Of a DNA stretch of 51,186 nt, positions 1 to 51,186 are shown one piece after another. Position numbers and translations under genes: made by a program. Position 1 is the stretch's first letter. The number at the start of each line of letters is the position of its first letter. Origin of the DNA: Candidatus Omnitrophota bacterium (GTDB taxonomy: Bacteria > Omnitrophota > Gorgyraeia > Pluralincolimonadales > Pluralincolimonadaceae); assembly GCA_030695925.1 (NCBI GenBank), contig JAUYOH010000120.1:1-51186 (forward strand), read 5' to 3'. The notes below the pieces were generated by a model that had not been told where the DNA came from, did not search any database, and worked only from the letters and a program-made list of their open reading frames with translations.

Positions 1-1
1 A

Positions 2-991
2 CATGGATCTATATCGATCGATAAGGCTTCTAGTTTCGCTTATACCGCCGAACCGAAACCGAACGCGCTTTACGATAAGATATGTTTCATCGGGAAGCTC
101 TATGAAATGGGAATGGAGAATGACTGCTCAAAATACATTACGGACCCGTTACCGGTTGAGTTTACCATGGAGCATCTGCAGGATAAGGTCAATACCTATA
201 CTGCCGGGCATCATCCGATAACTCCGACAGACAGGCTTACCTGTGAAAAGATCTTATGGCTCGCACGATGTAATTACGAAGCCACTTTCGATCCGCGGTT
301 TACGCTTTCAGAACGTGTTCTATTTCCGCTCTCGCCCAGCGAGCAGAATGGTATGGAGGATGCGCGTTTCGTTTTCTTTAGGGACGATGACGGAAGTGGA
401 AAATATTATGCCACCTATACGGCGTATGACGGGAAGGTCATTCTCCCGCAGATAATGGAGACAGAAGATTTTATTCATTTTAAAATGATCACCTTGAACG
501 GCAGGGCGGCGGTCAACAAAGGGATGGCTTTGTTCCCGCGCAAGATAAACGGCCATTACGCGATGATCTCCCGGAACGATAATGAGAACCTTTTCCTAAT
601 GTATTCCGATAATATCCATTTCTGGCATGAGGCCGTTCCGCTGATGAATCCCTTATACCCATGGGAGTTCGTGCAGATAGGGAATTGCGGTTCTCCCATA
701 GAGACCGACCGCGGGTGGCTGCTTCTGACCCATGGTGTCGGGCCGATGCGCCAATATTCGATCGGCGCGGCGCTTCTTGACCTCAAAGACCCTTCGCATG
801 TACTCGGCCGATTGAGTGAACCGCTTATTCACTGGAAGGATAATAGCCGTTCCGGGTATGTCCCGAACGTCGTCTATTCATGCGGCGCCATGGTCCATGG
901 CGATACGCTTATTATTCCTTACGCGTTGTCCGATCAAGAGACGACTATCGCGCTGGTGTCGCTGCGTGCGATTCTAGACAAGTTGTCTTAG
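2..991 (+). CDS. GH130-family glycosidase/phosphorylase-like protein, N-terminus off the window
   Basis: Frame is open from base 2 through the annotated ATG at 107 (HGSISIDKASSFAYTAEPKPNALYDKICFIGKLYEMGMEND...); motifs MEDARFVFF, AVNKGMALFPRKINGHYAMISR, GNCGSPIETDRGWLLLTHGVG typical of GH130. Confidence 0.8.
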   Translation, partial: HGSISIDKASSFAYTAEPKPNALYDKICFIGKLYEMGMENDCSKYITDPLPVEFTMEHLQDKVNTYTAGHHPITPTDRLTCEKILWLARCNYEATFDPRFTLSERVLFPLSPSEQNGMEDARFVFFRDDDGSGKYYATYTAYDGKVILPQIMETEDFIHFKMITLNGRAAVNKGMALFPRKINGHYAMISRNDNENLFLMYSDNIHFWHEAVPLMNPLYPWEFVQIGNCGSPIETDRGWLLLTHGVGPMRQYSIGAALLDLKDPSHVLGRLSEPLIHWKDNSRSGYVPNVVYSCGAMVHGDTLIIPYALSDQETTIALVSLRAILDKLS

Positions 992-1280
992 GAAGAAAAA
1001 AAGGTATTTATTGATGGGATTAAATTTATCGCAAGATTGGCCGGTTTACATTCTTTTTTATCTATGTAATAGTTAAGAGTAATCTTGACGATAGGAAAGA
1101 TAAGAAAGATCAAAATAAAGAAAAAGAGAAGACCGAAGAAAAGAGATAAGATATAATGATCGGCCGATGCGAAAAGTATAGCCGTTTTTATGCGATAGGC
1201 ACCCATGTCCGGGTATAGAGAAGCGAACAATCTTGTCTCTCAATTTCTCAAATAGTTACGCCATTTCCAGTCAAAAATTA

Positions 1281-1416
1281 CCGGACAAAACGGACAAATT
1301 TCGCGAGGAAATCCCGCTCTAATCCTCAAATACCTTGCCATAATGACCTATTACGTATTATAATTAACCTACTGGGATAAGAGAGATTTCCCCTCGGCTA
1401 ATAGGAGAGGGACCCC
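1281..1416 (+). repeat. Dispersed promoter-containing repeat element, copy 1
   Basis: CCGGACAAAACGGACAAATTTCGCGAGGAAATCCCGCTCT ... TTGCCA-N18-TATAAT ... AGAGAGATTTCCCCTCGGCTAATAGGAGAGGGACCCC; matches copies at 2436, 4444 and 9636. Confidence 0.75.
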
Positions 1417-1465
1417 ATTTTTTCGCTTTGCGGAAATAGGAATTTCTTAAATAGGAGCTGTACAA

Positions 1466-2386
1466 ATGAAGAATGTAAAATGTGTATTTGGCATCATTGT
1501 AATCGGTTTTTGTCTTTTATTCATTAGCACGTATGTCTTAGCCGCAGATTCACCGCAACCTCCCTGGCGAACAACTGTCTGGCCTGCGCTGAGTTCAACG
1601 CAGTGGTACTGGTATGAGCCACAGACAAATCTAACCGTCGAGCAGGTGGATGCCGTATTTAAGGAAGTGGCCGCTACTAATATACTTCTCATTGACTACC
1701 GGCTCCCAGGTATTAATATCACTATACAGAATGTTAAATTAGATATTGGAAAACCGAAGAAGGTAAAAAAGGCGGATAAAGGATCATTAAAATCAGATCA
1801 GGTGGCTTTAATAGCGGATACTTACTGGGCAGAAGGATCTGTGATGAAAATAGATTCCTGGGCTACCTCTTTACCTTTAAATGCCATTCAAAGAATGAAC
1901 CTATATTATATCTCAAACGCTAATAATAAATGGTGTTTGAGTTTGGATGGCGGCGTTGGTTCAAATTGTTTATATCAGTTTTACTTCAAAGATGATGAAA
2001 ATTTTGCGCGCAGATTCGGGAATGCCGTCGCTTCCATCCTCGTGCAAAAAGGTCTCATCCTGAAGCTTAATAAGCTCGGATTATCCTATACTGACCTTAC
2101 TGGCGCGCAGGCAGAAGCATTAGGAAAGACAAGGATTGATAATGTCTTAGTGACGCTGGTTGCTATTGACGGGCCTGCAGACAAAGCCAATATCCATCCT
2201 CTGGATGTGATCACCGAGGTCAACGGCATCAAGGTAAGGAATTACTCTCATTTCAGTTCGCTTGTCGAAGGTATTGCTTCCGGCACCAAGGTAGCACTTA
2301 CTTGTCTGCGGCGTACAGAGGTTGAGGATAAAGGCCAAAAACAGTTTGACTGGAAGCCAATTGCAATTGAGGTGACAGCAAAATAA
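1466..2386 (+). CDS. Secreted protein with C-terminal PDZ domain
   Basis: N-terminal signal peptide (FGIIVIGFCLLFISTYVLAAD); C-terminal DGPADKANIHPLDVITEVNGIKVRNYSHFSSLVEGIASGTKVALTCLR reads as PDZ. Confidence 0.75.
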   Translation: MKNVKCVFGIIVIGFCLLFISTYVLAADSPQPPWRTTVWPALSSTQWYWYEPQTNLTVEQVDAVFKEVAATNILLIDYRLPGINITIQNVKLDIGKPKKVKKADKGSLKSDQVALIADTYWAEGSVMKIDSWATSLPLNAIQRMNLYYISNANNKWCLSLDGGVGSNCLYQFYFKDDENFARRFGNAVASILVQKGLILKLNKLGLSYTDLTGAQAEALGKTRIDNVLVTLVAIDGPADKANIHPLDVITEVNGIKVRNYSHFSSLVEGIASGTKVALTCLRRTEVEDKGQKQFDWKPIAIEVTAK

Positions 2387-2435
2387 CTATAAGAAATAGG
2401 TTCTAGTTTGGTTCAGTCAGTAACACCAGTAATTC

Positions 2436-2550
2436 GTGAGGAAATCCCTCTCTAATCCCCAAAAATCCTTGATATAATAAGATATTACCCCTATAATAAA
2501 ACCAGCTAAATAAAGAGAGGTTTTCCCTCGCGCAATAGGAGAGGGACCGC
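2436..2550 (+). repeat. Dispersed promoter-containing repeat element, copy 2
   Basis: GTGAGGAAATCCCTCTCTAAT ... TTGATA-N17-TATAAT ... AGAGAGGTTTTCCCTCGCGCAATAGGAGAGGGACC. Confidence 0.75.
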
Positions 2551-2616
2551 AATTTTGGTTAGCAAAAGATCAATAGGGGATTCGGATATTATATGTTAAT
2601 ATAATCTAGACAGGAG

Positions 2617-4317
2617 GTGTGTATGAAAAAGAGATTCCTCGGAGTAATTATTCTTTTATCTTTCTTTTTCTTTATTTTCCCATTTATGTGTTTAGCCCAG
2701 AAGAACGCCGTTTCTGATAAATCCAGTCCCGTCGCTACCAAGAACCCGGCTGCTCTGGAATGGTTCCAAAAAGGTAGAAATGCTTTCGAAGGAAAAGGCG
2801 TGCCCAAAGATCTTCCTGTTGCGATAATCTGTTTCTCAAAAGCCATAGATCTGGACAAGGAATATAAAGACGCCTATTTTAACCGGAGCACTTGTTACCT
2901 CATGACCGGAAAATTGGACGAAGCGCTCGTCGATATCAATATGGTGTTGGCGATCGACCCGGCGGCTGCCATGGCATATGTAAATCGGGCCGGGGTATTC
3001 AGGGCCAAGGGGCAGATGGATAAGGCCATCTCCGATTATGACTATTGCATAAGTCTTACTCCCGGGGAAAAAGATTATTATATTTTCAGGGGTTCCGCCT
3101 ATCAGGAGATGTCAGAATCGGATAAGGCCATTTCAGATTTCAGCCAGGCCATAGCTATCGATCCCCAGAGCGCCGAAGCGTATTACCGGCGTTCCCACGC
3201 CTATCTATGGAAATACGGTTTTAATGGCGGTGAAGAATACCGGGTCTGCCTTGATCGGGCCATAGCCGACTATGCCCAAACGGTCAGTATGGACCCTAAG
3301 AACGAGGCCGATTTTTACAAGGGGCGGATGGGGCTATATTACAGATACATCAAAGAGATTGTCGCTCTTACGAAAAAGATTGAACTTGAACCCGGCGACA
3401 TGACGGCTTATGCGAAGAGGGGAGGGTATTACCGAAAGTTGTATGCCTATGACAAGGCGCTGGCCGATCTTGACAAGGCCTCTTCGATAAGCCCTCATGA
3501 TGCGAATATCCATCTCGAGCGGTGCAGAGTGCTCATCGATAAAGTTGATGGCAATAATATTACTCCGGAACTGGACCGCGCTTTTAAGGCCGACAGCGCG
3601 AACGCAAAACAACATATGATGCAGGCTCTTGTCTCTTATTATAAATTTTTTGGTTCCGGAGGGGATGAGGCCAAGAAAAACAAAAAGAGGGCGGTCGAGG
3701 AGATCGAAAAGGCCGTAGAGCTTGACACCAAAAACGCTTTTGCCTGGTCGTTAAGGGCCGTTATCAGGTATCGGTGTTCCGAAGATTATGAAAATATAGC
3801 GCAGGCCACCGTCGATATGGACCAGGCGATAGCAATGGGCAATAATGATCCGAAGCTCATTTTGAACAAAGCGTTAGGATTTTCATATTCTTTTCCGTCT
3901 AAAAAGGTGAGCTACGTTGCGGCCGATGAATATGCAAGAGCCATACTGGCCGATCCGTCTTATGCCAAGGCGTATTATTTGCGCGGGTTGATGTATTTTT
4001 CTACGTCAGGGTCGGCGAATACCAATGCCGAGGAAGGCCTGAAACAGGTACAAGCGGCATTGGAGGATATTAACCAGGCAATAAAACTGGCCCCGTTCAT
4101 GTCGGACGCGTATTTCCAGAGGATCTGGATATATTCATTCCTGGGGGCTACGAAAGAAGCTGTAGCGGATGCAAAAAAGGTCATAAATATGCATAGTTCC
4201 GACCATGACAAAAAAGCAGCCAAACGTTACCTTGAGTCAACAAAAAGAAGCAGCAATCCGGGCAAGGGGAGTAGGACTTTTTTCCCTATGTGGTTCGGGA
4301 ACTTTGAGATCGATTAG
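2617..4317 (+). CDS. Exported TPR-repeat protein
   Basis: Signal peptide; repeated TPR motifs (AYFNRSTCYLMTGKLDEALVDINMVLAIDP, AYVNRAGVFRAKGQMDKAISDYDYCISLTP, etc.). Confidence 0.9.
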   Translation: MCMKKRFLGVIILLSFFFFIFPFMCLAQKNAVSDKSSPVATKNPAALEWFQKGRNAFEGKGVPKDLPVAIICFSKAIDLDKEYKDAYFNRSTCYLMTGKLDEALVDINMVLAIDPAAAMAYVNRAGVFRAKGQMDKAISDYDYCISLTPGEKDYYIFRGSAYQEMSESDKAISDFSQAIAIDPQSAEAYYRRSHAYLWKYGFNGGEEYRVCLDRAIADYAQTVSMDPKNEADFYKGRMGLYYRYIKEIVALTKKIELEPGDMTAYAKRGGYYRKLYAYDKALADLDKASSISPHDANIHLERCRVLIDKVDGNNITPELDRAFKADSANAKQHMMQALVSYYKFFGSGGDEAKKNKKRAVEEIEKAVELDTKNAFAWSLRAVIRYRCSEDYENIAQATVDMDQAIAMGNNDPKLILNKALGFSYSFPSKKVSYVAADEYARAILADPSYAKAYYLRGLMYFSTSGSANTNAEEGLKQVQAALEDINQAIKLAPFMSDAYFQRIWIYSFLGATKEAVADAKKVINMHSSDHDKKAAKRYLESTKRSSNPGKGSRTFFPMWFGNFEID

Positions 4318-4443
4318 AAAAAAGACCGGACAAAACGGACACCCTGCTTCGCAGGCCCTTGCGCTTCGCGCAAAGATTTCATTAGATAGAAGTTTTAAGG
4401 TGTTCAAATTTCGCTGGATAAGAGCTTAATGTGCTCAAATTTT

Positions 4444-4557
4444 GCGAGGAAATCCCTCTCTAATTCCCAAAAATCCTTGAAATAGTAAGATATTGCCCCT
4501 ATAATAAAACCAGCCAAATAAGAGAGGTTTTCCCTCGCGCAATAGGAGAGGGACCCC
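4444..4557 (+). repeat. Dispersed promoter-containing repeat element, copy 3
   Basis: GCGAGGAAATCCCTCTCTAATTCCC ... TTGAAA-N17-TATAAT ... AGAGAGGTTTTCCCTCGCGCAATAGGAGAGGGACCCC; near-identical to copy 2. Confidence 0.75.
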
Positions 4558-4628
4558 AGTAAATTCTCTCTCCTAGCTAAAGGAGAGAGGCCAAAAGCCC
4601 CGATTATGTCAATTGATCAGGGCTTTTT
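4512..4628 (+). ncRNA. Candidate small RNA expressed from element copy 3 (predicted)
   Basis: Promoter TTGAAA(4477)-N17-TATAAT(4500); hairpins TCCCTC/GAGGGA (4531-4553) and CTCTCTCCT/AGGAGAGAG (4566-4589); rho-independent terminator 4593-4628; no ORF between. Confidence 0.4.
4593..4628 (+). terminator. Rho-independent terminator
   Basis: AAAAGCCC...GGGCTTTTT stem with T tract. Confidence 0.75.
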
Positions 4629-4785
4629 CTATCTCCTAAAGGGTTAAAGACTTAGGGCGTTATTCTTCCTGAGATCTTCGACGGCACAGCGCCCCTCTTT
4701 TACTGTGTATAAAATCTCTTCGAAGTAAGCCAATGATTCTCCAAAATAGCGCAATCTATCTCTGATTGACACTATGCGTAGTAAA

Positions 4786-4817
4786 TGGCTCCTCTTGATT
4801 TAAACCAAGAGGAGCCA
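4786..4817. terminator. Stem-loop, probable bidirectional terminator
   Basis: TGGCTCCTCTTG-atttaaac-CAAGAGGAGCCA, perfect 12-bp stem flanked by A and T runs. Confidence 0.6.
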
Positions 4818-4952
4818 ATTTATAGAAAAATCTGAACTTGCTAAGCATTACAACCTCTCCCCTCGAGATTTGCTCCTTTCATATTTCTCTAAATAATCAT
4901 GCAAAAAATAAACTACCAAACGAGTATCGCCTTTGCTATAATATGTTTTTAG

Positions 4953-7157
<2,205 letters not shown>

Positions 7158-7159
7158 TC

Positions 7160-7316
7160 TTGGCAAAATGTCGCACAGGGCTTCTGAAGCCTATTCTGAA
7201 CTGCCCGCCGGGTGATTTGGTATTTTGCACATAGTTTGGCGATTTTCGATTTTGCCAGATAAGCCTTTGAGCACAATGCGAAGCTTTTCCTGGCTTGACC
7301 AGTGACGTTTGTCCAT
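7160..7316 (-). pseudogene. Decayed IS3-type transposase OrfA remnant
   Basis: Minus strand from ATG at 7316: MDKRHWSSQEKLRIVLKGLSGK, then a frame change to SKIAKLCAKYQIT, matching the OrfA helix-turn-helix pattern. Confidence 0.6.
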
Positions 7317-7460
7317 AGAATTGGGCTCCGTGAGCAGACAGGGAAAGCCTCGTTGAATTTGACAGCCCGTCTTGAACTTATATACTGCTTGTGATATATA
7401 ATTTTTAGGAGAATAATTTTTTCAGGATATTTAGATATACTCAATAAAAGGAGGTATGAA

Positions 7461-7595
7461 ATGGGATGCGGATGCGGTGAACCAAAAAAGAAAGCAACAT
7501 ACATTTGCTCGAAATGCGGCAAAGAAGAAGTGCGAGAAGTTAAAGAGGGCGAGGTAGTAAAAAGCTGCTGTGGACAGGTGATGAAGAAGAAATAG
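7461..7595 (+). CDS. Small Cys-rich protein (44 aa), zinc/iron knuckle-like
   Basis: RBS AGGAGG then MGCGCGEPKKKATYICSKCGKEEVREVKEGEVVKSCCGQVMKKK; below the ORF-track cutoff. Confidence 0.7.
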   Translation: MGCGCGEPKKKATYICSKCGKEEVREVKEGEVVKSCCGQVMKKK

Positions 7596-7622
7596 TATTA
7601 TTGTTAGAAAGAAAAGCAAAAA

Positions 7623-7681
7623 GCAGACATCCTATTTAGGTGCATCCTACTGAGCAGGGTGTCACAAAGCAGGACGTCTGC
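7623..7681. other. Large imperfect stem-loop
   Basis: GCAGACATCCT (7623) pairs with AGGACGTCTGC (7671) with one mismatch; inner CATCCT/AGGGTG stem. Confidence 0.45.
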
Positions 7682-7726
7682 AGAATAATCTGCATTAAAT
7701 GATACAGTAACAAGAAAGGAGCGGTT

Positions 7727-7918
7727 ATGGGCAATGACGACGTTAAGCAGTGCAGAGGATCACAAGACTGCCATGCCAAAAATCATATGTGCCAGATAAT
7801 AATTCAGAAAGATCTGGGCAGGATAAAGGAGCTTGCTAAAGGCGCCATGTTTTATTGTAAAAATTGTGGCCGCGCAGCCCGCTCTGAAGAGAACCTTTGT
7901 AATCCATCAAGAATATAG
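7727..7918 (+). CDS. Small Cys-rich hypothetical protein (63 aa)
   Basis: RBS GAAAGGAG; MGNDDVKQCRGSQDCHAKNHMCQIII...FYCKNCGRAARSEENLC. Confidence 0.65.
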   Translation: MGNDDVKQCRGSQDCHAKNHMCQIIIQKDLGRIKELAKGAMFYCKNCGRAARSEENLCNPSRI

Positions 7919-7942
7919 TATATATAAGAAGGGGGCAGATAT

Positions 7943-8425
7943 ATGACTATCAAAGTATTTTTATTAATATCTGTGGTTATGCTTATTTGCGCCAGTGGTT
8001 TTGCCATGTGCGGAATATGCGGTGCCGGTTCGGAAAGCAAGGGGGAGGCAAAGAGCATGTTTTCACATGTTGCCAATGAAGCATTAACGAAAAATGGTGT
8101 CAGAGAGATAACTTATGAACAGTTCATGAGCATAAGAAACTCCGGAGAAGAATATACGCTTTTTGATGTTCTTTCTCCAGACAGTTACGATAAAGGGCAT
8201 GTAGAGGGCGCCATATCGTTCCCGCTCGATACGATTAACAAAATGACGGCTGAAAAACGGTTATCAAAAGACAACCATATAATCGTCTATTGTGGTAGTT
8301 TCCAGTGTGCTGCTTCAACTGAAGCGGCTAAGAAGTTGTCCGGATTAGGCTATGATGTTCTTGACTATAAAGGCGGGTTGAAGGAGTGGCAAGAGAAAGG
8401 CAACAAACTCGTCTCGAAAAGCTGA
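7943..8425 (+). CDS. Exported rhodanese-like domain protein
   Basis: Signal sequence; YTLFDVLSPDSYDKGHVEGAISFPLDTI ... HIIVYCGSFQCAASTEAAKKLSGLGYDVLDYKGGLKEW. Confidence 0.9.
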   Translation: MTIKVFLLISVVMLICASGFAMCGICGAGSESKGEAKSMFSHVANEALTKNGVREITYEQFMSIRNSGEEYTLFDVLSPDSYDKGHVEGAISFPLDTINKMTAEKRLSKDNHIIVYCGSFQCAASTEAAKKLSGLGYDVLDYKGGLKEWQEKGNKLVSKS

Positions 8426-8489
8426 AAAAAGTAATAAGGTGCGGGATAAAGAGATAAATGTTAAATAATGTGTAGGGAATGGCTCGTTC

Positions 8490-9506
8490 ATGAAAATTGG
8501 AAAATTAGTCATTTTTTGTTTATTGATTCTTATAATAAATGGATGCGATATGAAGAATGTAAATCCGCAAGGACAGGATAAGAAGATTCCCATATTTAAT
8601 GCCCGTACCGGAAAAGTTGAAGAGGTAGACGGGGTTGAGAAGTCGGATGCGGAATGGAAAAGAATTCTAACGCCAGAGCAGTTTCAGATAATGAGGTTAA
8701 AAGGCACGGAAAAGCCGTTTACTGGAACATGCGATATTAGCAAGGAAGGCGGGATATATGAGTGCGCTGGTTGCGGCACTGGCCTTTTTATTTCGGAGAC
8801 AAAATTCGAATCAGGCACGGGCTGGCCGAGTTTCTGGAATCCGGTTTCGGAGCTCAATATAAAAGAAGAGCCCGACAATAGCCTTGGCATGGATAGGACC
8901 GAGGTAGCGTGCGCCCGCTGCGGCGCTCATCTTGGGCATGTATTCAAAGACGGGCCACCGCCGACACATAAGAGATATTGCATAAACACCGTCGCACTTA
9001 AATTCATCCCTTTAAAAGAAAAGCTGAAGGTGACGAAAACAGCCATATTCGCGGCCGGATGCTTTTGGGGGATTCAGGAAGCTTTTGATAACCTAAAAGG
9101 CGTAAAATACACAGGGGTCGGATACACGGGCGGTAATTTTAAAAATCCGACATACGAAGATGTTTCATCAGGCAAGACAGGCCATGCAGAGTCTGTCGAA
9201 GTAATTTATGATCCGTCCGAGATCTCCTATAAGGATCTTCTCGATATATTTTGGAGGATACACGATCCTACTACCCCAAATCGGCAGGGGCCGGACATAG
9301 GAACGCAATACCGCTCCGCCATCTTTTACCATGACGACGAACAGCGCGATGAGGCGCTGGACTCGAAAGAGGGATTGGAAAAGTCGGGGAAGCTGCGCGA
9401 AGAGATAGCTACCGAAATAGTTCCGGCTTCCGAATTCTACGAGGCTGAAGAGTATCACCAAAAATATAACGCCAAGCATGGCGGCTCTTCATGTCCGAAA
9501 CCGTAA
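8490..9506 (+). CDS. msrBA: Bifunctional methionine sulfoxide reductase MsrB-MsrA, predicted lipoprotein
   Basis: N-terminal lipobox-like LIINGC; MsrB ([52 protein letters not shown]); MsrA ([35 protein letters not shown]). Confidence 0.95.
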
Positions 9507-9558
9507 GAAAGCAATATCCAAAATCAATCTACCCGCAATCCCAAGCCTGTATTAGAAC

Positions 9559-9587
9559 AAATGTCCGCCTATAGAAGGTGGACATTT
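9559..9587 (+). terminator. Probable terminator after msrBA
   Basis: AAATGTCC...GGACATTT stem. Confidence 0.5.
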
Positions 9588-9635
9588 TGTATCAATTTGC
9601 GTTATAAAGAGTTATGGCTTTTTCAGCTAAAAATG

Positions 9636-9774
9636 ACCGGACAAAACGGACAAATTGGTGAGGAATAAACCTCTCTAAATAGCAAAATTCGCTTGTTTCC
9701 GGCAGTAATTGGACTATAATAGATACCTGTATATACCGAGAGGTTCCTCCTCGGCTCATATGGAGAGGGATCCC
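9636..9774 (+). repeat. Dispersed promoter-containing repeat element, copy 4 (diverged)
   Basis: ACCGGACAAAACGGACAAATTGGTGAGGAATAAACCTCTCT ... TTGTTT-N16-TATAAT ... GAGAGGTTCCTCCTCGGCTCATATGGAGAGGGATCCC. Confidence 0.7.
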
Positions 9775-9798
9775 AAGATATAATATTTGCACCGTGCG
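9772..9798 (+). repeat. 27-bp repeat, copy A (possible IS end)
   Basis: CCCAAGATATAATATTTGCACCGTGCG, identical to 15588-15614; directly precedes the OrfA remnant. Confidence 0.75.
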
Positions 9799-9804
9799 TA
9801 TTAT

Positions 9805-9879
9805 ATGGCAAGGAAAAGATTCACGGCAGAGCAGATAGTTCTCATGCCGCGCGAGATTGAAGTCCGCAATCTCAAGTAG
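9805..9879 (+). pseudogene. IS3-family OrfA N-terminal remnant
   Basis: ATG frame MARKRFTAEQIVLMPREIEVRNLK* matches the classic OrfA N-terminus MxRKRFTxEQI, then stops. Confidence 0.75.
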
Positions 9880-10027
9880 GTTATAGCCGTTATTGGCGTT
9901 ATCTTCGGGATAGGAAGCGACCGCCGTGCTTACTTTTAAACCGGCCCGCGACCGGCCCTTTATTCTTGCAAATGCGAACAGTATTTGATATAATAAAATA
10001 ACTAAAGTAAGAAAATGGGTTAAATGG

Positions 10028-10056
10028 GGCCCTGTTTGAAGACAGGGCCTTTTTTA
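10028..10056 (+). terminator. Rho-independent terminator
   Basis: GGCCCTGT-ttgaag-ACAGGGCC followed by a T tract. Confidence 0.8.
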
Positions 10057-10083
10057 TCTGCCAATATTTAAGGATTTTAAAGC

Positions 10084-11700
10084 ATGATTTCATCTAACGG
10101 AATATCATTGCGATATGGCTCGCGCAAACTTTTTTCCGATGTTAACATAATTTTTTCTCCGGGGAATTGTTACGGGTTGATAGGGGCTAACGGTTCGGGG
10201 AAATCCACGTTTTTAAAGATACTCTCCGGAGAAGTGAATTCCACCGCGGGCGAGGTCACGGTATCTCCGGGCGAGCGGATCGCGGTCTTAAAGCAGGACC
10301 AGTTCGTTTTTGATGAATTCACGGCCTTGACCACCGTCATCATGGGCCATAAGAAACTCTATGATATTATAAAGGGAAAGGAGACACTCCACGCCAAAAA
10401 GGACTTTTCCGATAAGGATGGGATGGAACTCTCCGAGCTCGAGGCGGAGTTCTCGATTTTGGATGGGTGGAACGCCGAATCTGACGCGGCAAAATTGTTA
10501 AGCGATCTGGGCATTACGGAACAATTTCACGGGGTCGAGATGAAACAGCTGGAAGAAGGGCAGAAGGTACGCGTGCTGTTGGCTCAGGCCTTGTTCGGCA
10601 ACCCGGATATCCTGCTGCTCGACGAGCCCACGAACCACCTTGATATTGAAAACTGCGTATGGCTTGAAGGATTTTTGTCCAATTTCAAAAATACCGCCAT
10701 CGTGGTCTCCCACGACCGCCATTTTCTGGATAAGGTCTGTACGCATATCGCGGATATTGATTACGGCAAGATCCAGCTGTATCCGGGCAATTTCAGTTTT
10801 TGGTTGGAATCCAGCCAGCTTGTCCTTAGGCAGCGTATGGAGACCAACAAAAAGATCGAGAAGAAAAGGGAAGAGCTAAAAAATTTTATCGCCCGTTTCA
10901 GCGCTAACGCTTCCAAGGCAAAGCAGGCGACCAGCCGCAAAAAGATCCTGGAAAAACTTACCCTTGAAGACATCAAGCCTTCTTCAAGAAGGAGCCCGTA
11001 TATAAATTTTGAACAGGCACGCGAGGCGGGAAACAATGTCTTGACTATCGACCGTTTATCCAAATCGCTTGACGGCCAGGCCATGTTCAAGGACCTCACA
11101 CTTACCGTCGAGAAGGGCGATAAGATCGCTTTTGTCGGCTCCGATGACCTCGCTAATACGACCCTGTTCCAGGTCCTGTCCGGAGAGGCCCGGCCTGATG
11201 GCGGCATTTTTAAGTGGGGCGCTTCGATCAACCCGGCATATTATCCTAAGGATAACACTAAATATTTTGATGTAGACTGCAATCTTATCGATTGGCTTCG
11301 CCGGTATTCGGATAATACTGACGAGGTTTTTGTACGCGGATATTTAGGACGTATGCTTTTTTCCGGCGATGAATCTTTCAAACAGGTTGGGGTCTTATCC
11401 GGCGGCGAGCGGGTCAGGTGCATGCTATCGCGCATGATGCTTGCCCAGCCTAATGTAATGATTCTGGATCACCCGACTAACCACTTGGACCTGGAATCGA
11501 TCGAGGCCTTGAACAAGGGCCTGGAGAGGTTCGAAGGGACTCTGCTGTTCGCTTCGCATGACCATCAACTGATCCAGACGGTGGCTAACCGTATCGTCGA
11601 GATCACGCCAAATGGTTTTATAGACCGCCCCAACATAACGCTTGATGAATATTTGTCCGATGAAAATATTAAAAAGCAGCTTCATCGATTATATTCTTAA
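10084..11700 (+). CDS. ABC-F family ATPase
   Basis: Two ABC domains without TM segments (GANGSGKSTFLKIL; ILLLDEPTNHLDIE; LSGGERVRCMLSRMMLAQPNVMILDHPTNHLDLES). Confidence 0.95.
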   Translation: MISSNGISLRYGSRKLFSDVNIIFSPGNCYGLIGANGSGKSTFLKILSGEVNSTAGEVTVSPGERIAVLKQDQFVFDEFTALTTVIMGHKKLYDIIKGKETLHAKKDFSDKDGMELSELEAEFSILDGWNAESDAAKLLSDLGITEQFHGVEMKQLEEGQKVRVLLAQALFGNPDILLLDEPTNHLDIENCVWLEGFLSNFKNTAIVVSHDRHFLDKVCTHIADIDYGKIQLYPGNFSFWLESSQLVLRQRMETNKKIEKKREELKNFIARFSANASKAKQATSRKKILEKLTLEDIKPSSRRSPYINFEQAREAGNNVLTIDRLSKSLDGQAMFKDLTLTVEKGDKIAFVGSDDLANTTLFQVLSGEARPDGGIFKWGASINPAYYPKDNTKYFDVDCNLIDWLRRYSDNTDEVFVRGYLGRMLFSGDESFKQVGVLSGGERVRCMLSRMMLAQPNVMILDHPTNHLDLESIEALNKGLERFEGTLLFASHDHQLIQTVANRIVEITPNGFIDRPNITLDEYLSDENIKKQLHRLYS

Positions 11701-11761
11701 CTAACCTTATTACTAAGAGGCGTATTTCCTTTAAAGTCTCGAAAATATCCCATTTTCCCAC

Positions 11762-11790
11762 TTGACAATATTCCCACTATAGTGTACACT
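11762..11790 (+). promoter_or_regulatory. Promoter with overlapping palindromic operator for the TA module
   Basis: TTGACA (11762)-N17-TACACT (11785); overlapping perfect palindromes CACTATAGTG (11775-11784) and AGTGTACACT (11781-11790). Confidence 0.6.
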
Positions 11791-11811
11791 TTGAATGGAA
11801 AAGGAGGATAC

Positions 11812-12156
11812 ATGAAAACACTTAAATCTCGCAGCAGGGCCAAGAAAGAAACAGTTGATATCCACGAAGAGTTCATTCCATATCAGACTAAGCCGCTTGA
11901 CTCCAAATATAGGATTACTTTAGGCGGCAGGCTTACCAGGTTGCTTGGTAAACGGATGAATGCGGAAGCATACCAGATTTTTGTCGGCAGGAATGGGGAT
12001 ATTTTATTAAGGCCGTCAGTATCTATTCCCAGCAATGAGGCTTGGGTATACCAAAACCCTGATGTCGTTGGAAAACTCCGCAAGGGCCTCCAAGAAGCGC
12101 GGGAAGGTAAAATCGAGCGCGTAGATGATTTGGAGTCTTTCTTGGAGAAATTATGA
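11812..12156 (+). CDS. Probable antitoxin (AbrB-like fold suspected)
   Basis: Small ORF overlapping the downstream toxin-like ORF by ATGA; ATG at 11812 follows AAGGAGG; the 11782 start lies inside the promoter. Confidence 0.6.
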   Translation: MKTLKSRSRAKKETVDIHEEFIPYQTKPLDSKYRITLGGRLTRLLGKRMNAEAYQIFVGRNGDILLRPSVSIPSNEAWVYQNPDVVGKLRKGLQEAREGKIERVDDLESFLEKL

Positions 12157-12449
12157 GGTTTTTCTTAAGCTTTACGCCAACCGCAAAAGCTAACCTTAAA
12201 GAACTAAAGGAGTCAGCTCATCTTGAGAAGCGCTTTAAGGCGGCATCCAAGGCCTTGAAGTTTCTGCAAGAAGACCCGCGCCATCCTAGCCTGCAGACGC
12301 ATGAGTTTTCTTCGTTTAAGGGGCCCCGCGGGGAGAAAGTTTTTGAGGCTTATGCCGAGCAGGATACGCCTGCTGCATATAGAATAGTCTTCTTTTATGG
12401 TCAGCAAAGGGGAGAGATTGTTATTGTGGCAATCACGCCTCATCCATAG
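12153..12449 (+). CDS. RelE/ParE-like toxin
   Basis: FTPTAKANLKELKESAHLEKRFKAASKALKFLQEDPRHPSLQTHEF...AYRIVFFYGQQRGEIVIVAITPHP. Confidence 0.7.
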   Translation: MRFFLSFTPTAKANLKELKESAHLEKRFKAASKALKFLQEDPRHPSLQTHEFSSFKGPRGEKVFEAYAEQDTPAAYRIVFFYGQQRGEIVIVAITPHP

Positions 12450-12522
12450 AAGGATTAAGCATCGAGTTCGAGTCGGCCGGTACAAAAATTATACGCCCGC
12501 AATACTAAACTAACTGGCGAAG

Positions 12523-14355
12523 ATGAAAAATAAAGATATTTCCGGAGAAATGCGCGCTTGTTTAAAACGTTACTGGGGATACGAGCAGTTTCGTCCGTGG
12601 CAGGAAGATACTATACTGGCGATTATGGATGAGCGCGAGACCCTGACTATTCTTCCTACCGGCGGGGGCAAGTCTCTTTGTTTTCAGCTTCCAGCTTTGC
12701 TGAAAGATGGAATGGCGGTGGTGATTTCGCCATTGATCTCCCTGATGAAAGATCAGGTGGACGGATTAAAAGATATGGGGATCTCCGCGGAATATCTTAA
12801 TTCCAGCCAAGATTTTGCCCAGCAGCGTTCGGTGATTGAACGCATCAAAAATGTAGAGGTGAAGCTTTTGTACATTTCTCCTGAGCGCCTGCAAACCGAA
12901 GAAACAATAGAATTGTTAAGATCCGCTGAGTTGTCTTTTTTTGTGATCGATGAGGCGCATTGCATCAGCCATTGGGGCCATGATTTCCGGGATGAATACC
13001 GCCATCTCGGGGCAATCAAGGATAATTTTCCGGGAATAAATATACACGCTTTTACCGCTACCGCCACCAAAGAGGTGCAGGCGGATATTCTCGCCCAACT
13101 AAGGTTTGATAAAGCGCAGCTTAATATCGCTTCGGTTGACCGGCAAAATTTGACATACAGGGTTATGCCGCGGGCGAATGTTATTTCTCAGATCACAGGA
13201 GTTTTAGAGAAACATTCCGGAGACGCCGGGATTATTTATTGCTTGCGCCGCAGCGACGTGGATAATATTTCCGTCAGGTTGAATAAATTGGGATTTAAGA
13301 ATTTGCCTTATCACGCGGGGCTTTCGGATGAAGAGCGTCATTTGAATCAGGACCAGTTTATCCGTGAAGAAGTAAATATTATCGTGGCTACAGTAGCTTT
13401 TGGTATGGGGATAGACCGATCAGATATCCGTTTTGTAATCCACGCGGCAATGCCCAAGAGTATCGAGCATTATCACCAGGAAACCGGCCGCGCCGGCAGA
13501 GATAGCCTGCCGTCGTGCTGCTACATGTTTTATGGCGGAGGGGATTTCGGCGTCTGGAAATTTTTTTCTGAGCAGTCGGCGAATCGGGATGTGATGCTGG
13601 ATAAACTGCGGATTATGTATAATTTCTGCACTCAGCCGCAATGCAGGCATAAGGTTTTTGTTAATTATTTTGGCCAGGAATATGCTCAATCTTCCTGCCG
13701 GGCCTGCGATTATTGCCTGAGTGAAGTAGATATGGTAGATGATCCTATTGGCGTAGGGCAGAAGATTTTGAATTGCATTGATAGCGTTAAATATGGGGAT
13801 GGCCGTGGCTTCGGCGCCGGTTATGTCGCTGATATCTTAAAAGGAAATCCGACAAGTCAGATCGCCAGGTGGGGGCATCAGGGTAACCCAAACTTCGCGG
13901 CAATGCCTTCTGAAACGCTCGCGTCTATCCGCTATCTGATTGAACAGTTGATTGGGCAGGGTTTTCTGGATCGCCAGGGAGAGTATAGTACTCTTTTCTT
14001 GACCGACCTTGGCAGGCGGCTTTTAAACGGCGAAATCACGCCTATCTTAGCCAAGCCGCTGGTGGCAGCTAGAAAAAAAGAGATTAGCGCCCGCCAGAAA
14101 ACGAAGAAAGCTCAGGATTGGGCAGGCGTAGACGAAAAATTGTTTGAACTACTGCGTTCGAAAAGAGCGGAATTAGCCCGAAAACAGGACGTGCCAGCCT
14201 ATATCATCTTTGGCGACAGGTCCTTAAAAGACATGGCTTTCATTAAGCCGACAACCTGCGAAGCTTTTTCCGGAGTCTTTGGCGTAGGCGAGCATAAGCT
14301 AAAAATTTATGCTGAGCCGTTTATTGAAATAATTAAACAGTATTTAAAACAATAA
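12523..14355 (+). CDS. recQ: ATP-dependent DNA helicase RecQ
   Basis: LPTGGGKSLCFQLPALL, VIDEAHCISHWGHDFRDEYR, YHAGLSDEER, GMGIDRSDIRFVIHAAMPKSIEHYHQETGRAGRD, RQC and HRDC-like C-terminus. Confidence 0.95.
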   Translation: MKNKDISGEMRACLKRYWGYEQFRPWQEDTILAIMDERETLTILPTGGGKSLCFQLPALLKDGMAVVISPLISLMKDQVDGLKDMGISAEYLNSSQDFAQQRSVIERIKNVEVKLLYISPERLQTEETIELLRSAELSFFVIDEAHCISHWGHDFRDEYRHLGAIKDNFPGINIHAFTATATKEVQADILAQLRFDKAQLNIASVDRQNLTYRVMPRANVISQITGVLEKHSGDAGIIYCLRRSDVDNISVRLNKLGFKNLPYHAGLSDEERHLNQDQFIREEVNIIVATVAFGMGIDRSDIRFVIHAAMPKSIEHYHQETGRAGRDSLPSCCYMFYGGGDFGVWKFFSEQSANRDVMLDKLRIMYNFCTQPQCRHKVFVNYFGQEYAQSSCRACDYCLSEVDMVDDPIGVGQKILNCIDSVKYGDGRGFGAGYVADILKGNPTSQIARWGHQGNPNFAAMPSETLASIRYLIEQLIGQGFLDRQGEYSTLFLTDLGRRLLNGEITPILAKPLVAARKKEISARQKTKKAQDWAGVDEKLFELLRSKRAELARKQDVPAYIIFGDRSLKDMAFIKPTTCEAFSGVFGVGEHKLKIYAEPFIEIIKQYLKQ

Positions 14356-14365
14356 TATAAAATAT

Positions 14366-14403
14366 AAATAGAGAGTATGCTAAGTTTAGCATACTCTCTA
14401 TTT
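14366..14403. terminator. Perfect 18-bp stem, bidirectional terminator
   Basis: AAATAGAGAGTATGCTAA-gt-TTAGCATACTCTCTATTT. Confidence 0.75.
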
Positions 14404-14455
14404 AAGGCGATTAGGAAGCTTAGAGGCTTATTTTTGCCTTTTTGAAGGGGAAAGA

Positions 14456-14818
14456 ATGAAGATGATCGATTGCTTGAAATGCAAACAGAAAAATTCTTGT
14501 TGTGATTTTGGAGCATGGGTAGATTTAGAAGAAGCTAAAAAAATATTATCTCTTAGGTTAAAAGGGGATTTTTATCATCTTGAGAAGGATAAAGATTTTC
14601 CTTCCGGATATAGAGTTGGAACGAGCTATGAAGATAATCACTGTTCTTTCCTTACCCCGGAAGGGCTATGCTCTATCCACAAAGTTGATTATAATTTGAA
14701 GCCGGCTCATTGCAAAGAATTTCCATATGAAAAAGGAAAATTATCGCCATTTGCAGACGTGTTATGCTCGCGGGTTAAAGCAAAAAGAAAGATAAAGAAA
14801 AGGGTTAGTTCGCCTTAG
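14456..14818 (+). CDS. YkgJ-family Cys-cluster protein
   Basis: CLKCKQKNSCCDFGAWVDL ... DNHCSFLTPEGLCSIHKVDYNLKPAHCKEFPYE. Confidence 0.75.
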   Translation: MKMIDCLKCKQKNSCCDFGAWVDLEEAKKILSLRLKGDFYHLEKDKDFPSGYRVGTSYEDNHCSFLTPEGLCSIHKVDYNLKPAHCKEFPYEKGKLSPFADVLCSRVKAKRKIKKRVSSP

Positions 14819-14847
14819 ATTCGTATATTATATGTTGGCCGACGACG

Positions 14848-15573
14848 ATGAAAAGTGTTACTCATACACCGCATGCGACCACAGGCTTCCTGAAGAATGT
14901 GTTCTCAGAAGTCCCCGCGACGTATGAACGCGTAAACCACGTTCTGACACTGGGACTTGACAGGGTGTGGCGCTGGCGAGCCGCAAGGATTGCCGCATTA
15001 GCTGGTGGTGATCAGTGGGTTGACATGTGCACTGGCACAGGAGAGATGGCTGTTTATCTGGGTCGCCTGGCCCCGGAAGGAACGAGGATTCAGGCAGTAG
15101 ATTTCTCACCGACCATGATGGCCGAAGCACGCAAGAAGCGAGAAGCCGCGCACATAGAGTTTGTGTCTGCAGACATCCATGCATTGCCCTTTTCCAGTGA
15201 AAGCGTTGATCTGATTACCATGTCGTTCGCCGCACGCAATATTAATGTGAACAGGGAATCCCTGGTCCATGGTCTCACCGAACTGCATCGAGTCCTGAAA
15301 CCGGGAGGTCGTTTCGTGAATCTGGAAACCAGTCAGCCCTCTTCCGGCCTCGTGAGAAACTGCTTCCATTTGTACGTGAAGCTATTTGTGAAGCAGGTTG
15401 GCAGTCGACTATCCGGGTCAAAGACCGGTTATTCCTATCTGTCTAAGACAATCCCTCGATTCTATCCCGCTGAAGTGCTGGTCGACATCCTGCGTCAAGT
15501 AGGTTTCGGGGAGGTCACTTTCCAGCGATTGATGCTCGGAGTGGCGGCAATTCATCAGGCACGAAAGGTGTAG
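14848..15573 (+). CDS. UbiE/MenG-like SAM-dependent methyltransferase
   Basis: FSEVPATYERVNHVLTLGLDRVWRWRAAR, WVDMCTGTGEMAVYL, FVNLETSQPSS, RFYPAEVLVDILRQVGF. Confidence 0.9.
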   Translation: MKSVTHTPHATTGFLKNVFSEVPATYERVNHVLTLGLDRVWRWRAARIAALAGGDQWVDMCTGTGEMAVYLGRLAPEGTRIQAVDFSPTMMAEARKKREAAHIEFVSADIHALPFSSESVDLITMSFAARNINVNRESLVHGLTELHRVLKPGGRFVNLETSQPSSGLVRNCFHLYVKLFVKQVGSRLSGSKTGYSYLSKTIPRFYPAEVLVDILRQVGFGEVTFQRLMLGVAAIHQARKV

Positions 15574-15587
15574 AAGGCAGAGGAGCC

Positions 15588-15614
15588 CCCAAGATATAAT
15601 ATTTGCACCGTGCG
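15588..15614 (+). repeat. 27-bp repeat, copy B
   Basis: CCCAAGATATAATATTTGCACCGTGCG identical to 9772-9798, same orientation. Confidence 0.75.
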
Positions 15615-15618
15615 GTCC

Positions 15619-16929
15619 CTATTGTTTGTAGCGGCCTTTATAGAACTCGAGGTTCTTTTTGATATCTTCCTTGCTTAAACCTTTTATCCAACGGTGCTCA
15701 TCTTTATTCAAGACCTCGTCGACTAATTTGGGGTCTCTCTCCTTTACTTCCGGTAGGAATTCGAAATAGAAGTGCTTGGCGACTTCATAGAAACCATGCC
15801 ATTGGACAAAGTCCGGCCCCTGCATAGATGCGCCCATTCGAGCGCGCCTGCCTTCGTGGTGCCACAATTCATAATAAATCCACTCCAGCTTCTCATCGAA
15901 TGGCGTCTTGGTAAGTTTTCCGGCCTCGTATAATTTATCCATTATTGCCTTCGCCGGCTTTGCAAATTTCTCGTTATACAATGTCACCGCCTCGTCATAT
16001 TGTTGGTAGAAATTCTCAACCTGAGCCGGGCCGTGGCATTGACGGCAGACGTCTTTCATGGAATCTCGCCGCTTCTGCCAATTTTCCAACTTGGTAGAAA
16101 TTACGGGCCGAAGCGTCCACGAAATCCTATCGCCCACATCGTGAGTAACCGACTGAGTCGGCGTTGCGCTCATATGACAGGATGCGCAGGTCGGAGATGG
16201 ATAATCTTTGCCGGCAATCCATTTATCCGCATCGTTTTCTAAATTCATGTCTTTTATAAAAGCCCGGAATAGCACGCCGTGCTTCGATTCATTATAAATC
16301 TCCGCTTGCGGATGGTCGGGACCCATATGACATTTTCCGCAGTTTTCCGGCTGTCGTGCTTGTGCAACTGAAAATGTATGGCGATAATGACAAGCGGAAC
16401 ATGAGCCCTTGCTCCCGTCGGGATTTATCCTGCCTATCCCGGTATTAGGCCAAGTCGCATGGTCTAATTTTCCGTCCTTCAACACCTTGACTTCGCTACC
16501 GTGGCATTGGCGGCACCCTAGATTGGCGGCTGGCCCGCCTTCTACAACCTCTCCCAATAGATTATCCAATGAACCGATAAACTGCGCTGCTTTGGCGTGA
16601 TGGCTCTTTGAAAATTCCTTTGTCTCTTTCTCGTGGCAAACGGCGCAATCGTTTGGAGTGGGAATCGTTGATATCAGTTCGTCATAGTGTTTAAACGCGT
16701 CGACTTCGCCTTCATTCGCAGAATGGCAAACAGTGCAGTTCAAATCCATTTTTCCGTGTTTACTCTCTTGCCATTGTTTTACGATACCGGGCGAGACTTT
16801 GCTATGGCAGGAAACGCAGGACTCTTTTTTAGGTTGTTCCTGTTTTGGCTGCTCTTTCTCGGCAAAAATCGGTGGCGTCAAAAATATGAATGATATTAAT
16901 AAGGGAAGGAGAAACGTTTTTCTCATCAT
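15619..16929 (-). CDS. Octaheme c-type cytochrome, hydroxylamine oxidoreductase-like
   Basis: Signal peptide plus eight CXXCH motifs (CVSCH, CTVCH, CAVCH, CRQCH, CSACH, CGKCH, CASCH, CRQCH); HAO-like spacing and C-terminal PDFVQWHGFYEVAKHFY. Confidence 0.85.
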   Translation of the reverse strand: MMRKTFLLPLLISFIFLTPPIFAEKEQPKQEQPKKESCVSCHSKVSPGIVKQWQESKHGKMDLNCTVCHSANEGEVDAFKHYDELISTIPTPNDCAVCHEKETKEFSKSHHAKAAQFIGSLDNLLGEVVEGGPAANLGCRQCHGSEVKVLKDGKLDHATWPNTGIGRINPDGSKGSCSACHYRHTFSVAQARQPENCGKCHMGPDHPQAEIYNESKHGVLFRAFIKDMNLENDADKWIAGKDYPSPTCASCHMSATPTQSVTHDVGDRISWTLRPVISTKLENWQKRRDSMKDVCRQCHGPAQVENFYQQYDEAVTLYNEKFAKPAKAIMDKLYEAGKLTKTPFDEKLEWIYYELWHHEGRRARMGASMQGPDFVQWHGFYEVAKHFYFEFLPEVKERDPKLVDEVLNKDEHRWIKGLSKEDIKKNLEFYKGRYKQ

Positions 16930-17072
16930 AGCGCGATTATAAAGAAAAGAAACTTTGGTGTCAATAAAAATAGAACATTTCCGGACTCCTTTAAAGACTT
17001 GTAATTATGGGGTATAATGTTATATTATAATAACATGGGTTGGCGCCGGAACCTTAGCTAATATAAAAAGAC

Positions 17073-18029
17073 ATGAATGAACTTTTTTGCAAGAACTTAC
17101 CTACCAAGCCGATCCCGAGCATGGGAAAAATATTAGTGACCGGAGTTTCCGGATATGTCGGCGGTCACTTGGTTGTTGAGCTTTTGGCGCGCGGCTACCA
17201 GCTGCGATTAATGGTTAGGGGAGACGCCGAGGCATATAAAAGGCGTTGGCCCAATGCGGAAATCGTAGTTGCCAACGCGCTTGATCCCGAGCAGGTTAAA
17301 ACAGCTTTACGCGACATCGAGGTTGCCTACTACCTGATCCATTCACTAAATATGGGCCCCAAACGTTTCGAATCAGCCGATCATCAGGCAGCGTTAAATT
17401 TTAAGGACGCGGCCGAAGAAAATCAAGTCAAGCGCATAATCTACTTAGGCGGCCTCGGGGATGTCAGCTCCCATCTCTCACACCACTTAGGAAGCCGGAT
17501 CGATACGGCGATCAACCTCATTATGGGAAAAGTCCCGGTGACGACCTTGAGGGCAGCTGTTATTTTTGGTTCGGGAGGTTCTTCATATGAGATCATCCAT
17601 CATCTCGTGAAGAAGCTTCCCATCTTGCTGCCGCCGCCCTGGGCGAAGAATAAATGTCAGCCCATAGCCTTGAGGGATCTTATTAAGTATCTTGTCGGTG
17701 TCTTAGAAGTACCGGAAACGGCCGGGGGTTATTATGACGTAGGCGGTAGAGATATTTTGACATATGACGAAATGCTGAAAGATTTCGCTAAAATAATGAA
17801 TAAAAAAATGCTTTTTATAAGCTCACCGTTTAACGCAGTTTCGCTATATTCCTATATATCCAGTTTAATCACCCCGCTTCCCTATACATTGATCAGGTGT
17901 CTTTTTGAAAGCTTGCAAAATGAAACGGTTTGTCTGGAAAATTCTATCAGGGATATCATTCCTTTCCAGCCGCTCTCTTATAAAGAAATGATTTTGGAAG
18001 CAATAACCGAGAAAAAGCTAAGCAAATAA
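17073..18029 (+). CDS. NAD(P)-binding SDR/epimerase-like protein
   Basis: GKILVTGVSGYVGGHLVVELLARGYQLRLMVR Rossmann motif; start may be 17121. Confidence 0.85.
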   Translation: MNELFCKNLPTKPIPSMGKILVTGVSGYVGGHLVVELLARGYQLRLMVRGDAEAYKRRWPNAEIVVANALDPEQVKTALRDIEVAYYLIHSLNMGPKRFESADHQAALNFKDAAEENQVKRIIYLGGLGDVSSHLSHHLGSRIDTAINLIMGKVPVTTLRAAVIFGSGGSSYEIIHHLVKKLPILLPPPWAKNKCQPIALRDLIKYLVGVLEVPETAGGYYDVGGRDILTYDEMLKDFAKIMNKKMLFISSPFNAVSLYSYISSLITPLPYTLIRCLFESLQNETVCLENSIRDIIPFQPLSYKEMILEAITEKKLSK

Positions 18030-18084
18030 TATTTGCAATATATGGATTGTTAAATGATATACGCATAACGTAAGGAGGTTAAAA

Positions 18085-18465
18085 ATGGCTCTGGAGATAA
18101 AAATTAACAAGAAAAAGAACTATGTTTATTTCGTAGAATTAAAGGGCTCGGTAGATAGTGATACATACTGTAAACTACAGGAAAAATTAAGTGAAGTCAT
18201 CGATGATAATACAAAAGCGGTAATTCTGGATATGGGCGGAGTCGATTATATAAGCAGTGCCGGCATAGGCGTTGTTATGAGTACAAAAAAGTCCTTACAA
18301 CAGAAGAACGCAAATTTTGCGATGGTAAATCTTCAACCGCAAATCAAAAAAGTTTTCGATGTCATGAAAATTCTACCGATGATAGATATATTGGACGATA
18401 TGCCCGGGGCAGATAAATACATAGATCAAATCATAAAAGAAGAAATCGGAAAACAAGCGAAATGA
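18085..18465 (+). CDS. STAS-domain anti-sigma factor antagonist
   Basis: AVILDMGGVDYISSAGIGVVMSTKKSLQQKNANFAMVNLQPQIKKVFDVM. Confidence 0.9.
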   Translation: MALEIKINKKKNYVYFVELKGSVDSDTYCKLQEKLSEVIDDNTKAVILDMGGVDYISSAGIGVVMSTKKSLQQKNANFAMVNLQPQIKKVFDVMKILPMIDILDDMPGADKYIDQIIKEEIGKQAK

Positions 18466-19481
18466 AACATGTAGTATCTTTTGTGGATATTCAGGAACCA
18501 TGGGAAGCCGAACATTTGCGAAACGCGTTAAGCAAAATCGCTTCAGTGAAGAGTTTTACAGAAACCGCAGATTTGGTTGCCGAAGATATCAAAGATACTA
18601 CGATAATCTCGCCGTTTATTAATTCGAAAATAAATAAATCTGTGATAGATTCTCTGCCGGATCTCAAATATATAACTACGCGTTCCACAGGATTTGATCA
18701 CATAGATATAGAATATGCCAAATCGAAAGGCATTTCGACCTCAAATGTCCCGACCTATGGAGAGAATACGGTAGCAGAACACACGTTTGCCCTCATCCTG
18801 TCGATTGCGAGAAATTTGAAAAAAGCGCATTTTAAAGTCAGCGAAGGCGATTTCCTTATCAAGGGTCTTATGGGATTTGACCTGAGGGGGAAAACTATAG
18901 GCGTGGTAGGAACAGGGCACATTGGTTTAAGGGTAATAAAAATGGCCGTTGGTTTCAGCATGAATGTACTTGCTTTCGACCCCATGCACAATACTTTTTT
19001 ATCAGAAGTTTTAGGTTTTAAATATGTAGATTTTGAAACGCTTCTCAAGGAATCCGACATAATAACATTGCATGCGCCTTATAATAAGAAAACCCATCAT
19101 TTAATAAATGAGAATAATATAAGTTTGATCAAAAAAGGCGCGGTTCTAATTAATACTGCCAGGGGAGGCCTGGTTGATACCATTGCCCTTACAAAGGCAC
19201 TTGACGATGGAATATTATCCGGAGCCGGGTTGGATGTTTTGGAAGGCGAGGACATAATCTTGGAGGAAAAACAGCTTTTACTAAGGAAGAAGAAAGAATT
19301 GTACGATCCGCAAAAGTTACAGTTAGTCTTAAGAAGTTGTTTTTTGCTGCAGAGAGAAAACGTTGTTTTTACTCCACATATAGGTTTTTATTCAGAAGAA
19401 GCATTAAAAAGAATATTAGATACGACTATCTATAATGTGACGAGCTTTATTAACGCGACTTATGTTAATGTAGTAGGCTGA
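18462..19481 (+). CDS. D-isomer-specific 2-hydroxyacid dehydrogenase
   Basis: TTRSTGFDHIDIEYA, GKTIGVVGTGHIGLRVIKMA, KKGAVLINTARGGLVDTIAL. Confidence 0.9.
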   Translation: MKHVVSFVDIQEPWEAEHLRNALSKIASVKSFTETADLVAEDIKDTTIISPFINSKINKSVIDSLPDLKYITTRSTGFDHIDIEYAKSKGISTSNVPTYGENTVAEHTFALILSIARNLKKAHFKVSEGDFLIKGLMGFDLRGKTIGVVGTGHIGLRVIKMAVGFSMNVLAFDPMHNTFLSEVLGFKYVDFETLLKESDIITLHAPYNKKTHHLINENNISLIKKGAVLINTARGGLVDTIALTKALDDGILSGAGLDVLEGEDIILEEKQLLLRKKKELYDPQKLQLVLRSCFLLQRENVVFTPHIGFYSEEALKRILDTTIYNVTSFINATYVNVVG

Positions 19482-19507
19482 GATGTTGGAAGTCGGAGGT
19501 TTCCCCT

Positions 19508-20194
19508 ATGAAAGAGACCATCCTTATAGTCGAAGACGAAAGAGATATCGTCAAGATGCTCGAGTATAATCTCGGCAAGGAAGGGTTTAAAACCCTATCC
19601 GCCCGGGACGGGGAAGCTGCGTTGTCATTGGCGGGCAAGGAACATCCGGACCTCATACTTTTGGATTTGATGCTTCCCGGTATGGACGGTCTCGAGGTCT
19701 GCAAGGCGCTTAAAAACGAAAGCAGGACCACCGCTATCCCGATAATCATACTTACGGCAAAAAGCCAGGAATCGGATAAGATAGTCGGCTTGGAGCTCGG
19801 CGCCGATGATTATATAACTAAGCCCTTTAGCCCAAGAGAATTAGTCGCGCGGATAAAGGCGGTATTGCGCCGGATGAAAGAGAAGTCGGCCGAGGTCTTC
19901 AGAATAGGCGATTTTATCGTCGATTTTTCCAAGATTAAAGTGATGGTCAAGAGCAAGCCCGTAGAACTGACGGCGAAGGAATTCGAGCTTTTGAAGAAGT
20001 TAATATCGGCTAACGGCAGGGTTCTCTCGCGCGAACACCTTCTGAATACCATCTGGGGGCTTGACCGCGCCGTTGAGATAGAGACCCGCACGGTCGATGT
20101 GCATATCGGTTCGCTCCGTAAAAAATTAAAAGGCGAAGGTAAGCGTATAGTCACCGTAAAAAATTACGGCTATAGTTTCGAACGGGAAGAATAG
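19508..20194 (+). CDS. phoB: Phosphate regulon response regulator PhoB
   Basis: Receiver plus OmpR/PhoB winged helix; ILIVEDERDIVKMLEYNL, LILLDLMLPGMDGLEVC; upstream of PhoR and Pst. Confidence 0.92.
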   Translation: MKETILIVEDERDIVKMLEYNLGKEGFKTLSARDGEAALSLAGKEHPDLILLDLMLPGMDGLEVCKALKNESRTTAIPIIILTAKSQESDKIVGLELGADDYITKPFSPRELVARIKAVLRRMKEKSAEVFRIGDFIVDFSKIKVMVKSKPVELTAKEFELLKKLISANGRVLSREHLLNTIWGLDRAVEIETRTVDVHIGSLRKKLKGEGKRIVTVKNYGYSFEREE

Positions 20195-20205
20195 ATTTTT
20201 CAAGA

Positions 20206-21576
20206 ATGACACCCAAGAGAAGTTTTAAGCTGAAATTAATACTCTCCTATTTTTTCGTAGTTCTCGTCTGCTTCGGTTTTGCGGCCTTTTTTTTAAAGAG
20301 GGCATCATTTGAGACCACAGAGCCGGTCTTTATCGGGTTAATCCTCGCTTTATTTTTTGCCTTTATCGTGGGTTCAATGGCGGCATCAATGATGATAAAT
20401 CCGATTAACAGGATGATCGACGTATCGCGTAAATACTCGGAGGGCGATTTCAGTCGAAGAATAATCCATAGTTCAAAGGACGAGATCGGGGAACTCGCCG
20501 GTACCTTAAATAAGATGGCTCAGGATATAGAGGATAAGATCAAGGGGGTCAGGACACAGAACCAACAATTGGCCGCGATCTTTAACAGCATGATAGAAGG
20601 CGTCATCGTCGTGGACAAAGCCGGCCGTATAGTCTCGATAAATCCCACCATCGAGAAGATATTCGGCGTCTCAAAGAAGGATACCGAGGGCAGGCTTTTT
20701 CTTGAGGCGATCCGTAACAATGATATGGCGGAACTTATAAACGATATCCTGAAAAAAGGGGAACCGTCCTCCAAAGAGATAAGCCTTGTCTTGCCGGTGC
20801 GCAGGATCTTCCAACTCAATGCGACACCATTCTTCGATAATCAGATAGTAAACGGCTGTTTGGCGGTTATACACGATATAACCGAGATAAGAAGGCTGGA
20901 GACGATGCGCAGTGATTTTGTGGCCAACGTCTCTCACGAACTGAAAACACCTCTTACCTCGATAAAAGGTTTTGTCGAGACGCTCCTAGAAAGCGCTCTG
21001 GACGATAAGGAGAACAATCGCAATTTCTTAAAGATAATACAGGACCATACGGAACGGCTTAATGTTCTCGTAACCGACCTTCTTATCCTGTCCCATCTCG
21101 AATCAAAAGAGATAACGCTCGAGAGACGGGATTTCAATCTCCGTCAGTTGGCGGATGAGGTTATGATGGGGTTTGACTCTCAACTGAAAAAGAAGGGCAT
21201 AGAGGCCAAAAACGAATTGGCTGCGGATCTTTCGGTGAAAGCTGATAGAGAAAGGATAGGGCAGGTATTTACGAACTTTCTTGATAACGCGATCAAATTC
21301 AATAGAGAAGGAGGTTCTATCGGGATCTATAATCAGGAGTCAGGCGGTAAAGTGAAAATTACGGTCGAGGATTCCGGAATCGGAATACCCGAGAAGGACG
21401 TCCCCCGTATATTCGAGCGATTCTACCGGGTAGACAAGGCGCATTCGCGCGAGCTCGGCGGAACAGGCTTGGGGCTTTCTATCGTCAAACACATAATTGA
21501 GTTGCATAACGGAAACATCGGCGTCGAGAGTACCGAAGGTCTCGGATCCAAGTTCTGGTTTACCCTCCCCGTATAG
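20206..21576 (+). CDS. phoR: Sensor histidine kinase PhoR (HAMP-PAS-HisKA-HATPase)
   Basis: DFVANVSHELKTPLTSIKGFVETL; DNAIKFNREGGSIGI; GGTGLGLSIVKHIIELHNG. Confidence 0.92.
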   Translation: MTPKRSFKLKLILSYFFVVLVCFGFAAFFLKRASFETTEPVFIGLILALFFAFIVGSMAASMMINPINRMIDVSRKYSEGDFSRRIIHSSKDEIGELAGTLNKMAQDIEDKIKGVRTQNQQLAAIFNSMIEGVIVVDKAGRIVSINPTIEKIFGVSKKDTEGRLFLEAIRNNDMAELINDILKKGEPSSKEISLVLPVRRIFQLNATPFFDNQIVNGCLAVIHDITEIRRLETMRSDFVANVSHELKTPLTSIKGFVETLLESALDDKENNRNFLKIIQDHTERLNVLVTDLLILSHLESKEITLERRDFNLRQLADEVMMGFDSQLKKKGIEAKNELAADLSVKADRERIGQVFTNFLDNAIKFNREGGSIGIYNQESGGKVKITVEDSGIGIPEKDVPRIFERFYRVDKAHSRELGGTGLGLSIVKHIIELHNGNIGVESTEGLGSKFWFTLPV

Positions 21577-21595
21577 ATTTTCCAGTTCCATCAGA

Positions 21596-21634
21596 TTTTA
21601 CCTCAAATTTACTTCCTCTTGAAGCGGATTTAAC
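21596..21634 (+). promoter_or_regulatory. Pho box-like 11-bp direct repeats
   Basis: TTTTAC-N5-ATTTAC-N5-CTTGAA-N5-TTTAAC upstream of the porin-like gene. Confidence 0.65.
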
Positions 21635-21679
21635 AGTCTTATTATATACTCCTTTCGAAAATAAAGGAAAGGAGGAAGT

Positions 21680-22333
21680 ATGGAGAAGGTGAAGTTGTTG
21701 GGAATCGGATTAGTTTTGGCAGTATCGGCTATGGTGTATGCGTACGACGACGGGGATTTTCAGGTATGGCATACCGAGAACCAGGAATTTAAAGTTAACA
21801 AAGGATCAAAGATAACACTGGAAGAAGAGTTTCGCTGGGGAGACGATGCCAGCGATTTTTATTATCACCATTACGACGCGGGTTTTGTCTATAGCGTGAA
21901 TAAAAACCTCGACTTGGGGGTGAATTACAGGCAGGTCTATGAAAAGAAGAAGGGGGACTTTAAAGTTGAGAACCGGCCGCATATAAACGGGACACTGAAG
22001 TTCGATCTGTCCGGATTCAAACTGGAAGACCGAAACAGATTCGAATACCGGCATTTCGACTATCAGGAGGATTCCTGGCGCTACCGCAACAAGTTTACCC
22101 TTAAATTTCCGTGGAAGTTCACCAAGTTGAATATCCAGCCCTATCTATCCGATGAGGTCTTCGTGGATTTGAACGAAGGCATCTTGAACAGAAATAGGTT
22201 CTATTCCGGTTTCGGATTTAACTTAACTAAGAATCTGAAGGCGGATATTTATTATCTGCTCCAGAGTACTAAAGGATCGGGAAGGTGGGCCGATGCCAAT
22301 GTCTTGGGTACCAAGCTGAAGATATCCTTTTAA
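21680..22333 (+). CDS. Outer-membrane beta-barrel/porin-like protein
   Basis: Signal peptide, alternating beta pattern, C-terminal KLKISF; between phoR and pstS. Confidence 0.65.
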   Translation: MEKVKLLGIGLVLAVSAMVYAYDDGDFQVWHTENQEFKVNKGSKITLEEEFRWGDDASDFYYHHYDAGFVYSVNKNLDLGVNYRQVYEKKKGDFKVENRPHINGTLKFDLSGFKLEDRNRFEYRHFDYQEDSWRYRNKFTLKFPWKFTKLNIQPYLSDEVFVDLNEGILNRNRFYSGFGFNLTKNLKADIYYLLQSTKGSGRWADANVLGTKLKISF

Positions 22334-22334
22334 A

Positions 22335-22373
22335 TTTTACACAGATTTTACATTGGCTTAAAGCGGATATGAT
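22335..22373 (+). promoter_or_regulatory. Pho box-like 11-bp direct repeats
   Basis: TTTTAC-N5-TTTTAC-N5-CTTAAA-N5-TATGAT upstream of pstS. Confidence 0.65.
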
Positions 22374-22419
22374 ATTAAGGAGATATACTTTAACCAGAAA
22401 ATAGGAGAGGGATAGATAT

Positions 22420-23274
22420 ATGTGCAAAAAATTAGGGTTGATCCTGATAATGTTTCTTGTCGTTAACTTCGCCTCGGCCGCATCCTCTAAGAACTCGATA
22501 CAGGTAAAGGGTTCGGATACGATGGTGAATCTTGGGCAGGCGTGGGCCGAGAGGTATATGGAAAAAAACCCGACTGATTTTATAGCGGTGACCGGAGGCG
22601 GTTCGGGTACGGGATTCTCAAGCCTTATTAGCGGTACGTGCGATATCGCCATGAGCTCGAGGAATATAAAGGAAAAAGAGATCGGCCTCGCGAAGCAGAA
22701 GGGTATAAATCCGAACGAAATAAAAGTTGCCCTGGACGGATTAGCGGTCGTAGTTAATCCGGCCAATCCTGTAAGCAAGCTCACCTCTGACCAGCTTGCC
22801 GGAATCTTCACGGGAAGGATATCTAACTGGAAGAAACTCGGGGGCAAGGACGAGAAGATAGTTATACTTTCGCGCGAAGTCAATTCCGGTACCCACGTAT
22901 ATTTTAAGGAACACGTATTGAGGAGGAACGACCCGAACAGCAAGGAAGAATTTGCTCCAAGTGCGCTGATGCTTTCATCTTCACAGGCTATTGCCGATGA
23001 AGTTGCCGGGAACACCGCCGCAATAGGATATTACGGTATGGGATATATATCGGCAAAACAGAAAGCGGTAGCCGTCGCGAAAGACGACAGATCGGAATAC
23101 GTAGAGCCGAAAATAGAAAATGTGATCAACGGTAAATACCCGATATCGAGGCCCCTGTTCCTGTATACAAACGGGGTACCGCAAGGACTTGTGAAGAAAT
23201 TCGTGGATTTCACGCTTTCGAAGGAAGGACAGGACGCAGTCCTGGCGACGGATTTCGTACCGATAAACAGGTAG
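22420..23274 (+). CDS. pstS: Phosphate ABC transporter substrate-binding protein
   Basis: QVKGSDTMVNLGQAWAERYM, TGGGSGTGFSSLISGTCDIAMSSR. Confidence 0.92.
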   Translation: MCKKLGLILIMFLVVNFASAASSKNSIQVKGSDTMVNLGQAWAERYMEKNPTDFIAVTGGGSGTGFSSLISGTCDIAMSSRNIKEKEIGLAKQKGINPNEIKVALDGLAVVVNPANPVSKLTSDQLAGIFTGRISNWKKLGGKDEKIVILSREVNSGTHVYFKEHVLRRNDPNSKEEFAPSALMLSSSQAIADEVAGNTAAIGYYGMGYISAKQKAVAVAKDDRSEYVEPKIENVINGKYPISRPLFLYTNGVPQGLVKKFVDFTLSKEGQDAVLATDFVPINR

Positions 23275-23278
23275 GTTT

Positions 23279-24142
23279 ATGCGGAAATTCAAAGAATTTA
23301 TTATAGAGAAGCTCATACTTTTTTGCGGGCTTGCCTCGATATTTTTTGTCATTCTGATATTCCTGTTTCTGCTTAAAGAAGGGTTTGCGGTATTCAAGAC
23401 CGTAAGCCCGCTTGGTTTTTTATCGGGCAAGAGCTGGTATCCTATCTCCGACCCGCCTCAGCTGGGAATACTTCCGCTGATATTGGGTTCGCTTCTGGTC
23501 ACCTTGGGCGCGGCTGTTATCTCGATACCTATCGGGGTGGCATGTGCGGTCTATATAGCCGAAATAGCCCCCGCAAAAATAAAGGAAATACTTAAAGCGG
23601 GGATAGAATTATTAGCGGCAATACCAAGTGTTGTCTTGGGGTTCATTGGCATGGTGACGCTTGTGCCACTCATTAAAAATCTATTTCATCTGCCTACCGG
23701 CCTTACGGCGTTGTCGGGTTCGATAATGCTCGCATTTATGGCCATGCCTACGATAGTTTCGATTTCGGAAGATGCTCTTTATTCGGTTCCCAAAAGTTAT
23801 AAGGAAGGCGCTCTTGCGTTAGGGGCAACACACTGGCAGACGATATGGCGAGTCATGTTGCCTTCAGCTTCTAGCGGAATCCTCGCCGCGATAATGCTTG
23901 GAATCGGAAGGGTAATCGGCGAAACAATGGCAGTGATGATGATCACCGGAAATGCCGCCGTCATACCAAATAGTATCTTAGTTCCTGTCCGGACGCTTAC
24001 CGCTACGATCGCGGCCGAGATGGGGGAAGCGGTAGTCGGCAGTGAACATTTCTTCGCGCTATTCGCGATAGGCATAGTCCTTTTTGTGATAAGCTTCGCT
24101 ATTAATGTGACCGCAGACATATTTCTGCATAAGAGGCAATAA
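23279..24142 (+). CDS. pstC: Phosphate ABC transporter permease PstC
   Basis: PstC-like permease: AAIPSVVLGFIGMVTLVP, ALALGATHWQTIWRVMLPSASSGILAAIMLGIGRVIGETMAVMM. Confidence 0.93.
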   Translation: MRKFKEFIIEKLILFCGLASIFFVILIFLFLLKEGFAVFKTVSPLGFLSGKSWYPISDPPQLGILPLILGSLLVTLGAAVISIPIGVACAVYIAEIAPAKIKEILKAGIELLAAIPSVVLGFIGMVTLVPLIKNLFHLPTGLTALSGSIMLAFMAMPTIVSISEDALYSVPKSYKEGALALGATHWQTIWRVMLPSASSGILAAIMLGIGRVIGETMAVMMITGNAAVIPNSILVPVRTLTATIAAEMGEAVVGSEHFFALFAIGIVLFVISFAINVTADIFLHKRQ

Positions 24143-24990
24143 TGAGGAATCCACACAGATCCCAAAAGATCGCTTTTTTCTTCTTATTTCTGGCGACGCT
24201 TCTGATAGTAGTGCCGGTAGGTCTTATCGTCGTCATAATAATCCAGAAAGGCCTGCCCGCGATAAACTGGCAGTTCCTTTCGGATATACCGCGTCAGGGT
24301 ATGCGTGCCGGAGGTATATTTCCGGCAATTGTCGGGACGATGTATCTGGTCACCGGCGCCATTGTCTTCGCTTTGCCGATCGGACTTCTATCTGCTATAT
24401 ATCTAAGCGAGTATTCAAAAGATAATTTGCTGACCAGGATTATCAAGTTAGCCATCGTTAACCTTGCCGGCGTCCCTTCGGTAGTTTATGGACTTTTTGG
24501 CTTGGCGCTTTTTGTTATCTTCTTCAAATTCGGCGCTTCGATTCTCTCGGGTTCGCTTACTTTAGGTATCCTGATCTTGCCAGTAATCATCACCACATCG
24601 CACGAAGCGCTGAAGAGCGTACCGTATTCATTCCGCGAAGTAAGTTTATCGCTGGGCGCTAGCAAATGGCAGACCGTAAGACATATTGTGCTGCCAAACG
24701 CCGTACCCGGGATTGTAACCGGTACAATTTTAGAGATAGGAAGGGCTGCCGGCGAAACCGCGCCGATTCTTTTTACCGTAGCGGCATTTTATTTAACGCA
24801 GCTTCCAAAATCCATATTTGACCAGACAATGGCGTTACCGTATCATCTCTATGCCATCTCGACCCAGGTTCCGAATGTCGACGAAAAAATAAGGTATGGC
24901 ACCGCTTTTGTGCTTTTAACACTTGTCCTTTTTATGAACCTCGTTGCGATAATCATACGCTATAAATTCAGGAAGAGGAAGAAATGGTAA
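24142..24990 (+). CDS. pstA: Phosphate ABC transporter permease PstA
   Basis: AGVPSVVYGLFGLALFV, SLSLGASKWQTVRHIVLPNAVPGIVTGTILEIGRAAGETAPILF. Confidence 0.93.
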   Translation: MRNPHRSQKIAFFFLFLATLLIVVPVGLIVVIIIQKGLPAINWQFLSDIPRQGMRAGGIFPAIVGTMYLVTGAIVFALPIGLLSAIYLSEYSKDNLLTRIIKLAIVNLAGVPSVVYGLFGLALFVIFFKFGASILSGSLTLGILILPVIITTSHEALKSVPYSFREVSLSLGASKWQTVRHIVLPNAVPGIVTGTILEIGRAAGETAPILFTVAAFYLTQLPKSIFDQTMALPYHLYAISTQVPNVDEKIRYGTAFVLLTLVLFMNLVAIIIRYKFRKRKKW

Positions 24991-25730
24991 AATTCGAGAT
25001 ACACGATTTAAATATATGGTTTGGTTCCGTGCACGCCATAAAGCATGTTAATATCGAGATTCAAGCTAATGAAATCTTAAGCGTGATAGGGCCAGCCAAT
25101 AGCGGGAAGACGACATTTTTACGAACGCTCAACCGCTTGAATGATCTCAATACAAACTATAGAATGACCGGAGCGGTGGAACTTGAAAGAGAGGATATCC
25201 GCGGGATAAATATAGAGGTATTGCGCCGTAAGATAGGTATGGTATTTGCTCTGCCATTGCCGCTCCCATTATCCGTATTTGATAATGTGGCTTATGGGCT
25301 AAGGATGCAAGGGGAAAGAAAGAAGAAGAGATTGGAAGAGAAGGTCGAAGAGGTCTTGCAACGGGCGTATCTTTGGGAAGAAGTAAAAGACAGGCTCAGC
25401 GAATCGGCATTCAAATTATCAGGAGGGCAGCAACAGCGCCTGTGTATCGCGAGAACGCTTGCCGTCGAGCCGGACGTGGTCCTTTTTGACGAGCCATGCT
25501 CCGGGCTCGATCCTATATCCACCGCGAAAGTGGAAGAGGCAATGCTTAAATTGAAGCAGAAATATACGATAGTCCTTGTGACAAATAATGTAAAACAGGC
25601 CGCGAGGGTAGGCGACAGGACCGCGTTCTTTTTGAGCGGGGAGCTTATTGAGATAGACAGGACTGATAAGATATTTACCGCGCCGAATGATAAACGGACG
25701 AATGATTATATAATAGGGAAGTTTGGTTGA
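24984..25730 (+). CDS. pstB: PstB-like ATPase, paralog 1 (Q-loop and H-switch degenerate)
   Basis: Walker [21 protein letters not shown] where VFQ is expected; [26 protein letters not shown] where VTHN is expected. Confidence 0.92.
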
Positions 25731-26485
25731 TGGCTAAGATAGAAACGAAAAAATTGAACTTATGGTACGGCGGGTTCCACGCCCTTAAGGACGTCAACTC
25801 GGCATTTGAGGCGAACAGAATAACCGCGATAATCGGGCCCTCGGGATGCGGAAAGTCCACTTTGCTGCGTGTCTTCAACCGGATGAACGACCTGATCGAC
25901 GGGGTGCGTACTTCCGGCGAGGTCATGATCGACGGCGCGAATATTTTCAATGTCGCGACCGATCTCGTAAAGTTACGCAAGAAAGCCGGGATGGTCTTCC
26001 AGAGGCCGAATCCGTTTCCTCTGTCGATTTATGAGAATATCGTCTTCGGAGAGAGGGTGCACGCGGATAAAGTCAAACGCGATAGGTTGGATGAGATCGC
26101 CGAGAGAAGCCTGAAGAGCGTTCTGTTATGGGATGAATTAAAAGACAAACTTAATAAACCGGCCCTGAGGTTATCGTTAGAGCAGAAACAAAGACTGTGT
26201 ATCGCCAGACTTATCGCCGTTAAACCCGATATATTATTAATGGACGAACCATGTTCAACTTTGGACCCGCAGGCGACGGCGAGGATCGAAGAATTAATGC
26301 GTGAACTCAAGAATAATTATACTATAATAATAGTCACGCACAACATGCAGCAGGCGGCACGCGTTTCAGATGATGCCGGTTTTATGCTTTTAGGTGAATT
26401 AATAGAGTTTGGAAATACCGACCAGATATTTACCGCTCCGCGCGATAAGCGGACAGAAGATTACATTACAGGGAGATACGGATGA
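25727..26485 (+). CDS. pstB: PstB-like ATPase, paralog 2 (signature motif degenerate)
   Basis: Walker [36 protein letters not shown] where LSGGQ is expected; [18 protein letters not shown]. Confidence 0.93.
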
Positions 26486-26516
26486 TTTTTACTGCGTAAA
26501 AATCAGGAGGCTTAAG

Positions 26517-27191
26517 ATGGAAAGACATTTTGATCAGGATTTAAAAGAGCTGAACAAAGAAATATTGAAGATGGGCGCTTTCGCGGAAGAAGCCATTTAC
26601 AAGTCTATCGAAGCATTAAAAAGTCGAGATAGAGAACTGGCAAAAAGCGTAATCAATAACGATACCAACATTGATACATTAGAATTAGGCATTGATGAAA
26701 GGTGCATAGATTTGATTGCCCGCTATCAGCCCATGGCCAAAGACCTTCGTTTTATCGCAACCGGCATGAAGATAAACGCGGAATTGGAAAGGATAGCTGA
26801 TTTAGCGGTAGACATAGCTCAGCGCACACTCGAGCTTATAGATAAGCCTCTTTTAAAACCTTTGATTGATATTCCAAAGCTGGCGTCCGTCGCTCAAAAC
26901 ATGGTAAAGATGGCCATAGATTCATTTGTAAAAGGCGATATAGAACTGGCCAAAAAAGTCCTGTTATCCGACCCCGAAGCCAACCGGCTGCGGGATCTGA
27001 TACAGAAAGAACTCGTTGAAGACTATATGATGAAAGATGGCTCTACGGCTCCAAGAGCGGTTCAGCTCTTATTGATAGCCCGCTTTCTGGAACGTATATG
27101 CGATCACGCCACTAATATCGCCGAGGATGTGATTTATATGGTCCAGGCCGAGGTGGTTAGGCATCATCCTGAGAAATTGGCGCTTGACTAA
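26517..27191 (+). CDS. phoU: Phosphate transport regulator PhoU
   Basis: MERHFDQDLKELNKEILKMGAFAEEAI...RYQPMAKDLRFIATGMKINAELERIADLAVDIAQR; ATG at 26517 after AGGAGG. Confidence 0.93.
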   Translation: MERHFDQDLKELNKEILKMGAFAEEAIYKSIEALKSRDRELAKSVINNDTNIDTLELGIDERCIDLIARYQPMAKDLRFIATGMKINAELERIADLAVDIAQRTLELIDKPLLKPLIDIPKLASVAQNMVKMAIDSFVKGDIELAKKVLLSDPEANRLRDLIQKELVEDYMMKDGSTAPRAVQLLLIARFLERICDHATNIAEDVIYMVQAEVVRHHPEKLALD

Positions 27192-27232
27192 GGTCAATAA
27201 AGTGGTATAATATCACAAAGATTAGAGAATCT

Positions 27233-27276
27233 TAAGCCGTAGAGGGAAAAAACTAACCTTTACGGTTTTTTTTAGT
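27233..27276 (+). terminator. Rho-independent terminator after phoU
   Basis: CCGTAGAGG...CCTTTACGG (one G-U) followed by T8. Confidence 0.75.
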
Positions 27277-27314
27277 ACTCTCAAGTATTGCCGACCATTC
27301 AAGGAGAATAAGCA

Positions 27315-27458
27315 ATGACTATCAAGATAAGGACCTCACGCAAGGGCAGGAAATGCAAACATCCGCACTGTAAGCAGATTTTGAGTATCTATAATCATGA
27401 GGTATTTTGCCATGTCCATCACGGTCAGTTACCTCAGGAGTTAAGGTCTAAGGAATAG
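27315..27458 (+). CDS. Small Cys/His-rich hypothetical protein (47 aa)
   Basis: RBS AAGGAG; MTIKIRTSRKGRKCKHPHCKQILSIYNHEVFCHVHHGQLPQELRSKE. Confidence 0.6.
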   Translation: MTIKIRTSRKGRKCKHPHCKQILSIYNHEVFCHVHHGQLPQELRSKE

Positions 27459-27466
27459 GGATTGCC

Positions 27467-28702
27467 ATGATACATAAACCGACTAACAGAGACGATGTTT
27501 CGAGAGGTGGCAATCAACCCGCTGAGAGTTTTTATGGGTTGGGTATTGCGCCCAAGATCCTCGATATCCTTGAAAGCATCAAGTTTAAGGTACCGACGCC
27601 GATCCAGCTGAAAGCCATTCCCGTAGCGCTTCAAGGCAAAGATATTATCGGCGTCGCGCAGACCGGCACAGGAAAGACGCATTCCTTCGCTATCCCTATG
27701 GTGCAGTGCCTCGCGCAGAAGAAAGGGTCGGGGTTGGTGCTTGCGCCGACCCGCGAATTGGCTATCCAGATCGATGAGGCTTTTCAGGTGATCGCGCGCC
27801 CCTTCGGGATAAGGACGGCCTGTCTTATTGGGGGCGCTTCGATGTACGAACAGATACGCGCCCTTCGTAAAAACCCGCGCGTTATTATCGCGACGCCGGG
27901 CAGGCTGATCGACCATATGGAGCAGAGGAATGTATTGCTTAATTATACGGTGATGCTGGTCCTTGATGAAGCGGATCGTATGCTTGATATGGGGTTTGCC
28001 CCGCAGGTCGATAAGATCCTGCGTTTCCTGCCGAAAGAAAGACAGACCATGCTTTTTTCAGCGAGTATTCCGAGAGAGGTCATACAGATAGCCGCTAAAT
28101 ATATGAAACTTCCCGTGTCCGTAGAAATCGCGCCTTCCGGTACCGCCGCGGAGCATGTCACGCAGGAATTGTTTATCGTCAGGAAAGACGCCAAATCGCA
28201 GGTCTTAAGGAAGCTGCTTGCGCAATATCATGGGTCAATCCTCCTGTTTTCACGGACGAAGCATAACGCGGGAAAGATCGCGCACTCAATCAGGGGTATG
28301 GGGCATAGCGCCGCCGAAATACATTCCAACCGTTCCTTAAGCCAGCGCCGTGAAGCGCTCGGAGGCTTCAAATCCGGCAAATATAAGGTGCTTGTCGCTA
28401 CCGATATCGCCGCAAGGGGGATCGATGTGACGGGTATCGAGCTGGTTATTAATTACGACCTTCCCGAAGACGCGCAAAACTACGTTCACCGCATCGGTCG
28501 CACAGGCCGGGCCGGGCATAAGGGGCACGCGATTTCATTCGCGACGCCCGATCAAAGCAGCGATGTCAAGAATATCGAAAAGCTCACCAGGACCTCATTG
28601 CCTATCGCGAAGCATCCGGAGATCCCACAGGAACAATTTGCCCAATCTTCGGGCAAGGGGACAAAATACCATTTTGAGCCGAGGCGCCGTCATCGCCGAT
28701 AG
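27467..28702 (+). CDS. DEAD-box RNA helicase
   Basis: AQTGTGKTHSFAIP, APTRELAIQ, VLDEADRMLDMGF, ATDIAARGIDV, HRIGRTGRAG. Confidence 0.95.
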   Translation: MIHKPTNRDDVSRGGNQPAESFYGLGIAPKILDILESIKFKVPTPIQLKAIPVALQGKDIIGVAQTGTGKTHSFAIPMVQCLAQKKGSGLVLAPTRELAIQIDEAFQVIARPFGIRTACLIGGASMYEQIRALRKNPRVIIATPGRLIDHMEQRNVLLNYTVMLVLDEADRMLDMGFAPQVDKILRFLPKERQTMLFSASIPREVIQIAAKYMKLPVSVEIAPSGTAAEHVTQELFIVRKDAKSQVLRKLLAQYHGSILLFSRTKHNAGKIAHSIRGMGHSAAEIHSNRSLSQRREALGGFKSGKYKVLVATDIAARGIDVTGIELVINYDLPEDAQNYVHRIGRTGRAGHKGHAISFATPDQSSDVKNIEKLTRTSLPIAKHPEIPQEQFAQSSGKGTKYHFEPRRRHRR

Positions 28703-28714
28703 GAAAAAATAATC

Positions 28715-30157
28715 GTGAAATATAATCACGCCTTATTTCTAAACCCGTATATCGAGAGCAATAATACGAGTGTCATGAAACTTTTCCCGCCGACAGGCCT
28801 TGAGTATGTCGCGGCCAGCGCCGAAGGGCTTGTTGATAAATTAACGCTCCTCGACTTAAGGTACGAAAAAGAACTCTCCGATACCGCCAAATTATTGGAT
28901 TTTATATCAAGAGAGGTCGATATCGTCTGCGTGAGTATCGGTTGGGACCGTCAATTTAAAGAGATCTGCGGTCTTCTTAATCGTATCCCCAATAATATAC
29001 CGTTGGTCGTGGGAGGGTATAAAGCGACAGAGATGGCGGATGAGCTTTTTAAGATCTGCCCGAGCATAAATATTATCGTCAGAGGAGAAGGAGAGGAGAC
29101 GATAAAGGAAATACTTAAGGACCTGCCCCTGAAAGATATTCTGGGTATTTCCTATAGGGAAAACGGCGCCGTAATCCACAATAAAAACAGGCCATTGCTT
29201 GATGTAGACGATATACCGGCTCCGGACCGCGCCTTAAGGAACAATAAATATCGTCTTGCCTTAAACGGTGTTAGCGTAACCAACCTTACCTTTGATTCGG
29301 TCTTGAGCGCCAGGGGATGTCCCTACAACTGTAAATTTTGCACATTCAGTTTAAATCCTCTCGGCCAGAGAAGGACTTATTCGGTGCGCGGCGTCGATTC
29401 CGTGATAAGGGAGATAGAAGGGATAGCCGCCCAAGTGATCCTTTTTAGCGATGATAATCTTTTCGCCGACGCGGGAAGGGCTGAAAAGATCTGCGATGAG
29501 ATCATTAAGCGCGGGATAAAAAAACGTTTTATCGCTCAGGCCCGTATAGAAATATACAAATACCCCCGCCTCCTGCAAAAGATGGTCAAGGCGGGATTCA
29601 AAGGGCTTTTGATCGGTATAGAGTCTCCGCACGACCGTATATTAGCGCAGTTGAACAAAGGTTTTGATTCCGCCACGATAAGGGCCGCGTTTAAAGTGCT
29701 CACAAAGTACCCCATCTATTATAACGGTTATTTTATATACGGCAATATAGGCGAAAGCAAAGAAGAGATGCTCTATATTTCTCAGTTTGCCAAAGAAATA
29801 GGGCTTGATTCCATCGCCTGCAATAAACTTAGAATAGAGAGATTTTCCCCGCTGAGAGAATTAGCGGAGAAGACGCCCGGCAGCCATTTTAATGAAGATG
29901 GCGGATTTTATTCCGATATGTATGACCATGCGGCGCTCAAAAAAATAGGCAGGACGATAAAGTTTTCTTTTTATACCCCGTCGCGCTTTTTAAAGATATT
30001 GTGGAAGGGTATTTTTGAGATTAGATTTTTAACTTTCGGCGAGATCATATCGCTTTTTGCGGTGATGCCCCATCTGCTTGCAAGCGTCATAGTGCGGGAT
30101 ATAAAAAAAGGCCGACTTCTGGATTCCCTCAAAAGAGTATTTGTTATTAACAAATAA
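28715..30157 (+). CDS. B12-binding-type radical SAM protein
   Basis: N-terminal cobalamin-binding-like domain; SARGCPYNCKFCTF (CxxxCxxC); KAGFKGLLIGIES. Confidence 0.9.
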   Translation: MKYNHALFLNPYIESNNTSVMKLFPPTGLEYVAASAEGLVDKLTLLDLRYEKELSDTAKLLDFISREVDIVCVSIGWDRQFKEICGLLNRIPNNIPLVVGGYKATEMADELFKICPSINIIVRGEGEETIKEILKDLPLKDILGISYRENGAVIHNKNRPLLDVDDIPAPDRALRNNKYRLALNGVSVTNLTFDSVLSARGCPYNCKFCTFSLNPLGQRRTYSVRGVDSVIREIEGIAAQVILFSDDNLFADAGRAEKICDEIIKRGIKKRFIAQARIEIYKYPRLLQKMVKAGFKGLLIGIESPHDRILAQLNKGFDSATIRAAFKVLTKYPIYYNGYFIYGNIGESKEEMLYISQFAKEIGLDSIACNKLRIERFSPLRELAEKTPGSHFNEDGGFYSDMYDHAALKKIGRTIKFSFYTPSRFLKILWKGIFEIRFLTFGEIISLFAVMPHLLASVIVRDIKKGRLLDSLKRVFVINK

Positions 30158-30181
30158 AAATGTTTAATAAAGGAGACGAAA

Positions 30182-31132
30182 ATGTTCAGAGAAAAAATTA
30201 AAGTATTGGATTGCACGATAAGGGATGGAGGCCTTATAAATAACCACGATTTCGACCACAAGTTTGTCCGCGCCGTTTACAAGGCCATCGCTGAATCGGG
30301 TGTTGATTATATGGAGATAGGTTACAAGAATTCCAATAAGTTATTCTCTCCGAAGGACTACGGCACGTGGAAGTTCTGCGACGACGAAGATATAAAAAGG
30401 GTCACAGACGGGATAGAGTCCAAGACGAAGATCTCCATTATGGTGGACGTGGACCGCGTGGATGTAGAGGATGTAAAACCGCGAAAGGACAGCCCTGTCG
30501 ACATGATAAGGGTAGCTGCCTATGTCAAGGACATCGATAAGGCGATATTCCTTGTCAATCACTTCGCTGAGAAGGGATACGAGACGACCGTAAATATAAT
30601 GGCGATATCGAAGGCGCTCGATAGCGAGTTAAACGAGGCGCTCCACCAGTTAGAGGAGGAGAGCAAGGCCCGGGTTATCTATATCGTCGACAGTTACGGG
30701 GCGTTGTATCAGGAGACGATCGAGTTTTTGATAAAAAAGGCGAAGCATATCCTGAAGACCAAAGAGGTCGGCATACACGCGCACAATAACCAGCAACTCG
30801 CTTTCGGTAATACCATCGAGGCGATAATACATGACGCTAACTATGTCGACGGCACTATCTACGGGTTGGGCAGGGCGGCAGGGAATTGTCCCCTGGAGCT
30901 TTTACTGGGCTTCTTAAAGAACCCGAAGTTCGACATACGCCCTATTCTGGACGTGATATCGAAGGAGTTCATCCCGTTGCGTGAAAAGATAGAGTGGGGA
31001 TACATAATCCCCTACGCGATAACCGGAATCCTGGATGAGCATCCGAGGGCAGCGATGGCTCTCCGCGGCAGCGACAAAAAAGAGAATTACAGGGAATTTT
31101 ATGAGAGCCTGATAGGGCAGGATCAGGCGTAA
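30182..31132 (+). CDS. HMGL-like/4-hydroxy-2-oxovalerate aldolase-like TIM barrel
   Basis: KVLDCTIRDGGLINNHDF, YMEIGYKNS, VGIHAHNNQQLAFGNTIEAI. Confidence 0.85.
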   Translation: MFREKIKVLDCTIRDGGLINNHDFDHKFVRAVYKAIAESGVDYMEIGYKNSNKLFSPKDYGTWKFCDDEDIKRVTDGIESKTKISIMVDVDRVDVEDVKPRKDSPVDMIRVAAYVKDIDKAIFLVNHFAEKGYETTVNIMAISKALDSELNEALHQLEEESKARVIYIVDSYGALYQETIEFLIKKAKHILKTKEVGIHAHNNQQLAFGNTIEAIIHDANYVDGTIYGLGRAAGNCPLELLLGFLKNPKFDIRPILDVISKEFIPLREKIEWGYIIPYAITGILDEHPRAAMALRGSDKKENYREFYESLIGQDQA

Positions 31133-31193
31133 ATATCTATTGATATAATAGACCCGGACGCATATAATACCTTTCAATACTGAAAAAAAGAAG

Positions 31194-31742
31194 ATGATAA
31201 AGACCGTTTTGTTATTATTCTGTATTTTTCTTTCCATCGCTAATCTTTCTGAAGGAGCTGCCGCGATGAATAATCAGACCGTTGTGCTGGAGACGACTCA
31301 GGGGATGATAGAGATAAAGCTTATGCCCGAGGTCGCTCCCAAGGCGTGTGAGAATTTTGTCGGTCTTGCTGAGAAGGGATATTATGACGGGACGATATTC
31401 CATCGGGTCATAAAAGGTTTTATGATACAGGCAGGCGACCCGACGGGTACCGGCAGGGGCGGAAAATCACTTTGGGGAAAGCCCTTTAATGACGAAGTCA
31501 GCCCTGAAGTCAAGCTTGACAAGCCGGGGCTTTTGGCTATGGCTAACGCCGGCCCCAACACGAACGGCAGTCAGTTTTTTATCGCGACGGCAAAGACACC
31601 GTGGCTTGATATGAAACACACGATCTTTGGCGAAGTCGTTTCGGGTTATGATGTAGTCGAGAAGATAGAGAACACGCCCACCGGTAAATTCGATAAACCG
31701 AAGGTCGAACAAAAGATTATAAAGGCATATCCGAAGAAATAA
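31194..31742 (+). CDS. Cyclophilin-type peptidyl-prolyl isomerase
   Basis: [47 protein letters not shown]; signal peptide. Confidence 0.95.
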
Positions 31743-31796
31743 GAGTAGCGGCACATTTTAATTCCCGCCTTCGCGATAATTTAAGGAGGAATAAAG

Positions 31797-32420
31797 ATGA
31801 AGAAGTTATTACACATTATCGCGACGCCCAGAGAAGACGAATCCAGAACGCTTCAGGTCTCAAATACTTTCCTTAAGGCTCTCAAAGAGAAACATCCGGA
31901 TTTGACGATAGAGGAACTGAACCTTTTTAAGGAGGAACTGCCCTCACTGACCCTTAAAAGGGTGGATGGCAAATATATCCTTCTCGGCGGCAAAGACCTT
32001 TCGGGAGAGTTTAAAGAGGCATGGGAAGAAATAATATCGCATATCGAAAGGTTTCTCTCGGCCGATGCCTATCTGCTCAGCGTCCCTATGTGGAATTTCG
32101 GCATACCCTATAAATTAAAACATTATATAGATATCATCATCCAGCCCAAATATCTTTTCCGGTATACGGAAAAAGGCCCCGAGGGCCTTGTAAAGGGTAA
32201 AAAGATGGCGGTTGTTACGAGCCGCGGCGGCGATTATAGCGCCGGCGGGATGCGGCAGTATGACACGCAAGAGCCCTATCTGCGCGCCATCTTCGGCTTT
32301 GTCGGGATAACGGATATAATATTTATCAACGCTCAGCCGATGGATATGGGCCCTGAATTGCAAAAAGAGAAGATAGAAGAAGCGCAGGCGATCGCCAGAA
32401 AGACAGCGGAGAGTTTTTGA
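31797..32420 (+). CDS. FMN-dependent NADH-azoreductase (AzoR-like)
   Basis: LLHIIATPREDESRTLQVSNTFL, SVPMWNFGIPYKLKHYIDIII. Confidence 0.85.
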   Translation: MKKLLHIIATPREDESRTLQVSNTFLKALKEKHPDLTIEELNLFKEELPSLTLKRVDGKYILLGGKDLSGEFKEAWEEIISHIERFLSADAYLLSVPMWNFGIPYKLKHYIDIIIQPKYLFRYTEKGPEGLVKGKKMAVVTSRGGDYSAGGMRQYDTQEPYLRAIFGFVGITDIIFINAQPMDMGPELQKEKIEEAQAIARKTAESF

Positions 32421-34129
32421 TGGATGAACTTACCATAAAGATCGCCGGCGAAGCGGGACAGGGGATGCAGACCATAGGGGCTGCGCTGCGCAGGCTCTTT
32501 AATAAGATGGGGCTATATATCTTTTCCAGCCAGGATGTCATGTCGAGGATAAGGGGAGGCAATAACTTTTTCCAGTTGCGGATCTCCGGCAGGCATTTAT
32601 ATACCCTACGCGAGAAGAGCGACATCGTCGTGGCGTTGGATAAACCCAGTGTTGCGCTTCACAGGGAAAAGGTATCCTCTGAGGGCATACTGGTACTGGA
32701 CAGGAAAAAATTTAATATTACCGATACAGGCAAAGCCTTCTTTGATGTCCCTTTTTACGATTTGGCAAATAAGATAGGGAGTAGCGAGTTATTCGTCAAT
32801 TCCGTGGCGTTGGGAGTCTTAGGCGGCATTACAAGGATAGAATTTAAATATTTAGACGGAATATTGAGGAGCACATTTGCCGCCAAGAATGAAGAAGTCA
32901 TCGTAAAAAATATAGAGGCCGCGAGGGCCGGATACGATTTTTCGAGGGACAATTTTAAACCCGATATCTTCGCTATAAGAGAAGGCAGCGCAAAAGAAAA
33001 TCTAATGATAAACGGCAATGAGGCAATTGCCTTGGGGGCTATCAGGGCCGGTTGTAAATTTTATTCAGCATATCCTATGTCGCCCTCCACTTCTATAATG
33101 AATTTTATGGCTGATTACGCGAAGAAGTTTAACATAGTCGTGGAACAGGCGGAGGATGAGATCGCGGCTATAAATATGATAATCGGAGCCTCTTATGCCG
33201 GTGTCCGCTCGATGGCAGCCACTTCCGGCGGAGGTTTTGCGTTGATGGTAGAAGGCCTAAGCCTTGCGGGGATGACTGAGACGCCGATAGTAGTAGTTGA
33301 TGCCCAGAGGCCGGCTCCGGCTACGGGCTTTCCGACGAGGACAGAACAGGCGGACCTCGATTTTCTTATTCACGCCGGTCACGGTGAGTTCACGAGGGCA
33401 ATTTTCGCGCCCGGCACTGCTGAGGAGGCCTTTTATTTAACGGTAAAAGCGTTTAATCTCGCGGAGAAATATCAAATCCCGGTTTTAATTATGACCGACC
33501 AGCACTTGGCGGAATCATATCGGGATATAGAGAAGTTTGATTTGAATAAAGCGAAGGTCAAGCGCTATATCATCTCGAAAGAGGATTCGCCGAAAATAAC
33601 CGATTATAAGAGATATCAACTTACCGAATCCGGCGTATCTCCTCTGGCGATACCTTCGTGGATTAACGGCGTCATTTACGCTGATAGCGATGAACATACG
33701 GAGGAAGGCCACATTACCGAAGACGCGCAAATCCGCGTAAAGATGGTCGCGAAGCGATTCTATAAAAAAATGGCGGGCCTTTCCGGCGAGATAGAAAAGC
33801 CTACCAGTTATAATATAGAAGGGGCCAAAATTTTGCTTATCGGTTTCGGTTCTACTTACGGAGTCATGAAGGAGGTCTCTGATCGGATGAAGGAAGATAA
33901 GATAGGATTTATTCATCTGTCTCAGGTCTGGCCTTTTCCCGCCGCGGAAATAACAAGTTTGCTAAAAGATGCGAAGAGGATAGTAACAGTCGAGAACAAC
34001 GCCGGGGGACAGCTCGCAAGGTTAATACGTCGCGAGACCGGAGTCAAGATAGAGAAGTCCATATTGAAATTCGACGGCAGGCCTTTTGATTTAGATTACC
34101 TTATGCGGCGCGTAAGGGAGGTGATGTAA
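32417..34129 (+). CDS. korA: 2-oxoacid:ferredoxin oxidoreductase, fused gamma-alpha subunit
   Basis: IKIAGEAGQGMQTIGAALRRL; GAIRAGCKFYSAYPMSPSTSIMNFMADYAKKFNIVVEQAEDEIAAINMIIGASYAG. Confidence 0.92.
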   Translation: MMDELTIKIAGEAGQGMQTIGAALRRLFNKMGLYIFSSQDVMSRIRGGNNFFQLRISGRHLYTLREKSDIVVALDKPSVALHREKVSSEGILVLDRKKFNITDTGKAFFDVPFYDLANKIGSSELFVNSVALGVLGGITRIEFKYLDGILRSTFAAKNEEVIVKNIEAARAGYDFSRDNFKPDIFAIREGSAKENLMINGNEAIALGAIRAGCKFYSAYPMSPSTSIMNFMADYAKKFNIVVEQAEDEIAAINMIIGASYAGVRSMAATSGGGFALMVEGLSLAGMTETPIVVVDAQRPAPATGFPTRTEQADLDFLIHAGHGEFTRAIFAPGTAEEAFYLTVKAFNLAEKYQIPVLIMTDQHLAESYRDIEKFDLNKAKVKRYIISKEDSPKITDYKRYQLTESGVSPLAIPSWINGVIYADSDEHTEEGHITEDAQIRVKMVAKRFYKKMAGLSGEIEKPTSYNIEGAKILLIGFGSTYGVMKEVSDRMKEDKIGFIHLSQVWPFPAAEITSLLKDAKRIVTVENNAGGQLARLIRRETGVKIEKSILKFDGRPFDLDYLMRRVREVM

Positions 34130-34131
34130 GA

Positions 34132-34989
34132 ATGGATATCGCGGATTTTAAGAGTAATGATGAAATTGCCTGGTGTCCCGGTTGCGGGGATTTCGGGATA
34201 TTGACCGCGGTCAAGCAGGCCCTCGTGAAACTCGGTAGGCCGCCTAAAGATATCCTGCTGGTCTCCGGTATAGGACAAGCGGCGAAATTGCCGCATTATG
34301 TGAAGAGCAACTGTTTTAACGGGCTTCACGGAAGAGCGCTTCCGGCGGCAGCTGGTGCCAAGATGGCCAACCGCGAGCTGACCGTATTGGTTACCACCGG
34401 CGACGGGGATTGCTACGGAGAGGGCGGCAACCATTTCATGCATAACATAAGGCGCAATCTTGACATAACCGTAATCGTCCACGATAATCAGATATACGGG
34501 CTCACTAAAGGACAGGCCTCGCCCACGACAGACACGGGCATGGTGACGAAAGTCCAGACCGAAGGCGTGATACTGGAACCCATAAGGCCGCTTGAGATAG
34601 CGATCGCGTTAGGAGCGGGGTTTGTCGCCCGCGGGTATTCTGCCGATGGCGACCATCTTACATCATTGATCTTGGAAGGCATAAGACACAAGGGTTTTGC
34701 ACTAATAGATGTATTACAGCCCTGCGTCTCATTTAACAAAAAGAATACCTATGAATGGTACTCTAAGAGGGTCTATAAAGTCAACGACGACCCGTCCTAT
34801 AATCCGAATGACAGAATTGTCGCATTTGAGAAGGCCACTGAATGGGGCGACAGGATCCCGATAGGGATAATTTATCGAGCCGAGAAAGAGACATATGAAG
34901 ACAAAAGCGGCATCGGGGGAAGGCCGCCCTTGGTCGAGGAAAATATAGACGATATAGACATAAGAGATGTCCTTAAAGATTTTTCTTGA
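34132..34989 (+). CDS. korB: 2-oxoacid:ferredoxin oxidoreductase, beta subunit
   Basis: AWCPGCGDFGILTAVKQAL, TGDGDCYGEGGNHFMHNIRRN, NQIYGLTKGQASPT. Confidence 0.93.
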   Translation: MDIADFKSNDEIAWCPGCGDFGILTAVKQALVKLGRPPKDILLVSGIGQAAKLPHYVKSNCFNGLHGRALPAAAGAKMANRELTVLVTTGDGDCYGEGGNHFMHNIRRNLDITVIVHDNQIYGLTKGQASPTTDTGMVTKVQTEGVILEPIRPLEIAIALGAGFVARGYSADGDHLTSLILEGIRHKGFALIDVLQPCVSFNKKNTYEWYSKRVYKVNDDPSYNPNDRIVAFEKATEWGDRIPIGIIYRAEKETYEDKSGIGGRPPLVEENIDDIDIRDVLKDFS

Positions 34990-35012
34990 CAAATAATTTT
35001 TATTATGATATC

Positions 35013-35038
35013 TTGATAATGATTTTCAATATCATTTT
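35013..35038 (+). promoter_or_regulatory. Fur box upstream of fur
   Basis: TTGATAATGATTTTCAATATCATTTT. Confidence 0.65.
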
Positions 35039-35050
35039 AGGGAGCTGTCT

Positions 35051-35485
35051 ATGGGGATAGAAAAGGAAGAAAAGATATTTGAGGGCTATCTTGCGACTTG
35101 TAACCTCAAGCACAGCCAGCAGAGGAAGGAGATAACGGATGTGTTTTTGAGCATCGATAGACACCTGACCACGGATGAGCTCTACAGGATCATTAAGAAG
35201 AAGGATCCGAATATAGGATACGCCACTGTTTACAGGACCCTAAAATTGCTTTGCGAATGCGGGCTTTGCCGCGAGTTGAAGTTTGAAGACGGCACGAGCA
35301 GGTACGAGCACCTTTATGAACACAGGCATCACGACCACCTTATCTGCACGAAGTGCGGCAAGTTCGTCGAGGTGGTAGATGGGGAGATAGAGCATTTACA
35401 AGAAAGGTTGTTTAAAGCCCACGGATTCCATCCTCAAAGACACCGCATGGAATTATATGGAATATGCAAGAGATGTAAAAAATAG
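35051..35485 (+). CDS. fur: Fur-family transcriptional regulator
   Basis: HSQQRKEITDVFL, GYATVYRTLKLLCECGL, YEHRHHDHLICTKCGK, CKRCKK. Confidence 0.92.
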   Translation: MGIEKEEKIFEGYLATCNLKHSQQRKEITDVFLSIDRHLTTDELYRIIKKKDPNIGYATVYRTLKLLCECGLCRELKFEDGTSRYEHLYEHRHHDHLICTKCGKFVEVVDGEIEHLQERLFKAHGFHPQRHRMELYGICKRCKK

Positions 35486-35491
35486 GACGTG

Positions 35492-35528
35492 ATTTTTTTG
35501 CGATAACAATGATAATGAAAATCAAAAT
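35492..35528 (+). promoter_or_regulatory. Fur box repeat 1 (37-bp duplicated sequence)
   Basis: ATTTTTTTGCGATAACAATGATAATGAAAATCAAAAT, identical to 35847-35883. Confidence 0.7.
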
Positions 35529-35552
35529 TAACATAGAAAGGAGGTGATTAAG

Positions 35553-35849
35553 ATGACGAAGAAGGTTTTTCTTTTAAGCCTGCTTCTTATTTTATTTTCA
35601 ACCGCATTTTTAAAAGAAGCGGCAGCCTATCCTAAGTTCTTAGGTAATAAAGTGGTCTGCCCCGTAAGCGGGGGAGCCTTTAACATAGAACCGGATTCGA
35701 AAAAGGTAAGCTATGAAGGGAAGATTTACTACTTCTGCAGCCCGGACTGCGCAGCCCTGTTTAATGCGGATCAGAAGAAATACTTACAAGTCATCGAAGA
35801 AAAGAAAGGCGTCGAAGAAAAGAAGATACCGGGATGCAAGGGTGAATAA
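35553..35849 (+). CDS. Exported YHS-domain metal-binding protein
   Basis: Signal peptide; KVVCPVSGGAFNIEPDSKKVSYEGKIYYFCSPDCAALFNADQKKYL. Confidence 0.8.
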   Translation: MTKKVFLLSLLLILFSTAFLKEAAAYPKFLGNKVVCPVSGGAFNIEPDSKKVSYEGKIYYFCSPDCAALFNADQKKYLQVIEEKKGVEEKKIPGCKGE

Positions 35850-35883
35850 TTTTTTTGCGATAACAATGATAATGAAAATCAAA
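35847..35883 (+). promoter_or_regulatory. Fur box repeat 2
   Basis: Exact duplicate of 35492-35528. Confidence 0.7.
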
Positions 35884-35905
35884 ATCATAAAAAAGGAGAC
35901 GGAAA

Positions 35906-36625
35906 ATGAGAAGATATTTGTTGCTGTTCTTTAGTTTGATTTTAATGTTTAGCGTTACCTCAAATAGCTATGCCGACAGGAGGAGCTATGTCTGGACCTA
36001 CGAATATAAAACTATGCCTAAAGGGATGGCCGAAGTCGAGTATTATCTGACTACAGAATTGCCGGATACAGGCAAGTCGAAGGTCAATACCTGGAAACAC
36101 CAGTTGGAATTGGAATACGGTATTACGGATCATTGGGATGTAAGCATGTATCAGCAATTTAAGCAATCTAATACAGAGACATCCGATAAGTTTGAATACG
36201 ACGGCTTTAAACTTAGGACCAGATACAGGATCGCGGAAAAAAATAAGCTTCCCGTCGATACCCTGCTATATCTTGAATATATAAGAAATGACAATTTAGA
36301 AAAGCCGAATGTATTGGAAGGCAAGATCGTCTTGGCCAAAGACATAGAAAAATTCAATGTTGCCTACAATCAAATACTCAAACAGGAACTGGACTCTGAT
36401 GGCGTGACCGAGCATGAATACGCGACCGGCATAAGTTATGAATTTTTGCCTTCTTTAAAATTTGGGGTGGAGTCAAAAGGTAATTATTCTAAAGAAAAAT
36501 ATGCCGTCGGGCCCACATTATCGCTTACTACCGACAGATTTTGGGTCTCGGCAGGGGCTGTATTCGGTGCGAATGCTAAAACTGACGATTTACAGACGAG
36601 GATGATTGTCGGGATCCCATTTTAA
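35906..36625 (+). CDS. Outer-membrane beta-barrel-like protein, Fur-box preceded
   Basis: Signal peptide (MRRYLLLFFSLILMFSVTSNSYAD), alternating beta strands, C-terminal IVGIPF. Confidence 0.65.
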   Translation: MRRYLLLFFSLILMFSVTSNSYADRRSYVWTYEYKTMPKGMAEVEYYLTTELPDTGKSKVNTWKHQLELEYGITDHWDVSMYQQFKQSNTETSDKFEYDGFKLRTRYRIAEKNKLPVDTLLYLEYIRNDNLEKPNVLEGKIVLAKDIEKFNVAYNQILKQELDSDGVTEHEYATGISYEFLPSLKFGVESKGNYSKEKYAVGPTLSLTTDRFWVSAGAVFGANAKTDDLQTRMIVGIPF

Positions 36626-36646
36626 TGATATAATGCCTCTACTAAA

Positions 36647-37147
36647 ATGATGCGTAAGATAGCTATAGTTGGTTCGCCTAATGTGGGTAAGTCCGTCATG
36701 TTCAATAACCTTACCGGAAGCTATGCCGACGTCTCCAATTATCCCGGGACGACCGTAGAGGTCTCCCGGGGTAAATGCAAGATAGGGGGAGAGGAATTTG
36801 AGGTCATCGACACGCCGGGTATGTACTCTTTCCTGCCGATCTCGGAAGAAGAGAGGGTAGGCCGCTCTATCCTATTGAACGAAAATCCCCGCCTGATTCT
36901 TCACATTATCGACGCGAAAAATCTCGAGAGGATGCTCGTGATGACATTGCAGCTTTTGGAAGCGGGTCTGCCCGTTCTCCTCGTCCTCAATATATTCGAT
37001 GAAGCGGAAAATCTGGGGATCGATATTGACACGGATAAGCTTGGGAAAGAATTAAATATCCCCGTCGTTAAGACAGTCGGTACTACCGGCTCTGGCATGG
37101 ATATCTTGAGAGGCAAAATAGAGGAACATGTTAAAAGATTTTGTTAA
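36647..37147 (+). CDS. feoB: FeoB G-domain protein (split FeoB, N-terminal part)
   Basis: GSPNVGKSVMFNNLTGSYADVSNYPGTTVEVSRG, VIDTPGMYSFLPISEEERVGRSIL, LLVLNIFDEA. Confidence 0.88.
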   Translation: MMRKIAIVGSPNVGKSVMFNNLTGSYADVSNYPGTTVEVSRGKCKIGGEEFEVIDTPGMYSFLPISEEERVGRSILLNENPRLILHIIDAKNLERMLVMTLQLLEAGLPVLLVLNIFDEAENLGIDIDTDKLGKELNIPVVKTVGTTGSGMDILRGKIEEHVKRFC

Positions 37148-38585
37148 AAATATCGGTTATGACGATCCTCTAGAGGTATATCTTTCAAAATTAGAGGAGC
37201 TTCTAAAGTCGGAATATAGGATTTCGAAGCGCGCGGTCTCTTTATTGCTACTTCAGGAAGACGAGGAGATATTTGAACTCGTAAAGAATAGCGAAAAAGA
37301 GAGAATCGATGCTATCTCCGATATTGTCCGCGAGGCCAAATCCCATTATTTGCATCCACTTAACTACATTATAAGCGAACGCCGCCAGAAAGAGTCAAGC
37401 CGCATAACCACCTCCGTAATGAGCGTTAAAGAGAGACGCATATTTAACCTCAGGGAGGCCTTAAGCAGGATGATGATGAGCCCCTGGATCGGGGGGCCGA
37501 TACTTCTGGCGGTAATGTATTACGGCCTTTATAAATTCGTGGGGAATTTCGGGGCCGGCGTATTAGTCGATTTTCTGGAAAATACGGTCTTTGGTAAATA
37601 TATCAATCCCTTTATGATTAATGCCGTAAATAGCGCCATCCATTTTAAATTATTGCAGGATCTTTTAGTCGGCGAATACGGCATAATAACATTGGGTGTC
37701 AGGTATTCCGTTGCGATAATCCTCCCTATTGTGGCGACGTTTTTCTTCGCCTTCGCGATAATAGAGGACACGGGTTACCTGCCGCGCCTCGCGATGCTGA
37801 TCGACCAGATTTTTAAGAAGATCGGCCTTTCAGGGAGAGCCGTGATTCCCCTGGTACTCGGGTTGGGATGCAGCACGATGGCGACCATGGTTACCAGGAC
37901 GCTTCCTACCAAGCGCGAACGGATAATCGCTACTTTACTTTTGGCGTTGGCGATACCGTGTTCGGCGCAGATGGGCGTAATACTCGCCCTGCTGGAGAAC
38001 AAACCCTTAGGACTTGTCATATGGCTGTCGGTGATAATAGGCGTATTTCTTTTTATTGGTTATTTGGCGTCGAAGATAATGCCGGGGGAGCTGCCGAGTT
38101 TTTATATGGAGATACCGCCCCTGAGGCTGCCGCAGCTGTCTAATATATTGCGCAAGACCTGGAGCAGGCTTAAATGGTATTTCCTTGAGGTGCTGCCCCT
38201 GTTTATCTTCGCCAGTATATTCATCTGGATCGGACAGATAACCGGCGTCTTCGGCCTGCTGGTCAGGATGTTGGAATACCCGGTCCGCTGGATCGGCCTG
38301 CCTTCCGAAGCTTCTGTCGCATTCCTGTTCGGTTTCTTTCGAAGAGATTACGGCGCCGCCGGTTTATACGATCTAAAGAGCGCCGGATTATTAAGCGGAA
38401 ATCAGCTGGTCATCGCCTGCGTGACCATCACCTTGTTTCTACCTTGCATTGCGCAGCTATTGATGAATATCAAGGAACGCGGCATGCGTATGGGTATCGC
38501 GATGTCGGTATTCATCTTATTTTTCTCGTTTAGTATCGGTTATTTAGTGAATATGGCCTTGACACTCTTTAACATTCATCTATAA
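37128..38585 (+). CDS. feoB: FeoB membrane domain protein (split FeoB, C-terminal part)
   Basis: Helical domain, then FAIIEDTGYLPRLAMLIDQIFKKIGLSGRAVIPLVLGLGCSTMATM, PCSAQMGVILAL, GFFRRDYGAAGLYDL. Confidence 0.88.
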   Translation: MLKDFVKNIGYDDPLEVYLSKLEELLKSEYRISKRAVSLLLLQEDEEIFELVKNSEKERIDAISDIVREAKSHYLHPLNYIISERRQKESSRITTSVMSVKERRIFNLREALSRMMMSPWIGGPILLAVMYYGLYKFVGNFGAGVLVDFLENTVFGKYINPFMINAVNSAIHFKLLQDLLVGEYGIITLGVRYSVAIILPIVATFFFAFAIIEDTGYLPRLAMLIDQIFKKIGLSGRAVIPLVLGLGCSTMATMVTRTLPTKRERIIATLLLALAIPCSAQMGVILALLENKPLGLVIWLSVIIGVFLFIGYLASKIMPGELPSFYMEIPPLRLPQLSNILRKTWSRLKWYFLEVLPLFIFASIFIWIGQITGVFGLLVRMLEYPVRWIGLPSEASVAFLFGFFRRDYGAAGLYDLKSAGLLSGNQLVIACVTITLFLPCIAQLLMNIKERGMRMGIAMSVFILFFSFSIGYLVNMALTLFNIHL

Positions 38586-38606
38586 TGAAATTAAGACGAG
38601 GTTAAT

Positions 38607-39245
38607 ATGTTATCCGAACAAGCTGAAGAGATACTGGAAGCCCTTTGGATTAAGATGGAAGAGGGCAAGAAATCGCTTGATCTTGGCGCATGCCGCGATG
38701 AACCGGCGTGTGAAGCGTTGTCTAAATTGGGATTTATTCGTATAGATAAAGATCATGTTCATTTATTAGAAAAAGGCAAATCAGAGGCTATGGCATGTGT
38801 ACGCCGGCATCGGCTCGCTGAGAGATTACTGGTGGATGTTCTGGATATAAAGAAGAAGATGATAGATGAGGTCAGCTGCAAGTTTGAACATCTTCTTCAT
38901 AGGGGATTGGAAGACAATGTCTGCAGCCTTTTGGGGCATCCTAAGGCATGCCCGCATGGTAAACCCATTCCGCCCGGAAGATGCTGCGCGGAGAAAAAGA
39001 CCAAAAAATTATCGAGGATCATCGCCCCCCTGTCCGAACTCGAAGTAAAAGATAAGGGCCAGATCGGCTATCTTCAGGCCAAAGATTCAAACCAGATGCA
39101 GAAACTTTTAAGTATAGGGGCAATACCCGGCGTATCAATAGTCCTCCTCCAGAAATTTCCTTCCTATGTCTTTCAAATAGGGCACAGCCAGTTTGCCATA
39201 GATGAAGATCTAGCTCAGAGAATATACGTAAGGCTCTCGAAATAA
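38607..39245 (+). CDS. DtxR/MntR-type regulator fused to FeoA-like domain
   Basis: VRRHRLAERLLVDVLDIKK, CKFEHLLHRGLEDNVCSLLGHPKACPHGKPIP; C-terminal FeoA/SH3-like domain. Confidence 0.88.
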   Translation: MLSEQAEEILEALWIKMEEGKKSLDLGACRDEPACEALSKLGFIRIDKDHVHLLEKGKSEAMACVRRHRLAERLLVDVLDIKKKMIDEVSCKFEHLLHRGLEDNVCSLLGHPKACPHGKPIPPGRCCAEKKTKKLSRIIAPLSELEVKDKGQIGYLQAKDSNQMQKLLSIGAIPGVSIVLLQKFPSYVFQIGHSQFAIDEDLAQRIYVRLSK

Positions 39246-39258
39246 TCTCCCCTTGTAA

Positions 39259-39290
39259 TTGTAAACCAAATATATTAAAATAGTTTACAA
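39259..39290 (+). promoter_or_regulatory. BirA-type biotin operator
   Basis: TTGTAAAC-N16-GTTTACAA perfect inverted repeat just upstream of bioB. Confidence 0.85.
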
Positions 39291-39305
39291 AGAGAGACAT
39301 TCGTT

Positions 39306-40223
39306 ATGTCAAGGCAAGAGATAGAAATGCTCTTGGGATTGCCGTTGCCCGAACTTATCTCTATGGCGGATAAGGTAAGGCAGGAAGCGGTAGGCTCGAG
39401 ATTGGAATTATGCAGCATATTGAACGCCAAATCCGGCCTCTGTAATCAGGATTGCAAGTTTTGCGCGCAGTCCGCCCGCCATCAGACCGGAGCGTCCGTT
39501 TATCCGTTCAAGGCAAAAGAGGAGATATTGGAAGCGGCCAAGCGCGCCAAAGATATAGGAGCCGAGAGATTTGATATAGTCACCAGCGGAGAAGCCCTCT
39601 CCAAAGAAGAATTAGGCAAAGCCTGCGACGCCATCGCGGAGGTGACATCCAAAATCGGCATCAAGATGTGCGCTTCATTGGGCAGTTTGGATGAAGGGGC
39701 TTTTATCTCACTAAAACAAGCCGGCCTTTCCCGTTATCACCACAACATCGAGACCTCACCCGATTATTTTCCGCGTATTGTTACTACTCATACATTTCAG
39801 GATAGGATAAGGACTATCAAGGCCGCCAAAAGGGCGGGGCTTGAAGTCTGTAGCGGAGGCATAATCGGTATGGGCGAAACTTTGGAAGACAGGGTCGAGA
39901 TGGCAATTTGCCTGAAGGAATTGGATGTGGATTCGGTGCCTATAAATGTGTTGGTCCCCATAAAAGGCACTCCGCTGGAAACACGGGAGACTCTTTCCTG
40001 CCATGAGGCGATAAGGACGATAGCCATCTTCAGGATTATCTTAAAGGATAAGATCATCAAGATAGCGGCAGGCAGGGAATCTGTGCTCAAGGATTTTCAG
40101 GCCATGGCATTTATGGCCGGCGCAAACGGGATGATTATCGGCGGATACCTCACGATCAAAGGAAGAGAAGTAAATGAGGACCGGAAGTTGATAGAAGAGA
40201 TAGAAAAATTATGGCAGAAATAG
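39306..40223 (+). CDS. bioB: Biotin synthase
   Basis: SGLCNQDCKFCAQSARHQTG, SGGIIGMGETLEDRVEMA. Confidence 0.97.
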   Translation: MSRQEIEMLLGLPLPELISMADKVRQEAVGSRLELCSILNAKSGLCNQDCKFCAQSARHQTGASVYPFKAKEEILEAAKRAKDIGAERFDIVTSGEALSKEELGKACDAIAEVTSKIGIKMCASLGSLDEGAFISLKQAGLSRYHHNIETSPDYFPRIVTTHTFQDRIRTIKAAKRAGLEVCSGGIIGMGETLEDRVEMAICLKELDVDSVPINVLVPIKGTPLETRETLSCHEAIRTIAIFRIILKDKIIKIAAGRESVLKDFQAMAFMAGANGMIIGGYLTIKGREVNEDRKLIEEIEKLWQK

Positions 40224-41353
40224 AAGAGTTTTTAAAAATAAGAGAGCGGGAAGGCCTGTTAAGGACTTTAAAGCCTGTCTCTTGGCGTGACAAAGGCAGG
40301 ATCCGCGTTAACAAAAAAGAATATATTGATTTCTCCTCAAACGATTACCTCGGCTTATCGGGACATCCTAAACTCGCAGAAGAAGCCAAAAAAGCTATGG
40401 AGAAATTCGGCACGGCCGCTTGCGCCTCACGGCTTATGAGCGGCGACCTTGAGTTGCATCATCGGCTGGAAGAGAGAATAGCGCGATTCAAGAATAAGGA
40501 AGCGGCCCTCTTCTTTAATTCCGGTTATCAGGCGAATGTGGGCATCATAAGCTCGCTTTACGGAAAGGGCGATTGCATATTCCTCGATCGTTTAAGCCAC
40601 GCCAGTATTATCGACGGCGTACTACTCTCAGGGGCTAAATTTTTCCGTTTTAAACACAACAATCTCGAAGATCTCGATTCGTTACTTAAGAAAGAAAGAG
40701 GCAGGTTCAATAAAGCCCTTATAATCACCGAGACGATATTTAGTATGGACGGCGATAGGCCCCCCTTAAGAGAATTAGTGCGCCTAAAGGAAAGGCATAA
40801 TTGTGAAATTTTTGTCGATGAGGCCCATGCCACGGGTATATTCGGCAAAAACGGCGGCGGGGTAGTCGAGGAGGAAGGCCTCGAGGAAAAGATAGATTTT
40901 ATTATGGGGACTTTCAGCAAGGCATTGGCGGGTTTCGGCGCTTATCTTGCGACGTCCAAGAAGGCGGTCGAATATCTGGTCAATACCTGCAGAAGTTTTA
41001 TATATTCTACAGCGTTACCCCCCGTAATAATCGCCTGTAATCTGGTAAGTTTGGATTTAGTGGAAAAAGAGCCTTACCGGAGAGATGAGCTCTTAGAGCA
41101 GGCACGGTATTTTCGCGACGGCTTGAAGGCCGAGGGGTTTGAGGTAAGAGGCCAGTCGCAGATAATCCCCGTGATCATAGGCGATAACGCGAAGACATTG
41201 GATACCGCAAAAAGGTTGCAGGAAAAGGGATACTGGGTATTGCCCATAAGGCCGCCTACAGTTCCGGAGGGGGAATCGCGTTTAAGGTTTTCACTGACTT
41301 TCCATCATAGTAAAGAAATTTTGGGAAAACTTATAGATGATATCAGGATTTAA
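40211..41353 (+). CDS. bioF: 8-amino-7-oxononanoate synthase
   Basis: DFSSNDYLGLSGHPKL, VDEAHATGIFGKNGGG, GTFSKALAGFGAY. Confidence 0.95.
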   Translation: MAEIEEFLKIREREGLLRTLKPVSWRDKGRIRVNKKEYIDFSSNDYLGLSGHPKLAEEAKKAMEKFGTAACASRLMSGDLELHHRLEERIARFKNKEAALFFNSGYQANVGIISSLYGKGDCIFLDRLSHASIIDGVLLSGAKFFRFKHNNLEDLDSLLKKERGRFNKALIITETIFSMDGDRPPLRELVRLKERHNCEIFVDEAHATGIFGKNGGGVVEEEGLEEKIDFIMGTFSKALAGFGAYLATSKKAVEYLVNTCRSFIYSTALPPVIIACNLVSLDLVEKEPYRRDELLEQARYFRDGLKAEGFEVRGQSQIIPVIIGDNAKTLDTAKRLQEKGYWVLPIRPPTVPEGESRLRFSLTFHHSKEILGKLIDDIRI

Positions 41354-41951
41354 GGATACTGTTATCTTGATCCCGGGATGGGCAACGGATTGCAGGATAT
41401 TTAAAGCCGTAGAATCATCGAAGATATTCAAGAGGAAATCCGCGGACAAAATCTCTCTATTAGGCTGGTCTTTGGGAGGATTTATGGCGGCTGAGTTCGC
41501 CTCTAAGTATCCCGATACGATAGGCGAACTTATCCTGGTAAGTATACGAACAAGATATGACCCCGCAAGACTGGCAGATATAAAACGGCTTCTTGTGAAG
41601 GATAAGAAAGCCTATCTCTATAAGTTTTATCTCGAGTCTTTCTCCGAGGAAGATAAAGAGGGCCTGGCCTGGTTTAAGAAAAATTTGCTGAAGAGCTATC
41701 TTCAAGATATGAAGACAGAAGATTTGATACGCGGCCTGGATTACCTATCGCAGGCATCTATAGACCCCGAAAGATTGAGACGGGTGGAGAGGATAAGGAT
41801 CTTTCACGGCACAGAAGATACGATAGCGCCGTTGGGAGAAGCCGAGGAGATAGGATCGCGGCTGCCGCAGGCAAAGTTTATACGGATAACCGGCGCCGGA
41901 CACTGCCCATTCTTGAAGCGCGATTTCAGGGAGACATTTTGTAATGGATAA
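41337..41951 (+). CDS. Alpha/beta hydrolase, BioH-like esterase
   Basis: ILIPGWATD, LGWSLGGFMA nucleophile elbow, HGTEDTIAP, GAGHCPF; within the bio operon. Confidence 0.8.
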   Translation: MISGFKDTVILIPGWATDCRIFKAVESSKIFKRKSADKISLLGWSLGGFMAAEFASKYPDTIGELILVSIRTRYDPARLADIKRLLVKDKKAYLYKFYLESFSEEDKEGLAWFKKNLLKSYLQDMKTEDLIRGLDYLSQASIDPERLRRVERIRIFHGTEDTIAPLGEAEEIGSRLPQAKFIRITGAGHCPFLKRDFRETFCNG

Positions 41952-42723
41952 GGCCTATCCTGTGGATAAAGAAACAATAATAAGAAATTTCTCAAAATAT
42001 GCATCCACTTACGATAAATACGCGGATATACAGAAATGCGCGGCCTCAGAGCTTCTAGGGTTAATGAGAGAAGACGGCTTCCGCCGGATCCTCGAGATAG
42101 GCTGCGGCACCGGGAATTACACCCTACTTTTAAGAGAGAGGTTCAAAAACGCCAGCCTTAAAGCCATAGATATATCCGGGAAGATGATCGACGTTGCTTC
42201 TGAGAAATTAAAAGACAAGAGTATCGAATTTATCGTAGCCGACGCCGAGACGGTCGATATCAGAGAAGATTTCGATTGCATAACCTCAAACGCCTCTTTT
42301 CAGTGGTTTAGTGATTTAGGCAAAACAATAAAGAAATACAGTGCCGCCATTAAGAAAGGCGGCATAATCTTATTTTCCGTATTCGGTCCGGCTACGTTTC
42401 GGGAGTTGAACGCTTCCTTAAGGGATGTTTTTAAGGAGGCATCTACGGTCACTGATAATTTTATGGGTAAAAAAGAACTTATAAAACTCCTCGAAGAAAA
42501 TTTTAAAAAAGTGCGGATAAAGGAAGCCTTCTATGAAGAATCATTTCCGTGCCTTAAGGATTTGTTGCATAAAATAAAATTTTCAGGAATAAGAGGCAAT
42601 GGCATGAATGGCGGCACTATTTTTACGCCGCGTGCCTTGAGGGGATTAGAGAAAGTTTATTTGAATAAGTTCAAGCGCATCAGCGCCACCTACCAAGTCT
42701 TCTATTGCGAGGGCCGGCGATGA
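41944..42723 (+). CDS. bioC: Malonyl-ACP O-methyltransferase BioC
   Basis: SAM-methyltransferase: RNFSKYASTYDKYADIQKCAASELL, ILEIGCGTGNYTLLLRERF, SNASFQWFSDL. Confidence 0.92.
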   Translation: MDKAYPVDKETIIRNFSKYASTYDKYADIQKCAASELLGLMREDGFRRILEIGCGTGNYTLLLRERFKNASLKAIDISGKMIDVASEKLKDKSIEFIVADAETVDIREDFDCITSNASFQWFSDLGKTIKKYSAAIKKGGIILFSVFGPATFRELNASLRDVFKEASTVTDNFMGKKELIKLLEENFKKVRIKEAFYEESFPCLKDLLHKIKFSGIRGNGMNGGTIFTPRALRGLEKVYLNKFKRISATYQVFYCEGRR

Positions 42724-43409
42724 AGGCGGTATTTATCGTCGGAACGGATACAGGAGTAGGAAAGACAGTCATTACGGGCTGCTTGGCAAGGCATCTTTTT
42801 GAAAAAGGGTATAGCGTCATCACCCAGAAATGGATACAGACTGGCTGTGATTCGTTTTCCCATTCGGATGTCGCCACACACCTTAAGATCATGGGCCGTA
42901 AGGCGACGGCGATAAAGGAACACCAGCCTTATGCGGTGCCGTATATCTTTAAACCGGCATGCTCTCCGCATTTGGCAAGTAAAATAGAAGACAGGAGGAT
43001 ATCCGCCGATAAGATAATTAAAAGTTTTAATTTTTTATCGAGACACTTTGATCTTGTAATAATCGAGGGGGTGGGAGGTGTCCTCGTCCCTTTCACGGAT
43101 AAGCGTTTGGTGATAGATATAGTCAAGGAAGTGGATTTGCCGGTGGTAATTGTGGCAGGCAACAAATTAGGCGCCATCAATCATACCCTCTTGACTATCG
43201 AGGCGTTAAGGGCAAGAAAGATCAGAATCGTGGGCCTCGTTTTTAATAATCTCAGGAAAGAAGACAAGCGGATTCTTAAGGACAATCCCCGCATAATAGG
43301 GGCGTTAAGCGGTCAAGAGATTTTTGGAACATTATCATGGGAACCGAGTCATAAGAAATTATATAAGAGGTTCGCGCCTATAGGAGAAAGGATATTCAAG
43401 CGGCTCTAA
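42720..43409 (+). CDS. bioD: Dethiobiotin synthetase
   Basis: FIVGTDTGVGKTVITGCLAR; EGVGGVLVPFT; ATG at 42720 overlaps the bioC stop. Confidence 0.95.
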   Translation: MKAVFIVGTDTGVGKTVITGCLARHLFEKGYSVITQKWIQTGCDSFSHSDVATHLKIMGRKATAIKEHQPYAVPYIFKPACSPHLASKIEDRRISADKIIKSFNFLSRHFDLVIIEGVGGVLVPFTDKRLVIDIVKEVDLPVVIVAGNKLGAINHTLLTIEALRARKIRIVGLVFNNLRKEDKRILKDNPRIIGALSGQEIFGTLSWEPSHKKLYKRFAPIGERIFKRL

Positions 43410-44764
43410 TGGATAAATGGCTTAAGAAGGATTTAAAATTTATCTGGCATCCTTATACGCAGATGAAAGATTGCCGTAAATTTCCGCCTATCTTGATCGA
43501 GAAAGCGGTAGGCGTTAAACTTTATGATAATAAGGGCCGTTTTTATTACGATACCATCTCAAGCTGGTGGTGTAACGTCCACGGCCATAACCATCCCCGG
43601 ATAAAGGCGGCCATTAAGAAGCAATTGGATTCCTTGGAACATGTCTTATTCGCGGGTTTCACGCATAAACCCGCCATTCTCTTGGCGGAACGGCTCATTT
43701 CAATATCGCCCAAAGGATTGACGAAAGTATTCTTCTCGGATGACGGCTCGACTTCGGTAGAGGTAGCGCTCAAGATGTCGTTTCAATACTGGCAGAATAA
43801 GGGAATCACCGAAAAAGTAAAATTTGTCTCTTTAGATAGCGGTTATCACGGAGACACCGTTGGGACAATGAGCATAAGCGGGGTGGACCTATTTAATAAG
43901 GTCTTTTCGCCATTATTCTTCCGTTCTTATAAGATACCCTCGCCGTATTGCTATCGTTGTCCGATGAATAAGGAACGAGATTCTTGTAATATCGATTGTA
44001 TAACTCCGCTTGCCCGGTTGCTTAAAGAAAGATCCCGCGAGATAGCGGGAATAATCCTGGAACCGCTGGTTATGGCGGCAGGAGGGATGATCGTATATCC
44101 GAAGGAATATCTGATAAAAGTCGCGGCCTTAGCCCGAAAATATAATGTGCATTTGATCGTCGATGAAGTAGCCACTGGGTTTGGAAGAACAGGAAAGATG
44201 TTTGCCTGCGATATCGCCGACGTCAGACCGGATTTTATGTGCCTGTCTAAAGGGATTACGTCAGGATACCTGCCGCTTGGCGTGACCCTGACAACGGATA
44301 AGATATATAAGGCATTTTACGCGGATTATAAGGAGAACAAGACCTTTTACCACGGCCATACCTATACCGCGAATCCGATATGCTGTTCCGCGGCCTTAGC
44401 GACCCTTAAGGTTTTTGAAGAAGAAAAGACATTAGAGAAGATGAGGAAGACAATGCCTTTATTTGCAGCCGGGCTTGAGAGATTCAGGCAGCTTCCCGCG
44501 GTAGGGGATGTGAGATACGTAGGCCTGATCGGTGCCGTGGAATTAGTTAAGGACAAAAAGACCAAGAAAAGTTTTAGTTTTGAGGAGAGAATCGGCTTGA
44601 AGATCTATAAAGAGGGACTTAAAAGGAATCTTATCTTAAGGCCGCTCGGTAATATAGTCTATCTATTCCCGCCTTTATGCGTAAAAAAAGATGAGCTTGA
44701 GGATGTTTTGGGTAGAGCTTACACCGTAATAAAAAGACAAATTAAAATATCCCTTGACAAGTAA
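43409..44764 (+). CDS. bioA: Adenosylmethionine-8-amino-7-oxononanoate aminotransferase
   Basis: FIWHPYTQMKDC, DTISSWWCNVHGHNHPRI, IVDEVATGFGRTGKMFAC. Confidence 0.96.
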   Translation: MDKWLKKDLKFIWHPYTQMKDCRKFPPILIEKAVGVKLYDNKGRFYYDTISSWWCNVHGHNHPRIKAAIKKQLDSLEHVLFAGFTHKPAILLAERLISISPKGLTKVFFSDDGSTSVEVALKMSFQYWQNKGITEKVKFVSLDSGYHGDTVGTMSISGVDLFNKVFSPLFFRSYKIPSPYCYRCPMNKERDSCNIDCITPLARLLKERSREIAGIILEPLVMAAGGMIVYPKEYLIKVAALARKYNVHLIVDEVATGFGRTGKMFACDIADVRPDFMCLSKGITSGYLPLGVTLTTDKIYKAFYADYKENKTFYHGHTYTANPICCSAALATLKVFEEEKTLEKMRKTMPLFAAGLERFRQLPAVGDVRYVGLIGAVELVKDKKTKKSFSFEERIGLKIYKEGLKRNLILRPLGNIVYLFPPLCVKKDELEDVLGRAYTVIKRQIKISLDK

Positions 44765-44819
44765 GAAATATATGTTATACTTACTTTATATATAAATGAT
44801 ACTAAAATGGTATCATTTA
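44754..44819 (+). promoter_or_regulatory. Promoter plus palindromic operator of the Rrf2 cluster
   Basis: TTGACA (44754)-N16-TATACT (44776), then TAAATGATAC-N7-GTATCATTTA (44793-44819). Confidence 0.75.
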
Positions 44820-44834
44820 GAATAATGATAAAAA

Positions 44835-45233
44835 ATGAAATTAATTAGTCGAGATACAGATTATGCCATGAAGGCGCTAAGGTATATTGCTAGCCAAAAT
44901 AATAAAATTATAACCGTTTCCGAGTTGGTTAAAAAATTACGGATACCCCATTCTTTTTTGAGGAAAATACTGCAGATACTAAACAAAAAAGGAATACTTA
45001 AGTCCTATAAAGGTCAAGGGGGAGGCTTTATGTTGGCGCTTAAACCCGATGAGATATTCTTGGTGGATTTAATAAGAATATTTCATGGGCCGTTTAAATT
45101 CAATGATTGTCTTTTTGTAAAAAAGAAATGTCCAGAGGTAAACAGTTGTATCTTAAAAAGAAAAATTGATAGCATAGAGCAGCACGTAATCGCAGAATTA
45201 AAATCTATCACTTTAGAGTCGCTTTTACAATAA
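44835..45233 (+). CDS. Rrf2-family regulator with Fe-S-type Cys triad
   Basis: DTDYAMKALRYIAS, LVKKLRIPHSFLRKILQILNKKGILKSYKGQGGGFMLA; CLFVKKKCPEVNSC (CX6CX5C). Confidence 0.9.
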   Translation: MKLISRDTDYAMKALRYIASQNNKIITVSELVKKLRIPHSFLRKILQILNKKGILKSYKGQGGGFMLALKPDEIFLVDLIRIFHGPFKFNDCLFVKKKCPEVNSCILKRKIDSIEQHVIAELKSITLESLLQ

Positions 45234-45237
45234 ATTT

Positions 45238-45756
45238 ATGCAAAATAAGACCATAGCCATAAAACAAAAACTCTTGCAGGAACTGGAATATTATTTCGGC
45301 AGTGATGCCAAAAGAATAAGTCATGCCCGTAAGGTAATGGGCTATGCCGAGGAATTACTCAAACGAGAGAAGGCAGATTGGCATATTGTGATTCCTGCCA
45401 GCATCCTTCATGATGTAGGGATAAAGGTAGCCGAGGAGAAATACGGATCGGCCGCAGGCCATTACCAGGAGACTGAAGGCCCTCCGATCGCGCGGGCTAT
45501 CCTTCTTAAAGTAGGATTTAAAAAAGAGGATATCGATGAGACATGCCAGATCATTGCCCATCACCACTCTCCGGGGAAGATCAATACACAGAACTTTAAG
45601 GTATTGTATGACGCGGATTGGCTGGTCAATTTAAAGGACGAGGTAGATGTGAAAGATAAAGAAAAATTAAGCGCGATGTTCGATAAAATTTTTCTTACGG
45701 AAACAGGAAAAAAGATAGCCAAACTAAAATATTTATCAAAACTAAACGCAGGCTAA
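45238..45756 (+). CDS. HD-domain phosphohydrolase
   Basis: ISHARKVMGYAEELL, ASILHDVGIKVAEEKYG, QIIAHHHSPG. Confidence 0.85.
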   Translation: MQNKTIAIKQKLLQELEYYFGSDAKRISHARKVMGYAEELLKREKADWHIVIPASILHDVGIKVAEEKYGSAAGHYQETEGPPIARAILLKVGFKKEDIDETCQIIAHHHSPGKINTQNFKVLYDADWLVNLKDEVDVKDKEKLSAMFDKIFLTETGKKIAKLKYLSKLNAG

Positions 45757-45775
45757 ATTATAATAGAGGCTAATA

Positions 45776-46591
45776 ATGGAAAAATATCTGAATGCCCCCA
45801 TAAAAGAAATTATCACGAAGTTTCCGGAAGTCGGCAGGATACTCGAGGAATATAGCATAGGCTGTGTTCCGTGCACCCTGGGGTCGTGTTTTTTAAAAGA
45901 TATAGTGGCCATACACAACCTTCCCGCAGATCAGGAGGCGCAGCTTATGTACCGGATAGAAAAAGCCATCTATCCGGACAGAGATATAAAGAAGCCGGAA
46001 GGTAAAGCTATGGCCCGAAAGGCGCCCGTCGGAAAGATACAATATTCCCCGCCGATAAAGAGACTGGTGGATGAGCATGCCTTAATAAAGAGATGGCTGG
46101 AACTGATACCGGAGTTCCTTGAAAAGATTGACATCGAATCGGAGGCATGCAGGCAGTTGGTACTGGACGGGCTTGATTTCATCCGATCCTACGCGGACAA
46201 ATTCCATCACGCGAAAGAGGAGGATATATTGTTTGGCTATACAGATAAGAATCTGGATATCATTAAGACTATACTCCAGGATCACGAGGCCGCGCGTAGC
46301 CATGTTAAGGCGGTATCGGAAGCCCTTAAGAGTAAGGATAGAAAAGCTATTGCTGAACACCTCAGCGCATACAGAGATCTTTTGACAGAGCACATAAAGA
46401 AGGAAGACGAGATATTATACCCATGGATCGATCGGGGTCTTTCTACGAGACAGGTGGGTGAGCTATTTGCCAAGTTCAATGAGGCGGAAGAGAGGATGGA
46501 TAAGGAGGTGGTAGATCGATGCGAAAAGTTCGCGTTGGAAGCAATGGGAAGAATCCAAAAAATGGAAAGAAAAAAGGAGGAAGTAAAATGA
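45776..46591 (+). CDS. Hemerythrin-domain protein with N-terminal Cys-containing domain (Ric-like)
   Basis: IKEIITKFPEVGRILEEYSIGCVPCTLGSC; DEHALIKRWLELIPEFL, KFHHAKEEDILF, DHEAARSHV, HIKKEDEILYPW. Confidence 0.85.
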   Translation: MEKYLNAPIKEIITKFPEVGRILEEYSIGCVPCTLGSCFLKDIVAIHNLPADQEAQLMYRIEKAIYPDRDIKKPEGKAMARKAPVGKIQYSPPIKRLVDEHALIKRWLELIPEFLEKIDIESEACRQLVLDGLDFIRSYADKFHHAKEEDILFGYTDKNLDIIKTILQDHEAARSHVKAVSEALKSKDRKAIAEHLSAYRDLLTEHIKKEDEILYPWIDRGLSTRQVGELFAKFNEAEERMDKEVVDRCEKFALEAMGRIQKMERKKEEVK

Positions 46592-47067
46592 GCGATATGG
46601 GAATAGGAGGATGCCCCGGTTCAAGGATGCAGGATTTTAGAGAGGACACAAAGGGTGGGAAAGAAGAAGGCGGAACGCGCCAGTCGCAGCTGAGGCAGTG
46701 GCCTATCCAGCTGCATTTGGTATCGCCCGAAGCGCCGTACTATCAAAAGGCGGATGTGCTTTTGGCCGCGGACTGCGTGGCCTATAGCGTGGGAGATTTC
46801 CACAAGGATTACCTTAAAGGAAAGAGCATCGCTATAGCCTGTCCGAAATTGGATGAGGGACAGGATGTATACGTTGAAAAAATACAATCTTTTATAGACG
46901 ACGCCAAGATTAATACCCTTACGGTCATGACGATGCAGGTGCCGTGTTGCGCGGGGCTGGTGGCCATAGCGCAGCAGGCCTTGCAGTCAGCTAAGAGGAA
47001 GATACCGGTTAAATCCATTGTCGTAAGTCTGCAGGGTGGGATTTTATCCGAGGAGTGGGTCACGTAA
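46588..47067 (+). CDS. Ferredoxin-associated C-terminal domain protein lacking 4Fe-4S motifs
   Basis: GIGGCPGSRMQDF, LRQWPIQLHLVSPEAPYYQKADVLLAADCVAY, ACPKLDEGQDVYVEKIQ; no ferredoxin CxxCxxC; ATG at 46588 after AGGAGG. Confidence 0.8.
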   Translation: MSDMGIGGCPGSRMQDFREDTKGGKEEGGTRQSQLRQWPIQLHLVSPEAPYYQKADVLLAADCVAYSVGDFHKDYLKGKSIAIACPKLDEGQDVYVEKIQSFIDDAKINTLTVMTMQVPCCAGLVAIAQQALQSAKRKIPVKSIVVSLQGGILSEEWVT

Positions 47068-47085
47068 AATCAGGGATAGATAGCG

Positions 47086-47748
47086 ATGAATTTTCTTGTA
47101 AAAAGAATGGTGATGAAGAGGTTGGATAAAGAGGACAAGAAATTTATTGCACCGCATTTTCGCGCAGGGGTGGTGACACCCCAGGATTTACGCAAGATAG
47201 CCGATGTATGCGAGAAATTCCCTGAGAGTAAAATAAAATTGGGCACAGAGATAATAATCGGAGGGATAACAGAAGAAACGAGAAATGAGGAATTCCGTCG
47301 GATACTTGATCTTCCCACGTTTAGCGTAGCAGGATTCTGCATAAGACCGGTAAAGATTTGTTCCGGTGGTTTCATCTGTGATAATAACCTCCAGGATTCA
47401 TTCTCTCTGGGCCTTAAACTCGATGAGAAATTTTCGGGTAGAATGCTACCCTTTAAGATGATTATTTCTATTTCTGGCTGTGCGAGATGCTGCTCGGAAC
47501 CTATGGTTAGAGATATAGGGATAGTGGCTTGTCGGCAGGGATATGCGATATTTGTTGGCGGAGCAGCAGGGGCAAGGCCGAGAATCGGCATAAGGCTTAT
47601 AGATAACCTTAGCGAGAGCGAGGTTATAGATACTATGGAGAGGATTATCGGTCTGTATGAAAAAATGGGCAGGACTCCTGAAAGACTGGGGATGTTTATA
47701 GAAAGGATAGGGTTTGAAAGATTCAAGCAGGAGTGTCAACCGAAGTAG
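47086..47748 (+). CDS. Small siroheme/4Fe-4S nitrite/sulfite reductase-like protein
   Basis: FCIRPVKICSGGFICDNNLQDS and MIISISGCARCCSEPMVRDIGIVAC: paired Cys motifs of the siroheme-Fe4S4 site. Confidence 0.78.
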   Translation: MNFLVKRMVMKRLDKEDKKFIAPHFRAGVVTPQDLRKIADVCEKFPESKIKLGTEIIIGGITEETRNEEFRRILDLPTFSVAGFCIRPVKICSGGFICDNNLQDSFSLGLKLDEKFSGRMLPFKMIISISGCARCCSEPMVRDIGIVACRQGYAIFVGGAAGARPRIGIRLIDNLSESEVIDTMERIIGLYEKMGRTPERLGMFIERIGFERFKQECQPK

Positions 47749-47873
47749 TGGCGAAATTTTAAGGCAAAAAGAAAGATACAGTAAAGTGGATTTTTAACAT
47801 CGATTTAACCTGCCCGTAATCTTAATTTAGAATAATCACGCTCCCTTCCTGAGCCTAAACATACCGTATTTTG

Positions 47874-47902
47874 TTGCCAAATCCACTTGAGGTTGATATA
47901 AT
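47874..47902 (+). promoter_or_regulatory. Sigma70-type promoter
   Basis: TTGCCA-N17-TATAAT upstream of 47977. Confidence 0.6.
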
Positions 47903-47976
47903 TTAGGGCACGAGTCTTTTGTCTGAAGCGGGAAGGCATATGGAAATAAAAATAGGTCAAAAAAAGGGGAAATAAA

Positions 47977-49737
47977 ATGGGAAGACGATATACCCTGCAG
48001 GACGTGAAAGAACCGCAACTCTATGAAGAGATGTTTAGGTATGACATGATCCCCAAGATTACCTTTGATAATGAGTTTGCGAAAGCTATCCCAGCCGAAG
48101 ATTACTGGATTACCTGTACTACCTTTCGCGACGGTCAGCAGGCGCGACCTCCCTATACAGTTGAGCAGATCGTCGAGCTGTATAAACTTATGCATAAATT
48201 GGGTGGGCCTAAAGGAATTATTAGGCAGTGCGAATTTTTCCTCTACAGCGATAAGGACAAAAAAGCGGTTGAGGAATGCATGAAGTTGGGCTATCGCTAT
48301 CCGGAAATAACCGGCTGGATAAGAGCAAAGAAAGAAGATTTTAAGTTAGTCAAGCAGATGGGCCTTAAGGAAACGGGAATTTTGACCTCCGCCTCAGATT
48401 ATCATATTTTTCTTAAACTTAATAAGAATCGCGCAGAGGCGATGCGGGATTACCTGGAGGTAGTGGATGCCGCTTTAGCGGAAGGAGTTGTACCGCGCTG
48501 CCATCTGGAAGACATTACCCGCGCTGATTTTTATGGTTTTATAATACCTTTCGTGCAGGAATTAATGCGGCGCGCGGATGAAAGCAAAATACCCATAAAG
48601 ATAAGGGCGTGTGATACATTGGGATACGGAGTTCCTTACCCTAACGCCACGCTTCCCCGCAGTGTGCCCAAGCTCATCCGTGGACTGATCGAAGAGGGCG
48701 GGGTGCCTTCGGAACGCCTTGAGTGGCACGGTCACAACGACTTTCATAAAGTATTGATTAATGCTGAAGCTGCCTGGCTCTATGGATGTTCTGCGGCAAA
48801 CGGCACGCTGTTGGGTTTTGGAGAGCGTACCGGCAATCCGCCGATAGAAGGCTTAATCATAGAATACGTCGCGTTAAAGGGAGAGTTTAACGGCGTTGAT
48901 ACCACGGTTATCACCGAGATCGGCGATTATTTTAAAAAGGCGATAAAAGAGTCTATTCCCAAAAATTATCCATTCGTAGGAGATGAGTTTAACGTAACCC
49001 GCGCAGGTATCCATGCGGACGGTGGCATCAAGAACGAAATGATTTATAATATCTTTGATACACGCAAGCTGCTTAATAGGCCGATGGGTGTGGGAATAAC
49101 CGATAAGTCGGGAATAGCGGGCATTGTCTACTGGATAAACAATTTCTTCGGCTTAAAAGGCCCGGATGCCTTAGATAAACAAAACCCGGGCGCTCAGAAA
49201 ATTAATGAATGGGTAACCGACGAATATAAAAACCAGAGAATAACCAGTATTTCAGACCAGGAAATGATAGAATTAACGAAGAAATATTTACCGGAACTAT
49301 TCGTTTCAGAACTGGAAGCGCTTAAAGCTAAAGCCAAAGATTTAGCCTATGAGCTGATTTCAGATGTGGTTAAAGAACCGGATATTATGTCTATGGACCC
49401 TGATAAACAAGAGCCCATCTTACAGAAGGTGATGGACAATAACCCGTTTATTAAGCTCATTTATATCACTGATGCTGCCGGTAGAAAAGTTACAAAAAAT
49501 ATTACTCAGCAAAAAGACGTCGAACTTTATAGACAGAAATTACAGGAGTACGGGGATTTTTCGGATCGCGCATGGTTTAAGGAAGTCATAGCGCAACGAA
49601 AGGTTTATTTTAGCGATCTCTATACTTCCAAAGTTACCGAACTTTTATGTATTACCGTCTCCGCGCCGATCCTTAGCAAAGAGAATAATATTTTAGGCGT
49701 TTTGGGGATTGATATTAAGTTTGACGATCTAATTTAA
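47977..49737 (+). CDS. LeuA/homocitrate-synthase superfamily enzyme (Re-citrate synthase-like) with C-terminal Cache-like domain
   Basis: ITCTTFRDGQQARPPYTVEQIVELYKLMHKLGG, CDTLGYGVPYPNATLPRS, EWHGHNDFHKVLINAEAAWLYGCSAANGTLLGFGERTGNPPIE, TRAGIHADGG; C-terminal DRAWFKEVIAQRKVYFSDLYTSKVTELLCITVSAPILSKENNILGVLGIDIKFDDL. Confidence 0.85.
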   Translation: MGRRYTLQDVKEPQLYEEMFRYDMIPKITFDNEFAKAIPAEDYWITCTTFRDGQQARPPYTVEQIVELYKLMHKLGGPKGIIRQCEFFLYSDKDKKAVEECMKLGYRYPEITGWIRAKKEDFKLVKQMGLKETGILTSASDYHIFLKLNKNRAEAMRDYLEVVDAALAEGVVPRCHLEDITRADFYGFIIPFVQELMRRADESKIPIKIRACDTLGYGVPYPNATLPRSVPKLIRGLIEEGGVPSERLEWHGHNDFHKVLINAEAAWLYGCSAANGTLLGFGERTGNPPIEGLIIEYVALKGEFNGVDTTVITEIGDYFKKAIKESIPKNYPFVGDEFNVTRAGIHADGGIKNEMIYNIFDTRKLLNRPMGVGITDKSGIAGIVYWINNFFGLKGPDALDKQNPGAQKINEWVTDEYKNQRITSISDQEMIELTKKYLPELFVSELEALKAKAKDLAYELISDVVKEPDIMSMDPDKQEPILQKVMDNNPFIKLIYITDAAGRKVTKNITQQKDVELYRQKLQEYGDFSDRAWFKEVIAQRKVYFSDLYTSKVTELLCITVSAPILSKENNILGVLGIDIKFDDLI

Positions 49738-49755
49738 CGTAAAATACGGTCCTGA

Positions 49756-49983
49756 ATGGAAGAGGTCGATAAAAAACAAAAGGCGCGCGCCGAAATAACC
49801 GTAAATGAAAAATGGTGCAAAAAGTGCGGCATCTGTATCGCCTTTTGTCCTAAAGGAGTATTTGTCGCCGATAAGTTTGGCAAACCTATAGTGAAGTATC
49901 CTGAGCAGTGCATCAAATGCATGCTCTGCGTGGTAAGGTGTCCCGATTTTGCGGTGGATGTGAAAAAACTGGATTCAGAATAA
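49756..49983 (+). CDS. korD: 2x4Fe-4S ferredoxin subunit (KorD-like)
   Basis: WCKKCGICIAFCPKGVFV and QCIKCMLCVVRCPDFAV. Confidence 0.9.
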   Translation: MEEVDKKQKARAEITVNEKWCKKCGICIAFCPKGVFVADKFGKPIVKYPEQCIKCMLCVVRCPDFAVDVKKLDSE

Positions 49984-49988
49984 AATAG

Positions 49989-51143
49989 ATGCTTTCTATT
50001 GAAACGAAAGACAGAATAAAGTTCATCCAGGGCAATGAGGCCTGTGCGGAGGCCGCGATAGCCGGCGGAGTGCGTTTTTTTGCCGGTTATCCCATAACTC
50101 CTTCTTCGGAGATCGCGGAAATTCTTTCTAAGAGGTTACCGCAAGAGGGCGGCAAATTTATCCAGATGGAGGATGAGATTGCCAGCATGGGAGCTATCCT
50201 GGGAGCATCGTTGGCGGGCTTAAAAACGATGACCGCGACCTCAGGTCCCGGTTTTTCTTTAAAACAGGAACTTATTGGTTACGCCTGTCTTTGCGAGATT
50301 CCCTGTGTAGTCGTGAATGTGCAGAGGGGAGGCCCGTCTACGGGGCTGCCCACTTCTCCCTCGCAGTCCGACGTGATGCAGTCCCGATGGGGCACACACG
50401 GAGATCATCCCGCTGTCGTCCTTTGTCCTTCTTCAGTCGCAGAGATGTATGAGCTGACTGTGCAAGCGATCAATTTCTCTGAGAGTTTACGTACCCCGGT
50501 TATTTTACTATCGGATGAGGTCGTAGCCCATTTATACGAGAAAGTCGAATTTCCCGAAGCTGCGGATTTGAAACTATCGGATAGGCCCCGGCCTAAAGGG
50601 GGTCCCGGTGAAAAATATTTACCATTTGCCGCGGATTCGATTAATGGCGTCCCCCGTATTGCCAATTTTGGAGAGGGATTTCATTTTAATGTTACCGGAT
50701 TAATCCATGACCTCGACGGATTTCCCACGACCGATCCCGGAAAGACCGAGAATCTGATCAGGCGGTTGCACGAGAAGGTTAATTCACGGATTAGGGAGAT
50801 CTGTTTGTTTGAAACTGAGAATTTAGAAGATGCAACCGTAGTCCTGTGCTCTTATGGGGCGACCGTAAGGTCAGCCAGGCACGCTGCGAGGGAAGCGGGA
50901 AAGAGAGGACTAAAAGTCGGTTCGATCAAACTGAAGACCCTTTGGCCTTTTCCGGATTTTGTTTTTGAAAGATTAGGGAAAAAGGTCAAGACCGTGATCG
51001 TCTGCGAGATGAACATGGGTCAATTGATAAGAGAGGTGGAGCGGGCTTCAAGGGGACGTTTCAAAGTCGCGGGCGTGAATATTTCCCGCGGCACTATGAT
51101 CACGCCTCAGGAGATATTGGACAAAATTGAAAGAGCTGGCTGA
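49989..51143 (+). CDS. korA: 2-oxoacid:ferredoxin oxidoreductase alpha subunit
   Basis: GNEACAEAAIAGGVRFFAGYPITPSSEIAEIL, QMEDEIASMGAILGASLAGLKTMTATSGPGFSL. Confidence 0.94.
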   Translation: MLSIETKDRIKFIQGNEACAEAAIAGGVRFFAGYPITPSSEIAEILSKRLPQEGGKFIQMEDEIASMGAILGASLAGLKTMTATSGPGFSLKQELIGYACLCEIPCVVVNVQRGGPSTGLPTSPSQSDVMQSRWGTHGDHPAVVLCPSSVAEMYELTVQAINFSESLRTPVILLSDEVVAHLYEKVEFPEAADLKLSDRPRPKGGPGEKYLPFAADSINGVPRIANFGEGFHFNVTGLIHDLDGFPTTDPGKTENLIRRLHEKVNSRIREICLFETENLEDATVVLCSYGATVRSARHAAREAGKRGLKVGSIKLKTLWPFPDFVFERLGKKVKTVIVCEMNMGQLIREVERASRGRFKVAGVNISRGTMITPQEILDKIERAG

Positions 51144-51186
51144 AGTCAAAGAGCATTTACGGCTGGAAAAATTCCCCCATATATGG
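51127..51186 (+). CDS. korB: KorB-like beta subunit, 5' end only
   Basis: TTG-start frame LKELAEVKEHLRLEKFPHIW runs off the window; overlaps the korA stop. Confidence 0.65.
   Translation, partial: MKELAEVKEHLRLEKFPHIW

What the first reader, a model, noticed from the sequence alone, without database searches (positions are those of the whole stretch)
47977..49737. Soluble Re-citrate-synthase-like enzyme fused to a Cache/PDC-type sensor domain
A LeuA/homocitrate synthase superfamily TIM barrel is followed, from about 49410, by roughly 109 aa with the Cache signature (IKLIYITDAAGRKVT ... DRAWFKEVIAQRKVYFSDLYTSKVTELLCITVSAPILSKENNILGVLGIDI). Cache domains are usually extracytoplasmic receptor sensors, yet this protein has no evident signal or TM segment. 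The Cache-like domain sits where LeuA-type enzymes carry an allosteric domain, suggesting small-molecule feedback control.
Basis: partly seen in the sequence, partly recalled or inferred. Interest (0 to 1): 0.75.

Follow-up and report, generated by a model that had tools for sequence, protein, structure and literature searches.

The report
Citrate synthase with built-in Cache sensor
A citrate-making enzyme used by many anaerobic bacteria carries, at its tail, a ligand-sensing domain normally found on the outside of chemotaxis receptors, which suggests that these cells control entry into the citrate-to-glutamate pathway with a borrowed receptor part that I found described in no paper.

Summary
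ORF 47977-49737 (+, 586 aa) is an HMGL-like TIM barrel of the Re-citrate synthase type, followed by one Cache/PDC domain at residues ~475-586. Pfam scores it above cut-off, and AlphaFold/Foldseek place it with KinD, Tlp3 and PctC. There is no signal peptide or TM segment and no LeuA_dimer.

The fusion is not a local oddity. 71 of the 80 closest genome loci, from about ten phyla, carry it. So do 52 of 55 matches in Syntrophales, including a 3,179,300-bp chromosome that I take from memory to be Syntrophus aciditrophicus, source of a purified Re-citrate synthase. Short relatives stop exactly at the domain boundary.

94 of 101 fusions keep five of the six positions of the dCache amino-acid motif (R, W, F/Y, Y/F, D); the sixth is not kept. 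The genome has no Si-citrate synthase and no other dCache_1 domain. The same module also sits behind the signalling domain of chemoreceptors.

Best reading: Re-citrate synthase with an intracellular Cache sensor in the place of LeuA_dimer, probably binding an amino acid (glutamate is the obvious candidate) or a small carboxylate. Fusion, fold and motif are shown; ligand and allostery are inferred.

The parts
47977..49737 (+). CDS, 586 aa: Re-citrate synthase-type enzyme with C-terminal Cache domain
   Evidence: ORF, Pfam, full-length homologs
48115..48924 (+). HMGL-like TIM barrel (residues 47-316) with invariant FRDGQQ (50-55) and HGHND (251-255)
   Evidence: Pfam PF00682 2e-23; invariant in 81 aligned rows; Foldseek homocitrate synthase 6ktq, 2zyf
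48925..49308 (+). LeuA-superfamily C-terminal helical subdomains (residues 317-444), last part shared with short forms
   Evidence: AlphaFold helices; short forms end at the residue-444 equivalent
49309..49398 (+). helical connector, residues 445-474 (helix 445-464), present only in the long forms; its C-terminal part aligns with chemoreceptor tails carrying the same module
49399..49734 (+). single Cache/PDC domain, residues 475-586
   Evidence: PF22673 and dCache_1 above cut-off; AlphaFold pLDDT 94.8, Foldseek KinD/Tlp3/YkuI/PctC
49567..49578 (+). R531-x-W533-F534: equivalent of PctA R126-x-W128-Y129 and of KinD R131
   Evidence: hmmsearch/phmmer alignments; R 96/101, W 101/101, F 100/101
49621..49623 (+). 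Y549: equivalent of PctA Y144
   Evidence: Y 86 + F 14 of 101
49654..49656 (+). T560: invariant, aligns with PctA T155
   Evidence: 101/101; PctA T155 named as pocket position in PMC11245519
49711..49713 (+). D579: equivalent of PctA D173
   Evidence: 101/101
49756..49983 (+). downstream 4Fe-4S ferredoxin, KorD/OorD-like
   Evidence: NCBIfam OorD/OGOR_delta 1e-11, below cut-offs
49989..51143 (+). downstream 2-oxoacid:acceptor oxidoreductase alpha subunit (KorA-like)
   Evidence: NCBIfam NF006412, 539 bits against cut-off 411

Best explanation
The gene encodes a cytosolic Re-citrate synthase (acetyl-CoA + oxaloacetate to citrate) whose C-terminal regulatory slot, filled by LeuA_dimer in isopropylmalate/citramalate synthases and by RAM in archaeal homocitrate synthase, is filled instead by a single intracellular Cache (PDC) domain on a helical connector. 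Shown: enzyme fold and family, the fusion and its wide conservation, the PDC fold, absence of TM/signal, a clean modular boundary at residue ~444, and conservation of the ligand-contact positions R531, W533, Y549 and D579. Inferred: the Cache pocket binds an intracellular amino acid (carboxylate to R531, amino group to D579) or another small carboxylate, and binding is passed through helices 475-488 and 445-464 to the enzyme oligomer to tune citrate synthesis. Glutamate, the end product made from 2-oxoglutarate, is the most economical candidate for feedback.
For: Domains above curated cut-offs. Structure prediction and Foldseek. No Si-citrate synthase (PF00285) in the 94.6%-complete genome; aconitase-family genes are present; KorD/KorA-like genes lie directly downstream. 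23 of 88 homologous loci have aconitase, isocitrate or malate dehydrogenase close by on the same strand. Long form in 71 of the 80 nearest genome loci and in 52 of 55 Syntrophales matches. Five positions of the published dCache_1AA motif (PMC10104139) conserved together in 94 of 101 fusions, D/W/T in all 101. The KinD pyruvate-site residue R131 (4jgp, 4jgq) aligns with R531. The same module sits behind the MCP signalling domain of chemoreceptors in Desulfovibrionales (5 of 5 scanned), i.e. it is used as a sensor elsewhere and on the cytoplasmic side. Short forms lack it entirely, with no remnant, so it is separable from catalysis.
Against: No ligand or regulation data. PctA Y121 has no aromatic equivalent at the aligned position (G526), and the domain is single, whereas dCache_1AA is a double Cache. 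Several Lentisphaerota/Spirochaetota/Fibrobacterota fusions have changed R531 or F534. Some genomes with the fusion also have a Si-citrate synthase (the genomes of L033, L040, L043), so the enzyme is not always the only citrate synthase. A single PDC domain could serve only for assembly.
Confidence: 0.62

Rival explanations
1. The Cache domain is a structural (dimerisation or assembly) module only, kept because the long-form oligomer needs it; no ligand is bound.
For: PDC domains often pack as dimers (established knowledge); LeuA-superfamily enzymes are oligomers; short forms work without it (inference).
Against: The ligand-contact positions R531, W533, Y549, T560 and D579 are among the most conserved of the domain, and the same module is attached to chemoreceptor signalling domains.
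Confidence: 0.2
2. The Cache domain senses a pathway carboxylate (pyruvate, oxaloacetate, 2-oxoglutarate, citrate) rather than an amino acid.
For: The nearest structure is KinD, solved with pyruvate, whose R131 aligns with R531; CitA and DctB are among the fold matches.
Against: D579, invariant in 101 fusions, matches the key aspartate D173 of amino-acid sensors and is not an Asp in the KinD alignment.
Confidence: 0.25
3. The enzyme is not a citrate synthase but another acyl-CoA/2-oxoacid condensing enzyme (homocitrate, citramalate or isopropylmalate synthase) with a Cache domain.
For: NCBIfam best hit is nifV_homocitr, but at 118 bits against a cut-off of 463; some fusion genomes also hold a Si-citrate synthase.
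Against: 57% identity over the full length to the G141 protein taken to be the characterised S. aciditrophicus Re-citrate synthase; no equivalog cut-off of the other enzymes is reached; aconitase/IDH/Kor context; the Kuenenia Re-CS candidate is 55% identical to C. kluyveri Re-CS (PMC8027424) and planctomycete relatives cluster here.
Confidence: 0.1
4. The fusion in this window is an assembly or binning artefact.
For: The MAG has 7.4% contamination; family-mates carry the short form and the same-genus genome G001 has an 87-89% match to those; KorA too has its close match outside the family.
Against: The same fusion occurs in dozens of independent assemblies including complete or isolate genomes (L047, L075, L086, L088, G141). 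An artefact could affect only which host owns this copy. Another gene on the contig matches same-genus and same-family genomes at 79-82%.
Confidence: 0.03

Closest known systems
Re-citrate synthase of Syntrophus aciditrophicus (SYN_02536; Kim et al. 2013, paper not held, facts from memory)
   Same: Same architecture if G141 (3,179,300 bp chromosome) is that genome: 629 aa, 71.8 kDa, 57% identity over the whole length including the Cache domain. The remembered tagged subunit mass of 72,892 Da fits.
   Different: To my recollection the Cache domain was not discussed there; the window copy is from Omnitrophota and lacks the ~25-aa tail after the Cache domain.
Re-citrate synthase of Clostridium kluyveri type (Li et al. 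2007) and the anammox candidate KSMBR1_RS10820 (PMC8027424)
   Same: Same TIM-barrel family; short forms in Planctomycetota are 61-64% identical to the window enzyme part.
   Different: The planctomycete relatives end near the residue-444 equivalent without a Cache domain.
LeuA_dimer-regulated isopropylmalate/citramalate synthases; RAM-bearing homocitrate synthase of Sulfolobus (6ktq is its catalytic domain)
   Same: TIM barrel, helical subdomains and an add-on domain at the C-terminus.
   Different: The add-on domain is an unrelated fold (PDC instead of LeuA_dimer or RAM).
dCache_1AA amino-acid sensors (PctA, Tlp3, CtaA)
   Same: PDC fold and five of six amino-acid motif positions.
   Different: Single PDC, cytosolic, no TM, Y121 position not aromatic.
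YkuI (EAL domain plus C-terminal YkuI_C Cache, intracellular)
   Same: Soluble protein with a C-terminal Cache domain (PMC4822843).
   Different: YkuI is a c-di-GMP signalling protein; the YkuI_C model is below cut-off here.
Desulfovibrionales MCPs with a Cache module after the signalling domain
   Same: Close relatives of the module, including part of the helical connector and the R-x-W-F/Y...D positions.
   Different: The output is chemotaxis signalling, not an enzyme.

Membership tests
Re-citrate synthase | HMGL-like/LeuA-superfamily TIM barrel with metal-binding HxH and FRDG motifs | tested here: met
   PF00682 2e-23; F50-Q55 and H251-D255 invariant in 81 rows
Re-citrate synthase | Orthology to a characterised Re-citrate synthase | tested here: inconclusive
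Re-citrate synthase | Stands in for an absent Si-citrate synthase | tested here: met
   No PF00285 in own genome nor in the other nine related genomes with this enzyme, against 25 of the remaining 89; not strict elsewhere
Re-citrate synthase | Re-face stereospecific citrate formation | not testable with these tools
   needs labelled acetyl-CoA and citrate lyase assay
Cache/PDC domain | Sequence profile above curated cut-off | tested here: met
   PF22673 64.5 bits (27), PF02743 49.3 bits (45)
Cache/PDC domain | PDC fold with long N-terminal helix | tested here: met
Cache/PDC domain | Extracytoplasmic, between two TM helices | tested here: not met
   no TM or signal; this feature is typical but not universal (78% extracellular, PMC4822843)
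Cache/PDC domain | Attached to a signalling output domain | tested here: not met
   partner is a metabolic enzyme; PMC4822843 states that Cache domains had been identified exclusively in proteins with signalling output domains
dCache_1AA amino-acid sensor | R126, W128, Y129, Y144, D173 equivalents | tested here: met
   R531, W533, F534 (aromatic), Y549, D579; 94 of 101 fusions
dCache_1AA amino-acid sensor | Y121 equivalent aromatic | tested here: not met
   G526; other residues in relatives
dCache_1AA amino-acid sensor | Double Cache (two PDC modules) | tested here: not met
   protein ends after the first PDC
dCache_1AA amino-acid sensor | Binds L-amino acids | not testable with these tools
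   needs ITC or thermal shift
LeuA_dimer-regulated synthase | LeuA_dimer domain at C-terminus | tested here: not met
   no LeuA_dimer match; PDC fold instead
YkuI_C | Profile above cut-off | tested here: not met
   20.5 and 23.1 bits against 26

The most novel reading that the evidence does not exclude
A central-carbon enzyme has taken over a chemoreceptor ligand-sensing module as its allosteric domain: Re-citrate synthases of about ten anaerobe-rich phyla are directly gated by an intracellular amino acid (probably glutamate) through a Cache domain, and the same cytosolic module feeds chemotaxis in Desulfovibrionales. This would be a new type of feedback control in the LeuA superfamily and, to my knowledge, the first Cache domain known to regulate a metabolic enzyme.
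Probability: 0.4. Interest if true: 0.8.

Novelty: new variant of a known kind. Interest (0 to 1): 0.62.

Why it matters
Cache domains are described as sensors that occur only in signal-transduction proteins (PMC4822843). Here one is part of citrate synthase in a broad set of sulfate reducers, syntrophs and uncultured anaerobes, where it would decide how much acetyl-CoA enters the citrate/glutamate branch. If ligand control is confirmed, it adds a regulatory fold to the LeuA superfamily, explains why some Re-citrate synthases are ~70 kDa and others ~50 kDa, and gives a ready assay, since one such enzyme has very probably already been purified.

Tried and rejected
LeuA_dimer or RAM fold at the C-terminus: rejected. 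Hidden TM or signal peptide: rejected. Chance or assembly fusion: rejected by dozens of independent full-length homologs. Recruitment from a local chemoreceptor: the genome has no other dCache_1 domain. Relics of the domain behind short-form genes: none found by tblastn. Strict replacement of Si-citrate synthase: not held up, both coexist in the genomes of L033, L040 and L043, and the exclusion in relatives (0 of 10 against 25 of 89) is only suggestive. Rooting the long/short history with a Deinococcus plasmid homolog: the outgroup branch is far too long to decide gain or loss. The amino-acid motif as proof of ligand: not accepted, because several other Cache domains aligned in the same genomes carry it too; the seven best-scoring PF22673 receptors there, read by eye, have no Arg before the W-Y/W-F pair. 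Literature searches for Cache with citrate synthase, homocitrate synthase or isopropylmalate synthase gave nothing relevant. The Kim 2013 and Marco-Urrea 2011 papers are not held. The plasmid search for a close relative gave only short Deinococcus homologs.

Full report
Observation. The ORF at 47977-49737 (+) is 586 aa. Pfam gives HMGL-like at 47-316 (2e-23), MCP-like_PDC_1 at 479-585 (1.5e-17) and dCache_1 at 473-585 (6e-13), all three above their curated cut-offs. NCBIfam hits in the enzyme part (nifV, LEU1_arch, leuA and others) are all far below their cut-offs, so it is not an equivalog of those enzymes. phmmer against solved structures finds homocitrate and isopropylmalate synthases for residues 38-362 and KinD/Tlp3/PctA sensor domains for residues 473-585. 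The protein has no hydrophobic segment of TM type (maximum 19-residue Kyte-Doolittle mean 1.2).

Structure. With an alignment of 81 homologs AlphaFold gives mean pLDDT 92.6; the Cache part alone, with 38 homologs, gives 94.8. Foldseek places the whole protein with homocitrate synthases (6ktq, 3ivs, 2zyf) and the isolated tail with PDC sensors: KinD (TM 0.73), Tlp3 with Leu/Ile/Val, YkuI, CtaA with Ile, PctC with GABA, CitA, DctB.

Distribution. The nearest 80 loci in the species-level genome collection hold 67 complete long forms, 4 long forms cut by contig ends, runs of N or an internal break, and 9 short forms. Long forms come from records labelled Omnitrophota, Nitrospirota, Desulfobacterota lineages, Spirochaetota, Lentisphaerota, Elusimicrobiota, Armatimonadota, Fibrobacterota, Auribacterota (Erginobacter) and Termititenax. 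In 80 genomes of the order around L040 (Syntrophales), 55 have the enzyme and 52 of these matches run to the end of the Cache domain; none ends at the short-form boundary. Short forms occur in Planctomycetota including Brocadia, Poribacteria, one Auribacterota and several Omnitrophota. They end at ...LPELFVSDEE or the like, equivalent to window residue ~444, and no Cache remnant lies downstream. On a tree of the enzyme part alone, short forms lie among long ones and the labels need only 4 changes against 13 in shuffles. Whether the domain was gained or lost cannot be decided because the only outgroup at hand is too distant.

Link to a characterised enzyme. Genome G141 has one 3,179,300-bp chromosome, the length I remember for S. 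aciditrophicus SB. Its homolog is 57% identical to the window protein over the whole length and carries the Cache domain; read from the second start it is 629 aa, 71,766 Da, or 72.8-73.0 kDa with a Strep-tag. From memory, the S. aciditrophicus Re-citrate synthase was purified as a homotetramer of 72,892-Da tagged subunits, 49% identical to the C. kluyveri enzyme. If so, the Cache-bearing form is a proven Re-citrate synthase. Independently, the Kuenenia candidate is reported as 55% identical to the C. kluyveri Re-citrate synthase (PMC8027424), and planctomycete relatives fall inside this family.

Metabolic context. The window genome has no PF00285 citrate synthase but has aconitase-family genes; KorD- and KorA-like genes follow directly. 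None of the ten related genomes with this enzyme, own genome included, has a Si-citrate synthase, against 25 of the other 89. Elsewhere both can coexist. In 23 of 88 loci aconitase, isocitrate dehydrogenase or malate dehydrogenase lies close by on the same strand. This fits citrate formation for 2-oxoglutarate/glutamate.

Pocket. The published amino-acid motif of dCache_1AA uses PctA R126 (ligand carboxylate), W128, Y129 (structural), Y144 and D173, plus Y121 (PMC10104139). Profile alignment with PctA gives R531, W533, F534, Y549 and D579, and G526 at Y121. All five are kept in 94 of 101 non-truncated fusions; W533, T560 and D579 in all 101; R531 in 96. KinD, solved with pyruvate, has its site residue R131 at R531 but no Asp at D579 in the alignment. 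I read this as favouring an alpha-amino acid over a plain carboxylate, with moderate confidence. The motif is not unique to the fusions: other aligned Cache domains in the same genomes have it, while the best-scoring PF22673 receptors there, read by eye, lack the Arg.

Origin of the module. The window genome has no other dCache_1 domain. In Desulfovibrionales the closest non-enzyme relatives are chemoreceptors in which the Cache module follows the MCP signalling domain, that is, on the cytoplasmic side; all five scanned show this order, and the shared stretch includes part of the helical connector. So this looks like a mobile intracellular sensor module. Upadhyay et al. (PMC4822843) describe Cache as principally extracellular and found only with signalling outputs, with YkuI_C and Diacid_rec as intracellular exceptions; an enzyme partner is therefore unusual.

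Ownership of this copy. Family-mates carry the short form, and the same-genus G001 fragment is 87-89% identical to those but only 69% to the window protein. KorA next door has its only close match, 70%, in G045 of another family, which also holds a 72% long-form enzyme. A gene 10 kb upstream matches G001 and G008 at 79-82%. The Re-CS/Kor block at the contig end was therefore probably exchanged between Omnitrophota lineages. A wrong join cannot be excluded in a MAG with 7.4% contamination, but it would not touch the fusion itself.

Verdict. A real, widespread and, as far as the held literature shows, undescribed architecture of a known enzyme. Allosteric sensing is the best-supported function but untested; the ligand class is a guess with structural support.

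Noticed in passing
L175, L218, L220, L221, L222, L223: Desulfovibrionales chemoreceptors carry the Cache module after the MCP signalling domain, i.e. at the cytoplasmic C-terminus, with the same R-x-W-F/Y...D positions.
   Followed up: partly
46519-47067 (+): 182-aa ORF two genes upstream with no Pfam or NCBIfam match, between a hemerythrin-domain protein and a siroheme protein.
   Followed up: no
47086-47748 (+): Orphan 220-aa nitrite/sulfite reductase-type (NIR_SIR) protein resembling the C-terminal part of NirB; no reductase partner was recognised among the neighbours scanned.
   Followed up: no
44835-51143 (+): The Re-citrate synthase and KorA here have their closest relatives in another Omnitrophota family (G045), while the window gene at 37128 matches same-genus and same-family genomes: probable lateral exchange or contig join in this end of the contig.
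   Followed up: partly
L149:1712-4290: Deinococcus wulumuqiensis plasmid pDrdI has a short Re-citrate-synthase-like gene (40% identity) divergent from an annotated citrate/2-methylcitrate synthase.
   Followed up: no
L069, L076, L084, L087, L092, L093: Lentisphaerota/Spirochaetota/Fibrobacterota fusions keep the Cache domain but have changed R531 (K/H/S) or F534 (L), some also Y549 to F: possible change or loss of ligand.
   Followed up: no
L077, L091, L099, L101: Long-form loci cut by contig ends, masked N runs or an internal break; they are counted as long forms but were set apart from the complete ones.
   Followed up: partly
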